DNA of 64,000 nucleotides from Metabacillus endolithicus (lineage in GTDB: Bacteria; Bacillota; Bacilli; Bacillales; Bacillaceae), in the NCBI RefSeq assembly GCF_023078335.1, contig NZ_CP095550.1, positions 2,462,001-2,526,000 on the forward strand, read 5' to 3'. The position numbers and the translations under genes were made by a program. Positions 1 to 64,000 of the stretch are shown in pieces. Positions within the stretch are counted from its first letter, which is position 1. Every line of letters begins with the position of its first letter. The notes beneath the pieces were generated by a model that made no database searches, was not told the origin of the DNA, and saw nothing but the letters and a program-made list of their open reading frames with translations.

Positions 1-206
1 TGTCTCATAAAATGACGAGTTGGCAGTTTCCCACAATAGAGTAGTTCACAGGTAGGTGGTGCATATTCAAGTAGCCTTGGGTTTACAAGTCGATCATAAA
101 GAATAACATCTGCCTTCTTGATTGCTTTCATTCCTTTTACAGTAATTAATTCCTGATCTCCAGGACCCGCTCCGACTAGATACACCTTTCCAATGCTCAT
201 TCCCAT
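1..206 (-). CDS. nasF: Uroporphyrinogen-III C-methyltransferase (NasF/SUMT), N-terminal part, cut by the window edge
   Basis: SUMT transfers two methyl groups from SAM to uroporphyrinogen III to give precorrin-2, the precursor of the siroheme needed by nitrite reductase. The visible 68 residues begin [17 protein letters not shown] and continue with ELITVKG, the glycine-rich SAM-binding start typical of this family. The ATG at 206 follows a GGGGGAG ribosome site by 5 bases; a second ATG two codons later is possible. It is the last visible gene of a nasBCDEF-like operon, in the same order as B. subtilis. The rest of the gene lies outside the window. A SUMT for cobalamin synthesis is the main alternative, but the neighbours favour siroheme. 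Confidence 0.85.
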
Positions 207-237
207 CGTTACTCCCCCTACCTTTTTTATGATGTTA

Positions 238-268
238 AAGTAAGGGTTCTATCACATTAACCTTACTT
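238..268 (-). other. Hairpin in the nasE-nasF gap
   Basis: An 8-bp perfect inverted repeat (AAGTAAGG / CCTTACTT, 15-nt loop) lies between nasE and nasF. It lacks a T tract, so it may be a processing or mRNA-stability element rather than a terminator. Its role is unknown. Confidence 0.25.
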
Positions 269-342
269 GTTTCACGAAACTCCATTGTTAATTTATCCAA
301 CTACTATACTTTAGATTTTCACAATAAGCTAGAGCGTCTTTA

Positions 343-666
343 TTAAACTAACAGAAAAACCTCTCCATCAACAATGATTGTTTCATAAGTTTTCACACAA
401 CCAAAATCTGGTTCTTGTACAACACCATCTTCAAGACAAATTTTCCAATCATGCATTGGACAAAATACGTGTTCTCCACTGACAATTCCTTCACTTAACA
501 CGCCGCCTTTGTGTGGGCATTTATTTTCTATAGCCTTTATTTTTCCATTTGATAGCTTAAAAACAGCAACCTCTTTATCTTCCTCCAATTTGACCGTTTT
601 ACCAACTCGCTCTGGTAGTTCCAGAAACGCTCCTACATACACCTTCGTTTTGGTTAGTTCTTTCAT
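343..666 (-). CDS. nasE: Nitrite reductase [NAD(P)H] small subunit, Rieske-type
   Basis: This 107-residue protein is the small subunit of the cytoplasmic assimilatory nitrite reductase, which works with NasD to reduce nitrite to ammonium. It carries the Rieske [2Fe-2S] motifs C50-P-H52 and C69-P-M-H72. NirD-type proteins can lack these ligands, so their presence argues for a real cluster. I chose the ATG at 666 because GGAGGG lies 7 bases before it; an upstream in-frame ATG at 681 has no suitable ribosome site. It follows nasD by 39 bases on the same strand and belongs to the same transcript. Confidence 0.9.
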
Positions 667-705
667 GTCCAAGCCCTCCATGACAAAATATTCTGTATTT
701 TCACC

Positions 706-3114
706 TTATAAAGAGACTGTTTCAAATAACTCTTTCTTTGTTTTCTGGTCTTCAATAATTTCTTTCCAAGGATCTTTATAAACAGATAAAGTTTCATCCA
801 TGTGAGCATTTAATTCAGCACGTTTATTTTTATCATCTAAAACAGATTGGACATGTTCTAAGCCAACACGTTCGATCCAAGCAGAAGTACGTTCTAAATA
901 GTTTGCAGTTTCACGGTAATATTGTAGATAAGCACCTGTAATCTCCATTGCTTCATCATCTGTTTTTACTTTATAAAGTAAATCTCCACCACGTACATGG
1001 GTACCACCATTACCACCAACATAAATTTCCCAGCCGCCGTCAATTCCGATAAAGCCGATATCTTTAAAGCCTGACTCTGCACAGCTTCTTGGGCAAGCAG
1101 ACACAGCCATTTTTACTTTATGAGGAGTTTGCAAGCCTTCAAACTTCTTTTCTAAACGAATGCCTAAGCTCATAGAGTCTTGTGTGCCAAAGCGGCAGAA
1201 TGTTTCTCCAACACATGTCTTTACAGTACGTAGTGATTTTCCGTAAGCATAACCTGAATTCATATCAAGATCTTGCCATACTTTTGGTAGATCATCCTTT
1301 TTCACTCCAAATAAGTCAATACGTTGGCCACCTGTTACTTTTACTAATGGAATCTCATATTTTTCAACAACATCGGCAATCCGACGTAATTCACTTGCAT
1401 TTGTGACACCTCCGTACATTCTAGGAACAACAGAGTAAGTGCCGTCTTTTTGAATATTTGCATGCATCCGTTCATTAACAAAGCGTGATTCTCTTTCATC
1501 CGCATAGCCGGTCGGGTTAACCATTGCTAAATAGTAGTTAAGAGCCGGGCGGCATTTTGAACAGCCTTCAGATTCCCATTCAAGGACATTCATTACTTCT
1601 TTAATATGTGTTAAGCCTTTTGCCTTAATTTCTTCTACTACTTCATCTCTTGATAATGTTGTACAACCACAGATTGCTTCTTTTTGGGCAGCTGCATCAA
1701 AGTCAGAGCCAAGTGTATATTGTAAAACATCCGCAACCAATGGTTTACATCCTCCACATGAACGAGATGCACTCGTACAGCCTTTAATCGCATCAACGGA
1801 TGTACAACCTTTTTCCTTGATTGCTTGAACAATCGCACCCTTTGAAACTCCATTACAACCACAAATGATTTCATCATCCGGCATAGAAGCAACTAAGCTT
1901 TCTCCAGCTTCTTCACCAATTGGTTGTAAAATGCTGATTTTTTCCGTGTCGGAAATGTCCGCTCCTTTTTTAATCATCGAGAACAGGCGACTGCCTTCTT
2001 TACTATCTCCAAATAAAACAGCACCAACGATTTTATTGCCTCTTAATACGATTTTTTTGTAGATTCCATCTTGTTCATCAAATACTTTTAGTGACTTTTT
2101 ATCATCACCTTCCATAAAGTCGCCAGCCGAGAACACTTCCACTCCGGAAACCTTTAGCTGTGTTGATAGGACAGATCCTTTATATCCATCTGTTTGTTCA
2201 CCACAAATATGTTTTGCCAGCACTTTTCCTTGTTCATATAGAGGGGCGACAAGACCGTATGGAATTCCATTATGTTCAGCACATTCACCAACGGCGTATA
2301 CGTTAGGAAGATTGGTTTGTAAAAAGTCATTTACAACGATTCCTCGATTGACTTCAAGTCCACTTTCACCAGCGAGGGCAATATTTGGTTTAATGCCAAC
2401 AGCCATAACAACTAAATCTGCTTCTAATTCACTTCCATCTTTAAACCTTAAGCCTTCTACTCGTTCATCTCCGTAGATTTCAGCTGTTGATGCTTCTAGT
2501 AAAAATTTCATTCCTTGCTTTTCTAATTCTTGCTGAAGCATCTTACCGGCTGTATGATCTAGTTGGCGCTCCATTAATGTTGGAGAAATATGAATGACAG
2601 TTACATCCATTCCAAGATTTAATAAACCACGAGCTGCTTCTAAACCTAATAATCCTCCACCGATAACGGCTGCTTTTTTGTATTTTTCAGATGCTTCAAG
2701 CATAATGTCTGTATCTTTAATATCACGGAAGGCGGTCACACCTTCTTTGTCCGCTCCAGGTAGAGGTAGAATAAACGGAACAGAGCCTGTTGCTATAATT
2801 AGTTCGTCGTATGGGACAACTTTTTCTTTATCTGAGTAGACGACTTTCATCTCTGAGTCAATTTTTGTTACAGTTTCACCTGTATAAAGAGTGATATTGT
2901 TTTCTTCATACCATTCCAAGTCATTTAGCGTGATATCTTTTACTTCTGTATCTCCTTGTAAAACCTTTGATAATAGAATTCTATTATAGTTTGGGTGTGG
3001 TTCTGTTCCAAAAATCGTGATGTCAAATGAATCTTGGGATAATTTTAGAATTTCCTCGATTGCTCTTACTCCGGCCATTCCATTTCCTATTAGTACAAGC
3101 TTCTTTTTGTTCAC
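706..3114 (-). CDS. nasD: Nitrite reductase [NAD(P)H] large subunit
   Basis: This 802-residue flavo-iron-sulfur-siroheme enzyme performs the six-electron reduction of nitrite to ammonium in the cytoplasm. The order of parts is: an FAD site (GNGMAG, 10-15); an NAD(P)H site (GGGLLG, 152-157); two BFD-like [2Fe-2S] segments (C418, C420, C453, C456; then C482, C484, C518, C521); and a siroheme/[4Fe-4S] domain with C634-x5-C640 and C674-x3-C678. All ligands are intact. The GTG at 3114 is chosen because GGGGAGG lies 8 bases upstream. The length matches B. subtilis NasD (about 805). A terminator and an NsrR-like box sit between nasC and this gene, so nasDEF is probably also transcribed independently. 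Confidence 0.95.
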   Translation of the reverse strand: MNKKKLVLIGNGMAGVRAIEEILKLSQDSFDITIFGTEPHPNYNRILLSKVLQGDTEVKDITLNDLEWYEENNITLYTGETVTKIDSEMKVVYSDKEKVVPYDELIIATGSVPFILPLPGADKEGVTAFRDIKDTDIMLEASEKYKKAAVIGGGLLGLEAARGLLNLGMDVTVIHISPTLMERQLDHTAGKMLQQELEKQGMKFLLEASTAEIYGDERVEGLRFKDGSELEADLVVMAVGIKPNIALAGESGLEVNRGIVVNDFLQTNLPNVYAVGECAEHNGIPYGLVAPLYEQGKVLAKHICGEQTDGYKGSVLSTQLKVSGVEVFSAGDFMEGDDKKSLKVFDEQDGIYKKIVLRGNKIVGAVLFGDSKEGSRLFSMIKKGADISDTEKISILQPIGEEAGESLVASMPDDEIICGCNGVSKGAIVQAIKEKGCTSVDAIKGCTSASRSCGGCKPLVADVLQYTLGSDFDAAAQKEAICGCTTLSRDEVVEEIKAKGLTHIKEVMNVLEWESEGCSKCRPALNYYLAMVNPTGYADERESRFVNERMHANIQKDGTYSVVPRMYGGVTNASELRRIADVVEKYEIPLVKVTGGQRIDLFGVKKDDLPKVWQDLDMNSGYAYGKSLRTVKTCVGETFCRFGTQDSMSLGIRLEKKFEGLQTPHKVKMAVSACPRSCAESGFKDIGFIGIDGGWEIYVGGNGGTHVRGGDLLYKVKTDDEAMEITGAYLQYYRETANYLERTSAWIERVGLEHVQSVLDDKNKRAELNAHMDETLSVYKDPWKEIIEDQKTKKELFETVSL

Positions 3115-3164
3115 TCGATTTTCCTCCCCTTGGAAAGTTTCCTCAACTATATCACGGCAAAATG

Positions 3165-3181
3165 ATATATTTAACATACAT
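3165..3181 (-). promoter_or_regulatory. NsrR-like operator upstream of nasD
   Basis: On the minus strand the 17 bases read ATGTATGTTAAATATAT. This differs at one position from ATRTATYTTAAATATAT, the NsrR site as I recall it from B. subtilis hmp and nasD. It lies 50-70 bases before the nasD start. A weak promoter fits just upstream (ATGACA, 18 nt, TAACAT). NsrR is a nitric-oxide-sensing [4Fe-4S] repressor, so the site would link nitrite reductase to nitrosative or anaerobic signals. Confidence 0.6.
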
Positions 3182-3256
3182 GTTAGGTTTTCTAACGTGG
3201 TTTTGTCATTATTGGATTTTGATAGCCTTATTACACAGAGGTTTAATTATATAGTT

Positions 3257-3289
3257 AAAAAAAGAAATCGACTGCAATCAGTCGATTTC
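3257..3289 (-). terminator. Intrinsic terminator between nasC and nasD
   Basis: A perfect 11-bp stem (GAAATCGACTG / CAGTCGATTTC) with a 4-nt loop is followed on the minus strand by seven Ts. It sits just after the nasC stop. It should end part of the nasBC transcripts and separate them from nasDEF. Confidence 0.85.
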
Positions 3290-3300
3290 CCATTTATCTA

Positions 3301-5433
3301 TTAAACTGGCTTAATATTAACTGCACTAACTTTGAACCCAGGCATTTTACAGGTTGGATCAAGGTCTTCGCCGACTAGCATGTTGACGTTTTGGTCTTCT
3401 GCCCAGTGAAAAGGGACAAATACGGTGTCTGGACGGATGGTATCAGAGATTTTACTTCTGACTTTAATAGTCCCCCTTCTAGATGTGACGGAAACAAGGG
3501 TGTTTTGTTCAATATTGTATTTCTTCGCTGTTTCAGGATGGATTTCCAAGTATGATTCAAAGTTTCTTGCTGCGAGTGCAGCACTTTTCCTCGTTTGGAC
3601 TCCTGTTAAATAGTGTGACATGATGCGACCAGTTGTTAAATAGAGCGGATATTCCTCACTAGGCTTTTCTTTTGGTAATTCAGAAGTATTAGACACAGGA
3701 ACCATTCTTGCTTTACCATCCTCATGTGCAAATGTTTCCTCAAATAGTCTGTCGGTTCCGCTGTGACCTAAATCCGGACATGGCCAGAGGATGCCTTGTT
3801 CTTTCCGGATTCTATCATACGTAATCCCGTAATAGTCTGCTGCTCCTCCTCGGCTTGCTTCTCTTAATTCATTAAAGATATCCTCTGCTTTTTGAAACGG
3901 AAAATATTTCTCTTTTCCTAGCACCTTTGCAATCTCGCAGATAATTTCCCAATCATTCTTTGCCTCTCCTGGACATGGACGACTTGCTTCTCTTAACGTT
4001 ACACGTCCTTCAAGGTTTGTCATCGTGCCCTCGTCTTCTAGATAGGATGAGGCTGGGAGTATTAAATCCGCAAGTTGGGCAGTTTCTGATATAAACATAT
4101 CAACAGCTACTAAAAACTTTAACTTCTTTAGTGCTGCTTTAACAAAGTTGGCGTTTGGGTTAGACACAACAGGGTTTGAACAAACGAGCAGCATGCCTGT
4201 TATGTCACCATCATTGATTTTTTGGAACATTTCATATGCTGATACTCCCTTGCCAGGCAGCTCATCCTTATCGATTCCCCATACTTTGGCTACGTGTTCT
4301 CTGTGCTCTTCATTTTCAATTAAACGATACCCAGGAAGCTGATCTGCTTTTTGTCCATGTTCACGGGCACCCTGTCCATTTCCCTGCCCCGTAATCGCTC
4401 CATAACCGGAGTATGCTTTTCCGATTTTTCCTGTTGCAAGTAAAAAATTCAGTATATTGCGGACCGCTGCTGTGCCATCGATTTGCTGTTCAACTCCTCT
4501 AGCTGTAAAAAGCATCCCAGAATCTTCTTCAGCAAATTTAATTGCCGCTGTTTTCATTTGATCGACCGGAACTCCTGTCATCTCAGTAATTTCGTCTAGA
4601 GATAACGAGTTCACATAGCTTCGCACTTCCTCAAAACCTGTAGCTCGTTCTTTGACAAATGCTTCATCCACCAAGCCTTCATCAATAATAACCTTTAATA
4701 ATCCATTAGCTAGTGCTGCATCCATTCCCGGTTTGACCTTAAGATGCAAATCCGCAAGTTGTGTTGTTGGTGTTTCTCTTGGATCAATCGCAATAATATA
4801 AGCTCCATTTTCTTTTGCTTTTTCAAAATAAGGCATAATCGTTGGCTGACATTCAGCAATATTTGTTCCTGCTAACATAATCACTCGAGTGAATGGTATC
4901 TCTTTTAATGAGTTGGTAAGACCGCGATCTAATCCAAATGTTTGATTTGCTGCAGTAGCTGCTGCTGACATACAAAGTCGTCCATTGTAATCAATATATG
5001 GCGTTTTTAGTGCTACTCTTGCAAATTTCCCTAGAAGGTATGCTTCTTCATTTGTGATCGATGCACTGCCATAAATCGATAAAGCCTCATGTCCATCCAC
5101 TGCTTGGATTTCCTCAAACTGCTTTTTGATATGCTGAAGAGCTTCGTCCCATGTAATTCGAACAAATTCTCCCTCCACTTTCAGTAACGGATGCAAAATT
5201 CGATCTTGATGGAACGGGTGCTGGTGGGCATTCATTCCTTTAATACATAATCTTCCTTGTGATGTTGGGTTATCTTTCCCTATTGTTTTATACGTTTTTC
5301 TTGAGACGATCGACTGCTCAATCAACTGCATTTTACATTGCATACTGCAAAATGGACATTGAGTATCATACACTTTTTCTGTTTGGACCTCTTGTTGCTT
5401 TGTCCTGAAATACTTTAATAATAAATCGGTCAA
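3301..5433 (-). CDS. nasC: Assimilatory nitrate reductase catalytic subunit
   Basis: This 710-residue molybdopterin oxidoreductase reduces nitrate to nitrite in the cytoplasm using electrons passed on by NasB. The N-terminus binds a [4Fe-4S] cluster through C26-x2-C29-x3-C33 and C63. C154 in GRLCMSAA is the expected molybdenum ligand. The C-terminal part is a molydopterin-dinucleotide-binding domain. The start is TTG at 5433, with GGATGG 7 bases upstream; an overlapping ATG is in another frame. The length equals that of B. subtilis NasC. It lies 39 bases downstream of nasB in one transcription unit. Confidence 0.95.
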   Translation of the reverse strand: MTDLLLKYFRTKQQEVQTEKVYDTQCPFCSMQCKMQLIEQSIVSRKTYKTIGKDNPTSQGRLCIKGMNAHQHPFHQDRILHPLLKVEGEFVRITWDEALQHIKKQFEEIQAVDGHEALSIYGSASITNEEAYLLGKFARVALKTPYIDYNGRLCMSAAATAANQTFGLDRGLTNSLKEIPFTRVIMLAGTNIAECQPTIMPYFEKAKENGAYIIAIDPRETPTTQLADLHLKVKPGMDAALANGLLKVIIDEGLVDEAFVKERATGFEEVRSYVNSLSLDEITEMTGVPVDQMKTAAIKFAEEDSGMLFTARGVEQQIDGTAAVRNILNFLLATGKIGKAYSGYGAITGQGNGQGAREHGQKADQLPGYRLIENEEHREHVAKVWGIDKDELPGKGVSAYEMFQKINDGDITGMLLVCSNPVVSNPNANFVKAALKKLKFLVAVDMFISETAQLADLILPASSYLEDEGTMTNLEGRVTLREASRPCPGEAKNDWEIICEIAKVLGKEKYFPFQKAEDIFNELREASRGGAADYYGITYDRIRKEQGILWPCPDLGHSGTDRLFEETFAHEDGKARMVPVSNTSELPKEKPSEEYPLYLTTGRIMSHYLTGVQTRKSAALAARNFESYLEIHPETAKKYNIEQNTLVSVTSRRGTIKVRSKISDTIRPDTVFVPFHWAEDQNVNMLVGEDLDPTCKMPGFKVSAVNIKPV

Positions 5434-5472
5434 GGCACATCCATCCTTTTTTCAATTAATCTTTACATCTAG

Positions 5473-7815
5473 TTATATTTTTTCAACAGTTGGCATCATC
5501 TCTACTTCAAGTCTTTCTACCAACTGATTACAAAGAGTTTCTTCAAATAACACTTCTCTTATATGAATGATTCCAACACGATTTCTCCATTCGCTTATTT
5601 TTTCTAAATAATTGGCTGTTTCCCGATAATACTGAACAAATCCACAGATTAATCTTTTTGCCTCATCATGATCACTTGCTATGCTAAATAGCTCTCCTTG
5701 CTGTAAATCTGGGGAATAACTTCCTCCAACATACATTTCCCAGCCTCTTTCCACTCCAACTACATGAATATCATTTGTCCTCATTTCTAAGTCATTATGC
5801 TTGCATGGAGACACGCTTAACTTAATTTCATGCGGCGTTAAGATCAATTCCAATTCCTTTTCTAGTAGAATTGATAGTTGTAATGATGCTTCTGTATGAC
5901 ATTGACAATTTTTTTCACTGTAGTAGGTGTTCACATGATGGATTGTATGAATGTTCACCGGACGTAAACGTATTCCTAAGTCTTTACATACAGCTCCGAT
6001 ATCTTCTTGCATAATTCCTTTTAATTGGAATCGTTGTTCAGTTGTTAGACCAACGTCTGTTAGTTGATATTTCTCCATAACAGCAGCAATGTTTCGTAAT
6101 TGCTCAGCTGATACTTTTCCTCCAAACGTTTGTGGGATAATGGAATAAGTTCCATCACTCATGTGCTGAGCTTTTAAGTTATCATTCATATAGAAGAATT
6201 GATTTTTTCCTGCATGATCTGGGTAAATCATAGCTAAATAATATTGAATAGCTGATACACAGTCCGCACATCCTTCTAAAGAAAGCCAGTTTAGCTGGGT
6301 AAAAACATCTTGTAATGAAGAAAGATTTTTTTGTTGAATTTGTAAAACTACTTCATCTTCTGTAAGTGTGGTACAAGCACATAATGACTCTCTCTCAAAC
6401 AATTCGTCACATTCGTCACTTTGAATATAATCAAGCAAATCTGACAAAAGTAGTTTACAGCCACCGCAGGAACTTGATGCTTTTGTACATTGCTTTACTT
6501 CCTGAACAGTTGTTAATTCATTCTGCTGAACAGCTTCAATAATTGTCCCTTTTGTCACACCATTACAGTTACAGATCATTTCACTTTGTTTCATTGATTT
6601 GAAACTAGAAGAATCTTTATCTGCTGATTGCAGGAGCTGCCTCTTCTCTTCATCACTAACATGCTTTCTTTTGACAATAAAATCGAGGAGCTTTGACTGA
6701 TTCTTTGTTTCCCCATATAAAACAGCTCCAGCGATAATGTCGCCGCGAAAGATGATTTTTTTATAAACAGAATGTATTTCATTTAACATAGTTAAGGATT
6801 TAGTTGAGGAATCTTCCGTAAAATCCCCTACAGAAAAAAGCTCCACCCCAGGCACCTTTAAGCTTGTTGATAAAACAGATCCCTCATATCCTTGAGGATT
6901 TAACTGACAAAGATGTTTTGCTAAAACTTGCCCCTGTTCATAAAGCGGTTTTACTAAACCATAGACAATCCCCTTATGCTCAACACATTCACCAACTGCG
7001 TAAATATCACTAACACTTGTTTCCATAAAATCATTCACAACAATTCCCCGGTTTGTTCTTATCCCACTTTTCTTCGCTAAAACGGTATTAGGGATAATAC
7101 CTACAGACATCACAACTAAATCAGCATCTACAGAAGTACCATCGGTAAATGTTATTGCGTTCACTCGTTTATCTCCTCTTATTTGTTCGGTCACTTTTCC
7201 TAAAAGAAACTCAATTCCTTGTCGCTCTAGCTGATGCTGAAGCATTTCTGAAGAGACCGAATCAAGCTGACGCTGCATGAGGTACTCTGTATTGTGAACA
7301 ACCTTTACATTAAGACCTAGATTTACCAAGCCTCTTGCCGCCTCTAGACCTAATACTCCTCCACCAATTACGACTGCATTTTTATATTGTTTTGCGGTCT
7401 CTAGAATATTTTTACAGTCCTCAATCGTACGAAATGTCACGACTCCCTCTTTTTCAACCCCTGGTATCGGAAGTACAAAAGGTGACGATCCGGTGGCTAC
7501 TATTAATTTGTCATAAGATAAGGCATGATTTTTATCCGTAACAACTACCTTTTTTTCCGTATTAATTTCTGTTGCTGTTTCCCCGGAAAACAGGGTGATA
7601 TCATTTTCTTCATACCATTTAGCATCATTAATCGTGATATCCTGAAACCTTGCTTCTCCTTGTAGAACTGAAGATAATAAAATCCGATTATAATTATGGT
7701 GGGGTTCACTGCCAATAATGGAGATGTTATATAGCTCTGGGTTATGCTTTAAAATTTCTTCAACACAGCGAACTCCTGCCATTCCGTTACCGATTACCAC
7801 CAATTTCCGCCTCAT
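5473..7815 (-). CDS. nasB: Assimilatory nitrate reductase electron-transfer subunit (NirB-like)
   Basis: This 780-residue flavoprotein passes electrons from NAD(P)H to NasC. It is colinear with NasD: an FAD site (GNGMAG near residue 10), a second nucleotide site (GGGVLG near 151) and two BFD-like [2Fe-2S] segments (C415/C417/C450/C453 and C479/C481/C516/C519). The C-terminal third still aligns with the siroheme domain, for example through the shared QYYRETANYLE block. However, only scattered cysteines (637, 639, 681) remain where NasD has C-x5-C and C-x3-C, so it cannot bind siroheme in the usual way. The ATG at 7815 follows GGAGG by 6 bases. It heads the nas operon next to the TnrA box. Confidence 0.9.
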   Translation of the reverse strand: MRRKLVVIGNGMAGVRCVEEILKHNPELYNISIIGSEPHHNYNRILLSSVLQGEARFQDITINDAKWYEENDITLFSGETATEINTEKKVVVTDKNHALSYDKLIVATGSSPFVLPIPGVEKEGVVTFRTIEDCKNILETAKQYKNAVVIGGGVLGLEAARGLVNLGLNVKVVHNTEYLMQRQLDSVSSEMLQHQLERQGIEFLLGKVTEQIRGDKRVNAITFTDGTSVDADLVVMSVGIIPNTVLAKKSGIRTNRGIVVNDFMETSVSDIYAVGECVEHKGIVYGLVKPLYEQGQVLAKHLCQLNPQGYEGSVLSTSLKVPGVELFSVGDFTEDSSTKSLTMLNEIHSVYKKIIFRGDIIAGAVLYGETKNQSKLLDFIVKRKHVSDEEKRQLLQSADKDSSSFKSMKQSEMICNCNGVTKGTIIEAVQQNELTTVQEVKQCTKASSSCGGCKLLLSDLLDYIQSDECDELFERESLCACTTLTEDEVVLQIQQKNLSSLQDVFTQLNWLSLEGCADCVSAIQYYLAMIYPDHAGKNQFFYMNDNLKAQHMSDGTYSIIPQTFGGKVSAEQLRNIAAVMEKYQLTDVGLTTEQRFQLKGIMQEDIGAVCKDLGIRLRPVNIHTIHHVNTYYSEKNCQCHTEASLQLSILLEKELELILTPHEIKLSVSPCKHNDLEMRTNDIHVVGVERGWEMYVGGSYSPDLQQGELFSIASDHDEAKRLICGFVQYYRETANYLEKISEWRNRVGIIHIREVLFEETLCNQLVERLEVEMMPTVEKI

Positions 7816-7926
7816 GTTCACCCTCCAGCATTTATTCTCTGATTTTTAACATAAAATCATTATTTCATATATTAGTTAAAATCTAACTATTTACGTTAGA
7901 TATCCTCACATAAATTCTATGTTTCT

Positions 7927-7955
7927 ACTATATGAATTTTTGGTGTTATAAAGAA
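7927..7955 (-). promoter_or_regulatory. Candidate nasB operon promoter
   Basis: On the minus strand, TATAGT (-10) is preceded by TTCTTT with a 17-nt spacer. The -35 is poor, as expected for an activator-dependent promoter. The TnrA box lies upstream of it. Confidence 0.35.
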
Positions 7956-7977
7956 ATATCTTAAATAAATATTTTCA

Positions 7978-7994
7978 TGTCACATTTGTTTACA
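7978..7994. promoter_or_regulatory. TnrA box shared by nasA and nasB
   Basis: TGTCACATTTGTTTACA matches the TnrA consensus TGTNAN7TNACA at every defined position. TnrA activates nitrogen-scavenging genes when glutamine is scarce. The centre lies about 50 bases upstream of the inferred nasA start point, the usual activator distance. Confidence 0.85.
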
Positions 7995-8000
7995 AGTATC

Positions 8001-8029
8001 TTTCCTACTTCTTTTTTGCCAAATATAAT
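8001..8029 (+). promoter_or_regulatory. nasA promoter
   Basis: A perfect TATAAT at 8024-8029 is preceded, after 17 bases, by a weak TTTCCT. The good -10 and poor -35 beside a TnrA box indicate an activator-dependent sigma-A promoter. Confidence 0.55.
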
Positions 8030-8099
8030 AACACCATGCAATAAGTCAGAAAATTTTAATAAGTACAAAAAACCAAGGAAATTTGAAAGGAGATTTAAC

Positions 8100-9305
8100 A
8101 TGAAACTATCGGATTTAAAAACTAGTGGTCACCCGAAAACACTCTTTTCCTCGTTTCTGTATTTTGATGTTAGCTTTATGATTTGGGTTATGCTTGGGGC
8201 ACTTGGGGTGTTTATTACACAAGATTTTGGTCTTTCTCCATCACAAAAAGGATTGATTGTGGCAATTCCAATTCTTGCAGGTTCATTTTTCCGAATTGTT
8301 TTAGGAATTTTAACAGATCGGTTTGGTCCAAAGAAGACTGCTACTTTAGGAATGTCAATTACAGCTATTCCATTGCTGTGGGGTTTACTTGCCGGAAATA
8401 CAATGCCAGAACTATTTATGATTGGGATATTGTTGGGGGTAGCAGGTGCCAGCTTTGCCGTTGCCTTACCAATGGCAAGTAGATGGTACCCTCCACATCT
8501 GCAAGGGTTGGCAATGGGAATTGCAGGTGCCGGTAACAGTGGTACATTATTCGCTACTTTATTTGGTCCTCGTTTGGCAGAACAGTTCGGTTGGCATGTG
8601 ACGATGGGGTTTGCACTCATTCCGCTTTTCATTACTTTCATCATTTTTATGATCTTAGCGAAGGATGCTCCTTCACAACCAGCTCCTCAGCCTTTAGCTA
8701 ATTACTTTAAAGTATTTGCTCATAAAGACACATGGTTTTTCTGCATTTTGTACAGCGTCACATTCGGTGGGTTTGTAGGATTATCTAGTTTTCTCAGTAT
8801 GTTTTTCGTTGATGAATACAAATTAACATCGATTCAAGCAGGTGACTTTGTTACTTTATGTGTTGCCGCAGGTAGCTTCTTCCGTCCTGTTGGTGGATTT
8901 ATTTCAGATAAAATCGGTGGAGTAAAGGTGTTATCCTTCCTTTTCATTGGTGTTGCTGTTTGCATGCTTGGTGTTAGCCAATTACCTCCTTTATTTGCAA
9001 TCACAGCCTTACTTTTTGTAGGAATGATGTGCTTAGGAATGGGAAATGGCGCTGTATTTCAACTAGTTCCGCAACGCTTTCAAAAAGAAATTGGAATGAT
9101 CACAGGAATTGTTGGTGCTGCTGGAGGAATTGGAGGCTTCTTTCTACCTAATATTTTAGGAACATTGAAGGAATTAACAGGATCTTATGCTTCTGGGTTT
9201 ATTACTTTCTCAATTATTGCCTTAGTTGCTTTCTCGGTTTTATTATTTGCAAGCTACTCTTGGAAAAAGACATGGAATGTGAAAGGTAGTGCTGTAAAGA
9301 TATAA
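8100..9305 (+). CDS. nasA: Nitrate transporter, MFS (NarK/NasA type)
   Basis: This 401-residue inner-membrane permease with about 12 hydrophobic segments imports nitrate for the divergent nasBCDE enzymes. The family's glycine-rich patches are visible (GAGNSGT around 145 and [10 protein letters not shown] near 345). The ATG at 8100 follows AAAGGAG by 7 bases. The frame is open further upstream to 7977, but that extension would run through the TnrA box and promoter and is rejected. Expression should be induced by TnrA under nitrogen limitation. Confidence 0.93.
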
Positions 9306-9344
9306 AATGCAGCTTCCTATTTTGGGCTGACTATAGCGCAATAA

Positions 9345-9381
9345 AGGCTGTTAAGATGATTTCTTAACAGCCTACATTTTT
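9345..9381 (+). terminator. nasA terminator
   Basis: An 11-bp perfect stem (AGGCTGTTAAG / CTTAACAGCCT) is followed by a short run of Ts on the plus strand. The reverse side has only TTTATT, so it may act weakly for the converging malic enzyme gene. Confidence 0.8.
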
Positions 9382-10629
9382 TTATGATAAAACAGCTTGT
9401 TTTTCTTCTACTAATGTTAACAAGCGATTTTTTAATTCATCTGTATTTATTTGTTTACGAGCCACACCTGAATCCATTGCTGCCTTTGCAACAGCTGATG
9501 CAACGTATGCAACTACTCTTCGGTCAAATGGATCCGGTATTACGTAATCACTCGATAAATCTTGTTCTGAAATTAACTCAGCAATTGCATAAACAGCTGC
9601 AAGCTTCATTTCTTCATTAATTTCTTTTGCTTGAACATCTAGTGCACCACGGAAGATTCCAGGGAAGGCAAGGACATTATTCACTTGGTTAGGAAAATCA
9701 GATCGTCCTGTTCCTACAACAAGTGCTCCTGCTTCTTTCGCTTCATTCGGCATAATCTCCGGTACAGGGTTCGCCATTGCAAAAATAATTGGATCTTGAT
9801 TCATTGATGCAACCATTTCCTTTGTAACAGCTCCTGCAACAGATACACCAACAAATACATCTGCTCCTTCAAGAGCATCGGCTAAGTTCCCTTGCTTTTG
9901 GTCTTTATTTGTCATAGCTGCCAATTCTTCTTTAAATGAATTCATTCCTACAGAACGACCTTCATAAATAATCCCCTTTGTATCACATAAAACAACATCC
10001 TTCACACCCATATGAAGAAGCAGCTTTACAATCGCAACACCTGCAGCACCCGCACCATTTACAACCACTGAGATGTTTTCTATTTTTTTATCTGCTAGCT
10101 TTAGAGCATTAATAAGTCCAGCAGCAGTCACAATTGCCGTACCATGTTGATCATCATGGAAGATTGGAATATCGCATGCTTTCTTTAATCTTTCTTCAAT
10201 CTCAAAGCAATGTGGAGCTGCAATATCCTCTAAATTCACTCCACCAAAGGTTGGTTCTAATAGCTTAACTGTTTCTACAATCTTATCTGAATCTGTTGTG
10301 TCTAAACAAATTGGAAAAGCATCCACATCAGCAAATGATTTAAATAATAATGCTTTTCCTTCCATAACAGGCATTGCTGCTTTTGGTCCAATATTACCAA
10401 GGCCAAGTACAGCCGTACCATTAGAAACAACCGCAACTAAATTACCCTTCATTGTATACTCATATGCCTTGCTTTCGTCTTCATGAATGTCCAAGCATGG
10501 CTCTGCAACACCTGGAGAATAAGCTAAGCTTAGATCTTTAGCATTTCGAACAGGAACCTTAGAGTGCACTCCTAGCTTACCTTTATTATCCTTATGCATC
10601 TTTATTGCTTCTTCACGTAAAGTTGACAT
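9382..10629 (-). CDS. ytsJ: NAD(P)-dependent malic enzyme (YtsJ type)
   Basis: This 415-residue cytosolic enzyme decarboxylates malate to pyruvate with reduction of NAD(P). Family blocks are clear: SLAYSPGVAEPC near 33, a GTAVLGLGNIGP nucleotide segment near 71, FGGVNLEDIAAP near 129, FHDDQHGTA near 154 (metal and substrate site), and a GAGAAGVAI Rossmann motif near 191. The length is close to that of B. subtilis YtsJ (410), which uses NADP; cofactor preference cannot be read here. The ATG at 10629 follows GGAG by 8 bases. The upstream region has a good cre site, suggesting carbon control. Confidence 0.92.
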   Translation of the reverse strand: MSTLREEAIKMHKDNKGKLGVHSKVPVRNAKDLSLAYSPGVAEPCLDIHEDESKAYEYTMKGNLVAVVSNGTAVLGLGNIGPKAAMPVMEGKALLFKSFADVDAFPICLDTTDSDKIVETVKLLEPTFGGVNLEDIAAPHCFEIEERLKKACDIPIFHDDQHGTAIVTAAGLINALKLADKKIENISVVVNGAGAAGVAIVKLLLHMGVKDVVLCDTKGIIYEGRSVGMNSFKEELAAMTNKDQKQGNLADALEGADVFVGVSVAGAVTKEMVASMNQDPIIFAMANPVPEIMPNEAKEAGALVVGTGRSDFPNQVNNVLAFPGIFRGALDVQAKEINEEMKLAAVYAIAELISEQDLSSDYVIPDPFDRRVVAYVASAVAKAAMDSGVARKQINTDELKNRLLTLVEEKQAVLS

Positions 10630-10672
10630 TATATGCTCTCCTTTTTTAACCTTGTAAGTTTTTCTTAAATAT

Positions 10673-10686
10673 AGGAAGCGTTTGCA
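10673..10686 (-). promoter_or_regulatory. cre site (CcpA) ahead of the malic enzyme gene
   Basis: On the minus strand TGCAAACGCTTCCT fits the catabolite-responsive element TGNAANCGNTNNCN at all fixed positions. It lies about 45 bases upstream of the ATG. Confidence 0.5.
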
Positions 10687-10873
10687 TTTTAAAACAGGAA
10701 ATTCTTAAGTTTAAATCCTTGTATGCTCATATTTTAGTTAGCTTGAGAGGAGATTGATAGATTATGAAACTATTGGTGTAATTATGTAATTAAAAAAAGC
10801 AGATAGTTGTAAACGCATACCTGAAATCCTGTCACTTTACAAAATTTATTTTTCTGTTATCTTGGTATAAGCG

Positions 10874-10895
10874 GATATTTACCTAGGTAAATATC
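10874..10895. promoter_or_regulatory. MarR operator 1
   Basis: A perfect 22-bp palindrome with half-site GATATTTACCT lies about 50 bases before marR. A probable autoregulatory operator for the MarR-MFS operon. Confidence 0.75.
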
Positions 10896-10913
10896 TATTA
10901 TGATTTTTAATAC

Positions 10914-10925
10914 TTACTTAGGTAA
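10914..10925. promoter_or_regulatory. MarR operator 2
   Basis: TTACTTAGGTAA shares the core of operator 1 and is palindromic at 10 of 12 positions. It lies 40 bases from operator 1 and 20 bases before the marR start, and probably gives cooperative repression. Confidence 0.55.
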
Positions 10926-10944
10926 ATAACGAGGTGGAAAAGAA

Positions 10945-11358
10945 GTGGATAACACAAATAAACTATTTCATTTGTTGTATCAAAAAACAAGACATATGAC
11001 AAAAGAGATTAATGAATACTTACAAAAACATGACCTCTACAGCTCACAATGGTCTATTCTTTATTGCCTAAAAACAAACGGTCCTATGACCCAAAGTGAT
11101 ATATGGCGTTATTTAAACGTAGAAGCACCTACAGTAACAAGAACACTCGTTAAGCTCGAAGAAGGCGGCTGGATAAGTCGTACTTCTGGAAATGACAAAC
11201 GTGAACGACTTGTTTCTCTTACAGAAAAAGCGCTTGAATCATTTCCTGCAGTTGAAGAAGATGTAAAAAGGTTTGAAAGAGAAATGACCTTAAGGCTTAC
11301 AGATCGGGAGCAGGATCAGTTATTTACCTTATTAGCGAAACTCGGAAAAACAGAATAA
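10945..11358 (+). CDS. MarR-family transcriptional regulator
   Basis: This 137-residue dimeric winged-helix repressor has a recognition-helix region near 55-75 (QSDIWRYLNVEAPTVTRTL) followed by the wing with DKRERLVSLTEKA. The GTG start at 10945 has GAGGTGG 7 bases upstream. It precedes an MFS transporter by 16 bases and has two palindromic operators in front. The likely role is ligand-relieved repression of its own operon. The inducer cannot be inferred. Confidence 0.88.
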   Translation: MDNTNKLFHLLYQKTRHMTKEINEYLQKHDLYSSQWSILYCLKTNGPMTQSDIWRYLNVEAPTVTRTLVKLEEGGWISRTSGNDKRERLVSLTEKALESFPAVEEDVKRFEREMTLRLTDREQDQLFTLLAKLGKTE

Positions 11359-11374
11359 AGTAAGGAGGAAGCCT

Positions 11375-12586
11375 ATGAATTCTCAAGAAAAACAGCCGAT
11401 TTGGACACAAGGCTTTATTAGTATCTTTTTAAGTAATTTTTTTATATTTGTTGCATTTTATGGTCTGCTTACATCTTTGCCAATCTATGTGGTTGATGAA
11501 CTCGGACGCTCAAGCGTTGACGCCGGTTTAATTATTACAATATTTATGTTGTCTGCGATTATTGTGCGGCCTTTTTCAGGGAAGCTGATTCAGGATTTCG
11601 GGAAGAAAAAAACATTGATGATCAGTATGATTTTATTTACCATTTTTTCTTTTATGTATCTATTGGTTGAGAATTATGCCCTTTTATTAGTATTACGATT
11701 TGTTCATGGCATCTGGTTCAGCATTGCTTCTACAGCTACTGGTGCGATTGCTGCAGATATTGTACCTCTAAAAAGACGTGGTGAAGGACTTGGATATTTC
11801 GCCATGTCAATGAACCTAGCCGTTGTTTGTGGTCCGTTCATTTCACTTACTCTATTACAATATGTATCTTTTTCAATTCTTTTTCTTGTTCTAGCTTCAT
11901 TAATAACATTCGGTGTACTGTTTACAGCTTTTAGTAAAATGAAGGAAGTTAAGAAGACAACTGCTCAAGCTGAGAAGAAACGCCTGCAATTCAGCGATTT
12001 AATTGATCAAAAGGCCCTTCCAATTGCATTTGTAGGGAGCTTAGTTGCATTTACGTATTCAAGTGTTCTTTCATTTATTTCGATGTATGCCAAAGACTTA
12101 AATTTAATAGAAGCAGCAAGTTACTTTTTCCTTGTGTTTGCCGTAGCTATGATTATTGCACGACCATTCAGTGGTCGTTTGTATGATTCAAAGGGGCCAA
12201 ATGTTGTGATATACCCTGCTTTGGCTTTATTTATGATCGGTTTATTGTTTTTAAGTATTGCGCACAGCGCCTTTATGCTGCTTTTTGCCGGAGCATTTAT
12301 TGGCTTAGGTTACGGAACTGTTGTGCCTTGCCTCCAAACACTGGCTATTCAAGCAACAGATCATCATCGCAGCAGTCATGCAACAGCAACATTTTTCACT
12401 CTTTTTGATACCGGAATTGCGACCGGTTCATTCGTTTTAGGAATCGTGGTTGCTCAATTAGGCTATGAAACATTGTATCTTTTAGCTGGCTTGTTTTTAA
12501 TACTCGTTATTTTCATGTATAAGTTGGTTCAAAGTAGAAAGAAAGCCACTTCACCTGCGCTAGAGTGGCAGGAATCGAGCTTATAA
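11375..12586 (+). CDS. MFS efflux transporter in the MarR operon
   Basis: This 403-residue protein with about 12 transmembrane segments belongs to the drug:H+ antiporter-like major facilitators. The loop 2-3 signature is visible as RPFSGKLIQDFGKKKTLM near 67-84 and repeats in the second half as RPFSGRLYDSKGP, showing the two-fold MFS repeat. GGAGG precedes the ATG. It is co-transcribed with marR, and an intrinsic terminator follows. Export of a toxic compound or metabolite is likely, but the substrate is unknown. Confidence 0.85.
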   Translation: MNSQEKQPIWTQGFISIFLSNFFIFVAFYGLLTSLPIYVVDELGRSSVDAGLIITIFMLSAIIVRPFSGKLIQDFGKKKTLMISMILFTIFSFMYLLVENYALLLVLRFVHGIWFSIASTATGAIAADIVPLKRRGEGLGYFAMSMNLAVVCGPFISLTLLQYVSFSILFLVLASLITFGVLFTAFSKMKEVKKTTAQAEKKRLQFSDLIDQKALPIAFVGSLVAFTYSSVLSFISMYAKDLNLIEAASYFFLVFAVAMIIARPFSGRLYDSKGPNVVIYPALALFMIGLLFLSIAHSAFMLLFAGAFIGLGYGTVVPCLQTLAIQATDHHRSSHATATFFTLFDTGIATGSFVLGIVVAQLGYETLYLLAGLFLILVIFMYKLVQSRKKATSPALEWQESSL

Positions 12587-12596
12587 TGGTCGTTTA

Positions 12597-12629
12597 AGCT
12601 GTTTACTTCTTGAGGTAATCAGCTTTTTC
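12597..12629 (+). terminator. marR-MFS operon terminator
   Basis: The stem AGCTG-TTAC / GTAA-CAGCT has one internal mismatch and an 8-nt loop, and is followed by TTTTT. Confidence 0.7.
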
Positions 12630-12650
12630 GATATTCTGGTAAAAGCATAT

Positions 12651-12686
12651 AAAAAGGCTGAAGCACCACATCATTGCTCCAGCCTT
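12651..12686 (-). terminator. Aldo/keto reductase terminator
   Basis: On the minus strand an AAGGCTG-AGCA stem pairs with TGCT-CAGCCTT and is followed by TTTTTAT, directly downstream of the aldo/keto reductase stop. Confidence 0.75.
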
Positions 12687-12694
12687 CAACTTTA

Positions 12695-13678
12695 TTAATA
12701 AACCCCACGAACATTCGGATGAATGCTATCTTGATAAAACTCAGTAAGCTTCTTCAGCTCAGCCTCACTAAATGAAGGCACTTCTGTTGCTTGTAAATTA
12801 TCTTCAACTTGCTTCACTGTTTTAAAACCAGGGATAACGGTTGTGATTTCTTCATGATCAAGAATCCAGCGAAGTGCTGCTCTTGCCATATTGCCACGGC
12901 CTTCTGAAATCCATTCCAGCTGTTGACTTAGCTCAACACCCTTAGAGAATTCTACACCGGCAAACGTTTCACCAACATTGAAGTGTTCGCCGTCTTTATT
13001 GAAATTGCGGTGATCATCTTCTTCAAATTTAGCTCCATTTGTGAATTTACCCGTTAATAAGCCACTTGCTAAAGGTACACGAGCTAATAAGCCTACACCT
13101 TTTTCCTTTGCCTGTGGAAGCAACTCAGGGATGGCTTTTTGACGGAAAATATTAAAAATAACTTGTAGTGCCTTCACATTTGCTTGATCTAAACAAAATA
13201 ATCCTTCTTCTACTGTTTCAACACTCACACCGTAATGACGGATTTTCCCTTGTTGTTGAAGCTTATCTAAAACTTCAAAAACCTGTCCACTTTTTAAGAT
13301 TTCAAAAGGGGCACAATGAATTTGATAAAGATCAATTGTGTCACGTTGAAGACGCTTTAAACTTGCCTCACAGTATTCAGTAACAGCTTTTTCCGAATAT
13401 GTTTCAGGGTCAAAAATATCACCTGCACGGCAAAACTTTGTGGCAATATGTATTTTATCTTCTTTTCCTTTTGTTGCTTTTGCAAGTAATTCCTCACTAT
13501 GTCCATCACCATATACATCAGCTGTGTCGAAGAAGTTAACACCTTCATCCATTGCACGCTCTAGACCTCTTAATGCTTCCTGATCATCTGATTTACCCCA
13601 TGATCCACCAATAGCCCATGTTCCAAAGCTTAATTCACTAATTTTTAGATCTGTATCTCCTAGCTGACGATATTTCAT
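12695..13678 (-). CDS. Aldo/keto reductase
   Basis: This is an NAD(P)H-dependent (beta/alpha)8-barrel oxidoreductase of about 327 residues. The catalytic tetrad is visible in context: Asp and Tyr in DTADVYGDGHSEE near 52-64, Lys in IATKFC near 79, and His in YQIHCAP near 120. The cofactor-binding end has TVIPGFKTVKQVEDN near 285. I prefer the ATG at 13678 with GGTGG 6 bases upstream; an in-frame ATG at 13690 lacks a spaced ribosome site. It is transcribed alone and the substrate is unknown. Confidence 0.87.
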   Translation of the reverse strand: MKYRQLGDTDLKISELSFGTWAIGGSWGKSDDQEALRGLERAMDEGVNFFDTADVYGDGHSEELLAKATKGKEDKIHIATKFCRAGDIFDPETYSEKAVTEYCEASLKRLQRDTIDLYQIHCAPFEILKSGQVFEVLDKLQQQGKIRHYGVSVETVEEGLFCLDQANVKALQVIFNIFRQKAIPELLPQAKEKGVGLLARVPLASGLLTGKFTNGAKFEEDDHRNFNKDGEHFNVGETFAGVEFSKGVELSQQLEWISEGRGNMARAALRWILDHEEITTVIPGFKTVKQVEDNLQATEVPSFSEAELKKLTEFYQDSIHPNVRGVY

Positions 13679-13856
13679 TCTTTCCACCATCCTATGCGTT
13701 GTCGTTTAGTTAAAATTTTTCACAATTTTTATTATAGTATAGATAAAGCGCTAACAAAAGGAATATGGCTTGCAATCTAATTACTCCTCATTTCACCTAG
13801 GATCCTTTATAATAAACAACGGAATGACGATTTTAACAGAAAGAGGAGCGAGTCAA

Positions 13857-14315
13857 ATGACACAAAAAAGTGCATTAATCACCGGCTGGATGAGTCACCG
13901 TAAAGTCCTGCTTGAAATCGTGGGAAAATTAGAGGATCAACATGTTTCTTACAAACCATGGGAAGGGGCTATGTCACTTTCCGAACTTGTTTTACATATG
14001 ACAAGTGCAATGGGTATGTTTGCACAAACTGTGAAGAACGGCACCTTCACACCACCGGCTGCACAACCAGAGGTGAACACGATTAACGAATTAAAAGAAA
14101 CTATACAAAAGGAAACTGAGGAAACAAAGTCTCAGTTAGAGTCTCTTACAGATGATCAACTTGCCCAAATCGTTGAGTTTGCTGGAATGCAAATGCCTGG
14201 AATTGCTTTGCTTGAAAGTGGAAAAGATCATGAAATTCACCACAAAGGCCAATTGTTCACATATGCTCGATTAGTAGGGGTAGAGGAGCTACCATTCTTT
14301 ATCAATCGCTCATAA
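13857..14315 (+). CDS. DinB-family protein
   Basis: This 152-residue protein has the four-helix DinB/YfiT fold. The putative metal-binding histidines lie in VLHMTS near 45 and in the late DHEIHHKGQL block near 122-131. Members include bacillithiol-dependent transferases and many proteins of unknown role. The ATG at 13857 follows GAGGAG by 8 bases; the frame is open upstream to 13770 but without a ribosome site. Monocistronic, closed by a strong terminator. Confidence 0.82.
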   Translation: MTQKSALITGWMSHRKVLLEIVGKLEDQHVSYKPWEGAMSLSELVLHMTSAMGMFAQTVKNGTFTPPAAQPEVNTINELKETIQKETEETKSQLESLTDDQLAQIVEFAGMQMPGIALLESGKDHEIHHKGQLFTYARLVGVEELPFFINRS

Positions 14316-14327
14316 TCCAGGGCGCAA

Positions 14328-14355
14328 AAAGAGCGAATCAAACGATTCGCTCTTT
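14328..14355. terminator. Bidirectional terminator
   Basis: A perfect 12-bp stem (AAAGAGCGAATC / GATTCGCTCTTT) with a 4-nt loop. T tracts on both sides serve the converging dinB-like and hemD-like genes. Confidence 0.88.
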
Positions 14356-14356
14356 C

Positions 14357-15175
14357 TTACTTATTCTCTTCTTCTTGCTTATAATAGTTTACAAGTGCAA
14401 TGATTGCACTTCCCATTCTTTCTTCCTCAGGAACAACCATTCTCGTAATGCCAACCTCACGCAATGCTTGTGCGGTTACTTTTCCAACAGATACTGCCAT
14501 AACATTCGTAGAGAATGCATGTAAAACTTCCTTTTCCACACCTTTTTCCTTTGCATAAGCCATTAAAAATCTCGCTTGAGGAGTGCTTGTAAAGTTAACA
14601 GCATCTATTTTTCCATCAAGTATTTCACTTACAAGCTGCTCCATCACTTCAGGCTTTGGCGGGATATGCTGATAAGGTAAAATTTCTCGATAGTCTGCAC
14701 CTTGCTCCTTTAGAAATTCAATTAATATCGGTGCCGGATCACCATGTAGCTGTAGAGCAACACTTAAACCTGAAAATGAATGTGCTCTTAACTCTCTCAC
14801 TAATCCAGCTGTACTTCCATCATCATCCCTTACATCTGGTTGTATTCCAAGCTTTTTAAGAACATTCACCGTCTTATAGCCTCTTGCCGCAATTTTAGCA
14901 CTATTCAGCGCCTCAATAAATCGGTCACCTAACCCCATGTTTACCGCGGTTTGGTAAAGCTTATCCGTTCCAATTCCAGTTGTAAAAATCAACCAGTTAA
15001 AATTCCCATCTATTAAGGCCTTTATTTCTTTTTCAACATTTGTATCATCTAAAAAAACTGTTCCCTGTGCCGGTCTAATTAGTGCAGCGCCACCAAGGTT
15101 TTCTACTAGCTTACTAAGCTCCTCTGATTTACGCTGACCTGCAAGAGCAATTGTTTTGCCAGTTAATCGTTTCAT
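14357..15175 (-). CDS. Uroporphyrinogen-III synthase-like protein (HemD domain)
   Basis: This 272-residue protein matches the two-lobed HemD fold, which cyclises hydroxymethylbilane to uroporphyrinogen III. Visible blocks are IFTTGIGTD near 64-72, IAARGYKT near 96, and NFTSTPQARF near 195 with the later SVGKVTAQALREVG near 229. It stands outside the usual hemAXCDBL cluster, so it is probably a second copy. With nasF and nasD a few kb away, it may help feed siroheme synthesis. That link is inference; some stand-alone members have no proven activity. Confidence 0.75.
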   Translation of the reverse strand: MKRLTGKTIALAGQRKSEELSKLVENLGGAALIRPAQGTVFLDDTNVEKEIKALIDGNFNWLIFTTGIGTDKLYQTAVNMGLGDRFIEALNSAKIAARGYKTVNVLKKLGIQPDVRDDDGSTAGLVRELRAHSFSGLSVALQLHGDPAPILIEFLKEQGADYREILPYQHIPPKPEVMEQLVSEILDGKIDAVNFTSTPQARFLMAYAKEKGVEKEVLHAFSTNVMAVSVGKVTAQALREVGITRMVVPEEERMGSAIIALVNYYKQEEENK

Positions 15176-15236
15176 CGTATCCCTCCGCTAAAAAGATAAG
15201 TTGCTATTATTGTATCATCAGCAGTTGAATGCACAA

Positions 15237-15280
15237 CAAAAAAAAGTGACTCAGGGAAGATATTTTCCCTTGAGCCACTT
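15237..15280 (-). terminator. purU terminator
   Basis: On the minus strand a long hairpin (AAGTGGCTCAAGGGAA pairing with TTCCCTGAGTCACTT, two mismatches) runs into eight Ts. Confidence 0.88.
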
Positions 15281-15290
15281 CTAGAATTTA

Positions 15291-16190
15291 TTAAAACACA
15301 ATTGTTTTGTTTTCATGCACAAGAATACGGTCTTCAAGATGCCATTTTACTGCTCTTGCTAACACACTTCTTTCAACGTTACGACCGATTTTTTTCAAGC
15401 TGTCCACATTATCACGATGATCAACACGGCTAATATCTTGTTCAATAATTGGACCTTCATCAAGGTCATTTGTTACATAATGTGACGTTGCTCCGATTAA
15501 CTTCACACCACGTCCGTATGCTCTTTCATATGGTCTTGCACCAACGAAAGCTGGTAAGAAGGAATGGTGGATGTTAATAATTTTGTTCGGATTTGCTGAT
15601 ACAAACTTCGGCGTTAAAATTTGCATATAACGCGCCAAAATAATTAAGTCAATATCGTGTTCTTTTAAAAGCTTAAGCTGTTGATCTTCTACTTGCTCAC
15701 GAATATCTTTGTTTGCAGGGATGTAGTAGAACGGGATATTAAGTGATTCAACGACTTCTCTTGCTTCTTCATGGTTACTAACGACAAGCGAGATATCTGC
15801 CATTAAGTCGCCGCTTTGCCATTCCCAGAGGAGTTCAAGTAAGCAGTGCAATTCTTTTGAGACGAAAATCGCCACTTTTTTCAAATTGTATACATGTGTG
15901 AAGTTCCAGTCCATTGAAAATTGTTCTGCAATTTGATTGAACTCTACCTCCATCCTTTGTGCTTTATCTTTTAAATTTGGACATTCAAATTCAATGCGAA
16001 TAAAGAAAGTTCCGCCCTCTGGATTTGTAGAGTACTGACTTGACTCAATAATATTAGCATTGTGTTCAAATAAAAATTTTGAAATAGCTGAAACAATACC
16101 AGGCTGGTCCGGACAGCTAACTAATAAACGACCACGATTTTGGTTTTTTTCCTGAAAATGTTCAATTTGATTTTTTATAAATGCATTCAT
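15291..16190 (-). CDS. purU: Formyltetrahydrofolate deformylase
   Basis: This 299-residue cytosolic enzyme hydrolyses 10-formyl-THF to formate and THF, balancing one-carbon pools. An N-terminal ACT domain (LLVSCPDQPGIVSAIS near 22-37) is followed by a formyltransferase domain with the catalytic Asn/His in IINIHHSFLPAF near 210 and Asp in LDEGPI near 245. The ATG at 16190 has AGAGAGG 8 bases upstream; an earlier in-frame ATG (16229) does not. The length matches the B. subtilis protein. Single gene with its own terminator. Confidence 0.93.
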   Translation of the reverse strand: MNAFIKNQIEHFQEKNQNRGRLLVSCPDQPGIVSAISKFLFEHNANIIESSQYSTNPEGGTFFIRIEFECPNLKDKAQRMEVEFNQIAEQFSMDWNFTHVYNLKKVAIFVSKELHCLLELLWEWQSGDLMADISLVVSNHEEAREVVESLNIPFYYIPANKDIREQVEDQQLKLLKEHDIDLIILARYMQILTPKFVSANPNKIINIHHSFLPAFVGARPYERAYGRGVKLIGATSHYVTNDLDEGPIIEQDISRVDHRDNVDSLKKIGRNVERSVLARAVKWHLEDRILVHENKTIVF

Positions 16191-16270
16191 TGTATATACC
16201 TCTCTATTAGTGATTAAAACATTATACATTAGTCAGTCAAAATTATTAAGGTTTAAATCACTTTTTTCCT

Positions 16271-16723
16271 CTATGATTTCATAAATTCATGATTTCGTTT
16301 CTGCTTTGCCTTTCGAATGATCTGATTCATCACCTCTGATAAAACCAATCCTATTGCAATGGCACCAGAAATCATAAAGGCCTTTGCTGCAAGTGGTATC
16401 GCAGCATTATAGTCATTTTCCACGACCTGCCTCATCGCATCATACGCTAGTCCTCCAGGCACTAACGGTATAATTCCAGACACATTAAAAATAATCACAG
16501 GCGTTTTATGCTTCTTCGCATAGTATTGACTAATAATTGCAATAACAAAAGAGGCAATTAAAGAAGCAAAAACACTGTCATTAGAATACTCGAATAACCC
16601 GATATAGATCATCCAGCCAACCATTCCAGCGAAACCACATCGAAATAATGCCTTTACTGGGGCATTAAAGATGATTCCGAATGCTGCTGATGCGATAAAA
16701 CTTGTAATAATCTGTTCGATCAA
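16271..16723 (-). CDS. Threonine/serine exporter family, small half (YjjB-like)
   Basis: This 150-residue membrane protein has four or five hydrophobic segments and corresponds to the C-terminal half of ThrE-type exporters. The conserved IIPLVPGGLAYDAMRQ segment lies near 84-99. The start is TTG at 16723, supported by AAGGAGGG 7 bases upstream. It follows the large half by 47 bases, the usual pairing in which two proteins make one exporter. The substrate in this organism is not established. Confidence 0.82.
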   Translation of the reverse strand: MIEQIITSFIASAAFGIIFNAPVKALFRCGFAGMVGWMIYIGLFEYSNDSVFASLIASFVIAIISQYYAKKHKTPVIIFNVSGIIPLVPGGLAYDAMRQVVENDYNAAIPLAAKAFMISGAIAIGLVLSEVMNQIIRKAKQKRNHEFMKS

Positions 16724-16770
16724 ATTAAAGCCCTCCTTATTAAGAAAGCTGCCTAACTATCCAGAAATAG

Positions 16771-17526
16771 TTAATAAAACGAGAAAACAACCGCAACACC
16801 TGCTCCAATGGCAAATGCGGTTAAAAAGGCTTCTGCTCCCTTAGATATTCCTGATACTAAATGACCTGCCATGAGGTCTCTCACTGCGTTCGTAATGAGC
16901 AAACCAGGTACTAACGGCATAACAGAGCCGATGATAATCTTATCCAGCTCAGCACCGATATTAAGTGTGACAAATAAAACAGATATTACGCCTATGATAA
17001 GTGATGCTAAAAATTCAGCAAAGAACTTTATTTCGACTAATCGATGAAGATAGATTAAACTCGAAAGTCCGATTCCACCCGCTATGACTGCTGGAAGAAA
17101 GTCAGTCCAGCCACCTTGAAACATAATTAAAAAGCAACCACTAGCGATCGAAGCTGCCCCAATTTGCACCCAAATCGGGTAGGCATGAGCATCCAGCTCA
17201 ATTTCTTTTAAGTGAGTATATGCCTCTTCAACAGACAATTCCCCGTTGCTTATTTGTCTCGAAACTCCATTTACTTTTGCAACCTTTTGCAAATCGGTAG
17301 AACGATCAACAATTCTCACAAGCTGTGTGGGGGTTTTACTGCTTACAGAAAAAATGATTCCTGTTGGCGTTACATAGCTATGAGTTTCCTTAATCCCATA
17401 AGCTGCTGCTATTCTCATCATTGTATCTTCCACCCGGTACGTTTCAGCCCCGCTACGAAGCATGATTTTCCCGGCTAACAAGCAAACATCAATAATATCA
17501 AAGGTTTGGTTTTGGTCAACGCTCAC
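16771..17526 (-). CDS. Threonine/serine exporter family, large half (YjjP-like)
   Basis: This 251-residue protein has a soluble N-terminal domain with GAETYRVEDTM near 22-32 and a TPTGIIFSV strand near 54, then about five hydrophobic segments, including MPLVPGLLITNAVRDLMAGH near 205-224. The latter motif parallels the PLVPGG segment of the small half. The GTG at 17526 follows AAGGAAAG closely. It probably forms a complex with the downstream small subunit. Confidence 0.83.
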   Translation of the reverse strand: MSVDQNQTFDIIDVCLLAGKIMLRSGAETYRVEDTMMRIAAAYGIKETHSYVTPTGIIFSVSSKTPTQLVRIVDRSTDLQKVAKVNGVSRQISNGELSVEEAYTHLKEIELDAHAYPIWVQIGAASIASGCFLIMFQGGWTDFLPAVIAGGIGLSSLIYLHRLVEIKFFAEFLASLIIGVISVLFVTLNIGAELDKIIIGSVMPLVPGLLITNAVRDLMAGHLVSGISKGAEAFLTAFAIGAGVAVVFSFY

Positions 17527-17595
17527 CTTTCCTTCACCCCATCCTTAAGATATCTAGTTTGAGTTTAAAGAAGTTGGCGGAAATAGGCAAGGCCG

Positions 17596-17625
17596 GAGCA
17601 CTGGAACTCCCCGAAGTTTGTCGAA
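17596..17625. repeat. 30-bp dispersed repeat, copy 1
   Basis: The segment GAGCAC-N-GG-N-AC-NN followed by CCCGAAGTTTGTCGAA occurs here and again at 19682-19711. The last 16 bases are identical in both copies. The two copies bracket the PhoD-like gene. The block is GC-richer than its surroundings and contains a GGAG...CTCC pairing. Confidence 0.6.
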
Positions 17626-17696
17626 CGCAACCTGCCTCACAAATGTACTCTTCCTTGAATAAAGTAATAAAAATACCTAGTTAGGGGTGACTGGCA

Positions 17697-19680
17697 ATGA
17701 TGAAGCTTCCTGTTATTCTGTCCGGTCCTATCCTTCGTAGAGTGGAAAGTTCACAGGTGTTTATTTGGCTTGCTACAAGCAAGGATTATTCAATAAATGC
17801 AGAATTATATGAGATGCAAACACAAGGTTCAAAAAATCAACCTTTCTCCATAAAAACTAAAACAAAGACCGTTCGTTTAGGGAAACACCTTTATATTCAT
17901 CTCATAAAATTAATGCCAACACGAGGTGAGTTTCCTGTTAATCAATTTTTAGGATATAACTTATTCTTTAAAAAAGGATTAGAGGAATATGATTTAAGCA
18001 GTCTGCAGCTCTTGTCTTCAGATCATCCAGAATCACTTGTATATGATGGGTTTGATTATCCTACGTTTTTTATTAACACTAATAAACATTCAACCATTCT
18101 GTATGGTTCCTGCAGAAAGCCCCATGGTAAAGGGGGAGACACGTTAGCCAAAGCAGATGATTTAATAAAAAAACATGGTCAGGATCTTACATTAAGACCA
18201 AGTTCACTTTTCATGCTTGGTGATCAAATCTATGCGGATGATATAGCGGGACCACTCGTACCGTATATACAAGAGATTAAGCAGGAATTAATCGGTGAAG
18301 GTGAAAACTTAATAGAGGTTGAACCAAAATTAAATAAGGCACCATATCAACACCACTTAAATAAAATTAACGGACGACAATCGATCGCAGAAGATCTCTG
18401 TAAGTTCACATCATCTCATGCTGAAAACCATTTGCTTACCTTTGGTGAATATGCAGCAATGTACTTATTAAATTGGAGCCCTGTGCTTTGGAATGCCTTG
18501 ATAGAATCACATGGCGCAATTGCATTTGAAGACTTATATAAAAGGAATTCTTTTTACCCTAAAGAAAAAGATAAGCTTCAACATCAATTTCTTGAAAAAA
18601 TTGAAGATGTCCATTATTTTCAGTCTGGCATTTCAAAGGTGAGAAGAGTGTTAGCGAATGTTCCAACCTATATGATATTTGACGATCATGATGTAACAGA
18701 CGATTGGAATATTACAGCTGATTGGAAAGAACAAGTCTATGGAGCTCCACTTGGCAAGCATACGATTGCTAGTGGTTTAACTGCATATTGGGCCTTTCAA
18801 GGTTGGGGAAACGATCCGAATAGCTTTGATTCCTCGTTTATCAATGATATCGAGCAATACTTAAAATTAACTTCGATCAATACACCTTCTTATCATCGTT
18901 GGATAAACACAATTCTTGATTATGAAGGGTGGCATTTTATCGCTCCGACAAACCCGATGACACTTTGTCTGGATACTCGAACTCTACGAGAATACGAGAC
19001 TTTTCAAAGTAGCGATAGAACTCTTTCTAAACCTTCTAAATTAATTGGCTCAAGGGGATGGGAATTCCTAGATATGTTAATCAAGGAAAGCTCATGGCAA
19101 CAAGGGGACTCGCTACAAATTACTTCAGCAACTCCTCTTTATGGGGTTGATAGTATTGAGTCATTTTTAAAGAAAAACATTTATCCGTTTCGAGCATTGG
19201 GAATACCGGTTCAATATAAACTAGATTTTGAAGCTTGGAAATATAACCTTAATGGCTTTTATTCTTTTCTGGATCAATTGATAAAGTGGAAGCCAAGTGA
19301 GTGTGTGATTTTATCAGGAGATGTTCATTATGCTTTTCGAGCAAAAGCTGATCTTGAACTGAAGGGTGAAAATCTTTCTATTTATCAATTTACGAGCAAG
19401 CCCGATGAAGAATGAAAGTTTTGAAATGCTTGGTGGAAGCTTATTGAAACTTATCATTTTGTTGAATGATATTCGAAGGCAAGAACCTGTCTTGAAACGG
19501 TATGGTGTGAAAAACGGAACAGTGAAGAAGCTGAAGGATATCTCCGAAACATCAGAATCATTATTATGGAAAGAAAAAATTACTTACTACTCCTTAGAAA
19601 GTGGTTCAATGATTGAAACAAAAAATAATCTCGGGGTGTTCTTGCGTGACAACAAGGGAGTGCGAAGTTACTTGTTGTAG
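17697..19680 (+). pseudogene. PhoD-like metallophosphatase, broken by one extra base
   Basis: The protein resembles PhoD-type alkaline phosphatase/phosphodiesterases: YGSCRKPHG near 137, MLGDQIYADD near 174 (metal ligands), FDDHDVTDDWN near 323 and LSGDVHYAFR near 540. No signal peptide is seen, unlike secreted PhoD, so it may be cytoplasmic. The first frame stops at 19415. The next 93 codons continue in another frame starting at SSPMKNE. Removing one A at 19398-19399 fuses both into a 660-residue protein ending at 19680. The ATG at 17697 follows GGGGTG. Whether the extra base is biological or a sequencing error is unresolved. Confidence 0.78.
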
Positions 19681-19681
19681 T

Positions 19682-19711
19682 GAGCACAGGCACCACCCGA
19701 AGTTTGTCGAA
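19682..19711. repeat. 30-bp dispersed repeat, copy 2
   Basis: Second copy of the repeat at 17596-17625, beginning two bases after the PhoD-like stop codon. It ends in the same 16 bases CCCGAAGTTTGTCGAA and is in direct orientation. Confidence 0.6.
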
Positions 19712-19714
19712 TAC

Positions 19715-19743
19715 CATCCTCCTTTAATGAGGGTGTTTTTTTT
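19715..19743 (+). terminator. PhoD-like gene terminator
   Basis: A 7-bp stem (CATCCTC / GAGGGTG) is followed by eight Ts. Confidence 0.8.
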
Positions 19744-19880
19744 GCCCATTTTGTAAAAATCTTAATATGTTGGACGAATTTAGTATTTACTTCTTTCTTT
19801 TTTAAATATAATGTTTATGTTGCTGCTTAGAGCAATAGATTTGTAGAGATTGTCTACATATAAAGAAAGAAGGGTACTGC

Positions 19881-20822
19881 TTGGTTAATAAGCATCAATA
19901 TCAAATTTATATATCGCTATTTGTTGTGATGGTTTTTTGGGGATTCAATGTTATTGCAACAAAGCTTCTTGTTACAAGCTTTATGCCTGTTACGATGACA
20001 GCTTTTCGCATTTTTACAGCAGCTGTTGGCGTGTTTATCATTTTATTTTGTTTAAAGCTTGTAAGAAAACCTACCAAAAAGGAATGGCAGTACATTATCA
20101 TCTGTTCCTTATTTAATGTTGTTGGACATCATTACTTTCTATCGATTGGTTTAAAGGAGACCTCAGCTTCTAATGGGGGACTAATATTAGGAACTGGGCC
20201 AATCTTAACGACGATTCTAGCGTTTTTATTTTTACGAAACAAAATTACGCTCCTTCGCTTTTGTGGAATTATTCTTGGATTTATCGGAATTTCATTTATC
20301 GTGTTTCAAAATGGAGAAAGTTTAAAAGGTATTTCTCTTGGCGATGTTCATGTATTTCTGTCTATTTTTGTTCAGGCCGTTAGTTTTATTATGATTAAGA
20401 AGGTATCGTCAACATTAGATCCACGCCTGATGACAGGTTATATGCTTTTCATTGGCTCAATTTTACTCTTTATCATCAGCCTTATTGTTGAGCCTGCTGG
20501 TCTCGAGAGCATGACTGAAGGATCGCTTTCTATATGGATTGTCTTCTTCGCTTCAGCATTTTTAGCAACATCTATTGGACATATGATCTACAATTATGCG
20601 GTTGGAAAAGTAGGGCCAGCTGAGTCAGCTGTTTTCATTAATCTTAATCCATTTTTTGCATTAGTTGGTGCATCTATATTTTTAGGAGAAGTCATTACAC
20701 TTCCGCAAATGATTGGATTTATTTTCATCATTTGCGGTGTTGTGCTTGGGTCTGGTGGTTTTGAACCTATTCTTCGAAATCAAAAGCGAAAGAAAAATAG
20801 AGTGGTTGATTACAAATGTTAA
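19881..20822 (+). CDS. EamA/DMT-family transporter
   Basis: This 313-residue integral membrane protein has about ten hydrophobic segments arranged as two EamA repeats. The first begins at FWGFNVIATK near 18 and the second near 150, ending with GPAESAVFINLNPFFALVGA near 246-265. It ends in a basic tail. The TTG at 19881 follows AGAAGGG by 6 bases. The family exports amino acids and other metabolites; the substrate is unknown. Confidence 0.85.
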   Translation: MVNKHQYQIYISLFVVMVFWGFNVIATKLLVTSFMPVTMTAFRIFTAAVGVFIILFCLKLVRKPTKKEWQYIIICSLFNVVGHHYFLSIGLKETSASNGGLILGTGPILTTILAFLFLRNKITLLRFCGIILGFIGISFIVFQNGESLKGISLGDVHVFLSIFVQAVSFIMIKKVSSTLDPRLMTGYMLFIGSILLFIISLIVEPAGLESMTEGSLSIWIVFFASAFLATSIGHMIYNYAVGKVGPAESAVFINLNPFFALVGASIFLGEVITLPQMIGFIFIICGVVLGSGGFEPILRNQKRKKNRVVDYKC

Positions 20823-20828
20823 AATTGT

Positions 20829-20857
20829 TGACATTAAATGTTAGATGTTTTAAAATT
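20829..20857 (+). promoter_or_regulatory. Sigma-A promoter upstream of ade
   Basis: A perfect TTGACA, 17-nt spacer and TAAAAT begin seven bases after the transporter stop. Transcription would start near 20864, leaving about 120 nt of leader before ade. Confidence 0.75.
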
Positions 20858-20908
20858 TGTTTTAACTTATCATACACTAATAATAAGAAATAATAGTATC
20901 GGATTACT

Positions 20909-20949
20909 GCCGCAAAGAAAAGTTTATGCTTTTTCTTGCGGTTTTTTTC
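20909..20949 (+). terminator. Terminator hairpin in the ade leader
   Basis: The stem CCGCAA...AAAAG pairs with CTTTT...TTGCGG and is followed by seven Ts. It lies between the strong promoter at 20829 and the ade ribosome site. It either ends read-through from the upstream gene or acts as an attenuator. Confidence 0.7.
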
Positions 20950-20986
20950 TAAACTATTTTAATAAACGAAAGGAGAGATCACACCT

Positions 20987-22729
20987 ATGGAATACTTCAC
21001 TCAAAGATTAGCTGCTTCTGCAAAGAAAGTAAAAGCTGATGTTGTCATTAAAAACGGGAAAATAATAGATGTATTTAATGGTGAAATCATCGAAGAAGAC
21101 ATTGCCATTACAGATGGTGTTATCGTTGGAATTGGTCATTATGAAGGAAACACAACCATCGATGCCACGGGAAAATATATTTCACCAGGTTTTATTGATG
21201 GTCATGTTCACATTGAATCCGCAATGGTAACTCCTCAACAATTTTCTCAAGTTGTCATTCCACACGGTGTCACAACAGTCATTGCCGATCCCCATGAAAT
21301 TGCCAATGCTAGTGGTTCAAAAGGCATTCAATTTATGATTGATTCAGCAAAAGATATCCCTTTAAACACCTATTTTATGCTTCCTTCCTGTGTTCCAGCT
21401 ACACCATTTGAACATGCAGGTGCCTCACTTACTGCCGAAGATTTAGAGCCTTTTTACAAAGAAGAACGTGTTTTAGGGCTTGCTGAGGTTATGGATTTCC
21501 CTTCTGTTTTTCATCAAGATAAGGGGATGATGAAAAAGCTTATAACAGCCAATAAACTCGGAAAAAAAATAGATGGCCATGCTGCTGGTCTGTCTGGAGA
21601 TGCCATAAATGTTTATGCATCTGCAGGAATTAAAACGGACCATGAATGTGTCACACCAGAGGAAGCACGTGACCGCTTGAAAAGAGGCATGTACGTTATG
21701 CTTAGAGAAGGATCGGCTGCAAGAGATGTTTCAGCTTTATTGCCTGTTATTACCGAAAGAAATTCACGTCGCTGTCTCTTTGTAACCGATGATAAGCATT
21801 TAGATGATTTAATTGCTGAAGGAAGCATTGATTACAATATTTCGCTTTCTATTAAAGGCGGAAATTTAAATCCAATTCTTGCCTACCAAATGGCCACCAT
21901 CAACGCAGCAGAATGCTTTGGGTTAACATCCAAAGGCGCTATTGCTCCAGGCTATGATGCTGATCTTGTGTTTTTAGATAGTTTGGAAGATGTGAAGATT
22001 GAAAAAGTATTTTTAAAAGGCAAGCTTATGGCTGAAAATGGACGTTTTGTTTGTTCAGAGTTTAGTGAAACAACTCCATCCATCTCAGAATTTTTAACAA
22101 ACACCATTCATATTCAAGAGATTAAAATTGATGATCTGCAAATTCCATGTTCACAAGGAACTTCCGCTAACATAATTGAGATCGTTCCAAATAAAATTAT
22201 TACAAAACATATTGTTGAAGAAATCAACGCAAAAAATGGATATTTTCAACCAACTGTTAAACTAGATCATCTAAAGATGGCAGTTGTTGAAAGACATGCA
22301 GCAACTGGAAACATCGGATTAGGAATCGTCAAAGGATTTGGCCTTAAAAGCGGAGCAATTGCTTCAACTGTTGCACATGATTCTCATAATATTATTGCTC
22401 TAGGAACAAATGATCAAGATCTTCTTAGAGCCATCCATGAATTAAAAGAGATGGGCGGCGGACTGGTTGTAATAAACGAAAATGAAGTAATTGCTTCCTT
22501 ACCGTTAGAAATTTCCGGCTTAATGACAGCCTCATCTTTTAAAAATGTAAATAAGATGCTAAAAGAAATTGATGAGGCTTTACTGAATATTGGCTTTACA
22601 GGCAACTTCAACCCATTTTTAACTCTATCGTTTTTAGCACTGCCTGTAATTCCGGAATTAAAATTAACAGACATGGGCCTGTTTCAAGTGAAGGACTTTA
22701 AGCATGTGGATGTCGTAAACCTCAGGTGA
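20987..22729 (+). CDS. ade: Adenine deaminase
   Basis: This 580-residue amidohydrolase deaminates adenine to hypoxanthine for purine salvage. Metal ligands appear in GFIDGHVHIESAM near 71-83, KIDGHAAGLSGD near 192, and the late TVAHDSHNII block near 462. The conserved carrier segment ADPHEIAN lies near 103. The length fits B. subtilis Ade (577). The ATG follows AAAGGAG by 11 bases, a rather long spacing. It is preceded by a strong promoter and a terminator-like hairpin. Confidence 0.95.
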   Translation: MEYFTQRLAASAKKVKADVVIKNGKIIDVFNGEIIEEDIAITDGVIVGIGHYEGNTTIDATGKYISPGFIDGHVHIESAMVTPQQFSQVVIPHGVTTVIADPHEIANASGSKGIQFMIDSAKDIPLNTYFMLPSCVPATPFEHAGASLTAEDLEPFYKEERVLGLAEVMDFPSVFHQDKGMMKKLITANKLGKKIDGHAAGLSGDAINVYASAGIKTDHECVTPEEARDRLKRGMYVMLREGSAARDVSALLPVITERNSRRCLFVTDDKHLDDLIAEGSIDYNISLSIKGGNLNPILAYQMATINAAECFGLTSKGAIAPGYDADLVFLDSLEDVKIEKVFLKGKLMAENGRFVCSEFSETTPSISEFLTNTIHIQEIKIDDLQIPCSQGTSANIIEIVPNKIITKHIVEEINAKNGYFQPTVKLDHLKMAVVERHAATGNIGLGIVKGFGLKSGAIASTVAHDSHNIIALGTNDQDLLRAIHELKEMGGGLVVINENEVIASLPLEISGLMTASSFKNVNKMLKEIDEALLNIGFTGNFNPFLTLSFLALPVIPELKLTDMGLFQVKDFKHVDVVNLR

Positions 22730-22755
22730 GAATGCCATAAGGGGAGCTACAATAT

Positions 22756-22785
22756 AAGGGATCAGTGCTATTCCGATCCCTTTTT
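22756..22785. terminator. Bidirectional terminator
   Basis: AAGGGATC pairs with GATCCCTT around an 11-nt loop and is followed by Ts. It serves ade, and in reverse the converging HEAT-like gene. Confidence 0.8.
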
Positions 22786-22789
22786 CCGC

Positions 22790-23821
22790 TTAACTTCCCT
22801 CAATCGCACTCTTCCATTCCTCAAGCCGAGGATGCTGAATTCCAATAATTTTAAAATAACTATACGCAAGCTGGTCCTCATCGATCAGTATCGTTGTTTC
22901 TGCTTTGCTAACATATTCTTCAATTTCACCTTGTGCTTTAACTGAAAGCTGATGAACAAGCGCCTCAAAGATCACTCCCTGTACATCATTTCCTTCTAAT
23001 TGATGATAAACATCACGTAATGCTTCTACTGCAGCTTCTGTTTTTATGTTTTCAATAACAGATGCTGCAAAAACCAGGGAATCTTCATGTAATAAATAAG
23101 GCTTAGTGGCTTCTACAACCTTATCTGTTTGAAACGAGATAAGCGCTTCTGCTGTTTCCTCTATTAATATATCGTCGTCTCTAGTTAATAGGGACGCAAG
23201 AAGATCGGCATGCTGATCCATTTTCATTAATCCCAGTAAATAAACAGCTATATAGCCATTATAATCAAACCAATCCTCCTGAAGATTTTGGGCGAAAACA
23301 CTTAATACCTGTTCTTCTGTTATGTATTTCTTTTCAAAAAGGGAATAAGCAATTTTCTTTAATCTTTGATACAAGAAATAATTCAAGTCTTGTTCAGCAT
23401 TCAATTCAGTTAGAGCTTTAAAATATTCCTCCCATACATCCTCTTCTGTTCCGTTCTCCAGTACTTCATAAACACGCCAATCTTCTTTTTGAAAAAGATC
23501 TGTTAATCTTTCTCGATGCTTTAAGGCTATCCGAGGATGAAACTCTATTAATAATCGTTCATAGGTATAACAAATTTGATCAGTAGCATCTTGTCTTGCC
23601 TCAATTAAAAGATTGACCAGGTCTTCATCATTAGGATTGACCTTAAGAAACGATAAAATAGACATTGCCTTTATAGGCTTATTTATAGCTTCAAGAAGTA
23701 ATCTCTTTGTCCATTTACGGGATTTGTTTGTAGGATAATCATGAAGAGTATGAGCAACAAAATCCTGAAGAATAAGGTCATCCGTTGTAATAAATGGTTC
23801 AATTGTTTGTTCAAAATTCAT
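22790..23821 (-). CDS. HEAT-repeat-like protein of unknown function
   Basis: This soluble, acidic, helix-rich protein of 343 residues has no signal peptide or membrane segment. Repeated helical pairs of 30-40 residues, such as ILIEETAEALISFQTDKVVEATKPYL near 215-240 and the following AASVIENIKTEAAVEALRDVY, suggest HEAT-type repeats and a scaffold role. The ATG at 23821 has GGAAGG 10 bases upstream; an in-frame TTG lies seven codons earlier. I do not recognise a specific family. It is transcribed alone, converging on ade. Confidence 0.6.
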   Translation of the reverse strand: MNFEQTIEPFITTDDLILQDFVAHTLHDYPTNKSRKWTKRLLLEAINKPIKAMSILSFLKVNPNDEDLVNLLIEARQDATDQICYTYERLLIEFHPRIALKHRERLTDLFQKEDWRVYEVLENGTEEDVWEEYFKALTELNAEQDLNYFLYQRLKKIAYSLFEKKYITEEQVLSVFAQNLQEDWFDYNGYIAVYLLGLMKMDQHADLLASLLTRDDDILIEETAEALISFQTDKVVEATKPYLLHEDSLVFAASVIENIKTEAAVEALRDVYHQLEGNDVQGVIFEALVHQLSVKAQGEIEEYVSKAETTILIDEDQLAYSYFKIIGIQHPRLEEWKSAIEGS

Positions 23822-23842
23822 ATAAAGTTGTCCTTCCTGCAA

Positions 23843-24157
23843 TTTTTCTTATTTAGTTGTAACATGTGTAATGAAAAAAGCCAATGCGCACTTGTTATTG
23901 TATTATAGACAGCTAGAAATAAATAAACACATCTCGAAAACCCATAACAAAAGAACCAGGAATAAATGATCACATTTTCACAAAGATAGTTGAAAGGGCA
24001 TACATCACATACTAAACATGACTTTATCTCTATAGATAATTCCCTCTTCAGACCTTAATTACCATTTTTTAATAAATTATGTAAATAAAAGGGTTTTTTA
24101 TAAGAATTCTATTATAATAGATAACTGTGGGAAAAAATTGATAAAGGTTGTGAAAAC
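23843..24157. other. Divergent intergenic region
   Basis: AT-rich gap between divergent genes. A TATAAT on the minus strand (23902-23907) and one on the plus strand (24113-24118) are the only promoter-like elements I see, both without good -35 boxes. A small inverted repeat TTATC-N6-GATAA lies near 24027-24042. No gene is visible. Confidence 0.4.
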
Positions 24158-25423
24158 GTGAAAAAATCCAAATTTTTATTTTCTACATTGTTTTTCAGCA
24201 CACTTCTTCTAACTGCATGTGGAAATGACGAAGAAGCTTCTGGAACAAAGCAAGAAGAAGCTCCTGCTCAAGCTGAGGAAACACAAACAGCTAATGAAGA
24301 AGTAACAACTGAAACTGAAGAAAAAGATGCCGAAGAACAACCACAAGGTGATAACGAAACATTAAATCCATTTATTGCTGAAGATTCTGAAGGGAATGTG
24401 GAAATTCTCTATACAAATAAAGATCCTCAATATACTCATGATATGGAAGGCTTTAAAGTTTCTGTTGATGAATATCAACTTGTAAAAGTTACTGACGTCA
24501 ATGAATATTCAACCATCTATTTTGATGATCAAGTTGATGGATATGTTGTGACAGCTAAAGTGACTATAGAAAATGGCACAGATAAACCTATGTATTATAA
24601 CAATTCTCATCGAATTCAGTTAAGCAATGATTTAGATTACATACCTTCTGACTGGAAAGCATTTGTACCAGAAGATCAACAGATTTTTAAGATTAAAAAG
24701 AACAAAGATGACATCTCCTTATTCGAAGCAGGAGAAAAAGTAACAGGCTTATTAACTTTTAAAATGACTAATGAAGATTTTGAAAAGTTAAAATCAGTTA
24801 AGCCTAAATACGTAATAGAAGGCGGAGTAGCAGAGAACTCTGATTTTAGCGGAAGCATTTCAGGAAATTCACCGTCATATGATTTCATCTACAATGATGA
24901 ACAAGCAGAGACAACAGCTTCTCAACCACAGTTCTATCAAGATCGTTTAACATCAGATAACTGGGGTGATAAGAAAATGATTTTTGAAAAATCGAATATA
25001 AATGATACCAAAAAAATCGGTGATGTGAATGTTACGGTTGAAGGGGTACAGTACACAGAAGTTATTCCAACCGAAGCAAATAAAGAAATGTTTAGTGATT
25101 TTGGAGACAGTGGTGTTGCTGCCCTAACTGTTAAAGTGAAAATTGATAATGGATCAACCACACCAGTTAGTATCAACAATTTAGGGACTATTTTAAATGT
25201 TGACGATAACCGAGTTAGAGTCCTTAGTCAGGGAATGGCTGAACCACGTGACCCAGCCACAATTGCTGCTGGTGAAACTGGGGAAAAACTCCATGTTTTC
25301 TTATTTAGAAAAGATGAATTTGGTTTATATAAAAAGTTTGTTATGGAATTTGGTCCTTTTTATGCTGAAAACGGTGAAAAAGCATTTAAAGGCAGAACAG
25401 CAGAATTTACGTTACCTAGGTAA
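24158..25423 (+). CDS. Lipoprotein with two related beta-rich domains
   Basis: This 421-residue exported protein has a lipobox LLTAC with C21 as the acylated cysteine, so it is anchored to the outer face of the membrane. Residues 25-65 form an acidic, Glu/Thr/Gln-rich linker. Two similar domains follow (about 95-215 and 285-415), each containing a VxxYxxV start and a long TVKVxIxNG-type strand, as in DUF4352/DUF5068-like immunoglobulin-fold domains. The family name is a guess. The GTG start follows AAAGG. It stands alone between terminators. Confidence 0.7.
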   Translation: MKKSKFLFSTLFFSTLLLTACGNDEEASGTKQEEAPAQAEETQTANEEVTTETEEKDAEEQPQGDNETLNPFIAEDSEGNVEILYTNKDPQYTHDMEGFKVSVDEYQLVKVTDVNEYSTIYFDDQVDGYVVTAKVTIENGTDKPMYYNNSHRIQLSNDLDYIPSDWKAFVPEDQQIFKIKKNKDDISLFEAGEKVTGLLTFKMTNEDFEKLKSVKPKYVIEGGVAENSDFSGSISGNSPSYDFIYNDEQAETTASQPQFYQDRLTSDNWGDKKMIFEKSNINDTKKIGDVNVTVEGVQYTEVIPTEANKEMFSDFGDSGVAALTVKVKIDNGSTTPVSINNLGTILNVDDNRVRVLSQGMAEPRDPATIAAGETGEKLHVFLFRKDEFGLYKKFVMEFGPFYAENGEKAFKGRTAEFTLPR

Positions 25424-25445
25424 ATTTGCATAAGTATACTCAATA

Positions 25446-25512
25446 AAGAGGGTTTTGTGAAATGTGCCTTGTATTTAAAACAGAGGCATCACTTTTACAA
25501 ACCTCTTTTTTA
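25446..25512 (+). terminator. Lipoprotein gene terminator
   Basis: A long imperfect stem-loop opens with AAGAGGGTTTTGT and closes with ACAAACCTCTT, followed by TTTTTT. Confidence 0.65.
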
Positions 25513-25583
25513 TATTCTCTAAATTTTCCTCATCATTCCTTAACATGATAAGATAAACCTATCTCACAGTAAGGAGAGTAATG

Positions 25584-26819
25584 ATGATGAAAAATGAAAT
25601 CATTGAAAGATTTACAAGCTATGTAAAAGTTGATACACAATCAAACGAAAACAATGATACATGTCCATCCACACCTGGTCAGCTTACACTTGGCAAGCAG
25701 CTGGTAGAAGAACTGAAGGAAATTGGTATGCAGGATGTCACAATGGATGATAACGGCTATATAATGGCAACGCTTCCTGCAAATACAGATAAAGAGGTGC
25801 CTACCATCGGGTTTCTCGCACATATAGATACAGCAACAGATTTCACTGGCAAAAATGTAAATCCTCAGCTCATCTCAAGTTACGATGGAAAAGATATTGT
25901 TCTTAATGAAGAGCTAAATGTGGTTTTATCTGCATCACAATTTCCGAACCTTAAAAATTACGAAGGTCATACACTTATCACAACTGATGGAACAACTTTA
26001 TTAGGTGCAGATAACAAAGCAGGTATTGCAGAAATTATGACGAGTATGGCCTATCTGATTAACCATCCTGAAATCAAGCATGGCAAAATACGCGTAGCCT
26101 TTACACCTGATGAAGAAATCGGGAGGGGACCTCATAAATTTGATGTTGAGGCCTTTCATGCTGACTTTGCCTACACAATCGATGGTGGCCCAATAGGTGA
26201 GCTTCAATACGAAAGCTTTAATGCAGCTGCAGCAAAAATTACGTTTAAAGGAAACAATGTTCATCCTGGAACAGCAAAGGGTAAAATGGTGAATTCAGCT
26301 AAAATAGCCATGGCCTTTCAAAGCAAGCTCCCTGCAATGGAAGCTCCTGAGTTTACAGAAGGATATGAAGGATTTTATCATCTTATTGGCATACAAGGTG
26401 ATGTTGAGAATACATATGTACACTATATTATCCGTGATCATGATAAACAAAAGTTTGAAGCAAGAAAGCAAACAATTACTGAGCTTGTAGAGGAATTTCA
26501 ATCTGTATATGGTCAGGATGCCATTGTTTTAGAGCTTAATGATCAATATTATAATATGAAAGATAAAATTGAGCCTGTGAAGTATATTGTTGATGTGGCC
26601 CATGAGGCAATGGAGAACCTTGGTATCACACCTATCGTTGAACCAATCCGCGGTGGAACAGATGGCTCACAGCTGTCCTATATGGGATTACCAACCCCGA
26701 ATGTGTTCACTGGCGGTGAAAATTTCCACGGGAAGTTTGAGTTTATCTCGGTTGATAATATGATGAAAGCAACTGAAACCATAATTGAAATTTGTAAGCT
26801 ATTTGAGAAAAGAGCGTAA
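25584..26819 (+). CDS. pepT: Peptidase T (tripeptide aminopeptidase)
   Basis: This M20-family zinc peptidase of about 411 residues releases N-terminal residues from tripeptides in the cytosol. Visible metal and catalytic blocks are HIDTATDF near 81, [10 protein letters not shown] near 142, PDEEIGRGP near 176, [10 protein letters not shown] near 198 and the closing [11 protein letters not shown] near 379. Three ATGs occur in a row; the second (25584) is 7 bases after AAGGAG and is preferred over 25581. The sequence follows B. subtilis PepT closely. Confidence 0.95.
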
Positions 26820-26824
26820 CTGTT

Positions 26825-26863
26825 AAAAGGGGCAATTTCCTTCACTTAGGAATGCCCCTTTTT
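26825..26863. terminator. Bidirectional terminator
   Basis: AAGGGGCA pairs with TGCCCCTT, with an inner CCT/AGG pairing. T tracts flank it on the plus strand and A runs give Ts on the minus strand. It serves pepT and the converging regulator. Confidence 0.85.
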
Positions 26864-26864
26864 A

Positions 26865-28876
26865 TCATTGATTTCTAAAGTAGAATACGGTTTTTTGTGT
26901 AATATCTGTTCCTGCACGTCCGCGCCCTATGCTAATAAATCCAAGTTCAGCAAGCTTACTCATTTTTGTTCGTAGTTGTTGTTCCGTTAAAGGATGGGAA
27001 TGAAGCCTGGACCACTCGACTAATTTCAACCGACTTATCCCACTGTTATTTTGATAAAGCTCATATATTCCTTTAAGAACAAATTCTAGCTCAGGATTAA
27101 GAATTCTTACTTCGTCTTTCTCTTTTTCCTCAAAGGAAAAGTCTGTCGGCAAATGCTCCTCTCTCAAAGGTTCACCATTTGCAACAGCCACCATATATTG
27201 CAAAACATTCTTTAGCTCTCGTACATTTCCTTTCCAGGTTCGCTTTTAAAAAAATACAACAAATGTTCATCCAATATTCTCTGTTGTTCGTTCACACTAA
27301 ACTGCTCTAAAAACGCTTGAATGAAAAAGGGGATATCATCAATGCGATCTCTAAGTGGAGGAATCTTCAAATATAATACTTTAAGACGATGATAAAGATC
27401 TTCCCTGAATTGTCCGTTTTCTATCATGTCAGGTAAGTTTTTATTCGTTGCCGCAATGACACGCACATTGATTGGGATGTTTTTTTCTCCTCCAATTTTC
27501 CTCACTTCCATCTCTTGTAAAACTCGAAGTAATCTTGCTTGAAGCTTCACACTGATATCACCAATTTCATCTAGAAAGATTGTGCCACCGTCCGCTTGCT
27601 CAAACAATCCTTTCTTCCCTCCCTTTTTTGCACCAGTAAAGGCGCCATCTTCGTATCCAAACAGCTCACTTTCTAATAAATCCTCTGGAAGGGCACTGAA
27701 ATTAATTGCAACGAATGGATTGTTGACTCTTGATGAGGCTTGATGAATGGCATGTGCAAACAGTTCCTTGCCTGTCCCATTTTCCCCAACTATTAAAATA
27801 GGTGCCTCTGTTTTAGCTAATCGAAAGGCAATTTCCTTTGTTTCCTCTATTAATCTGCTTTTTCCTAAAATAGAAGCAAATGTATATTTCGAAACGTATC
27901 CTTTCTTTTGCAAAGCAACACGTCTTGCTTTTTCCATATCAATCGTTTCATCAACATTTTTAAAGGTAGCAACAATCGTGTTTTCAGCTTTCATAAAAAA
28001 GCGATGAACCATGTACGGTGTTTGCTTTATAGTAAAATACTCGTTTGATTCCTCATCTTTTCGTGACAAAAAGCGCATTAAGGCAAGATCATTTAACACT
28101 CTATTTAACGGCTTTCCAATCGCAAATCTTGATGAAATGCCTAATAGTCTTTCTAGTTCTTCATTAAAAACGGTAATTTTCCCATCTTTCCCAAAAGCCA
28201 GGATCCCATCATTTACCCCGTCAACAACACGCTTTAAATAACGATTTAAAGTAGAAGCTTTTTGACTTTCATTTGATAGCTTTTTGGTTAAATCAATAAT
28301 TTTCTTTGTGTATCGATCTGCAAACTCCATACTAATAGAGTTTGGGAGTTGAAAATGCTCTACAATTTTAAAAATCGTATAAATATCGATCAATCTAACA
28401 CCTATATTAATCTTTCTATGTATATGCGTAGGGATTAGCTCCATCTCGCCTGGTGTGATGGCTGCATAAATGTTTGATGGGACATGCTCGTTTTCTGGAT
28501 GATAAGGAAAATAGTTCACATGATTCATTCCTAATGCCTTTAATGTCCGAATTGAGTCTTGTGCAGTTTCAAGAAAATCATTAACATAAAGCACATTTGC
28601 ACCTTCAGGTATTGATAATAATTGATCAATATATTCATAATTTATTGTTCGATTTGCCACAATAACTTTACAGTTTGTTCTAACAATCTCTTTCACTTCC
28701 TCCTCAATTAGGTAAGAGGAATAAACAATTAGTTGATTAGTTAACGTTTTCGGTAAATGCTCCTCAACTGCATAGCTGTGAATGGTAACAACATCACCAA
28801 AAATAGATTTCAACTGACTTCTTAGTGTTTTCTTTGTTTCAGTTGTTCCTGCTAACAATACAAGCTCTTTCCTCAT
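26865..28876 (-). pseudogene. Sigma-54-dependent activator (PrpR-N/PAS/AAA+), broken by one missing base
   Basis: The first 554 residues hold a PrpR-like N-terminal region (1-150), a PAS domain (about 210-310) and an AAA+ domain with Walker A GENGTGKE (364-371), the sigma-54-contacting GAFTGA (411-416) and Walker B TIFLDEIGD (432-440). The frame then stops at 27212. A second frame resumes with WKGNVREL and a winged-helix-like C-terminus ending at 26865. Adding one A to the A4 run (T4 at 27244-27247) joins them into 670 residues reading KKRTWKGNVREL. The gene is divergent from a transporter-dipeptidase operon with a sigma-54 promoter, which it should activate. ATG 28876 follows AAGGA by 8 bases. 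Confidence 0.82.
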
Positions 28877-28905
28877 CTACATCATCCTTCTTTTATTTGG
28901 GTTGA

Positions 28906-28952
28906 AATAGGTTGATAATCTATTTAATTAGGTGTTATTTAATAAACCTATT
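28906..28952. promoter_or_regulatory. Candidate upstream activator sites
   Basis: AATAGGTT (28906-28913) is mirrored by AACCTATT (28945-28952). An overlapping imperfect dyad starts with TAGGT and ends with ACCTA (28929-28950). They lie 50-95 bases upstream of the sigma-54 promoter, where an enhancer-binding protein would dock. Confidence 0.45.
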
Positions 28953-28998
28953 ATAGCAAAATATGTTGAGTTGCCCTTTATTTAGTGGAAAATATTCT

Positions 28999-29014
28999 TG
29001 GCATGGAATTTGCA
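28999..29014 (+). promoter_or_regulatory. Sigma-54 (SigL) -24/-12 promoter
   Basis: TGGCATGGAATTTGCA fits the consensus TGGCAYR-N4-TTGCW completely, with GG and GC at the required 10-base spacing. It lies 42 bases before the YfcC-type transporter ATG, opposite a sigma-54 activator gene. Confidence 0.88.
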
Positions 29015-29055
29015 AATACATGAATGAACAAACTAAAAAGTGAGTGGGGGATATT

Positions 29056-30558
29056 ATGAAAAAAGAGAACAAAGTTTGGAAAATGCCACATACTTTTATC
29101 ATCGTTTTCTTTGTTGTTATTTTAGCAGCTGTTACAACATTTCTTGTGCCAATTGGACAATTTCAAACTGAAGAAATCACGTACACTTCCGATGGTCAAG
29201 AGAATACAAAAACTGTCCTTATATCTGATAGCTTTGAGTACGTAAAAGATGAGGAAGGAAATTTAGTCCGTCCTGGTACGAGTTTGTTTGAACCCTATGG
29301 TGAAGCAGGCTTTTTAAACTATGTGTTTGAAGGTTTAGTTTCCGGTGATAAATGGGGATCAGCAGTAGGTGTTATTGCTTTCATTCTTATCATTGGTGGA
29401 GCATTTGGAATTATCATGCGCACGAAAGCTATTGATGAGGGGCTGCTGAAAGTCATTGACCGAACAAAAGGTCGAGAAGCTTTGATCATTCCAATTATGT
29501 TCGTTCTCTTCTCTTTGGGAGGAGCAGTGTTTGGAATGGGAGAAGAAGCAATTGCTTTTGCCATGATTCTTGTACCTCTTATGGTTGTTCTCGGCTATGA
29601 TGCTATCACTGGTGTCATGATTACTTATGTTGCCACGCAAATCGGGTTTGCCACTTCATGGATGAATCCATTCGGTGTTGCCATTGCCCAGGGAATATCA
29701 GGGGTACCTGTTTTATCAGGAACACCTTTCCGAATGATTATGTGGGCTGTTTTCACAACGGTTGGGATCATTTATACATGGAGATATGCATCATCCATTA
29801 GAAAAGAGCCAACTCGCTCTGCTTCCTATGATACGGACGATTATTTTCGAAAAGAAGCACAAAAGCAAAACATTTCTTCAAATTTCACGTTAGGTCATGG
29901 ACTTGTTATCTTAACCATTGTAGCTGGAATCTCTTGGATTATTTGGGGCGTTGTTAAGCATGCTTACTATATTCCTGAAATTGCCTCACAGTTTTTCACA
30001 ATCGGTTTGGTAGCTGGGATCATCGGAGTTATCTTTAAACTAAATGGTATGACTTTAAACGATATTGCAGAGGGCTTTACTAACGGGGCCAAAGATTTAC
30101 TGCCTGCAGCCTTAGTTGTTGGAATGGCAAAAGGAATCGTGATTATCCTCGGTGGTGATAGTCCTGATTCACCATCTGTCTTAAACACGATGTTATATGG
30201 AGCTGGGCAAGTTATTGGAGATTTTCCAGAAGCATTATCTGCTTGGTTTATGTATGTCTTCCAGTCTATTTTTAATTTCTTCGTTGTGTCTGGATCAGGT
30301 CAGGCAGCATTAACAATGCCGCTAATGGCACCTTTAGCAGACATTGCTGGTGTGACGCGACAAGTGGCTGTTTTAGCCTTTCAGTTAGGTGATGGATTAA
30401 CCAATATCCTTGTTCCAACATCCGCAGCTTTAATGGGTGCTCTTGGTGCAGCTAGAATTGACTGGGGCACATGGGCAAAATTCATCATTAAATTTATGTT
30501 ATTATTGTTTGTATTATCTAGTATTTTCATCTTTATAGCTGTATTTATCGGCTATTAA
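29056..30558 (+). CDS. YfcC-family transporter
   Basis: This 500-residue membrane protein has about 12 hydrophobic segments and belongs to the YfcC/DcuC-like family of putative amino-acid or dicarboxylate carriers. A characteristic FGMGEEAIAFAMIL segment lies near 157-170 and SGSGQAALTMPLMAPLAD near 414-431. The ATG at 29056 is preceded by GGGGG; an in-frame GTG at 29044 lacks a site. It is followed after 27 bases by iadA and read from a sigma-54 promoter. The pairing suggests uptake of isoaspartyl peptides or of aspartate-type products, which is inference. Confidence 0.85.
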   Translation: MKKENKVWKMPHTFIIVFFVVILAAVTTFLVPIGQFQTEEITYTSDGQENTKTVLISDSFEYVKDEEGNLVRPGTSLFEPYGEAGFLNYVFEGLVSGDKWGSAVGVIAFILIIGGAFGIIMRTKAIDEGLLKVIDRTKGREALIIPIMFVLFSLGGAVFGMGEEAIAFAMILVPLMVVLGYDAITGVMITYVATQIGFATSWMNPFGVAIAQGISGVPVLSGTPFRMIMWAVFTTVGIIYTWRYASSIRKEPTRSASYDTDDYFRKEAQKQNISSNFTLGHGLVILTIVAGISWIIWGVVKHAYYIPEIASQFFTIGLVAGIIGVIFKLNGMTLNDIAEGFTNGAKDLLPAALVVGMAKGIVIILGGDSPDSPSVLNTMLYGAGQVIGDFPEALSAWFMYVFQSIFNFFVVSGSGQAALTMPLMAPLADIAGVTRQVAVLAFQLGDGLTNILVPTSAALMGALGAARIDWGTWAKFIIKFMLLLFVLSSIFIFIAVFIGY

Positions 30559-30585
30559 TTTAGAGCTAAGAAAGGAGCATGTCAG

Positions 30586-31755
30586 GTGTTAACGCTTATA
30601 AGGAACGGAGAGGTATATGCTCCTGATTATTTAGGTAAAAAAGACATTCTTCTCGTTTATGATAAAATTGGATTTATTGAAGACCATATTCCTGTTCCAG
30701 CAAATTTTGTAGATATAACAGTAATCGATGCTACAGGGATGAAAGTTGTACCCGGCTTTATTGATTCACATGTTCACATTACCGGCGGTGGTGGCGAAGG
30801 AAGTTATAAAACCCGCACTCCTGAACTGCAATTAACAGATGCTACTTTATCAGGCATTACCACCATTATTGGTGTGATTGGCACCGATGGCACAACAAGA
30901 ACAATGCCTAATTTAATTGCAAAGGCACGTGCTCTTGAAGAAGAAGGCATCACTTGCTATGTGCATACTGGTTCCTACCAGGTTCCTGTTAAAACGCTAA
31001 CCGGAAAAATTGAAGATGATCTTATCTTAATTGATAAAATCATCGGTGTCGGGGAAATTGCGATTAGTGACCATAGATCTTCACAGCCGACTGTAGAAGA
31101 AATGGCAAAGCTCGCATCTGCGGCCCGAATTGGTGGGATGCTTTCTGGAAAAGCAGGAATTGTTAATATTCATGTTGGTGACAGTAAAGATCACCTAGAT
31201 CTTATTCTAAAGGTCCTTGAAACAACAGACCTTCCAATTCGTCAATTTTATCCAACCCACATCAATCGAAATCCACATCTTTTTGAAGCAGGAATTTCCT
31301 ATGCGAAAAGAGGTGGCTGGGTTGATTTCACAACAAGTACAATTCCTAAATTTCTTGCTGAAGGTGAAGTTTCCTGTAGTCAGGGCTTAAAAAGAATGTT
31401 AGATGAGGATGTACCGATTGAACAAATTACCTTCACCTCTGACGGGCAAGCGAGTCTTCCGGACTTTAATGAGGACGGTGAGATGGTCGGCTTAAAAATT
31501 GGCAAGGTAAATACACTTTTTCAAGCTGTAAAAGATGCTGTTCAAATAGAACATATTCCGTTAGAAACCGCCTTAAAAGTCATTACCAGTAATCCTGCTA
31601 CTATCTTAAAACTGAAGCAAAAAGGCGAACTAAAGACTGGTAGTGATGCAGATATTGTGCTTTTAGATCAGAATCTTTCCATTCAATCTGTCTGGGCTAA
31701 AGGGCAACATATGGTATCAGAAGGAAAAGCACTTGTGAAGGGTACCTTCGAATAG
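30586..31755 (+). CDS. iadA: Beta-aspartyl (isoaspartyl) dipeptidase
   Basis: This 389-residue amidohydrolase cleaves isoaspartyl dipeptides that come from damaged proteins. Metal ligands are visible in GFIDSHVHITGGGGEG near 58-73, VNIHVGD near 203, and FYPTHINRN near 228; GEIAISDHRSS near 154 and FTSDGQAS near 285 complete the active site. The GTG start follows GGAG by 8 bases. It is second in the sigma-54-driven operon after the YfcC-type carrier and closed by a terminator. Confidence 0.9.
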   Translation: MLTLIRNGEVYAPDYLGKKDILLVYDKIGFIEDHIPVPANFVDITVIDATGMKVVPGFIDSHVHITGGGGEGSYKTRTPELQLTDATLSGITTIIGVIGTDGTTRTMPNLIAKARALEEEGITCYVHTGSYQVPVKTLTGKIEDDLILIDKIIGVGEIAISDHRSSQPTVEEMAKLASAARIGGMLSGKAGIVNIHVGDSKDHLDLILKVLETTDLPIRQFYPTHINRNPHLFEAGISYAKRGGWVDFTTSTIPKFLAEGEVSCSQGLKRMLDEDVPIEQITFTSDGQASLPDFNEDGEMVGLKIGKVNTLFQAVKDAVQIEHIPLETALKVITSNPATILKLKQKGELKTGSDADIVLLDQNLSIQSVWAKGQHMVSEGKALVKGTFE

Positions 31756-31766
31756 TGATTATAGGT

Positions 31767-31798
31767 AAAGCCTCGATTTTAGAGGCTTTTTTATTTTT
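31767..31798 (+). terminator. iadA terminator
   Basis: AAGCCTC pairs with GAGGCTT around a 7-nt loop and is followed by a long T tract. Confidence 0.9.
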
Positions 31799-31861
31799 CT
31801 TCTCACAACGTCCGTAAATCCCTCATATACTGTTGCAGACCATAACCTATGAGGTGTTTTT

Positions 31862-32302
31862 ATGAAGATTAGAAAAGCAACACAAAATGAAACAAATTCC
31901 CTTCTTCATATGACAATTAATACAATGAATGAAAGCTCAATGGGGACTGTTAAAAATGATTTTCATACGGGAATGAATATGTTCGTGCCTTTATTAAATA
32001 GTGGTGCTTATTATCTTGTTGCAATTGATAAACAGGTGATAGCAGGCTGGGTTCTACTAGGTCCTGATTTTAATCCAATGAATACTCGAAAAACAGGCAG
32101 CATTATTGCTCTTTATGTATTTCCACAATATCGAAAAGGCGGACTAGGGAAGCAGCTTATGAATAAAGCAATTGATGAGCTAAAGTCTGAAGGATATCAC
32201 AAAGCTCAACTAAATGTTTTTACTGGTAATCCCGCAAAATCATTGTATAAAAAGCTAGGCTTCAAAGAGATTTCTTCCATTATGGAGATGGATATTAATT
32301 AA
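31862..32302 (+). CDS. GNAT-family N-acetyltransferase
   Basis: This 146-residue protein contains the acetyl-CoA-binding motif A region IIALYVFPQYRKGGLGKQLM near 81-100 (Q/R-x-x-G-x-G/A as RKGGLG), followed by the AQLNVFTGNPAKSLYKKLGF motif B near 118-137. The ATG follows GAGGTG by 5 bases. The substrate is unknown. Confidence 0.83.
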   Translation: MKIRKATQNETNSLLHMTINTMNESSMGTVKNDFHTGMNMFVPLLNSGAYYLVAIDKQVIAGWVLLGPDFNPMNTRKTGSIIALYVFPQYRKGGLGKQLMNKAIDELKSEGYHKAQLNVFTGNPAKSLYKKLGFKEISSIMEMDIN

Positions 32303-32356
32303 AAGGATTTTCCATCTTCATATGGTTTTTTATTTCTAGTATTCGCATACATATAA

Positions 32357-32370
32357 TGTAAACGCTAACA
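32357..32370. promoter_or_regulatory. cre-like site
   Basis: TGTAAACGCTAACA fits the CcpA consensus TGNAANCGNTNNCN. It lies 145 bases before the UMF1-type transporter. Confidence 0.4.
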
Positions 32371-32514
32371 TTACTCTTCTTCTCCCTGCATCTGAATATC
32401 ATGCATTGATATTGTTAATGCTTTATTAACTCAATGTAAAATTTTAGTAACAACCCTCCTTCTTTTTAAAATTCTTGTAGAATAGAAGGGAAAGTCTACT
32501 AGGGAGGCAAACTG

Positions 32515-33762
32515 ATGAAGCGCTTTACTAAAGAAGAAAATAGTTGGATTTTTTATGATTGGGCAAGCTCTGCTTATTCTATTATTATCTCTACAGCTGT
32601 TTTTCCAATATATTATAAGGCGGCTGCAATGAACGCAGGAGTAAGTGCCGCAAACTCTACTGCTTATTTAGGTTATACAATCTCAATCGCAACATTTATT
32701 TTGGCTATGCTTGGACCTATATTAGGAACAATTGCTGACTATCAGGGCTACAAAAAGCGATTTTTTTCCTTCTTCTTTACATTAGGAATGGGATTTACCG
32801 CACTACTCGCCTTTATCCCCTCTGAGCAATGGCTTCTTTTGCTAGTTTGCTATACATTGGCTGCCATTGGCTTCTCTGGATCAAACATTTTCTATGATGC
32901 CTTTTTGGTAGATGTCACAACAGAGGAACGAATGAATCGTATTTCTGCCCGTGGATTTGGACTTGGTTATATCGGAAGTACCATACCTTTTATTATCAGC
33001 ATTGCCATTATTGTTTTAGCACAAAGTGAACTTATTCCACTTTCAACAACAGTTGCAAGTAAGATCGCATTTATCATAACCGCAGTTTGGTGGGGACTTT
33101 TTGCTATTCCACTATTTAAAAATGTTCACCAGCGTTATTATATTGAGCGTGAACCAAATCCGGTCTTTAACAGCTTTAAACGACTCTCTCAAACTCTAAA
33201 AGAAGTTCGAAAACATCGTGCTTTATTTCTATTTTTATTAGCCTATTTTTTCTATATTGATGGAGTTGGAACAATTATTACAATGTCAACTGCCTACGGA
33301 ACTGACCTAGGTATTAGTTCTACAAGCCTGCTCATTATTCTCTTTGTAACACAAGTTGTGGCTGCTCCATTTGCTATTCTATACGGTAGATTATCTGAAC
33401 GCTTTACCGGTAAAAAAATGCTCTACGTCGGAATCATCATCTATATGGGTGTATGTATTTATGCATATTTTCTTGATTCAACAATGGATTTTTGGATTCT
33501 AGCTATGCTCGTTGCTACTTCTCAAGGTGGTATTCAAGCATTGAGTCGCTCTTATTACGCTAAGCTTATTCCGAAAGAGAAGGCAAATGAATTTTTTGGT
33601 TTTTATAACATCTTCGGAAAATTTGCTTCCATTATGGGACCTTTGCTTGTAGGGGTAACGGCTCAAGTAACAGGAAATTCAAGTAGTGGTGTATTTAGTT
33701 TAGTTATTCTGTTTATCATTGGTATTCTTATTTTAATAAAAGTGCCAGAACCTAAGGTATAA
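32515..33762 (+). CDS. MFS transporter, UMF1/Atg22-like (YxiO-like)
   Basis: This 415-residue protein with about 12 transmembrane segments begins with the family's [16 protein letters not shown] motif near 10-25, and shows [10 protein letters not shown] near 123 and [17 protein letters not shown] near 338. It resembles B. subtilis YxiO and yeast Atg22-type carriers. GGGAGG lies 7 bases before the ATG. The substrate is unknown; permeases of this group have been linked to amino acids. Confidence 0.85.
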
Positions 33763-33771
33763 GTTATTTTC

Positions 33772-33796
33772 GAGACGATTCTTTCGTCTCTTTTTC
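33772..33796 (+). terminator. UMF1 gene terminator
   Basis: GAGACGA pairs with TCGTCTC around 5 bases, followed by TTTTTC. Confidence 0.85.
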
Positions 33797-33876
33797 TTTT
33801 CAGCGTATTTTATCCAATGCTTTTGGCTACCCTTTGGCTATTAATATGAAAAGGGGTGAAAAGGTTGGAGGACTTA

Positions 33877-34589
33877 ATGAAGGACTTACTTATTGTCCTA
33901 GGACGTATTGTCACGATTCTACCTTTATTGCTTTTTGTCACCATTTTCATGGGTAAGCGTGCTATTGGGGAACTCCCAATTTTCGATTTTCTCATTATCC
34001 TCACTTTAGGTGCTGTTGTTGGTGCAGATATTGCAGATCCAAACATCAAACACCTTCCAACTGCTTTTACAATTGTTGTCATTGGGATATTTCAGAGGCT
34101 TGTTGCTAGGTGGAAGATTAAAAATCGAAAGTTTGGAAAGCTCATTACCTTTGAACCTACACTCGTAGTTCAAAATGGGAAATTACTAAAAGAAAATATT
34201 AGCAGAATTCATTATTCTATAGATAATGTGCTTCAAATGTTAAGAGAAAAAAATACGTTTGATCTAAATGAGGTAGAATTAGCAATTATTGAAGCAAATG
34301 GGGCACTAAGTGTTTTAAAAAAAGATGAAAAACAAACGGTAACAAAAGAAGATATGAAGCTTACTAGCTCTAGCCCTCCATTTCCTTTCCAGTGATGATG
34401 GAGGGAAAAATTTATGATAACACACTGCGTTATTTTCAAGTAGACGAAACATGGTTAAAACAGCAATTAGCACACAAGGGTATTATTACTTACGAGAATA
34501 TCTTTTATATTTCGCTTAACCGAAACCTTGATTTATCTATTTCATTCAATGATGAGAAGAATGAAAAACTCCCTCCCCTGTATCATTAG
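33877..34589 (+). pseudogene. DUF421 (YetF-like) membrane protein, broken by one missing base
   Basis: The N-terminal part has three hydrophobic segments and the family motifs MGKRAIGELPIFDFLIILTLG near 24-44 and GADIAD near 48. A soluble YetF-type domain follows (FEPTLVVQNGKLLKENI near 93). The frame stops at 34395, just where a second frame continues with VMMEGKIYDNTLRYF to 34589. Adding one T to TTT at 34386-34388 gives FPFPVMMEGK and a 237-residue protein, the normal family length. The ATG at 33877 follows GGAGG by 5 bases. An overlapping two-gene arrangement (GTGA overlap) is the alternative. Confidence 0.75.
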
Positions 34590-34593
34590 ATAA

Positions 34594-34638
34594 AAAAAGA
34601 TGAAAGGGTGGATCATTAATCCAGCCTTTCATCTTTTT
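34594..34638. terminator. Strong bidirectional terminator
   Basis: AAAAAGATGAAAGG pairs with CCTTTCATCTTTTT and the inner TGGAT with ATCCA. T tracts occur on both strands. On the minus strand it closes the bmrCD operon. Confidence 0.9.
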
Positions 34639-34642
34639 CTTT

Positions 34643-34737
34643 TTACACTCTGTTAGTTTTTCTGTTACGAACGATTTTCTTTACAATTGGATAGATGATA
34701 GGATCCACTTTACTAGATTCTTTACGAATTTTTTCAT
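34643..34737 (-). CDS. Possible 31-residue basic peptide, frame broken by one missing base
   Basis: An ideal ribosome site (AGGAGG, 6 bases from ATG 34737) is followed by only 17 codons as sequenced. If the A6 run after ATG had one more A, the frame would continue to 34643. It would then encode MKKIRKESSKVDPIIYP plus a Lys/Arg-rich tail ending NRV. It lies between bmrD and the shared terminator on the bmr strand. I do not recognise the peptide; the open frame could be chance. Confidence 0.4.
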
Positions 34738-34803
34738 TGTTAACCTCCTATTACTCGTTATATTCCCCGGAAAATAGGAGATTAAACACGCTTTCCTCTC
34801 TCT

Positions 34804-36837
34804 CTATCCTACGTTTGAAACTTCTTTTCCTAGCTGTAATTGATGCATTTTATAATACTTTCCTTTTTGCTCTAGGAGTTCCTCATGACTTCCCCTTTCA
34901 ACAATTTCACCATGATCTAACACTAAAATTTGATCTGCATTTCGAATCGTTGATAATCGGTGTGCAATGATAAAAGTTGTTCGTCCTTCCTTTACCACAT
35001 TTAATGCTTGTTGAATCATTGCTTCAGTTTCTGTATCAATATTAGCTGTTGCTTCATCTAGTATTAAAATCGCCGGGTCATATGCTAATGCCCGTGCAAA
35101 CGAAATAAGCTGTCGTTCTCCCGCTGATAACGTGCTACCCTTTTCTAAAACTGGCTCTTCAAATTGATTAGGTAGCTGTTTAATAAATCTCTCTGCACCT
35201 ACATCCCTCAAAGCTTTTCTTACCCGTTCTATAGGAATCTCATCATTTCCGAGGCTAACATTTGATTCAATTGTACCCGTAAATAGAAACGGATCTTGTA
35301 ACACAATGCCCATGTGCTTCCGCAGCTGTTGACGCGGAATTTGGCTTGTATCCATAGAATCTATCGTTATTTTTCCGCGGTTGATATCGTAATATCGAAA
35401 TAACAGGTTGATAATGGAGCTTTTCCCAGATCCTGTGTGACCAACTAACGCAACTGTCTCTCCTTTTCTGGCTTCAAAGGAGATATGTTTTAATACATCA
35501 TTTTCACCATCATACGAGAATGATACATTTTCAAATGCAACGTTTCCTTGAAATCTAGGAAGGATCTCTGTGTCCACTACCTCCCCTTTTTCATCAAGTA
35601 ATTCAAATACACGCTCTGATGCAACACGCGCCTGTTCCAACTGTGCAAGTTGATTTACAATATCCGTTACAGGCTGGAACAATCGATTTAAATAATCTAC
35701 AAAGGCATACAAAACACCAATTGAGATAATACCGGTTGCTGTTAGTGACTGCCCTCCGAAATACCAGATTAATGCTACAAATGTGGCATTTCTTAGCACA
35801 TTTACTAAATTATGAGAAGTTAAAGCGTTTAAACTTAGTAATTTATTTTGATACGTGAAGTGCTCTTTATTCAGCACCTCAAATTCAGCAATTGTTTGCT
35901 TTTTTCGACGAAATGCCCGAATAATCGTCATACCTTGTATCGACTCATTTACCACTCCATTTATATCACTAACACGAGTACGGATTAAATGATTATAGTT
36001 AGAAGCTACTTTTCGATAAAGCACCGTCCAGATAAACAAAATCGGTACAACAAGCAATGTAATCAGTGCCAGCTTGACGTCTAAGAAGAACAAAGCAATT
36101 AAAATTCCTGTCATATAAATACCACTTGTGAAAAAGCTCGCTAACACTTTTACATATAATTCCCTTATCGCCTCTGTGTCGTTTGTTACACGTGAAACAA
36201 TTTTCCCGGCGGGACGATTGTCGAAATATGAAAGTGGTACTCTTTGAATATGCTCAAATACATCTGTTCTCATTTTCTGGATAATACGGTTGGCTGCCTT
36301 TTGTAACAGCAAGGACTTTCCATATTGAAAGAAAGCTGCAACCAAGAGCAAGCCTACATAAATGCTTAGAAGAAAAATAATCGGTTTTATTTCAGGCTGA
36401 TAAAATGCTAACAGTTCTTCTCGCGTTAGTTTATTTACAGGATAGTTAGCAGTTTCATTCCCTTTACTAATTGTTAATATTTGGTTATTTACAGACCTCT
36501 TACCATCAAATGTTAAATGCTCATTTGTTACATAGAAGGAGCGCCCAACTTGCACAACCTGTATTTGATCTTCACCAACTATCCGGTCTGAAGTTATATC
36601 TGTATTCTTTTTATAATTCTTACCTTTATAGGTGACGGATTGTTCATCTTCCTCTAAAACCTCTACCCACGGCTTTTCAACCCCCATCATATGGTGATCG
36701 ATCATTCTTTTTGCTATAAACGGACCAGTTAACTCTGCTGCTACAGCAAAGGTTAGCATAGCAAGCGCAATAAAGATTGTTCGTTTATAGTGAAGTGCAT
36801 ATTGAACTAGGCGTCTTCCTGTTGAGGGATTCTTCAT
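34804..36837 (-). CDS. bmrD: Multidrug ABC exporter subunit BmrD (YheH)
   Basis: This 677-residue half-transporter has six membrane segments fused to an ATPase. A long external insert (about residues 45-145) between helices 1 and 2 is typical of BmrD. The ATPase has Walker A VGHTGSGKSS near 467 and an intact Walker B with catalytic Glu (ILDEATANID), but the signature is LSAGERQ instead of LSGGQ. It therefore pairs with BmrC so that the BmrD Walker B and the BmrC signature form the active site. It starts directly at the bmrC stop and is translationally coupled. Confidence 0.92.
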   Translation of the reverse strand: MKNPSTGRRLVQYALHYKRTIFIALAMLTFAVAAELTGPFIAKRMIDHHMMGVEKPWVEVLEEDEQSVTYKGKNYKKNTDITSDRIVGEDQIQVVQVGRSFYVTNEHLTFDGKRSVNNQILTISKGNETANYPVNKLTREELLAFYQPEIKPIIFLLSIYVGLLLVAAFFQYGKSLLLQKAANRIIQKMRTDVFEHIQRVPLSYFDNRPAGKIVSRVTNDTEAIRELYVKVLASFFTSGIYMTGILIALFFLDVKLALITLLVVPILFIWTVLYRKVASNYNHLIRTRVSDINGVVNESIQGMTIIRAFRRKKQTIAEFEVLNKEHFTYQNKLLSLNALTSHNLVNVLRNATFVALIWYFGGQSLTATGIISIGVLYAFVDYLNRLFQPVTDIVNQLAQLEQARVASERVFELLDEKGEVVDTEILPRFQGNVAFENVSFSYDGENDVLKHISFEARKGETVALVGHTGSGKSSIINLLFRYYDINRGKITIDSMDTSQIPRQQLRKHMGIVLQDPFLFTGTIESNVSLGNDEIPIERVRKALRDVGAERFIKQLPNQFEEPVLEKGSTLSAGERQLISFARALAYDPAILILDEATANIDTETEAMIQQALNVVKEGRTTFIIAHRLSTIRNADQILVLDHGEIVERGSHEELLEQKGKYYKMHQLQLGKEVSNVG

Positions 36838-38580
36838 TTAGCTCACCTCCCCATATGAATCTGCTTGTTGACGATCAAATTGTTCTTTGTACCATTTTCC
36901 AAGCTGAATTAGCTGTTCATGTGTTCCTTCTTCAATTATTTTTCCTTCGTCCATCACGATAATCCAATCTGCATGCTGGACAGCCGATAAACGATGTGCA
37001 GTAATGAATGTGGTTTTTCCAGCTCGTTCATGACGAATGTTTTCAATAATCTTTGCTTCTGTTTTTCCATCAACCGCCGACATGGAATCATCTAATAAAA
37101 GAATTTCAGGATCCTTAATTAGTGCCCGTGCAATTGAGATGCGCTGCTTTTGCCCACCTGAAAGGGCAACACCTTTCTCTCCTACAAGAGTGTCTAGGCC
37201 TTTCGGAAGAATAGACAAATCAAAGGCTGCTGAATTCAATGCGGACTTAATTTCATCTTCATTAACATTTTCTTTTCCAAACTTAAGATTTTCTCGAATT
37301 GTTCTAGAAAATAAAATTTGTTCCTGTGGCACATAGCCAACCCATGAGTGAATGTCATCAATTAGAATCTCTTCAATTGGTTGATTTGAAACGAGAAGTT
37401 TCCCTTCACCTAATGGATACTCTCTTAGCAGCTGCTTGAGTAATGTTGTTTTGCCAGAACCTGTTTTTCCAACAACACCGATTGTCGCTCCTCTTTTCAC
37501 CTGCAAAGAGATATTTTTTAAATTATCTGTTGTTGAGGTTGGATAACGGAAAGTTACATTAGAAAACTCAATATTTTCTGGTATGCTAATGTGTTTAGGA
37601 TTTTTCACATCCTTAACGTCTTCTTCATAGGCTAGAGTCTCATTTACCCGGTCTAATGAAGCGTTTCCGCGTTGGAGAATATTGATTAGTTCTCCAACAG
37701 CAAACATCGGCCAAATTAGCATTCCAAGGTAAATGTTAAAGCTAACTAATTCTCCTAGGGTAATCAACTGGTTGAACACAAGATATGCACCATAGCCCAA
37801 GCCAATCACATAGCTTAAGCCAACAAGGATTTTAATGGTTGGTTCAAACAGTGCATCGACCTTTGCGACAGCGATATTTTTCTCATAAACATCTTCTGTC
37901 ATTTCTTTGAACCGCTCTTCATCCTCTTTTTCTTGTACATATGCGCGAATAACCCGCACTCCTGCTATTGATTCAAGTACATTGTCATTCAAGTTCCCAA
38001 AAGCATCCTGGGCAACAGTAAAACGTTCGTGAATGAGCTTCCCAAAGTAGTTAATAGCGATAGCCATTAACGGAAGTGGGATAAGTGCAGCTAGAGTAAG
38101 CTTCCAGCTAATTGTGAATCCCATGACAAAAACAATAATAATCATAAACACAGTTGAATCAACCAAGGTTAAAATACCAAACCCGGCTGTTAACGAAATA
38201 GCTTTTAAGTCATTTGTTGCTCGCGCCATTAAATCACCAGTACGGTTTTTTTCAAAAAATCTAGGTGTCATCGCAAGCAAGTGTTTCATAAAACGATATC
38301 TTAAAATCCGTTCAATTAAATGCGCTCCTCCAAACAATTGATACATCCATACATAAGTTATCGCGTAGCTGACAATGATGAGCGCAATAAAGAAAAACAG
38401 AAGCTCACGTAACCGTTCAGCAGTCATCTGACCAAACTGAATATCATCAATGGCTATTCCAATTATCTTTGGTGGAATAACATCTAAAATACTAACAAAG
38501 ATCAGTAGTGAAATGGCTACTGTGTACCGTTTCCAATATTCTTTAAAAAACCAGCTTAATTTTCCTAGTACTGAGAACAT
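36838..38580 (-). CDS. bmrC: Multidrug ABC exporter subunit BmrC (YheI)
   Basis: This 580-residue half-transporter has six membrane helices followed by an ATPase with Walker A GKTGSGKTT near 368, an intact signature LSGGQKQR, and Walker B ending LLLDD, in which Asp replaces the catalytic Glu. This degenerate site is the hallmark of the heterodimer with BmrD. AAAGGAGGG precedes the ATG. The upstream leader of about 380 nt holds a promoter, two small ORFs and two intrinsic terminators. It suggests antibiotic-induced, ribosome-mediated attenuation as known for B. subtilis bmrBCD. Confidence 0.93.
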   Translation of the reverse strand: MFSVLGKLSWFFKEYWKRYTVAISLLIFVSILDVIPPKIIGIAIDDIQFGQMTAERLRELLFFFIALIIVSYAITYVWMYQLFGGAHLIERILRYRFMKHLLAMTPRFFEKNRTGDLMARATNDLKAISLTAGFGILTLVDSTVFMIIIVFVMGFTISWKLTLAALIPLPLMAIAINYFGKLIHERFTVAQDAFGNLNDNVLESIAGVRVIRAYVQEKEDEERFKEMTEDVYEKNIAVAKVDALFEPTIKILVGLSYVIGLGYGAYLVFNQLITLGELVSFNIYLGMLIWPMFAVGELINILQRGNASLDRVNETLAYEEDVKDVKNPKHISIPENIEFSNVTFRYPTSTTDNLKNISLQVKRGATIGVVGKTGSGKTTLLKQLLREYPLGEGKLLVSNQPIEEILIDDIHSWVGYVPQEQILFSRTIRENLKFGKENVNEDEIKSALNSAAFDLSILPKGLDTLVGEKGVALSGGQKQRISIARALIKDPEILLLDDSMSAVDGKTEAKIIENIRHERAGKTTFITAHRLSAVQHADWIIVMDEGKIIEEGTHEQLIQLGKWYKEQFDRQQADSYGEVS

Positions 38581-38618
38581 TCATATCCCTCCTTTGATTT
38601 CAAATGAAATGTCTTCAG

Positions 38619-38672
38619 TTAGCCACCTTTCATCCAATCTAAATAAATACGAACCACCTTTTGTTTTAACAT
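38619..38672 (-). CDS. Second leader peptide ahead of bmrC (17 aa)
   Basis: A 17-codon frame, MLKQKVVRIYLDWMKGG, starts at an ATG with AAAGGAG 8 bases upstream and ends 38 bases before bmrC. It could couple ribosome stalling to access of the bmrC start. It lies within a larger 61-codon open stretch that crosses a terminator and lacks a ribosome site. Functional evidence is lacking. Confidence 0.45.
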   Translation of the reverse strand: MLKQKVVRIYLDWMKGG

Positions 38673-38740
38673 GCTCAAAACTCCTTTCATTTGTAAAAAA
38701 ATATCTATATAAACGGGCAGATACGATACCCGGAATAAAC

Positions 38741-38778
38741 AGAAAAAGGCATTATGCATGTGTAAAGTGCATAATGCC
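38741..38778 (-). terminator. Attenuator terminator 2 in the bmr leader
   Basis: A perfect 11-bp stem (GGCATTATGCA / TGCATAATGCC) is followed on the minus strand by TTTTTCT. It stands between the promoter and bmrC, so it must be bypassed for bmrC expression. Confidence 0.82.
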
Positions 38779-38790
38779 CGAAAAAAGACA

Positions 38791-38826
38791 ATATAAAAAC
38801 GCACGTCACAATAGTGATGACCTGCG
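38791..38826 (-). terminator. Attenuator terminator 1 in the bmr leader
   Basis: CGCA-GTCA pairs with TGAC-TGCG (one G/G mismatch) and is followed by TTTTTATATT on the minus strand, 30 bases after the first leader peptide. A competing inner TCAC/GTGA pairing exists. Confidence 0.6.
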
Positions 38827-38855
38827 CAGAAAAATAAGTTAAGTGTTAGATCATT

Positions 38856-38927
38856 TTAAAGAAAGTTATGGCGGGTCACCTTACAATATGAAATTTTGCT
38901 ATAGTATCGCACTCTTACAATTTCCAT
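38856..38927 (-). CDS. First leader peptide of the bmr operon (23 aa, BmrB-like position)
   Basis: A 23-codon frame starts at ATG 38927, 7 bases after GGAGGG, and about 32 bases after the inferred transcript start. The peptide is basic and aromatic (MEIVRVRYYSKISYC plus KVTRHNFL). Its position is that of bmrB (yheJ), the attenuation leader peptide of B. subtilis, which is longer (53 residues as I recall). Sequence homology to BmrB is not verified. Confidence 0.6.
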   Translation of the reverse strand: MEIVRVRYYSKISYCKVTRHNFL

Positions 38928-38965
38928 TTTGTAACCCTCCAATTTTTGTAAATTAATTCTTTTTT

Positions 38966-38995
38966 ATTGTATGTTTTTTCAATTCGTACTGTCAA
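38966..38995 (-). promoter_or_regulatory. Sigma-A promoter of the bmr operon
   Basis: On the minus strand TTGACA, an 18-nt spacer and TACAAT form a near-consensus promoter, about 380 bases upstream of bmrC. The gap 38581-39154 is thus mostly leader, plus the hairpin downstream of parR. Confidence 0.8.
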
Positions 38996-39101
38996 CGTTT
39001 TTCTGAAATTATTTTCCTGTTCAGTTATATGCTTTTTCATTATACAATTATGACTAATTTCTAACTTTAATCCATGAAAAGCACTGTGCACACCTTGTAA
39101 G

Positions 39102-39127
39102 AAGGTTGCCCAACCCCGGGCAACCTT
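39102..39127 (-). terminator. Strong hairpin downstream of the parR-like gene
   Basis: A perfect 10-bp GC-rich stem (AAGGTTGCCC / GGGCAACCTT) lies 28 bases after the parR-like stop. No T tract follows on either strand, so termination would be inefficient or Rho-dependent. Confidence 0.45.
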
Positions 39128-39154
39128 AAGTAGACAGCTAACAGAAAAGCTTGA

Positions 39155-39763
39155 TTATTTATTCATACTTGCTAAAAAGTCACCTAATAGATCACTTAAG
39201 TCATCTACTGGTTCATCTTCCTTCGATTCATCCTCTATCGTAGCAGCCACTTCATTTTCTGTAGGGAAGATATCAAAATCAGCAATATCATCTTCAAGTG
39301 CATTTACTACTACACTCTCTTCTTCATTCTCAACCTGATTAACAGGGAAATCTTCCACCTCTACATCCATCGGACTATTTTCAACTTCCTGTAAATACAG
39401 AGCTTCATCTATATCCAGGGAATTACTAGTTAATGAAGCTAATATAGATGTTGCTCTGACTGGATCAGATAATAGTTGATAAACAATACTTCCCATTAGT
39501 GCCTCTGAATGAGAGTGTTTTAGCCAATTTCGTTGATCTTTTGATAGTTGTTTTGGCAAAGGAAGTGTAATCATTTCTTTCTCTTTTTTTAATGAGCTGC
39601 CCACTCCTTCTAATACAAAATCAGCAATTGTACTAGAAAAGTTTCTTTTCTCCGTTTGTTTTAGTTTCTCCAATTGTCTTACTAAATGATCAGGGGTATC
39701 AGAGGGAAGGCGAAAGGTAATAGCCTGTCCCCTTTTTATGGTTGGTGTGCCCTTTTTATTCAT
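39155..39763 (-). CDS. ParR-like DNA-binding adaptor
   Basis: This 202-residue protein has a ribbon-helix-helix-like N-terminus (strand AITFRLP near 18-24, helix near 30-42, helix FSSTIADFVLEG near 46-57). A helical middle part and a strongly acidic C-terminus with a conserved-looking hydrophobic end (DLSDLLGDFLASMNK) follow. In plasmid segregation modules such an RHH adaptor binds centromere repeats and its tail contacts the actin-like filament. It lies 18 bases after the ParM-like gene and belongs to its operon. The ATG at 39763 has a modest GGGTGG site; start and family assignment are tentative. Confidence 0.6.
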   Translation of the reverse strand: MNKKGTPTIKRGQAITFRLPSDTPDHLVRQLEKLKQTEKRNFSSTIADFVLEGVGSSLKKEKEMITLPLPKQLSKDQRNWLKHSHSEALMGSIVYQLLSDPVRATSILASLTSNSLDIDEALYLQEVENSPMDVEVEDFPVNQVENEEESVVVNALEDDIADFDIFPTENEVAATIEDESKEDEPVDDLSDLLGDFLASMNK

Positions 39764-39781
39764 ATAACCACCCAATTTTAA

Positions 39782-40953
39782 TTAGACTGTTTGCTTCTCA
39801 TTCTTTTTCGGAGGCTCGCTGGTTTTTCTGACAAAATCGGAAACTAGTTTATAATAAGCATTTGCCATCATCCAAATACTTTCGTTTTCATCTTCAAAAA
39901 ACTCAATATTATAGCCATCTAAACTATTATTTAACATCTTAATATAGTCTTTTAGAACAATGGCTCCTCCACCAACAAAATAGCAGATTTCTGTTTGTGA
40001 ATTTTTTTGCCATACGTTTCGTAGATGACGGTATTGTTTCTTAGCAAGCTCAAGAAGAATGCGGTCCGTAATATCATGTACGTTTGTCCGACTACCTTTT
40101 ACCATGATGTGGTGACGATCATTCTTACGTGTAATAATATCAACCACATCTCGACGGCTGTCGAGCTCAACACCATGCTTTTTGCGGATTTCTTCTCTGA
40201 TTGCTTCTAATGACTCTGATACGCCAAGATTAAAGCCTGTGCTTTGTCATCATCAACATTACGATTTTTAATCACAGCAATATCTGTTGATAATCCGCCA
40301 ATATCTTGAATTAAAATTTGCTTATCAATTAAATCACGATTGATAATTTTTAAATCTTTGTCCATAACTAGATTAATAAATGCAGCAAATCCTTCTGGAT
40401 ATACCTTCACTTCGTCAAACTTAATATTTACTTTTAAACCTTGATATTTAGGAGTTACTAAAAATTCAACTTGATGAACAGATCCGAGGAGCTGTGAGCG
40501 ATAGCCAACATCTTTACCTTCCTTTACTTCACGAAGGGGCAAACCTGTTCCTAACGTATAATTTGCATCAATAACATTATTGGTTTTTTTGAAAATAGGA
40601 GAGTTTTCTTCTCGAACAGCATCTAGTGCCAGGGAAGTAAAAAGCATTACAAGTGTCTGATCTTCTTCTGATTTTGTGCTACCTGGATCCAATTCACTTG
40701 GGTTATCACTTTTTGTTGCGAGGTTACCAACTCGATAGATTGCATTGTTTTCCTTTAAGGCAGGGGAGTGAACTCTTACATGAATCCCATCTAATGGATC
40801 TTTATCATTTAATTCTTCTATACCAATAACCGGTCGGTCCTCAGTGTCTCTTGCAATAACATTAGGGATATATAATTCGTAATCTACTTTTCCAAAAAGC
40901 GCCTTCACGCAATCATTTCCAACATCAACTGCTGTAATTCTAGTTTTACTCAT
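39782..40953 (-). pseudogene. ParM/StbA-like actin homologue, broken by one missing base
   Basis: The first 248 residues carry the actin-superfamily phosphate-1 loop AVDVGNDCVKALFG (8-21) and phosphate-2 loop IQDIGGLSTDIAVI near 217. The frame then ends at 40207. A second frame continues as GVSESLEAIREEIRKK and includes the adenosine motif YFVGGGAIVLKDY, ending at 39782. Adding one T to the T3 run (AAA at 40232-40234) restores AFNLGVSES and a 390-residue protein of normal ParM size. It would form ATP-driven filaments that segregate DNA. Iterated repeats lie just upstream and a ParR-like gene just downstream. Confidence 0.78.
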
Positions 40954-40982
40954 CTAACCATCCCTCTCTATTTTTAATTCAT

Positions 40983-41012
40983 GAGTTACTAAATCAGTGA
41001 ATCTAGTAACTC
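40983..41012 (-). other. Inverted repeat in the parM leader
   Basis: GAGTTACTA and TAGTAACTC pair perfectly (9 bp, 12-nt loop), 30 bases upstream of the parM start. It could be an operator or an mRNA structure. A weak promoter (TTGACG, 17 nt, TTACCC) lies just upstream on the minus strand. The whole gap 40954-41408 holds this element, the iterons and an SDR terminator, and no gene. Confidence 0.45.
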
Positions 41013-41064
41013 AAGGGTAAAGGGTAATGGAGAGAAGCGTCAATATTACTTTCGTTGTGTTCAA

Positions 41065-41201
41065 TTTGAATACATGTATACAAATTTGTCTACATTTGTA
41101 ACAATATTGTATACACACCTATATGACGCGATGTATACGCATTTGTATACATGTACACATCATTGTAAACAACATGTACACAATTTGTATACATGTATAC
41201 A
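41065..41201. repeat. Iterated TTTGTATACATGTATACA-type repeats (candidate centromere)
   Basis: Four clear copies of an 18-bp unit occur (41065-41082, 41085-41103 degenerate, 41142-41159, 41184-41201) with further partial TGTATAC copies near 41108, 41133 and 41163. The unit is itself near-palindromic (GTATACATGTATAC). Such clustered iterons beside an actin-like gene are expected of a parC-type centromere and autoregulatory operator. Confidence 0.7.
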
Positions 41202-41387
41202 GTGACCTATACTGTGGAATTATGGTGTTTTTCGACAGTATCTTCTAACCCTTTTGACCTAGTTGAACTTTTGTTTCTACATCAGTTTTTATAGAAAAAT
41301 GTAGGTTATTGGAGAAATATTTTTTAATTTTTAATAGAATTTTCCCTAATTTGATAGATTTAAGAGAAATAACTTAACAGCAAATAA

Positions 41388-41407
41388 GATCAAGCTTATG
41401 CTTGATC
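41388..41407 (-). terminator. SDR gene terminator
   Basis: GATCAAGC pairs perfectly with GCTTGATC around a TTAT loop directly after the SDR stop. The following TTATTT on the minus strand is only moderately T-rich. Confidence 0.6.
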
Positions 41408-41408
41408 C

Positions 41409-42247
41409 CTATCTTAACCTTCTTAATACGATTTTTTCGAATATCGTCCACGGCACCAGCATTTTAAATAGAAGTGTTATCTTAACCCCTCTTCCGATTG
41501 CATAACGCAAGGTTGTTTTCTTCTTAAGCGCAATGGCTGTGATTAGCCTCGCTACAACCTTTGGGTCTTCAAACTTACTTGATCCACTTTCAATATGATC
41601 TTCAAGCTTACGCATCATTTCATAATAAGGTGACTCTTTCTTGAGAGAGTTCTCTGTTACCTTTTTTCCCGACGTCCATATATTTGTTTGGAATGAGCCT
41701 GGCTCTACTAATATTACGTCTATACCAAAGGACTTTACTTCCAATCGGAGAGATTCACTCCACCCTTCTAACGCATACTTTGAAGAAACGTACGGTGATA
41801 AGCCTGGAAAACCAACTCTACCACTAATGCTGCTAACATTAATTATTTTTCCTTTGGACGTCTTCCTCATTATTGGAAGTACAGCTTGTGTGACAGCTAT
41901 TGCACCAAAAACATTTGTTTCAAACTGACTTCGATACTCATCAATTGGAATTTCCTCTACAAAGCCAGCTCCTGCAAATCCTGCGTTATTAACCAATACA
42001 TCTACTTGCCCTACCCTTTCCACTAATTCCTTAAAAAGACTAACTGATTCTGCTGATGTCACATCTAATTCATGAATTGTTATATTACCCGTTATTCCAG
42101 AGCTTTTAGCCTCACTTAGAAGATTTGTGCTCCTTTTTTATCACGCATTGTTGAAATAACTTCAAATCCATTTTCCGCTAACTCTAATGCTGTTAGCATT
42201 CCAAACCCGCTTGAAGCTCCTGTAACAACAGCTATTTTCTTTATCAT
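41409..42247 (-). pseudogene. Short-chain dehydrogenase/reductase, broken by one missing base
   Basis: Residues 1-44 (from ATG 42247, after GGGGAG) include the NAD(P) motif TGASSGFG and then hit a stop. A second frame begins NLLSEAKSSG and contains NNAGFAG, the catalytic Ser in NVSSISG, and YVSSKYALEG with the YxxxK pair. Adding one A to CAAAT (TTT at 42124-42126) joins the two into a normal 279-residue classical SDR. Translation from an internal ATG at 42062 would lack the cofactor site. The substrate is unknown. Confidence 0.83.
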
Positions 42248-42324
42248 ACATACTCCCCTGCCTCTTTTATGTATCTTCTATTTCCATTATATCTATAATT
42301 ATATTTCTTCATTATGCATAATAA

Positions 42325-42358
42325 GAAGAAGTCCTACGTAGGTTCGCAGGACTTCTTC
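42325..42358. terminator. Hairpin between the SDR and flavin reductase genes
   Basis: A perfect 11-bp stem (GAAGAAGTCCT / AGGACTTCTTC) lies downstream of the flavin reductase gene. The minus-strand tail TTATTATG makes it a moderate terminator. Confidence 0.65.
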
Positions 42359-42375
42359 CTAAAAAAGCAGCCTAT

Positions 42376-43425
42376 TTAATTTATCATTCTTTTAACCAAT
42401 TCACGATTACGATCTTTAAATACTTCATTATGAGAAGATACCATTCCTACTTTTGTAGCATCAGGCTGAATATATTGCTTTGCTTTGTTAACAGCATTTG
42501 CAGCATCTTGAAAGGCACCTGCGATTAAGTGAAGCTTTCCATCATGAGCCAAAATATCACCAGCCGCATAAATTCCTTCTATTGAAGATTCACTAGTTGC
42601 ATTACCTGATATATAAAATTGATCTTTTAATGAAACTTGCACATCACTATTTTGAAGCAGTGATGAATCTCGTTCATATCCATGATTGATTACCACTTCG
42701 TCGATCGGGAGATACGTCACTTCTCCTGTTTGATGATTTGTTAGTTCAACGCTTTCAATTTCTTCATGATTAGCACCGGCAACTAATTTCGTTATCGAAG
42801 TGTTGAAATAGCATTCAGCTTTACTCTTCATTAGTTGACTAATCTGTGCTTCATGGCCGTTTAACTCCCCTTTTCGGTAAGTTACGATTACTTTTTCAGC
42901 TATTGGCTCTAATTCGTTTGCCCAGTCAATTGCTGAGTTACCTCCACCAGATATAATGACTGTTTTATTTTTAAAACGTTTTAAGGATTTTACTGTGTAA
43001 TGTAAGTTAGATACCTCGAATTTTTCAGCACCTTCAATTTCAAGCTTTTGAGGATTTAGTATTCCACCGCCAACAGCAACAATCACTGTTTTGGAATAAT
43101 GCTTTTCCCCTGAAGATGTATGTAAAATAAAGATTCCTTCTTCATTACGTGAGATGGACTCCACTTTTTCATTTAATACAACTGTTGGGTCAAAGGTTAG
43201 GCCTTGCTGGACAAGCTGTTGAATTAACTTTTCTCCAAGAATTGGGGTTTGTCCCCCAACGTCCCAAATCATCTTTTCCGGATAAACATGAATTTTCCCG
43301 CCTAAATGTGGCTGAAATTCAATAATTTTTGTCTTCATTTCTCTTAATCCACTATAAAAGGCTGAGTAAAGTCCTGCAGGTCCTCCCCCAATAACAGTTA
43401 CATCAAACAGTTCCTGTGAGTCCAT
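42376..43425 (-). CDS. Ferredoxin/flavodoxin-NADP reductase, thioredoxin-reductase-like (YcgT/YumC type)
   Basis: This 349-residue FAD enzyme has GGGPAGLYSAFYSGLRE near 12-28 (FAD site), GGGNSAIDWANEL near 160-172 (NADPH site) and the late GIYAAGDI FAD contact near 282. It lacks the CxxC of true thioredoxin reductases, which identifies the TrxR-like ferredoxin-NADP reductases. The ATG at 43425 follows AAGGAG by 8 bases. A Fur box lies in its promoter and it is divergent from a siderophore ATPase. A role in supplying electrons for release of siderophore iron is plausible. Confidence 0.88.
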   Translation of the reverse strand: MDSQELFDVTVIGGGPAGLYSAFYSGLREMKTKIIEFQPHLGGKIHVYPEKMIWDVGGQTPILGEKLIQQLVQQGLTFDPTVVLNEKVESISRNEEGIFILHTSSGEKHYSKTVIVAVGGGILNPQKLEIEGAEKFEVSNLHYTVKSLKRFKNKTVIISGGGNSAIDWANELEPIAEKVIVTYRKGELNGHEAQISQLMKSKAECYFNTSITKLVAGANHEEIESVELTNHQTGEVTYLPIDEVVINHGYERDSSLLQNSDVQVSLKDQFYISGNATSESSIEGIYAAGDILAHDGKLHLIAGAFQDAANAVNKAKQYIQPDATKVGMVSSHNEVFKDRNRELVKRMIN

Positions 43426-43457
43426 TCTATTCACTCCTTAGCTTGAATTTCCATTAA

Positions 43458-43472
43458 TGATTATCATTCTCA
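43458..43472. promoter_or_regulatory. Fur box 1 (flavin reductase gene)
   Basis: TGATTATCATTCTCA matches the 7-1-7 Fur motif TGATAATNATTATCA at 12 of 14 positions. It lies just downstream of the minus-strand -10. Confidence 0.75.
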
Positions 43473-43476
43473 TTTA

Positions 43477-43505
43477 ACTATACTATGAATCGTTATTTTT
43501 TACAA
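43477..43505 (-). promoter_or_regulatory. Promoter of the flavin reductase gene
   Basis: On the minus strand TTGTAA, a 17-nt spacer and TATAGT. Fur box 1 follows immediately. Confidence 0.65.
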
Positions 43506-43519
43506 TATAGTTTAGAGTA

Positions 43520-43548
43520 TTGACATTAGAACATATGAATTATAGAAT
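43520..43548 (+). promoter_or_regulatory. Promoter of the siderophore ATPase gene
   Basis: TTGACA, a 17-nt spacer and TAGAAT on the plus strand, with Fur box 2 starting 10 bases after the -10. Confidence 0.75.
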
Positions 43549-43558
43549 CTAACTAAAT

Positions 43559-43573
43559 TGAGAATCATTTTCA
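43559..43573. promoter_or_regulatory. Fur box 2 (siderophore ATPase gene)
   Basis: TGAGAATCATTTTCA matches TGATAATNATTATCA at 12 of 14 positions, at the expected start of transcription. Confidence 0.8.
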
Positions 43574-43609
43574 TTTATAAGTTGGAAATGAATAAATGGA
43601 GGGTTAATA

Positions 43610-44431
43610 ATGGCTCGCCTATATACAAATAACTTAGAAATTGGTTATGGTGAACGACTGATTGTTAAAGACTTAAGTGTAGAAATTCCAGATAAAAAAA
43701 TAACAACAATTATAGGTTCAAACGGTTGTGGAAAATCCACTTTATTAAAAGCCATTACAAGAATCATTCCTCACCAATCTGGAACTGTCATATTAGATGG
43801 AGAAGATATTTCCAAGGAAAACACCAAGATTCTTGCAAAGAAGATGGCAATTCTCCCCCAAACACCTGAAAGTGCGAGCGGTTTAACAGTTGGTGAACTT
43901 GTTTCTTATGGACGCTTTCCTTATCAAAAAGGTTTTGGACGCTTAACAAAGAAAGATTATGAAGTCATTGATTGGGCACTTGATGTGACAGGAACGATTG
44001 ACTTTAAGTTCCGACCAGTTGATGCGCTATCAGGTGGACAACGTCAGCGTGTGTGGATCGCTATGGCCCTTGCTCAGGAAACAGACATCATCTTTTTAGA
44101 TGAACCAACTACATATTTAGATATGGCTCACCAATTGGAAGTATTAGAGCTTCTTCAAAAGTTAAATAAAGAGCAAGAACGCACCATTGTTATGGTTTTG
44201 CATGACTTAAACCAAGCTGCACGCTTTGCTGACTATATCATCGCATTAAAGGACGGTCAGGTCATTAAAGCCGGTGATTGTGAGGAAGTTATCACACATG
44301 ATGTGTTAAGGGATGTTTTTAACATTGATGCTGAAATTGGCAAAGATCCACGTACAGATAAACCGATGTGTATAACTTATAATTTATTAAAAAAGAATTC
44401 TTCTGCTATTCACTCTACTGCTGTTATTTGA
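43610..44431 (+). CDS. Iron-siderophore ABC transporter ATPase (FecE/YusV type)
   Basis: This 273-residue cytosolic ATPase energises siderophore importers. Walker A GSNGCGKST lies near 36-44, the signature LSGGQRQRV near 141, and Walker B IFLDEPTTYLD near 161, with the H-loop VLHDLNQAARFADY typical of FecE-like proteins. No permease or binding protein is adjacent, as with B. subtilis YusV, which serves several permeases. ATG follows TGGAGG. A Fur box predicts induction under iron starvation. Confidence 0.9.
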   Translation: MARLYTNNLEIGYGERLIVKDLSVEIPDKKITTIIGSNGCGKSTLLKAITRIIPHQSGTVILDGEDISKENTKILAKKMAILPQTPESASGLTVGELVSYGRFPYQKGFGRLTKKDYEVIDWALDVTGTIDFKFRPVDALSGGQRQRVWIAMALAQETDIIFLDEPTTYLDMAHQLEVLELLQKLNKEQERTIVMVLHDLNQAARFADYIIALKDGQVIKAGDCEEVITHDVLRDVFNIDAEIGKDPRTDKPMCITYNLLKKNSSAIHSTAVI

Positions 44432-44533
44432 TAATTGATATCCAATAGCACAAAATGTAAAATGAGATAGAAATTGCCGCTTAGTTAGTTGGCAAATATT
44501 ATACAGAAAAGTCATTGAAATGGAGAGAAACAG

Positions 44534-44827
44534 ATGATTCAACGTACTGTACTTATTAAATTTGAAGAAACAACAACACAAGATCAATATCAAGAAATGG
44601 TTAGTCGTTTTACAGCATTAAAGAACGTATTAACTGGCATTGTTGAAATTCATGCAGGTCTTAACCTTGCTGAGAAAAGCAAAGAATATCAAATTGTTTT
44701 AATGGTTCGTTTTGAGGATCAAGCAGCCCTTGATGCTTATGCAGCTAACGAGGATCATCAAGCTGTTGCAGCATTCATTCGTGATTCTGGTAGAATTGAC
44801 AGCATCGGTGTAGATATTGAAATTTAA
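44534..44827 (+). CDS. Dabb-type (stress-responsive A/B barrel) protein
   Basis: This 97-residue protein fits the dimeric ferredoxin-like Dabb fold: a first strand RTVLIKFEE, EIHAGLN near 40-46, YQIVLMVRFEDQAALDAYAANEDHQAV near 54-80 and a closing strand IDSIGVDIEI. GGAGAG precedes the ATG. It lies 102 bases downstream of the Fur-regulated ATPase and may share its transcript. Its biochemical role is unknown. Confidence 0.8.
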   Translation: MIQRTVLIKFEETTTQDQYQEMVSRFTALKNVLTGIVEIHAGLNLAEKSKEYQIVLMVRFEDQAALDAYAANEDHQAVAAFIRDSGRIDSIGVDIEI

Positions 44828-44837
44828 TTAAACAGAG

Positions 44838-44876
44838 AAAAGACATTGCAAGGAATTGTAGTGTCTTTTTATTTTT
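44838..44876 (+). terminator. Dabb gene terminator
   Basis: AAAGACA-TGCAA pairs with TTGTA-TGTCTTT and is followed by a T-rich tail. Confidence 0.8.
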
Positions 44877-45021
44877 AATTTATCTTCCCTCCTCCCCTCC
44901 TTAAAATATTACCTTCAACATTTTTTCATAAACCCTAACACATTTGCTAAGCATATTTATGTACAAACGAAGATCGTTTTCTTAATATAACAAGTACACG
45001 AAAACAAGGAGGAAGATACAA

Positions 45022-46155
45022 TTGAGTAACAGCTTTTTATCTACATATACATTACCTAATGGAATAGAATTAAAAAACCGTCTCATCATGGCTCCAATGA
45101 CAAACTTCTCTTCTCATTCAGATGGAACTGTAACTGAAGAAGAAGTAAATTACTATGCACGCCGTTCTAATGGAGTAAGCATGGTCATTACCGCTTGTGC
45201 CTACGTTACGCCTAATGGCAAAGGATTTCATGGTGAATTTGGTGCAGATAAAGATGAGATGATCCCAAGCTTAGAAAAGCTGGCAACAAGAATTAAAGAG
45301 CAAGGTGCTAAAGCTGTTTTGCAAATTTTTCATGGCGGAAGAATGTGTCCTCCTGAATTAGTACCTAACGGTGAACTTGTTAGTGCAAGTGATATTCCTG
45401 CTGAAAACGGTGGGGTATCAACTGAAGAACCTGACAAGAAACCAAGAGCCTTAACGGAAGCAGAGGTTGAGGATATCATTCAAGCCTTTGGCGAAGCAAC
45501 ACGTCGTGCGATTGAAGCAGGATTCGATGGAGTAGAAATTCATGGGGCTAATGGTTACTTAATTCAACAGTTTTTCTCTCCACACTCTAATAGACGTGAA
45601 GATCGATTTGGTGGCAGCCTTGAAAAACGAATGACTTTTCCTTTAGAAGTGGTTGATACAGTGAAAAAGGTTGTTCAAGAACATGCTAAAGAACCTTTTA
45701 TTGTTGGCTACCGTTTTTCACCGGAAGAACCCGAAACACCAGGTATCACAATGGATGAAACTCTAGCTCTTGTAGATGCTTTATCAAATAAGGGTCTTGA
45801 TTATTTACATGTATCATTATTTGATTTCTTCTCAACTCCTAGAAGAGGTGTGGAAGACCTAACGAAGACTAGGATCTCTTATCTTCAGGAAACGATTAAT
45901 GATCGAGTTCCGTTAATTGGTGTAGGATCTATCTACACAGCTGAAGATGCCCGTAAAGCCTTTGAAACAGGAGTACCTCTCCTTGCCTTAGGTCGAGAGC
46001 TAATCATTGATCCTGATTGGGTTCAAAAGGTAACAGACGGAAAAGAGGACGAAATTGTTACAGAAATTAATAAAGATAAACAAGAAGAACTCGTTATTCC
46101 TGACCCGCTATGGAATGCGATTATTAATACACCAGGTTGGTTTCCCGGTGTTTAA
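45022..46155 (+). CDS. NADH-dependent flavin oxidoreductase, Old Yellow Enzyme family (YqiG-like)
   Basis: This 377-residue FMN (beta/alpha)8 barrel shows LIMAPMTNFSS near 22-32, LQIFHGGR near 102, GFDGVEIHGANGYLIQQF near 168-185 with FSPHSNRREDRFGGSLEKR directly after it, and GVGSIYTAEDA near 300. The family reduces activated alkenes; the physiological substrate is unknown. The start is TTG at 45022 after AAGGAGGA. Single gene with a strong terminator. Confidence 0.87.
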   Translation: MSNSFLSTYTLPNGIELKNRLIMAPMTNFSSHSDGTVTEEEVNYYARRSNGVSMVITACAYVTPNGKGFHGEFGADKDEMIPSLEKLATRIKEQGAKAVLQIFHGGRMCPPELVPNGELVSASDIPAENGGVSTEEPDKKPRALTEAEVEDIIQAFGEATRRAIEAGFDGVEIHGANGYLIQQFFSPHSNRREDRFGGSLEKRMTFPLEVVDTVKKVVQEHAKEPFIVGYRFSPEEPETPGITMDETLALVDALSNKGLDYLHVSLFDFFSTPRRGVEDLTKTRISYLQETINDRVPLIGVGSIYTAEDARKAFETGVPLLALGRELIIDPDWVQKVTDGKEDEIVTEINKDKQEELVIPDPLWNAIINTPGWFPGV

Positions 46156-46167
46156 TACTTATTAGAT

Positions 46168-46207
46168 AAAATCACTCACGAATTCTATGTTCGTGAGTGA
46201 TTTTATA
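46168..46207 (+). terminator. OYE gene terminator
   Basis: A perfect 15-bp stem (AAAATCACTCACGAA / TTCGTGAGTGATTTT) with a 7-nt loop. Confidence 0.88.
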
Positions 46208-46321
46208 ACTCCTTAGCTCCTGTCACAATATATGTGTACCCCCTCACTCATTACGGTATATTTTCCCAATAGGTTATTTTATAATAGTAATAAAAAGCAT
46301 CTTTTGAAAGAGGAAAATACG

Positions 46322-46860
46322 ATGAGCACAGAAAAAAACCTCCTTTATTGGCATGGTTTGTTTTAATAGGTGGAGCATTATTCCTCATCAATGCCCTTCC
46401 TGGTTTCATTTTTTTATTTTTAATGAAATTTAAGCAATCAGGTTTCTTTCATTTTTTTTCACTCTTTTATCTTATCATTGCCCTTGTGATCATTCTTGGT
46501 GCAATTTGGGCGATGAAGCGTTCTTTTGATAAGATTAAAAATTTTCATGTTTTGAAAAAGGAAACGAACATGCAAGATTCCCTACTAACTACCAGTACAC
46601 CTTCAGAAAAAATATCAACAACAATCTGGCCATGGCTTGTTTTAATTCCTGGTGGATTGCTACTCGTTAGTACAGGTCCTGGTATAATCATGTTACCAAT
46701 TATGCCTTTATTCTTAGCCGCAATGTCAACCGATTCAGGAGTCACTCCTGGTTACGTACCTTTGCTCATCATCGTAATCGGATATGGACTGATGCTTGGC
46801 TATATCACTTTAGTTGTTCTAGCTATTAAAAAACTAAGGAAAAAAGAGAAATTAAACTAG
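46322..46860 (+). pseudogene. Duplicated four-helix membrane protein, broken by one missing base
   Basis: ATG 46322 follows AAGAGG, but as sequenced the frame ends after 14 codons. One more A in the A7 run (46332-46338) gives MSTEKKPPLLAWFVLIGG and a 179-residue protein to 46860. It has four hydrophobic segments in two similar halves: LAWFVLIGGALFLINALPG near 9-27 and WPWLVLIPGGLLLVSTGPG near 100-118, each followed by a second helix and a basic end. It ends a few bases before the response regulator gene of the Bce module and may be co-transcribed. No family recognised. Confidence 0.7.
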
Positions 46861-46864
46861 TAGT

Positions 46865-47560
46865 GTGGTGAAAATTTTGTTTAAACTTTTAGTTATTGAA
46901 GATGATATGACCCTGTTTAACGAAGTAAAAGACCGATTAGCCGGCTGGTCTTATGAGGTGCATGGGATTACTGATTTTAGCAAGGTCATGGAGGAGTTCA
47001 TTTCTATTAATCCAGAACTCGTCATCATTGATATACAACTTCCTAAATTTGATGGATTTCATTGGTGCCGAATGATTAGATCACTATCGAATGTTCCAAT
47101 TATTTTTCTCTCTTCAAGAGATCACCCCACTGATATGGTGATGTCTATGCAGCTTGGTGCTGATGACTTTATTCAAAAGCCCTTTCACTTTGATGTTCTC
47201 ATTGCTAAAATTCAAGCGATCCTTCGCAGAGTTTATGATTATAGCATTGAACAGCTAACAGTGAAAACATGGTGCAATGCCACAGTAGATTTAGAAAGAA
47301 ATACTGTGGTCAATGATATTGGTTCTATTGAACTAACAAAAAATGAAATGTTTATTTTAAAAATATTAATTCAACATAAAAACAAGATTGTTAGCCGGGA
47401 GAACATTATCAATCAGCTATGGGATGATAAGCGTTTTGTTAGTGATAATACATTAACTGTTAATGTGAATCGCTTGCGGAAACGGTTGGATGAGATTTCA
47501 TTAGGAAGTTTTATTGAAACCAAAGTCGGACAAGGCTATATGGCCGTAGAAGAGGTATAA
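46865..47560 (+). CDS. Response regulator, OmpR/BceR family
   Basis: This 231-residue regulator has a receiver domain with acidic pocket EDD (12-14), phospho-acceptor D56 in IIDIQLP and Lys in FIQKPF near 105, then a winged-helix DNA-binding domain (LTKNEMFILKIL near 157, TVNVNRLRKRLDE near 195). The start is uncertain: GTG at 46865, or TTG at 46877 giving the usual MFKLLVIEDD. It heads a Bce-type module and probably activates the ABC genes through the 7-4-7 operator at 48563. Confidence 0.9.
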   Translation: MVKILFKLLVIEDDMTLFNEVKDRLAGWSYEVHGITDFSKVMEEFISINPELVIIDIQLPKFDGFHWCRMIRSLSNVPIIFLSSRDHPTDMVMSMQLGADDFIQKPFHFDVLIAKIQAILRRVYDYSIEQLTVKTWCNATVDLERNTVVNDIGSIELTKNEMFILKILIQHKNKIVSRENIINQLWDDKRFVSDNTLTVNVNRLRKRLDEISLGSFIETKVGQGYMAVEEV

Positions 47561-47562
47561 AT

Positions 47563-48567
47563 ATGGTAAAAACATATCTTCTGGAGCGACGAAGCTGGAT
47601 TGTCTTTTTCATTTTCCAAAACCTGCTTCTCCTTTTTATTGCCTATATTGATCCAAAAATTTCGCTACCATCTATAGCGTATGTAACCTTCTTAATGACC
47701 CTTATTTTACTCCTATTCCTTGCTTTTCGTTATCAAAAAGAAACAAAGTTTTATAAAGCTTTACAGGAACGGGAAAAAGATTTTGATTTAACGCGCTTAA
47801 TAAAGCCTGACAGTCCGTTTGAGCAGATGATAGAAAGTAGTTTTATTGAGCAAATAGACTACTTAAAAACGATAGCCTCAAAAAATCAAGTCATGTTAGA
47901 GCAGGAAAAAGATGATTTATTATCATGGATTCATGAAGTGAAAACCCCCCTAACAGCCATGCATTTAATGGTTGAAAAAATAGAAGATAATGCACTGAAA
48001 TCCCAAATAACCTATGAGTGGCTTAGAATTCACTTACTTCTTGATCAGCAGCTTCATCAAAAACGATTGCTTTTTATTGAGAATGATTTGCTAATAGAAA
48101 GAACAGACTTAGAAGCTTTGTTGTTTCAGGAACTAAAAACCTTACAATCATGGTGTATTCAAAAAGGAATTGGTTTTGATATCGATCTTCAAAAAACAGA
48201 AGTATTAAGCGATTCAAAATGGCTTGCTTTCATTGTAAGACAGCTTTTAACAAATGCTGTTAAATATAGTGATCACTCTGATATTTATATGAAAAGCTAT
48301 CAACAAGATGAACATACATACTTACAAATACAAGACTTCGGTCGAGGAATAGATGAAAAAGATCTCCCTCGAATATTCGATAAAGGCTTTACCTCTACAA
48401 CCAATCATGATGACCAATCAGCCACAGGAATGGGATTGTATCTCGCAAAAAAAGTAGCTAAATCCTTGTTAATTGAGATTGTCATTCAATCTGAGGTGGG
48501 CGTAGGAACAACCATTATACTTACCTTTCCAAAAAGAAATGACTTTGTGAAGGTAATGAGCATGTGA
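47563..48567 (+). CDS. Intramembrane-sensing histidine kinase (BceS type)
   Basis: This 334-residue kinase has two transmembrane segments (about 13-29 and 37-56) with almost no external loop, so it cannot sense ligand by itself and relies on the ABC permease. The phospho-acceptor H124 lies in SWIHEVKTPLTAM. The ATPase part has N, G1 and G2 boxes (LLTNAVKYS near 223, DFGRGIDEKD near 254, GMGLYLAKK near 286). It begins two bases after the regulator stop. The operator for the ABC genes overlaps its last codons. Confidence 0.92.
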   Translation: MVKTYLLERRSWIVFFIFQNLLLLFIAYIDPKISLPSIAYVTFLMTLILLLFLAFRYQKETKFYKALQEREKDFDLTRLIKPDSPFEQMIESSFIEQIDYLKTIASKNQVMLEQEKDDLLSWIHEVKTPLTAMHLMVEKIEDNALKSQITYEWLRIHLLLDQQLHQKRLLFIENDLLIERTDLEALLFQELKTLQSWCIQKGIGFDIDLQKTEVLSDSKWLAFIVRQLLTNAVKYSDHSDIYMKSYQQDEHTYLQIQDFGRGIDEKDLPRIFDKGFTSTTNHDDQSATGMGLYLAKKVAKSLLIEIVIQSEVGVGTTIILTFPKRNDFVKVMSM

Positions 48568-48580
48568 CAACATTGTCACA
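48563..48580. promoter_or_regulatory. Bce-type regulator operator (7-4-7 inverted repeat)
   Basis: TGTGACA-ACAT-TGTCACA is a perfect 7-4-7 inverted repeat, the architecture described for BceR/PsdR-type sites. It overlaps the kinase stop codon and lies about 70 bases upstream of the inferred ABC promoter. The longer 11-bp stem (48559-48584) followed by TTTTC could also act as a terminator. Confidence 0.7.
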
Positions 48581-48608
48581 TGCTTTTCTATTTTGTTAGA
48601 TCAATCGA

Positions 48609-48637
48609 GGGAAAAGCTGATTTCCCTTTTTTATAAT
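48609..48637 (+). promoter_or_regulatory. Terminator-like stem merging into the bceA -10
   Basis: GGGAAA pairs with TTTCCC and is followed by six Ts that run into TATAAT (48632-48637). The stem can end the regulator-kinase transcript, while TATAAT, with no good -35, can serve an activator-dependent promoter for the ABC genes. Confidence 0.55.
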
Positions 48638-48690
48638 GAAGTTAGATGAAAGCTAAAGATCATTTCGTAATGAAAGGGAGTTTTTCCATA

Positions 48691-49452
48691 ATGAATATTT
48701 TAGAAGCAACGAAAATCCATAAAAGCTTTGGCAATAAGTTTAATAAACAAGAAGTTTTAAAGGGAATAGATATCACGATTAAACAAGGTGAGTTTGTTAG
48801 TATTATGGGGGCATCCGGTTCAGGAAAAACCACGCTACTGAATGTCCTTTCCTCTATTGACCGTGTCAGCAGTGGTTCTATTATGATCCAAGGCAATGAA
48901 ATGACGAAGCTTAAAGATAAACAACTTGCACAATTTCGAAAAAATCATTTGGGCTTTATTTTTCAAGATTATAATCTGTTAGATACTCTTACTGTGAAAG
49001 AAAACATCCTTCTTCCATTATCGATCACAAAAACACCTAAAAAAGAAGCTGATCAAAAGTTTCAAGACTTGGCTACTGCCTTAGGCATTTATGAACTAAA
49101 AGATAAATATCCAAATGAAATATCCGGTGGGCAAAAACAACGAACATCTGCAGCAAGGGCGTTTATTCACCAACCGAGTATTATTTTTGCAGATGAGCCT
49201 ACAGGAGCTCTTGATTCAAAATCCGCTTCAGATTTATTGCATAAATTAAGTGAATTAAATCAAAACCGTCAGTCTACCATTTTGATGGTTACACATGATC
49301 CAACTGCGGCGAGCTTCTGTAATCGAGTGATTTTTATAAAGGATGGACAAATTTATACTCAATTAAATAAAGGTGCGCAAGATCGACAACGTTTCTTCCA
49401 GGATATTATCAAAACTCAAGGTGTATTAGGTGGTGTAAAATATGACCACTAA
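48691..49452 (+). CDS. Bce-type ABC transporter ATPase
   Basis: This 253-residue MacB-like ATPase has Walker [10 protein letters not shown] near 42-50, signature [15 protein letters not shown] near 145 and Walker [16 protein letters not shown] near 166. With the next gene it forms a transporter that protects cell-wall lipid carriers from peptide antibiotics and informs the kinase. The ATG at 48691 gives the usual start [14 protein letters not shown]; an upstream in-frame ATG (48646) is less likely. It overlaps the permease gene by 11 bases. Confidence 0.92.
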
Positions 49453-51388
49453 TCAGCTTATATTTAGAAGCTTAAAGAAAAATCTTAAGAATTATTATCT
49501 CTATGCGTTTGCTTTAATTTTTAGTGTTGCTCTTTATTTTGCATTCGTTACCTTGCAATATGATCCCTCTATGGATGAAGCAAAGGGTACAGTAAAAGGA
49601 GCAGCAGCTGTTAAAACAGCATCCATTTTACTTGTAGCGATTGTGAGTATTTTCCTTTTATATGCAAACAACATTTTTATCAAAAGACGTAGTAAAGAAA
49701 TAGGATTATTTCAATTGATTGGGATGACAAAAGCTGAAATCTTTCGGATTTTAAGTACAGAAAATCTTATTCTTTACTTCGGCTCTTTATCTATAGGCAT
49801 CTTTATCGGCTTTTCTTTTTCAAAGCTTATTACCATGATTTTATATAAAACAACAGCGGTTGATGAGATTGCTACCTTGCATTTTTCTTGGCAAGCTCTT
49901 GTCCAAACGATTTTGATATTTGTGGCAATCTATCTGCTAATTATCGGAATGAACTCCTTATTTATTAAGAAGCAAAGCATTCTCTCTCTTTTTCGAGTAA
50001 CTTCTACAACAGAAGGAAAAGTGAAGAAACTATCAGTTATAGAAACCATAATTGGGGTTTTAGGATTAGCTCTTATTATACTAGGCTATTATGTGTCTTC
50101 TAAATTATTTGGTGGGGATTTTACAACGATTAATGAGTTATTTTTTGCGATGACCTTTATTTTAACCTCCGTAATTATTGGAACCTACCTTTTTTATAAG
50201 AGCTCAGTACGCTTTATTGCAAATATTATTAGAAGAAAAAAAGGTGGCTATTTAAATATTAACGAGGTTTTATCTCTTTCTTCTATTATGTTTCGGATGA
50301 AATCTAATGCTCTTTTACTTACCATTATTACAACTGTTTCAGCTCTAGCAATTGGCTTGCTATCTCTCAGTTATATTTCTTATTATTCGGCTGAAAAGCA
50401 AGCACAAAATAGTGTTCCTGATGACTTTGCTATAACAAATGTTGAAGATGCAGATACGTTTAAAGTTGAATTAGAGGCTGCTAATATAGCATATAAGGAA
50501 AGAAAAATGGAGGTTCTCCAAGTCAATACGAACCTATCGAATATTTTAGATGCTAAATTAGAAGGGTTAAATTACCATCCAAGCGCTATGCCAATGCCTG
50601 TTATTAGTGAGAAGGAACTTAAGGATATTGATGTTGCAGCAGATGAAACTCTTTTCACTGGATATAATGATTTTCTGCAAAAGTTTATGAAAATGAAAAA
50701 CTCCGGTCAAATTGAACTGAAGGGAAAAAATGAGGTCATTTCACAAAAGCTTATAGGAATAGAAAGACATTATCCTATTTCATGGTATTTTACCAGTGGT
50801 GGAATACCTACCGCAATTGTTGACGAATCTACATTTGAGCGTTTAAAACAGGATCTTGAACAGGAAATACAAAGAGAATCTTCTATTTATATCGGGTTAA
50901 ATATTAATGATGAGGATAATATACAAAAAGCTAATGACCTTTTTCAAAAGCTGGGGTTTGACCAGAACGAAGGACATGATTCACAACTAGCTATGGCAAA
51001 CGGTCAAAAGAGGACAATGGGGTTAGCAATGTTTATCGTCGGATTTTTAGGATTAACCTTTCTGATTACGTCAGGATGTATTCTTTACTTCAAACAAATG
51101 GATGAAGGTGAAGATGAGAAACCAAATTATACGATCTTAAGAAAGCTTGGATATACTCAAGGAGATCTACTTAATGGAATTAGAATGAAACAAATTTATA
51201 ACTTCGGTATCCCACTGTTTGTTGGTTTACTTCATAGTTATTTTGCTGTTCAATCTGGATGGTTTTTATTTGGAACTGAGGTATGGACACCGATGATTAT
51301 GGTAATGGTTGTTTATACTGCGTTATATTCAATATTTGGTATTTTGTCTGTTTTACATTATAAAAAAGTGATAAAAGAAGCTTTATAG
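49442..51388 (+). CDS. Bce-type ABC transporter permease
   Basis: This 648-residue permease has the BceB layout: four helices, two of them following an FtsX-like domain start ([23 protein letters not shown] near 78-100), then more helices, a large extracellular domain (about 315-520) that determines peptide specificity, and a final FtsX block with [14 protein letters not shown] near 560. It overlaps the ATPase gene, indicating translational coupling. Bacitracin or lantibiotic resistance is likely; the exact peptide cannot be told. Confidence 0.92.
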
Positions 51389-51395
51389 TACGATG

Positions 51396-51425
51396 GCCCC
51401 TTACTTTTCAGCAAGGGGCTGTTTT
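51396..51425. terminator. Terminator between bceB-like and arsR genes
   Basis: GCCCCTTAC pairs with GCAAGGGGC (one mismatch) around TTTTCA, followed by TGTTTTA. Confidence 0.75.
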
Positions 51426-51430
51426 ACACA

Positions 51431-51736
51431 TTAAAGAATACACTCATCTTCAACAATCTCAATAAGCTGCTTTAGCTGCTCAACACTACTATCCAAAGAA
51501 AGTGAATAATATCTAGTTGTACCCTTCTGTTCAATTTCAACTAATTGGTTATCTCGCATAATTTTTAAATGATGAGAAATAGCTGGTCGAGAAAGATTAG
51601 AATGCTCTGCAATTTCATTTACACTAAGTGGCTCTTTCTCTGCAAGCAATAAAATAATGTCTTGTCTTGCCGGGTCACTTAATGCATGAAATAGTGGAAT
51701 ACATGCTCTAAATACCTCGATTGCTTGTTGCCCCAT
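51431..51736 (-). CDS. ArsR-family transcriptional regulator
   Basis: This 101-residue winged-helix repressor has the helix-turn-helix SVNEIAEHSNLSRPAISHHLKIM near 38-60 and the wing VEIEQKGTTRYYSLS. It lacks the classical ELCVCDL metal box; its two cysteines are at residues 12 and 99, so metal sensing is not evident. GAGGG lies 6 bases before the ATG. It is the second gene of an SDR-ArsR operon and probably represses it through the 24-bp dyad at 52538. Confidence 0.87.
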   Translation of the reverse strand: MGQQAIEVFRACIPLFHALSDPARQDIILLLAEKEPLSVNEIAEHSNLSRPAISHHLKIMRDNQLVEIEQKGTTRYYSLSLDSSVEQLKQLIEIVEDECIL

Positions 51737-51752
51737 AAAAAACCCTCATTTC

Positions 51753-52517
51753 TTATTTTTCCCCAGCTACGTATTTTGCAATTTTAGCTGCTAAGCTGCG
51801 TGGGAGAAACTTTGCACTTATGGCACCTAATTTATTTACACTACCTGTTATAATGACACGTTTTCCATTCATTAATCCATTATAACCTTCTTTTGCCACA
51901 ACATCTGATAACATGGCTTTACTGAACATTTTTGTTTTCTCAACACTTGCAACAGATCCAAAGTTTGTTTTCGTTGCACCAGGACAAAGCGTTGTAACAG
52001 TCACGGAATAATTCGATAATTCCTCAACAAGTGCTTCAGAAAATGACAAAACATAAGCCTTTGTTGCATAATAAACAGCCATAAATGGCCCAGGCTGAAA
52101 AGCTGCTGTGCTTGCTACATTCAAAATTCTCCCGCTGTTTCTTTCTTTCATTTCCGGTAAGAAATAATGAGTTAATTCTGTTAAAGCTGTGATATTTAAT
52201 TGAATCATCTCAACTTGTTTTTGTAGATCTAGCTGATCAAATTCACCCATTAAACCAAATCCTGCATTGTTCACTAGTACATCAATATGAATGTCCTTTG
52301 CTTTCATTTCCTCATATACTTCTTTAGCTGCACCACTTTTGCTTAAATCTTTCGTCAACACTACTACATCGAGATGACTATATGTTTGTTGTATCGCAGA
52401 CATTTTCTCCGTGTTCCTTGCTACAAGGACAAGATTATAACCATCATCAGCAAAAAGCTTAACAAATTCATACCCCAAGCCACTAGTTGCCCCTGTAATT
52501 AATACTGTTTTATTCAT
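51753..52517 (-). CDS. Short-chain dehydrogenase/reductase
   Basis: This 254-residue classical SDR has TGATSGLGYEF near 8-18 (NAD(P) site), NNAGFGLMG near 84, the catalytic Ser in NVASTAAF near 134 and YYATKAYVLSFSEAL near 149 with YxxxK. GGGAGG lies 7 bases before the ATG. It is followed 16 bases later by an ArsR-type regulator. The substrate is unknown; the ArsR partner implies chemical or stress induction. Confidence 0.88.
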   Translation of the reverse strand: MNKTVLITGATSGLGYEFVKLFADDGYNLVLVARNTEKMSAIQQTYSHLDVVVLTKDLSKSGAAKEVYEEMKAKDIHIDVLVNNAGFGLMGEFDQLDLQKQVEMIQLNITALTELTHYFLPEMKERNSGRILNVASTAAFQPGPFMAVYYATKAYVLSFSEALVEELSNYSVTVTTLCPGATKTNFGSVASVEKTKMFSKAMLSDVVAKEGYNGLMNGKRVIITGSVNKLGAISAKFLPRSLAAKIAKYVAGEK

Positions 52518-52537
52518 GATGTTTCCTCCCTATGTCA

Positions 52538-52561
52538 ATATGTTTAAATGTTTAAACATAT
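52538..52561. promoter_or_regulatory. 24-bp operator of the SDR-arsR operon
   Basis: Two perfect inverted 11-bp arms (ATATGTTTAAA / TTTAAACATAT) around TG lie 20 bases before the SDR start. They overlap the -10 of a minus-strand promoter (TTGAAA at 52574-52579, 17 nt, TTTAAA). This is the expected target of the ArsR protein. Confidence 0.8.
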
Positions 52562-52653
52562 AATAATATAATGTTTCAATAATAACAAATGGTAATTTAA
52601 GTATGTACCGTTTTCTAATTAGGTATATAGGTAATTAAAATAATTTCATATTG

Positions 52654-52674
52654 TTTGTTTAATTAATAAACAAA
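52654..52674. promoter_or_regulatory. XylR-like operator upstream of the GH43 gene
   Basis: TTTGTTTAATTAATAAACAA plus A is a near-perfect dyad with TTTGTTT / AAACAAA arms, like XylR operators of xylose and xylan genes. It overlaps the -35 region of a promoter whose TATAAT is at 52681-52686. Confidence 0.5.
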
Positions 52675-52689
52675 GTTTGCTATAATTAA

Positions 52690-52703
52690 TACAAACGCTT
52701 ACA
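52690..52703 (+). promoter_or_regulatory. cre-like site upstream of the GH43 gene
   Basis: TACAAACGCTTACA matches TGNAANCGNTNNCN except at the second base, just downstream of the TATAAT. Confidence 0.45.
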
Positions 52704-52729
52704 AATTACTAGTAGATAAGGAGATTAAG

Positions 52730-53710
52730 ATGAGTAAACAACCAAAACCTAACCAACCAATCGTGGAACATATTTATACGGCAGATCCTTCTGCACATGT
52801 ATTTGAAGGCAAAATTTATATCTATCCTTCACATGACTTGGATCATAATGAACCTTCAAATGACAATGGTGATCAGTACAAAATGGAAGATTACCATGTA
52901 TTATCAATGGATAATTTTGAATCTCCTTGTATTGATCATGGACAGGTTCTTCATGTAAAAGATATTCCGTGGGCAAAGAAACAATTATGGGCGCCAGATG
53001 CAGCGTTCAAAAACAACACCTATTATTTATTTTTCCCGGCAAGAGATCATGATGATATTTTTAGAATTGGTGTTGCAACAAGTACAAATCCTGCTGGTCC
53101 TTTTACTCCACAAGAGAGTTATATACCAGGAAGCTTTAGTATCGATCCAGCGGTACTAGTAGATAATGACAACAGATCATATGTGTACTTCGGTGGTCTA
53201 TGGGGAGGACAGCTAGAAAAGTGGCAAACTGGAACATTTAACCCAGATGGTGAAGGTCCTGCAGCATCAGAACCAGCATTAGGGCCGATGGTAGCTGAGC
53301 TAGAGGATGATATGCTTACATTCAAATCTGAACCACAAGAAATCTCAATTGTTGATGAAGATGGTAATCCAATCCTAGCTGGTGATGAAGAGAGACGATT
53401 CTTCGAAGGAGCTTGGGTACACAAATATAATGATGAGTATTATCTTTCCTATTCAACGGGAACAACTCACTGCATCGTGTATGCAACCAGCAAAAATCCA
53501 CAAGGTCCATTCACGTATAAGGGGAAAATTCTTACTCCAGTAACAGGCTGGACCACTCATCATTCAATTGTTCAATTTGAAGATAAATGGTACCTATTTT
53601 ATCATGATTGCTCTTTATCAGACGGAGTCGATCATAAACGCAGTGTGAAGTATGCTGAAATACACTACAATGAAGACGGTACTATTCAGACGATAGATCC
53701 TTATAAGTAA
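52730..53710 (+). CDS. Glycoside hydrolase family 43 (beta-xylosidase/arabinofuranosidase-like)
   Basis: This 326-residue five-bladed beta-propeller glycosidase has no signal peptide, so it acts on imported oligosaccharides. The three expected catalytic acids are D19 in TADPSAHVFEG, D139 in SIDPAVL and E226 in FFEGAW. AAGGAG lies 6 bases before the ATG. The promoter carries a XylR-like dyad and a cre-like site. It probably acts downstream of the secreted GH10 xylanase 3.6 kb away. Exact specificity is not readable. Confidence 0.87.
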   Translation: MSKQPKPNQPIVEHIYTADPSAHVFEGKIYIYPSHDLDHNEPSNDNGDQYKMEDYHVLSMDNFESPCIDHGQVLHVKDIPWAKKQLWAPDAAFKNNTYYLFFPARDHDDIFRIGVATSTNPAGPFTPQESYIPGSFSIDPAVLVDNDNRSYVYFGGLWGGQLEKWQTGTFNPDGEGPAASEPALGPMVAELEDDMLTFKSEPQEISIVDEDGNPILAGDEERRFFEGAWVHKYNDEYYLSYSTGTTHCIVYATSKNPQGPFTYKGKILTPVTGWTTHHSIVQFEDKWYLFYHDCSLSDGVDHKRSVKYAEIHYNEDGTIQTIDPYK

Positions 53711-53717
53711 GAAATTT

Positions 53718-53757
53718 AAGAACACTACAATGTGGTTATTGTAGTGTTCTTTTACTT
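53718..53757 (+). terminator. GH43 gene terminator
   Basis: A perfect 14-bp stem (AAGAACACTACAAT / ATTGTAGTGTTCTT) with a 6-nt loop and T-rich tail. Confidence 0.9.
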
Positions 53758-53837
53758 TTTTTAAAACCTTCACTAATTTTGGATATAGTTGGGGAAGAAT
53801 AAGATTATAACAAAATAATATAAAGGGTACGATCAAA

Positions 53838-54593
53838 ATGAGTCAAAAACCTCCTACTCTTGCTACAATTCACACACTGGGCACAACATTTATTCAACAG
53901 CATAATCCGATCATGATTGCTTGGTGGTCGGCAGTATTCCCAGGATTTGGACATTACTTACTTAACCAATATGTTAGAGCTACTCTTTTAACCTTAAGCG
54001 AAGTTTTTATAAATACATTTGCTCATATCAATGAAGCAATGGTCCTTTCCTTTTGTGGTAAATTTGAACAAGCTTCGCTAATCTTAGAGCCTAAGTGGGC
54101 TTTTGGTTACCTTACAACTTACTTAGTGACCATTTGGGATAGCTATAGGTCTACTCTTTATCAAAATAAATTATGTCACATCGCCTACCTAGAAAACCAT
54201 TCTGTTTCAAGATTAAAAATTATTCCAAATGAAATACAATATATTGAAAGAAAAAAACCATTTATTAGTGCTATTTATTCCTTCTTCTTTCCAGGTCTTG
54301 GCCAGCTTTACAACCACCAAGTTGGTCTTGCCTTCTATGCTATGTTTTGGTGGTGGATCTATATAACCTTTTCAAATCTTCATGAAGCAATACTTACATT
54401 AGTATTAGGAAGTTTGGCTGATTCATCTTCCATCCTTCATCCACATTGGTTGTTATTTATGCCATCTGTATTGGGAGGGTCTATTTATCAAGCATATGTT
54501 ACAACAATTGGACATAATAAGCTCTATCGCATTGCACAACGTCAACACCTCACAGAGCGATATAGTCAAAATCGTCCTCGTATCTTCAAGTAA
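53838..54593 (+). CDS. Membrane protein with two tandem TM2-like halves
   Basis: This 251-residue protein consists of two similar halves. Half one (about 26-113) contains VFPGFGHYLLNQ, a FAHINEA segment and ends DSYRSTLYQNKL. Half two (about 143-231) contains FFPGLGQLYNHQ, FSNLHEA and ends QAYVTTIGHNKL. PGxGxxxNxQ resembles the TM2-domain signature. Each half has two or three hydrophobic segments. I do not know a function. It is 15 bases upstream of another small membrane protein gene, likely an operon. Confidence 0.65.
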   Translation: MSQKPPTLATIHTLGTTFIQQHNPIMIAWWSAVFPGFGHYLLNQYVRATLLTLSEVFINTFAHINEAMVLSFCGKFEQASLILEPKWAFGYLTTYLVTIWDSYRSTLYQNKLCHIAYLENHSVSRLKIIPNEIQYIERKKPFISAIYSFFFPGLGQLYNHQVGLAFYAMFWWWIYITFSNLHEAILTLVLGSLADSSSILHPHWLLFMPSVLGGSIYQAYVTTIGHNKLYRIAQRQHLTERYSQNRPRIFK

Positions 54594-54608
54594 GCGGGAG
54601 TTTCTATT

Positions 54609-55055
54609 ATGATTATTGTCGGAACGTTTGAACAATCAATTGAATTAGAGCAAGCCCTAGCCGTTCTAGAAAGCCATTATGTCACTAGAGAACAAATACT
54701 TGTGACCTTTATGGAAAGTAGCCCAAAAGAATGGCTAGAAGGTAGAACGAAAAGCATCCGTTCAAATGCCTTTGAAGTTGGAATGGCTGTCGCAACCGGC
54801 AGTGCCGTTGTAGGTGCTAGTCTAGGATTCATTCTAACTCTAGGACCAATCATATGCGGATTACTAGCTACATTCATTGGATTTGCAATTGGTTATAGCA
54901 TCTATTATCTCAATAATAAGAAGGGCCCTAGAATGCCAAGGCAATTGCCTGAGGTTACTGTTATCATTCAATGTTTGGAAGGTAGTCAGATTCACCTTAT
55001 TAAGAATGTTTTATGGGAATATAAAGCTCTTACTGTGGGAGTGTTAGAATCATAG
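54609..55055 (+). CDS. Small membrane protein with glycine-rich helices
   Basis: This 148-residue protein has a soluble N-terminal strand-helix part (MIIVGTFEQSIELEQALAVL), a central pair of glycine-rich helices (AVATGSAVVGASLGFIL near 60-76 and ATFIGFAIGYSIYYL near 88-102), and a C-terminal soluble part (VTVIIQCLEG near 117). The overall plan recalls stress proteins with a glycine-zipper hairpin flanked by a ferredoxin-like domain. No family is recognised. GCGGGAG precedes the ATG; it is probably co-transcribed with the TM2-like gene. Confidence 0.6.
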   Translation: MIIVGTFEQSIELEQALAVLESHYVTREQILVTFMESSPKEWLEGRTKSIRSNAFEVGMAVATGSAVVGASLGFILTLGPIICGLLATFIGFAIGYSIYYLNNKKGPRMPRQLPEVTVIIQCLEGSQIHLIKNVLWEYKALTVGVLES

Positions 55056-55096
55056 AAATATGGCATTAGCACTTGCTGTTACAAGACTCTGGTCTC

Positions 55097-55990
55097 TCAC
55101 AGCTTATATTGATAACAAATTAATCCCTCTACCTCTTTAAAATCCTCTTGTACATAAAGTAGTTTAGCTCTTTCGTTATCTGCATTAACAGAAAGACATG
55201 TTCTGCTATACTTTGCTTTTTGGGAAAAAAGAAGCATGGCTCTTAATAAGGTTCTACCTAGCCCTTTTCCTTGATACTCAGGAATAATCGCTATTGGTCC
55301 TATATTCATAATAGGACCCCTTTCATATTCATCATTAACTCCTCTAATCACCCCTACTGGCCTCTCATTATGATATAGAATCATTGCTCCCCCCTCTATA
55401 TGTTCTTTTGAAAGCATCATTTTATTTACATCATCAGGTGAAATCGGTGTTTCATTTCCTGTTAGGGTGGCAAATGCAATATTTCGTACATCACACCATT
55501 TTTGCTCATCTAAGTTATGCTGAAATGGCTTAATTACATACTCATCTAGTAAGTAGATATCTGAAACAGGGGTATTCTCTCTTACTAAGAAAAATACATA
55601 TCTTTCTACAGAAAAACTTAAGCCTTTGATACATGAATCCAAGCTTTTATTATTGATAGGTACAAACATGAAAATCTTGGCTAATTCCTCGGTATGCTTT
55701 AAGATCTCCTCTAGCAGCATTTGATATAGCTCTTTTTGTTCAAGTTCACAATGAAAAATTCTAAATCTTCCTTTTTTACTTTTTACAGCATATTCATCCA
55801 AAACAAGTGAAGCCGCTCCAACTATCCTATCTGAGTGATCAATCAATACATATGTAGGATTTTGATCATTTGGCTCAAAGGTGTTTAAATCTCCATCATA
55901 CAAATATGAATCATCAATCAAAGAACGATGTTTTTTACAATATACTACGAATTGCTCAACTCTCTCATTCTTTAATAACTCTACATTCAT
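55097..55990 (-). CDS. GNAT-family acetyltransferase, two-domain
   Basis: This 297-residue protein has a complete C-terminal GNAT domain (about 150-297) with IGPIAIIPEYQGKGLGRTLLRAML near 230-253 (acetyl-CoA loop QGKGLG) and LSVNADNERAKLLYVQEDF near 265. The N-terminal half looks like a degenerate second GNAT domain without the loop. The arrangement is like MshD-type tandem acetyltransferases. The substrate is unknown. Confidence 0.78.
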   Translation of the reverse strand: MNVELLKNERVEQFVVYCKKHRSLIDDSYLYDGDLNTFEPNDQNPTYVLIDHSDRIVGAASLVLDEYAVKSKKGRFRIFHCELEQKELYQMLLEEILKHTEELAKIFMFVPINNKSLDSCIKGLSFSVERYVFFLVRENTPVSDIYLLDEYVIKPFQHNLDEQKWCDVRNIAFATLTGNETPISPDDVNKMMLSKEHIEGGAMILYHNERPVGVIRGVNDEYERGPIMNIGPIAIIPEYQGKGLGRTLLRAMLLFSQKAKYSRTCLSVNADNERAKLLYVQEDFKEVEGLICYQYKL

Positions 55991-57534
<1,544 letters not shown>

Positions 57535-57545
57535 AATGTTTAGGA

Positions 57546-57587
57546 AGAGAAGCTGTCTTTTAACATTAAGGCTGCTTCTCTCTTTTA
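57546..57587 (+). terminator. xynA terminator
   Basis: AGAGAAGC pairs with GCTTCTCT around a 20-nt loop, followed by TTTTATAA. Confidence 0.75.
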
Positions 57588-57869
57588 TAAAGTCCCCAAA
57601 TTTCTCATCCCCTTTTAACTCTAAGCGTTTTGTACCATTTAAACCAATTGCATAAAATTGTTTTTTACTTAATCTGATGAAATTATATATTTTCTCCTAT
57701 ATTAATTTTTCCCATCTTCTGAAAATTAAGTATTTAGATAGATGTTTCCCCCTTTATATCCTATTATTTTTCGGTATATATTAACCATTCTTTTGAAGTA
57801 TTCGACTAGTATAAAATGTTCCTTGGAGACTAGTAATCTCTCAAAAAAATTAAAGGATGGATGTATCAC

Positions 57870-60800
57870 ATGAAGTTGCAAAGCAAGCTTAAAGGTAAAA
57901 AGATTTTAACTAGTACTTTAGCCATTTGTTTGTTATCAACACCGTTTATGACAAATGTTGTAAATGCAGCTAAACCTACTACTTCTAAGGTTCAATCACA
58001 AGTAGAACTTCGAATTATGGAAACAACAGACATTCACACGAACCTGCTCAACTTCGATTACTACAAAAATGCTGAAGCCCCTAAGCTTGGACTAGCTAAA
58101 ACAGCAACTCTTGTTAAGGAAGCAAGAAAAGAAGTAGATAACTCTGTCCTTGTAGACAATGGTGACCTTATTCAAGGTACCCCTCTTGGCACCTACAAAG
58201 CAAAGATCGATCCACTTGAGGACGGCGAGGTACATCCAGCAATTGAAGCAATGAACTTAATGGATTATGACATGGCTACACTTGGAAACCATGAGTTCAA
58301 CTATGGTCTAGACTACCTAGATGAAGTGTATGATGATGCTGAATTTCCTTTTGTAAATGCAAATGTTTATATTGATGATCATGATGATAATCCTTCAAAT
58401 GATGTTAATAAATATAGCCCTTATAAAATCGTTAATAAAAAAGTAAAAGATGAAGATGGAAAAACGAAGGTTATCAAAGTTGGATATATTGGTTTTACTC
58501 CACCACAAATCAACGAGTGGGACAAAGCTCATCTAGATGGTAAAGTCATCACAAAAAATATCATCGAAAGTGCTAAAAAATATGTACCTCAAATGAAGAA
58601 AAAAGGTGCAGATGTTGTGATCGCTTTAGCACACTCTGGCTTTAGTGGAAATGAAGAGAATACAGAGGATGCTGTTTATGCTTTAAGTAAAGTAGATGGG
58701 ATCGATGCTATTACTTTCTCACATACACATAAAACATTTCCAGCTAAGGATGTTGCCAGCTTAGATGCGCTTTTTAAAGGTGCTGACGGACAACCATTAG
58801 CTGGAGTAGATAATAATAAAGGCACAATCAATGGAGTTGCTGCGGTTCAAGCAGGATATGGTGGTGGTGCACTCGGAATCATCGACCTTACTCTACAAAA
58901 GATTAAAGGAAAGTGGGAAGTGTCTAATTCTCAGTCTTCTACTAGATCAATAGAAACAGTTCAACCAGATCAAGAAATTGTCAAGGCTGTCAAGGCTGCA
59001 CATGAAGACACAATTGACTATGTAAATACACCAATCGGAACAACAACTGATGATATTTACAGCTATTTTGCTCTTGTTCAAGATGATCCTTCTGTTCAAG
59101 TCGTAACAAATGCGCAAAAATGGTATGTAGAAAACTACATCTCATTGAACAAGCCTGAATTAAAAGATCTTCCAATTTTATCTGTTGGAGCACCTTTCAA
59201 AGCAGGACGTAATGGTGTTGAAGAATATACAGAAATCAAACAAGGTGATTTAACAATCCGTAGTGCGGGTGATTTGTATCTTTATGACAACACATTAAAA
59301 GCTGTAAAAGTAACAGGTTCAGTTGTAAAAGAATGGATTGAAATGTCAGCTGGTAAGTTCAATACAATTAACACTTCTAAAACCGAAGCACAAGAATTAT
59401 TAAACCCTTCTTTCCCAGTGTATAACTTCGACGTGATTGACGGAGTTGAGTATCAAATTGATGTCACACAGCCTGCTAAATATGACACAAAAGGAAATGT
59501 TATTAACCCTGAGTCTAGTCGTGTTGTGAACTTAGAATACAACGGAGAGCCAATTGATTCAGAACAAGAATTTGTTGTTGTTACAAACAATTATCGTGCT
59601 GGTGGCGGTGGAAATTTCCCTGGTCTCAAAGGTAGCGAGTTAGTGGTTGATTCTGCTGATGAAAATCGCCAAATTTTAATGGATTATATTTCGGAAGTAA
59701 AAGAAGTAACTCCAACTGCTGATGGTAACTGGTCAATTGCACCGATCTCAGGTGATGTGAATGTTACATTTACGACTTCACCGAAGGCAGAGCAGTACAT
59801 TACTGAAGGAAGTCCATTCTCTTATACAGGAGAAACAGATGCTAATGGATTTGGAATTTTCACTATTAACTTAAACCAAAATCAAGGAGTAAAAGTTCAG
59901 CTTTTAGGGTTAAATGATTTACATGGACAATTAGATACCGTTACAAAAGTAGGGACTTCTTTGGCTGGTCAAATGGAATATACAGCTGCTGCTCTAAAAG
60001 CAGAAGAAGCAACAAATCCAAACACTTTACTTCTTCATGCTGGTGACATGATTGGTGGAAGCCCACTAATTTCAGCTCTTTTCCAAGATGAGCCAACAAT
60101 TGAAGTTTTAGAAGCAATCGGCTTTGATGCTGGAACTTTAGGTAACCATGAGTTCGATGAAGGAATTGATGAGTTAAAACGGATGATGAATGGCGGCGAG
60201 CATCCAAATGGCACTCCAGAGTATGATGGAATGAACTTTCCACTTGTGGCAGCAAATGCTTATGATACAAGAGATGGAAAGCTAATTACTGATCCTTACA
60301 CAGTATTAGAAACTGGTGGTCAAAAGATTGGTGTCATTGGGGTTGTCACTCAAGAAACGCCTTCAATGATCGTGACAAAAGGAAACGAAACTTTAAAAAT
60401 TACAGATGAAGCAGAAGCAATTAATAAATATACCGCAGAATTAAAAGAAAAAGGTATTGAATCAATTGTTGTTTTAGCTCACAACCCTGCTACACAAACT
60501 GGTTATACCGATTCCTTTGATGCTAGCAGAATAGCAGAACAAATTGATGATGAAGTAGATGTTATCTTTGCTGCTCATAACCATGTGAAGGTTAATAGAG
60601 TTGTAGATAATAAGTTAATTGTACAAGCTTATTCTTATGGTTCTGCTTTCTCAGATGTTGAACTTACTATCGATCCTTCAACAGGAGATGTTACTAGTAA
60701 ATCAGCAGAAATTATAACGGTTTACCAAAATGATTATACGCCAGATCCTAACGTAGCAGAAATCATGGATAAGTATGAAGCACAAGTTGAGCCAATCAAA

Positions 60801-61382
60801 GCTCAAGTTGTTGGTGAGTCTCTATCTACCCTTGAAAAAGGCTACCCTACTGTAACGAGTGAGTTCGGTGACAATGGACTTGGTAACCTCATCGCTGATG
60901 GAATGAAAGATGCAATGGACGCTGATTTTGCCCTCATGAACGGTGGCGGAGTTCGTTCTCCACTTGAAGCTGGTGAAATCACATACGGTGATTTATTTGC
61001 AGTTCAACCATTTGGTAATGTATTAAATAAAGCTACCCTCAGTGGTGCAGATTTAAGAGTTATTTTAGATGAACAAATTAGTGACAGAGGTCTTGATTAT
61101 CATATTTCAGGCTTTAAATATACGTACACATATGATGATGCTGCTAAAACTGGAAAAGTCCAGGATATCCTTTTACCTGATGGAACTCCAATCGACCCAG
61201 CAACAGAATATACAGTCGTTGTAAACAACTATATGTATGGAAACATTAAAACTAGCTTCGGAAAACTTTCTTCAAACATGGAAGTCGGCCCAGTAGACCT
61301 TGATGCTACAGTTGAGTACGTTAAGAGTTTACCTTCACCAATTGACTATAAATCTGAAGGAAGAATTACAAGAGTGAACTAA
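57870..61382 (+). CDS. Secreted bifunctional nucleotidase (YfkN-like: 2',3'-cyclic phosphodiesterase/3'-nucleotidase plus 5'-nucleotidase)
   Basis: This exported protein of about 1170 residues has a signal peptide (cleavage near NVVNA-AK) and two complete nucleotidase units. Unit one has ETTDIHTNL near 50, NGDLIQG near 92 and GNHEFNYG near 130, then a substrate-binding domain. Unit two has LNDLHGQLD near 678, HAGDMIGGSP near 717 and GNHEFDEG near 751, then a second binding domain with NGGGVRSPLEAG near 1025. It would recover phosphate and nucleosides from extracellular RNA and nucleotides. B. subtilis YfkN is longer with a sortase signal; none is seen here. ATG 57870 is preferred over 57861 by ribosome-site spacing. 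Confidence 0.9.
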   Translation: MKLQSKLKGKKILTSTLAICLLSTPFMTNVVNAAKPTTSKVQSQVELRIMETTDIHTNLLNFDYYKNAEAPKLGLAKTATLVKEARKEVDNSVLVDNGDLIQGTPLGTYKAKIDPLEDGEVHPAIEAMNLMDYDMATLGNHEFNYGLDYLDEVYDDAEFPFVNANVYIDDHDDNPSNDVNKYSPYKIVNKKVKDEDGKTKVIKVGYIGFTPPQINEWDKAHLDGKVITKNIIESAKKYVPQMKKKGADVVIALAHSGFSGNEENTEDAVYALSKVDGIDAITFSHTHKTFPAKDVASLDALFKGADGQPLAGVDNNKGTINGVAAVQAGYGGGALGIIDLTLQKIKGKWEVSNSQSSTRSIETVQPDQEIVKAVKAAHEDTIDYVNTPIGTTTDDIYSYFALVQDDPSVQVVTNAQKWYVENYISLNKPELKDLPILSVGAPFKAGRNGVEEYTEIKQGDLTIRSAGDLYLYDNTLKAVKVTGSVVKEWIEMSAGKFNTINTSKTEAQELLNPSFPVYNFDVIDGVEYQIDVTQPAKYDTKGNVINPESSRVVNLEYNGEPIDSEQEFVVVTNNYRAGGGGNFPGLKGSELVVDSADENRQILMDYISEVKEVTPTADGNWSIAPISGDVNVTFTTSPKAEQYITEGSPFSYTGETDANGFGIFTINLNQNQGVKVQLLGLNDLHGQLDTVTKVGTSLAGQMEYTAAALKAEEATNPNTLLLHAGDMIGGSPLISALFQDEPTIEVLEAIGFDAGTLGNHEFDEGIDELKRMMNGGEHPNGTPEYDGMNFPLVAANAYDTRDGKLITDPYTVLETGGQKIGVIGVVTQETPSMIVTKGNETLKITDEAEAINKYTAELKEKGIESIVVLAHNPATQTGYTDSFDASRIAEQIDDEVDVIFAAHNHVKVNRVVDNKLIVQAYSYGSAFSDVELTIDPSTGDVTSKSAEIITVYQNDYTPDPNVAEIMDKYEAQVEPIKAQVVGESLSTLEKGYPTVTSEFGDNGLGNLIADGMKDAMDADFALMNGGGVRSPLEAGEITYGDLFAVQPFGNVLNKATLSGADLRVILDEQISDRGLDYHISGFKYTYTYDDAAKTGKVQDILLPDGTPIDPATEYTVVVNNYMYGNIKTSFGKLSSNMEVGPVDLDATVEYVKSLPSPIDYKSEGRITRVN

Positions 61383-61387
61383 ACTGA

Positions 61388-61422
61388 AAAGGAGGCTGAC
61401 CTAATTTGTGTCAGCCTCCTTT
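61388..61422. terminator. Bidirectional terminator
   Basis: A perfect 13-bp stem (AAAGGAGGCTGAC / GTCAGCCTCCTTT) with T tracts on both strands between the nucleotidase and lctP. Confidence 0.92.
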
Positions 61423-61429
61423 TATTTCT

Positions 61430-63001
61430 CTAAAAAATCAAAGCAAGAACAAACGTCCAAATACACACAAACCCTAGTAACCCAAAGCTATATTTTAATG
61501 TCATCTTCGTTAGTTCCGCCTCTTTGCCTGTTTCACCTACTGCTGCTGTTGCAATGGCAATAGATTGTGGAGAAACAAGCTTTGCCATTACTCCCCCGGC
61601 AGTATTTGCAGATACTAGTAAAGATGGATTTGTTCCAATGATGTTACCTGCTGTAGTTTGAATTGGTGCGAATAATGTGTTGTTATTCACCACAGATCCT
61701 GTCATGAATACACCAATCCACCCTAATATTGGAGCTAATAACGGGAACACATCCCCTGTTGTGGCTACTGCTTGCCCTAATGCTATTGTTAATCCGCCGT
61801 ATGTCATTAACTTCGCAATACCAATAATTGCAGAAATCATAATAATTGGTATTCTAAATTCTAAAATCGTCTTTTTCAATAGTTTAAAGCTATCCATAAA
61901 CTGAATTTGTTTAGTAGAAGCGACTGTTGTTAATCCTGCTAAAAGAATCGCTGTTCCTGTTGCCCCTATTAAATCGATACCTACCCCTATTGAAGACCCG
62001 GGAATTATGAATTTCACTGCTGTTGCTGCAAGGAAGCCACCTTCTGCAAATAGCCCTTTAAAAACTGGCAAACTCCAAATTAAGACAAAAATCGTTAGTA
62101 AGTAAAATGGAGACCAAGCTTTGATCACTTCACTCATAGAGTGCTTTTCAACTTCACATTTTTTACCGTTAAGTAAGAATATTTCTTTTGGTTGCCATTT
62201 TTTAAGAAATAGCGCCAGTGTACCCATTGCTAATAAAGATGGAATAATATCGGCTAACTCGGGTCCAATCGTTACTGTAATAATTGCCTGTGTTACTGTA
62301 TAAGTAGCAGATGTGACTAAAATGGCAGGTAGTATTTCTTTAATACCTTTAAAACCATCAAGTAACCAAACTAGTAGGAACGGAATTGTAAAGTTGATAA
62401 TTGGTAATGTTAAGGCAGTCATCGTTGAAACATCCATTGATGTAACTCCCTCTAGATGAAACGTATCAATGATGCCCACCGGTATCCCGATTGCTCCGAA
62501 AGCCCCAGACGCCCCATTTGCAATTAAGCATAACATAGCTGCCTGCAATGGTTTAAATCCTAATGAAACTAAAAGTACAGCACAGATTGCAATTGGTACA
62601 CCAAAGCCTGCCGCTCCTTCGAGAAATGCGTTGAAGCAAAATCCGATTAATAATAGATGAATCCGTTGGTCTTGAGAAATGCCTACTATACTTCCTCGTA
62701 ATATATCAAACTTCCCTGATTCGACTGCAATTTTATATAGCCATACTGCCATTACAATGATGTAACCAATCGGCCATAATCCTAGTATCGCACCTTGGAT
62801 GACACTCCCGATTGCTTCCCCTAAAGGGAGCTTAAAGACTACTAATACAATTAAGAAGGTTACCGCTAAGTTTAATAAAGCAGCATGTATTCCCTTCATT
62901 TTAAACAATGTTAAACATAATAGAAATAATATGATTGGTATGGCTGCAACTAATGCTGATATGGCGAGATGCTGAAATGGGTCAAACGTTTCAACTAACA
63001 T
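61430..63001 (-). CDS. lctP: L-lactate permease
   Basis: This 523-residue integral membrane protein with about 13 hydrophobic segments belongs to the LctP/LldP family, which moves lactate with protons. Family blocks include FNAFLEGAAGFGVPIAI near 122-138, ANGASGAFGAIGIPVGI near 161-177 and the late NTAGGVMAKLVSPQSIAIA near 466-484. GAGGAG lies 8 bases before the ATG. It is 29 bases downstream of ldh, the fermentative ldh-lctP operon of Bacillus, and so probably exports lactate under oxygen limitation. Confidence 0.93.
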   Translation of the reverse strand: MLVETFDPFQHLAISALVAAIPIILFLLCLTLFKMKGIHAALLNLAVTFLIVLVVFKLPLGEAIGSVIQGAILGLWPIGYIIVMAVWLYKIAVESGKFDILRGSIVGISQDQRIHLLLIGFCFNAFLEGAAGFGVPIAICAVLLVSLGFKPLQAAMLCLIANGASGAFGAIGIPVGIIDTFHLEGVTSMDVSTMTALTLPIINFTIPFLLVWLLDGFKGIKEILPAILVTSATYTVTQAIITVTIGPELADIIPSLLAMGTLALFLKKWQPKEIFLLNGKKCEVEKHSMSEVIKAWSPFYLLTIFVLIWSLPVFKGLFAEGGFLAATAVKFIIPGSSIGVGIDLIGATGTAILLAGLTTVASTKQIQFMDSFKLLKKTILEFRIPIIMISAIIGIAKLMTYGGLTIALGQAVATTGDVFPLLAPILGWIGVFMTGSVVNNNTLFAPIQTTAGNIIGTNPSLLVSANTAGGVMAKLVSPQSIAIATAAVGETGKEAELTKMTLKYSFGLLGFVCIWTFVLALIF

Positions 63002-63030
63002 GATGATTTCTCCTCTGTGTGGTTTCTAAA

Positions 63031-63988
<958 letters not shown>

Positions 63989-64000
63989 TTATATTGTGAA

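Follow-up and report, generated by a model that had tools for sequence, protein, structure and literature searches.

The window analysed here is a stretch of 64,000 nucleotides from Metabacillus endolithicus. On its minus strand, positions 39102-41201 hold a repeat array followed by a promoter-like element, a ParM-like actin gene, a ParR-like adaptor gene and a GC-rich palindrome (Table 1). The contig that hosts the window is chromosomal, with a length of 5,051,955 bp and with dnaA located 134 kb from the locus. Thus, the chromosomal location assumed in the original prediction was borne out and the window does not belong to a plasmid. No replication or transfer gene was recognized by eye among the ORFs of at least 80 aa between 34 and 46 kb, as had also been claimed.

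Table 1 Features of the ParMRC-like locus and its surroundings (window coordinates)
Feature	Position	Strand	Remarks
ParM-like actin, N-terminal part of the broken frame	40207..40953	-	ORF of 248 aa; the final few residues are out of frame
ParM-like actin, C-terminal part	39782..40147	-	ORF of 121 aa; the profile match begins further upstream in the same frame
ParR-like adaptor	39155..39775 (start probably 39763)	-	N-terminal domain and C-terminal tail both conserved, with an acidic linker between
parC-like array	41067..41201		11 TGTATACA half-sites
Putative sigma-A type promoter in the gap between array and parM	41016..41043	-	TTGACG, 16 bp, TTTACC; weak -10 (3/6)
Terminator-like GC-rich palindrome directly 3' of parR	39102..39128		By sequence inspection
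Match to parS consensus TGTTNCACGTGNAACA	36184..36199		5 kb from the array, in an ABC exporter gene; outside ParMRC

The parM gene runs from 40953 to 39782 on the minus strand. When its two pieces were searched against Pfam, the N-terminal part matched ALP_N (E-value 3.9e-9) and the start of Alp7A_like_C (E-value 8.9e-5), and the C-terminal part matched Alp7A_like_C (E-value 5.3e-21). Both profiles exceeded the cut-off in the pieces of the window and in two intact relatives. The motifs DVGND and DIGGLSTD, which we take to be phosphate-1 and phosphate-2, and the GGG motif are unchanged across 11 ParM relatives. The predicted actin-like gene with nucleotide motifs was therefore upheld, but the prediction had overlooked that the frame is interrupted near 40.2 kb, leaving ORFs of 248 and 121 aa.

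The relatives of this parM have a single open frame of approximately 390 aa. In six close genomes this frame spans 390-396 aa, and the N-terminal part in the window is 94-98 % identical to it. Between the C-terminal piece and its counterpart in genome G002, 12 synonymous and 0 non-synonymous codon differences were counted, and purifying selection is visible in this piece behind the break. Other single-base differences from G002 were observed near 19.4, 27.2 and 42.1 kb, including the SDR gene (examples inside G002 ORFs of at least 150 aa), and the assembly quality of the window appears doubtful. Given these differences and the absence of non-synonymous changes in the piece, the frame break most probably reflects either an error in the assembly or a mutation that arose very recently. 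For ParM, the AlphaFold model (pLDDT 39.8) was unusable. In another genome, a second ParM-like copy with many stops (G013:C1:5477984-5478676) lies about 1 kb upstream of the intact parM.

The ParR-like gene adjoins parM downstream in 80 of 80 loci (the best 80 of 444, see below), and its product in the window contains 25 acidic and 2 basic residues past residue 128, in agreement with the adaptor with an acidic tail predicted after ParM. When 29 members were aligned, the N-terminal domain proved to be conserved, as did the tail, which ends in MNK in 27 of them, and the acidic linker was variable. No match to the protein was found in Pfam, NCBIfam or PHROGs at E-values up to 1. As to the ribbon-helix-helix fold that a ParR would have, its structural model is weak (an extended N-terminus, then two helices; pLDDT 66), and nothing trustworthy matched it in Foldseek and VIA-align, which proves nothing. 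Some ParR relatives bear UniRef labels beginning with "Plasmid segregation centromere-bin...", so that automatic annotation already leans the same way. The ParR relative of locus L059 shares 41 % identity over 95 aa with the product of a ParM-adjacent gene of plasmid pBM69. A partial second ParR copy is present downstream of the complete one at L075:7504-7809.

When the GTDB species set was scanned, 444 stretches encoding a ParM relative were obtained, of which the best 80 were analysed as loci. The label Bacillales rests on 79 of these 80 named loci, the remaining one being named Pseudomonas. This record, Pseudomonas sp. ISL-84 (L108), carries the ParM family; it falls beside Cytobacillus on the tree and is therefore probably misnamed or contaminated. 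In the sample of the order, 148 of 299 genomes carry the family, representing 50 of 114 genera, and it was present at 78-100 % identity in 48 of 120 relatives, own genome counted (G075, with a ParM match of 34 %, was left out of the family count and of the distance table). ParM identity was 83-87 % where DnaA identity was 81-82 % (three of three pairs). Genus g6, which we equate with the B. subtilis group on account of its RacA type, had no family member among the matches listed. As half of the sampled order, this genus included, is without the family, these bacteria can do without it over long evolutionary times.

A total of 72,556 plasmid records gave 37 with a ParM match, none at 60 % identity or more, and the closest plasmid ParM was 43 % identical among the matches listed (25 of 37). 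The phage collection contained no match to the family. In a quick tree, the 80 chromosomal ParMs stood apart from six plasmid cousins via a long branch, the long plasmid branches being flagged as a warning. The tree grouped ParMs by genus, with 39 label changes compared to a shuffled mean of 57.3, and several genera did not form single clades. With respect to synteny across related genomes, ParR is constant, and the other neighbours vary between species. No neighbour cluster was found in more than 15 of the 80 loci (best 80 of 444), with two exceptions: a mixed cluster seen in 34 of 80 loci, with an ABC ATPase as its example, and ORFs that overlap parM in antisense.

These data bear on the possibility that the locus is a recently captured plasmid cassette or a decaying relic. 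The parM gene is frame-broken as sequenced, and a stop-riddled extra copy lies beside the intact one in G013, as might be expected of a relic. However, the piece behind the break shows the mark of purifying selection, the family is conserved over 50 genera with genus clustering and slow evolution, and the survey by eye of 34-46 kb found no replication or transfer gene. We consider this explanation extremely improbable. Recent capture of a plasmid cassette, one of the two alternatives first offered for the locus, is disfavoured: the family occurs widely, is about as conserved as DnaA, groups by genus on the tree and is proximal to the origin in every genome measured (see below), and its plasmid matches remain below 60 % identity.

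The repeats upstream of ParM had been proposed to be parC-like. This was supported: the array is dense, conserved and located beside the genes, and it is a putative centromere. The number of "about seven" repeats was an undercount, since 11 half-sites with at most one mismatch are present in the window. When 81 regions upstream of parM (the window and the 80 loci, which are the best 80 of 444) were examined, the median was 8 half-sites per 400 bp, while the flanks of the 80 loci had a mean of 0.18. The median 8 half-sites of an array are spread over approximately 145 bp. Seven of the 81 regions contained fewer than five half-sites: a different sequence adjoins parM in L054 and L114, the motif is apparently shifted in L104, L106 and L110 (Heyndrickxia), and L039 and L068 simply have few half-sites.

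A stringent array pattern (28 bases, three half-sites, one mismatch) was searched in 120 genomes. It gave 71 matches, of which 70 lie at most 1.5 kb upstream of parM, and its reversed control gave three. The pattern was matched in 36 of 48 family genomes, being absent from the other 12, and in none of 72 non-family genomes. In these pattern searches, the dense array was found solely beside parMR. In the own genome, a 16-mer with up to two mismatches matched the locus three times and scattered positions another three times, and the control for this search gave three matches per strand. The sole array-like match far from parM (G107:C1:2147642) lies roughly opposite dnaA on a 4.14-Mb contig and, with one mismatch, may be due to chance. 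In G008, G012 and G040, array matches 1.2-1.45 kb upstream of parM represent second or displaced arrays.

The consensus of 74 upstream regions consists of two half-site blocks around a spacer, followed by ATTGAC. At least four half-sites were present in 76 regions, 55 of which have TTGAC downstream of the array, and in 48 of these a -10 element of at least 4/6 was found. By its sequence, the promoter-like element looks like the housekeeping type. An inverted repeat at 40982-41013 (13-nt arms, 6 nt between) in the gap between the promoter and the parM start is a possible leader hairpin.

As the array sits just upstream of the promoter-like element, ParR probably also controls the parMR operon. 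The array could even be an operator, which we count as a point against the centromere reading: ParR would merely repress the operon, and the filaments would serve shape, nucleoid form or replication control. Besides the position of the array, the few similar half-sites near the promoters of plasmid cousins would fit such a role. However, a median of 8 half-sites over some 145 bp exceeds what an operator needs, the six plasmid cousins hold 0-4 half-sites per 400 bp, whichever of two patterns is applied, and the origin linkage described below is left unexplained. We therefore regard a mere operator as rather unlikely.

Distances between parM and dnaA were collected for 50 handles representing 49 distinct genomes (G283 and G121 share coordinates and are apparently one genome). 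The set covers 22 genera plus six genomes added via named loci, one of these six being the same as G283. The DnaA_N profile matched repeatedly in eight genomes, where the best match was used as dnaA, and G024 (90 contigs) was included because both genes are on one contig. In all 50 handles, parM was located 34-258 kb upstream of dnaA (median 91 kb) and always transcribed away from it, and in 46 of 50 the distance was at most 150 kb. The sole control neighbour, 42376-43434, was found in 17 of 25 genomes, one of which has it on a contig that does not carry dnaA. In the remaining 16 genomes, compared by hand, the control lay at most 150 kb from dnaA on parM's side in eight and parM in all 16. Five of these eight are the window genome and four close relatives, in which the control is still beside parM. 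Since the local neighbours otherwise change, the position of parM is apparently kept beyond simple synteny, one control gene being a thin basis for this. The origin proximity may be inherited and not selected.

The match in the window to TGTTNCACGTGNAACA, presumably the parS consensus, is present in G002 too (L120:2178). A parS within about 8 kb of parM was found in 6 of 80 named loci (best 80 of 444), indicating no general nearness. Soj- and Spo0J-like ORFs were recognized by eye beside dnaA in G002. Thus, ParMRC would be additional to ParABS and no replacement for it, and the two appear to coexist.

The gene pair, the array, the origin linkage, the conservation and the absence of close plasmid copies are the computed support for a chromosomal ParMRC, long domesticated in Bacillales, whose single centromere marks the origin region and which would act on sister origins. 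We consider this reading probable, if well short of certain. ParR dimers would bind the array of half-sites beside parM, and the ParR tail would grip the ends of ParM filaments. With the array at approximately 35-260 kb from dnaA and therefore duplicated early, filaments between or behind its two copies would separate the sister origin regions or set their position, in addition to the action of ParABS/SMC. Among the alternatives first offered, chromosome-encoded filaments acting on this very locus fit best, as the dense array was found solely beside parMR; the action itself is what we infer.

A sporulation device, in which the filaments bring the origin region to the pole for forespore capture beside RacA, was also considered. 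ParM is present in 148 of 287 SpoIIGA-positive and 0 of 12 SpoIIGA-negative genomes (p 4e-4, uncorrected for kinship), SpoIIGA being scored by the PF03419 profile, which was taken as SpoIIGA and was missing in 12 of 299 genomes. However, in family f7 two of five SpoIIGA-negative genomes retain ParM (one is a 1000-contig assembly), and the promoter-like element resembles the housekeeping type. Matches to the Spo0A box were found in 8 of 77 upstream regions against 2.3 expected, which is above chance and not general. RacA, identified by NCBIfam NF009648, occurs independently of ParM (81 of 148 genomes with and 78 of 151 without ParM, p 0.64); this count is approximate, because none of the 299 genomes reached the curated cut-off of the profile searched. 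G031 was found to carry a RacA gene, and a narrow ORF pattern detected none in the G002 stretches. We concluded that a device dedicated to sporulation is unlikely. The order sample hinted at a strict link with sporulation, which family f7 weakened, and the RacA counts gave no support to ParM as a replacement of RacA. The most likely role of the chromosomal ParMRC is at the origin region during growth, and sporulation may draw on it again.

ParMRC is the textbook plasmid spindle. Of the characters of this type II partition system, a motif-bearing actin ATPase, an adjacent parR and an iterated parC-like array were found here, whereas plasmid carriage, which is customary but not a strict part of the definition, was not. 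The closest known type is the Alp7A-type ParMRC of Bacillus plasmids (PF22128): ParM scored 134 bits against a cut-off of 22, the adaptor gene lies directly downstream in both, and GTATACA-like half-sites are present upstream in plasmid cousins. In contrast, the chromosomal family is origin-linked, its best listed plasmid match is 43 % identical, its array is larger, and its ParR has approximately 190-210 aa with an acidic linker, compared to 133-151 aa for the plasmid adaptor. Cousins at about 40 % identity with similar half-sites upstream of parM would suit a chromosomal copy that acts on plasmids, stabilising them or, by competition of half-sites, destabilising incoming plasmids with a related parC. 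However, the dense array is chromosomal and adjoins parMR, the ParMs and ParRs of plasmids are distant relatives, and origin linkage would not be expected from a function on plasmids, so that we judge this explanation very improbable.

Chromosomal ParMs have already been published. In the parts of PMC12270681 (Ali et al. 2025) that concern them, they are described in Desulfitobacterium (Dh-cParM1) and Clostridium (Cb-cParM), are highly conserved in some genera and have their function left open. They share with the present family a ParM and a ParR on the chromosome. Bt-cParM (Bacillus tropicus), conserved on several Bacillus chromosomes, is comparable here by description only. Dh-cParM1 showed no significant match to the N-terminal part of the window ParM (phmmer E-value 0.18) and was absent from the family-profile matches at an E-value of 0.01, which places the present family outside the Dh-cParM1 sequence subfamily. 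At the mentions of origin or oriC listed from that paper (12 of 17), distance to the origin is unstated. At title and abstract level, none of the matches listed describes a ParMRC of Bacillales that is linked to the origin, with subscription literature mostly outside this search.

Two other systems are tied to the origin region. ParABS (Soj/Spo0J, parS), described in part in PMC8242196, likewise has an origin-proximal centromere and an adaptor, but its ATPase is Walker-type and not an actin. RacA with its ram sites is active, according to the relevant part of PMC6593407, at the origin region when Bacillus sporulates; it would share this region with ParMRC, but the RacA protein is unrelated and its occurrence is independent of ParM.

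We tentatively raise the wider possibility, to which we give somewhat less than even chances, that the main chromosome has an actin spindle of its own for its segregation or positioning, which would be a second widespread origin-segregation machine of Bacillales. If so, it would have been unnoticed because the B. subtilis group is without the family. The origin-side location in about half of the sampled spore-forming Bacillales species suggests that actin filaments help move or position the chromosomes of these bacteria. With its unvarying link to the origin, its single compact array and a conservation similar to that of DnaA, the family opens this question to direct tests in harmless alkaliphiles and Metabacillus, and an origin-linked ParMRC may explain differences in origin segregation among Bacillales genera.
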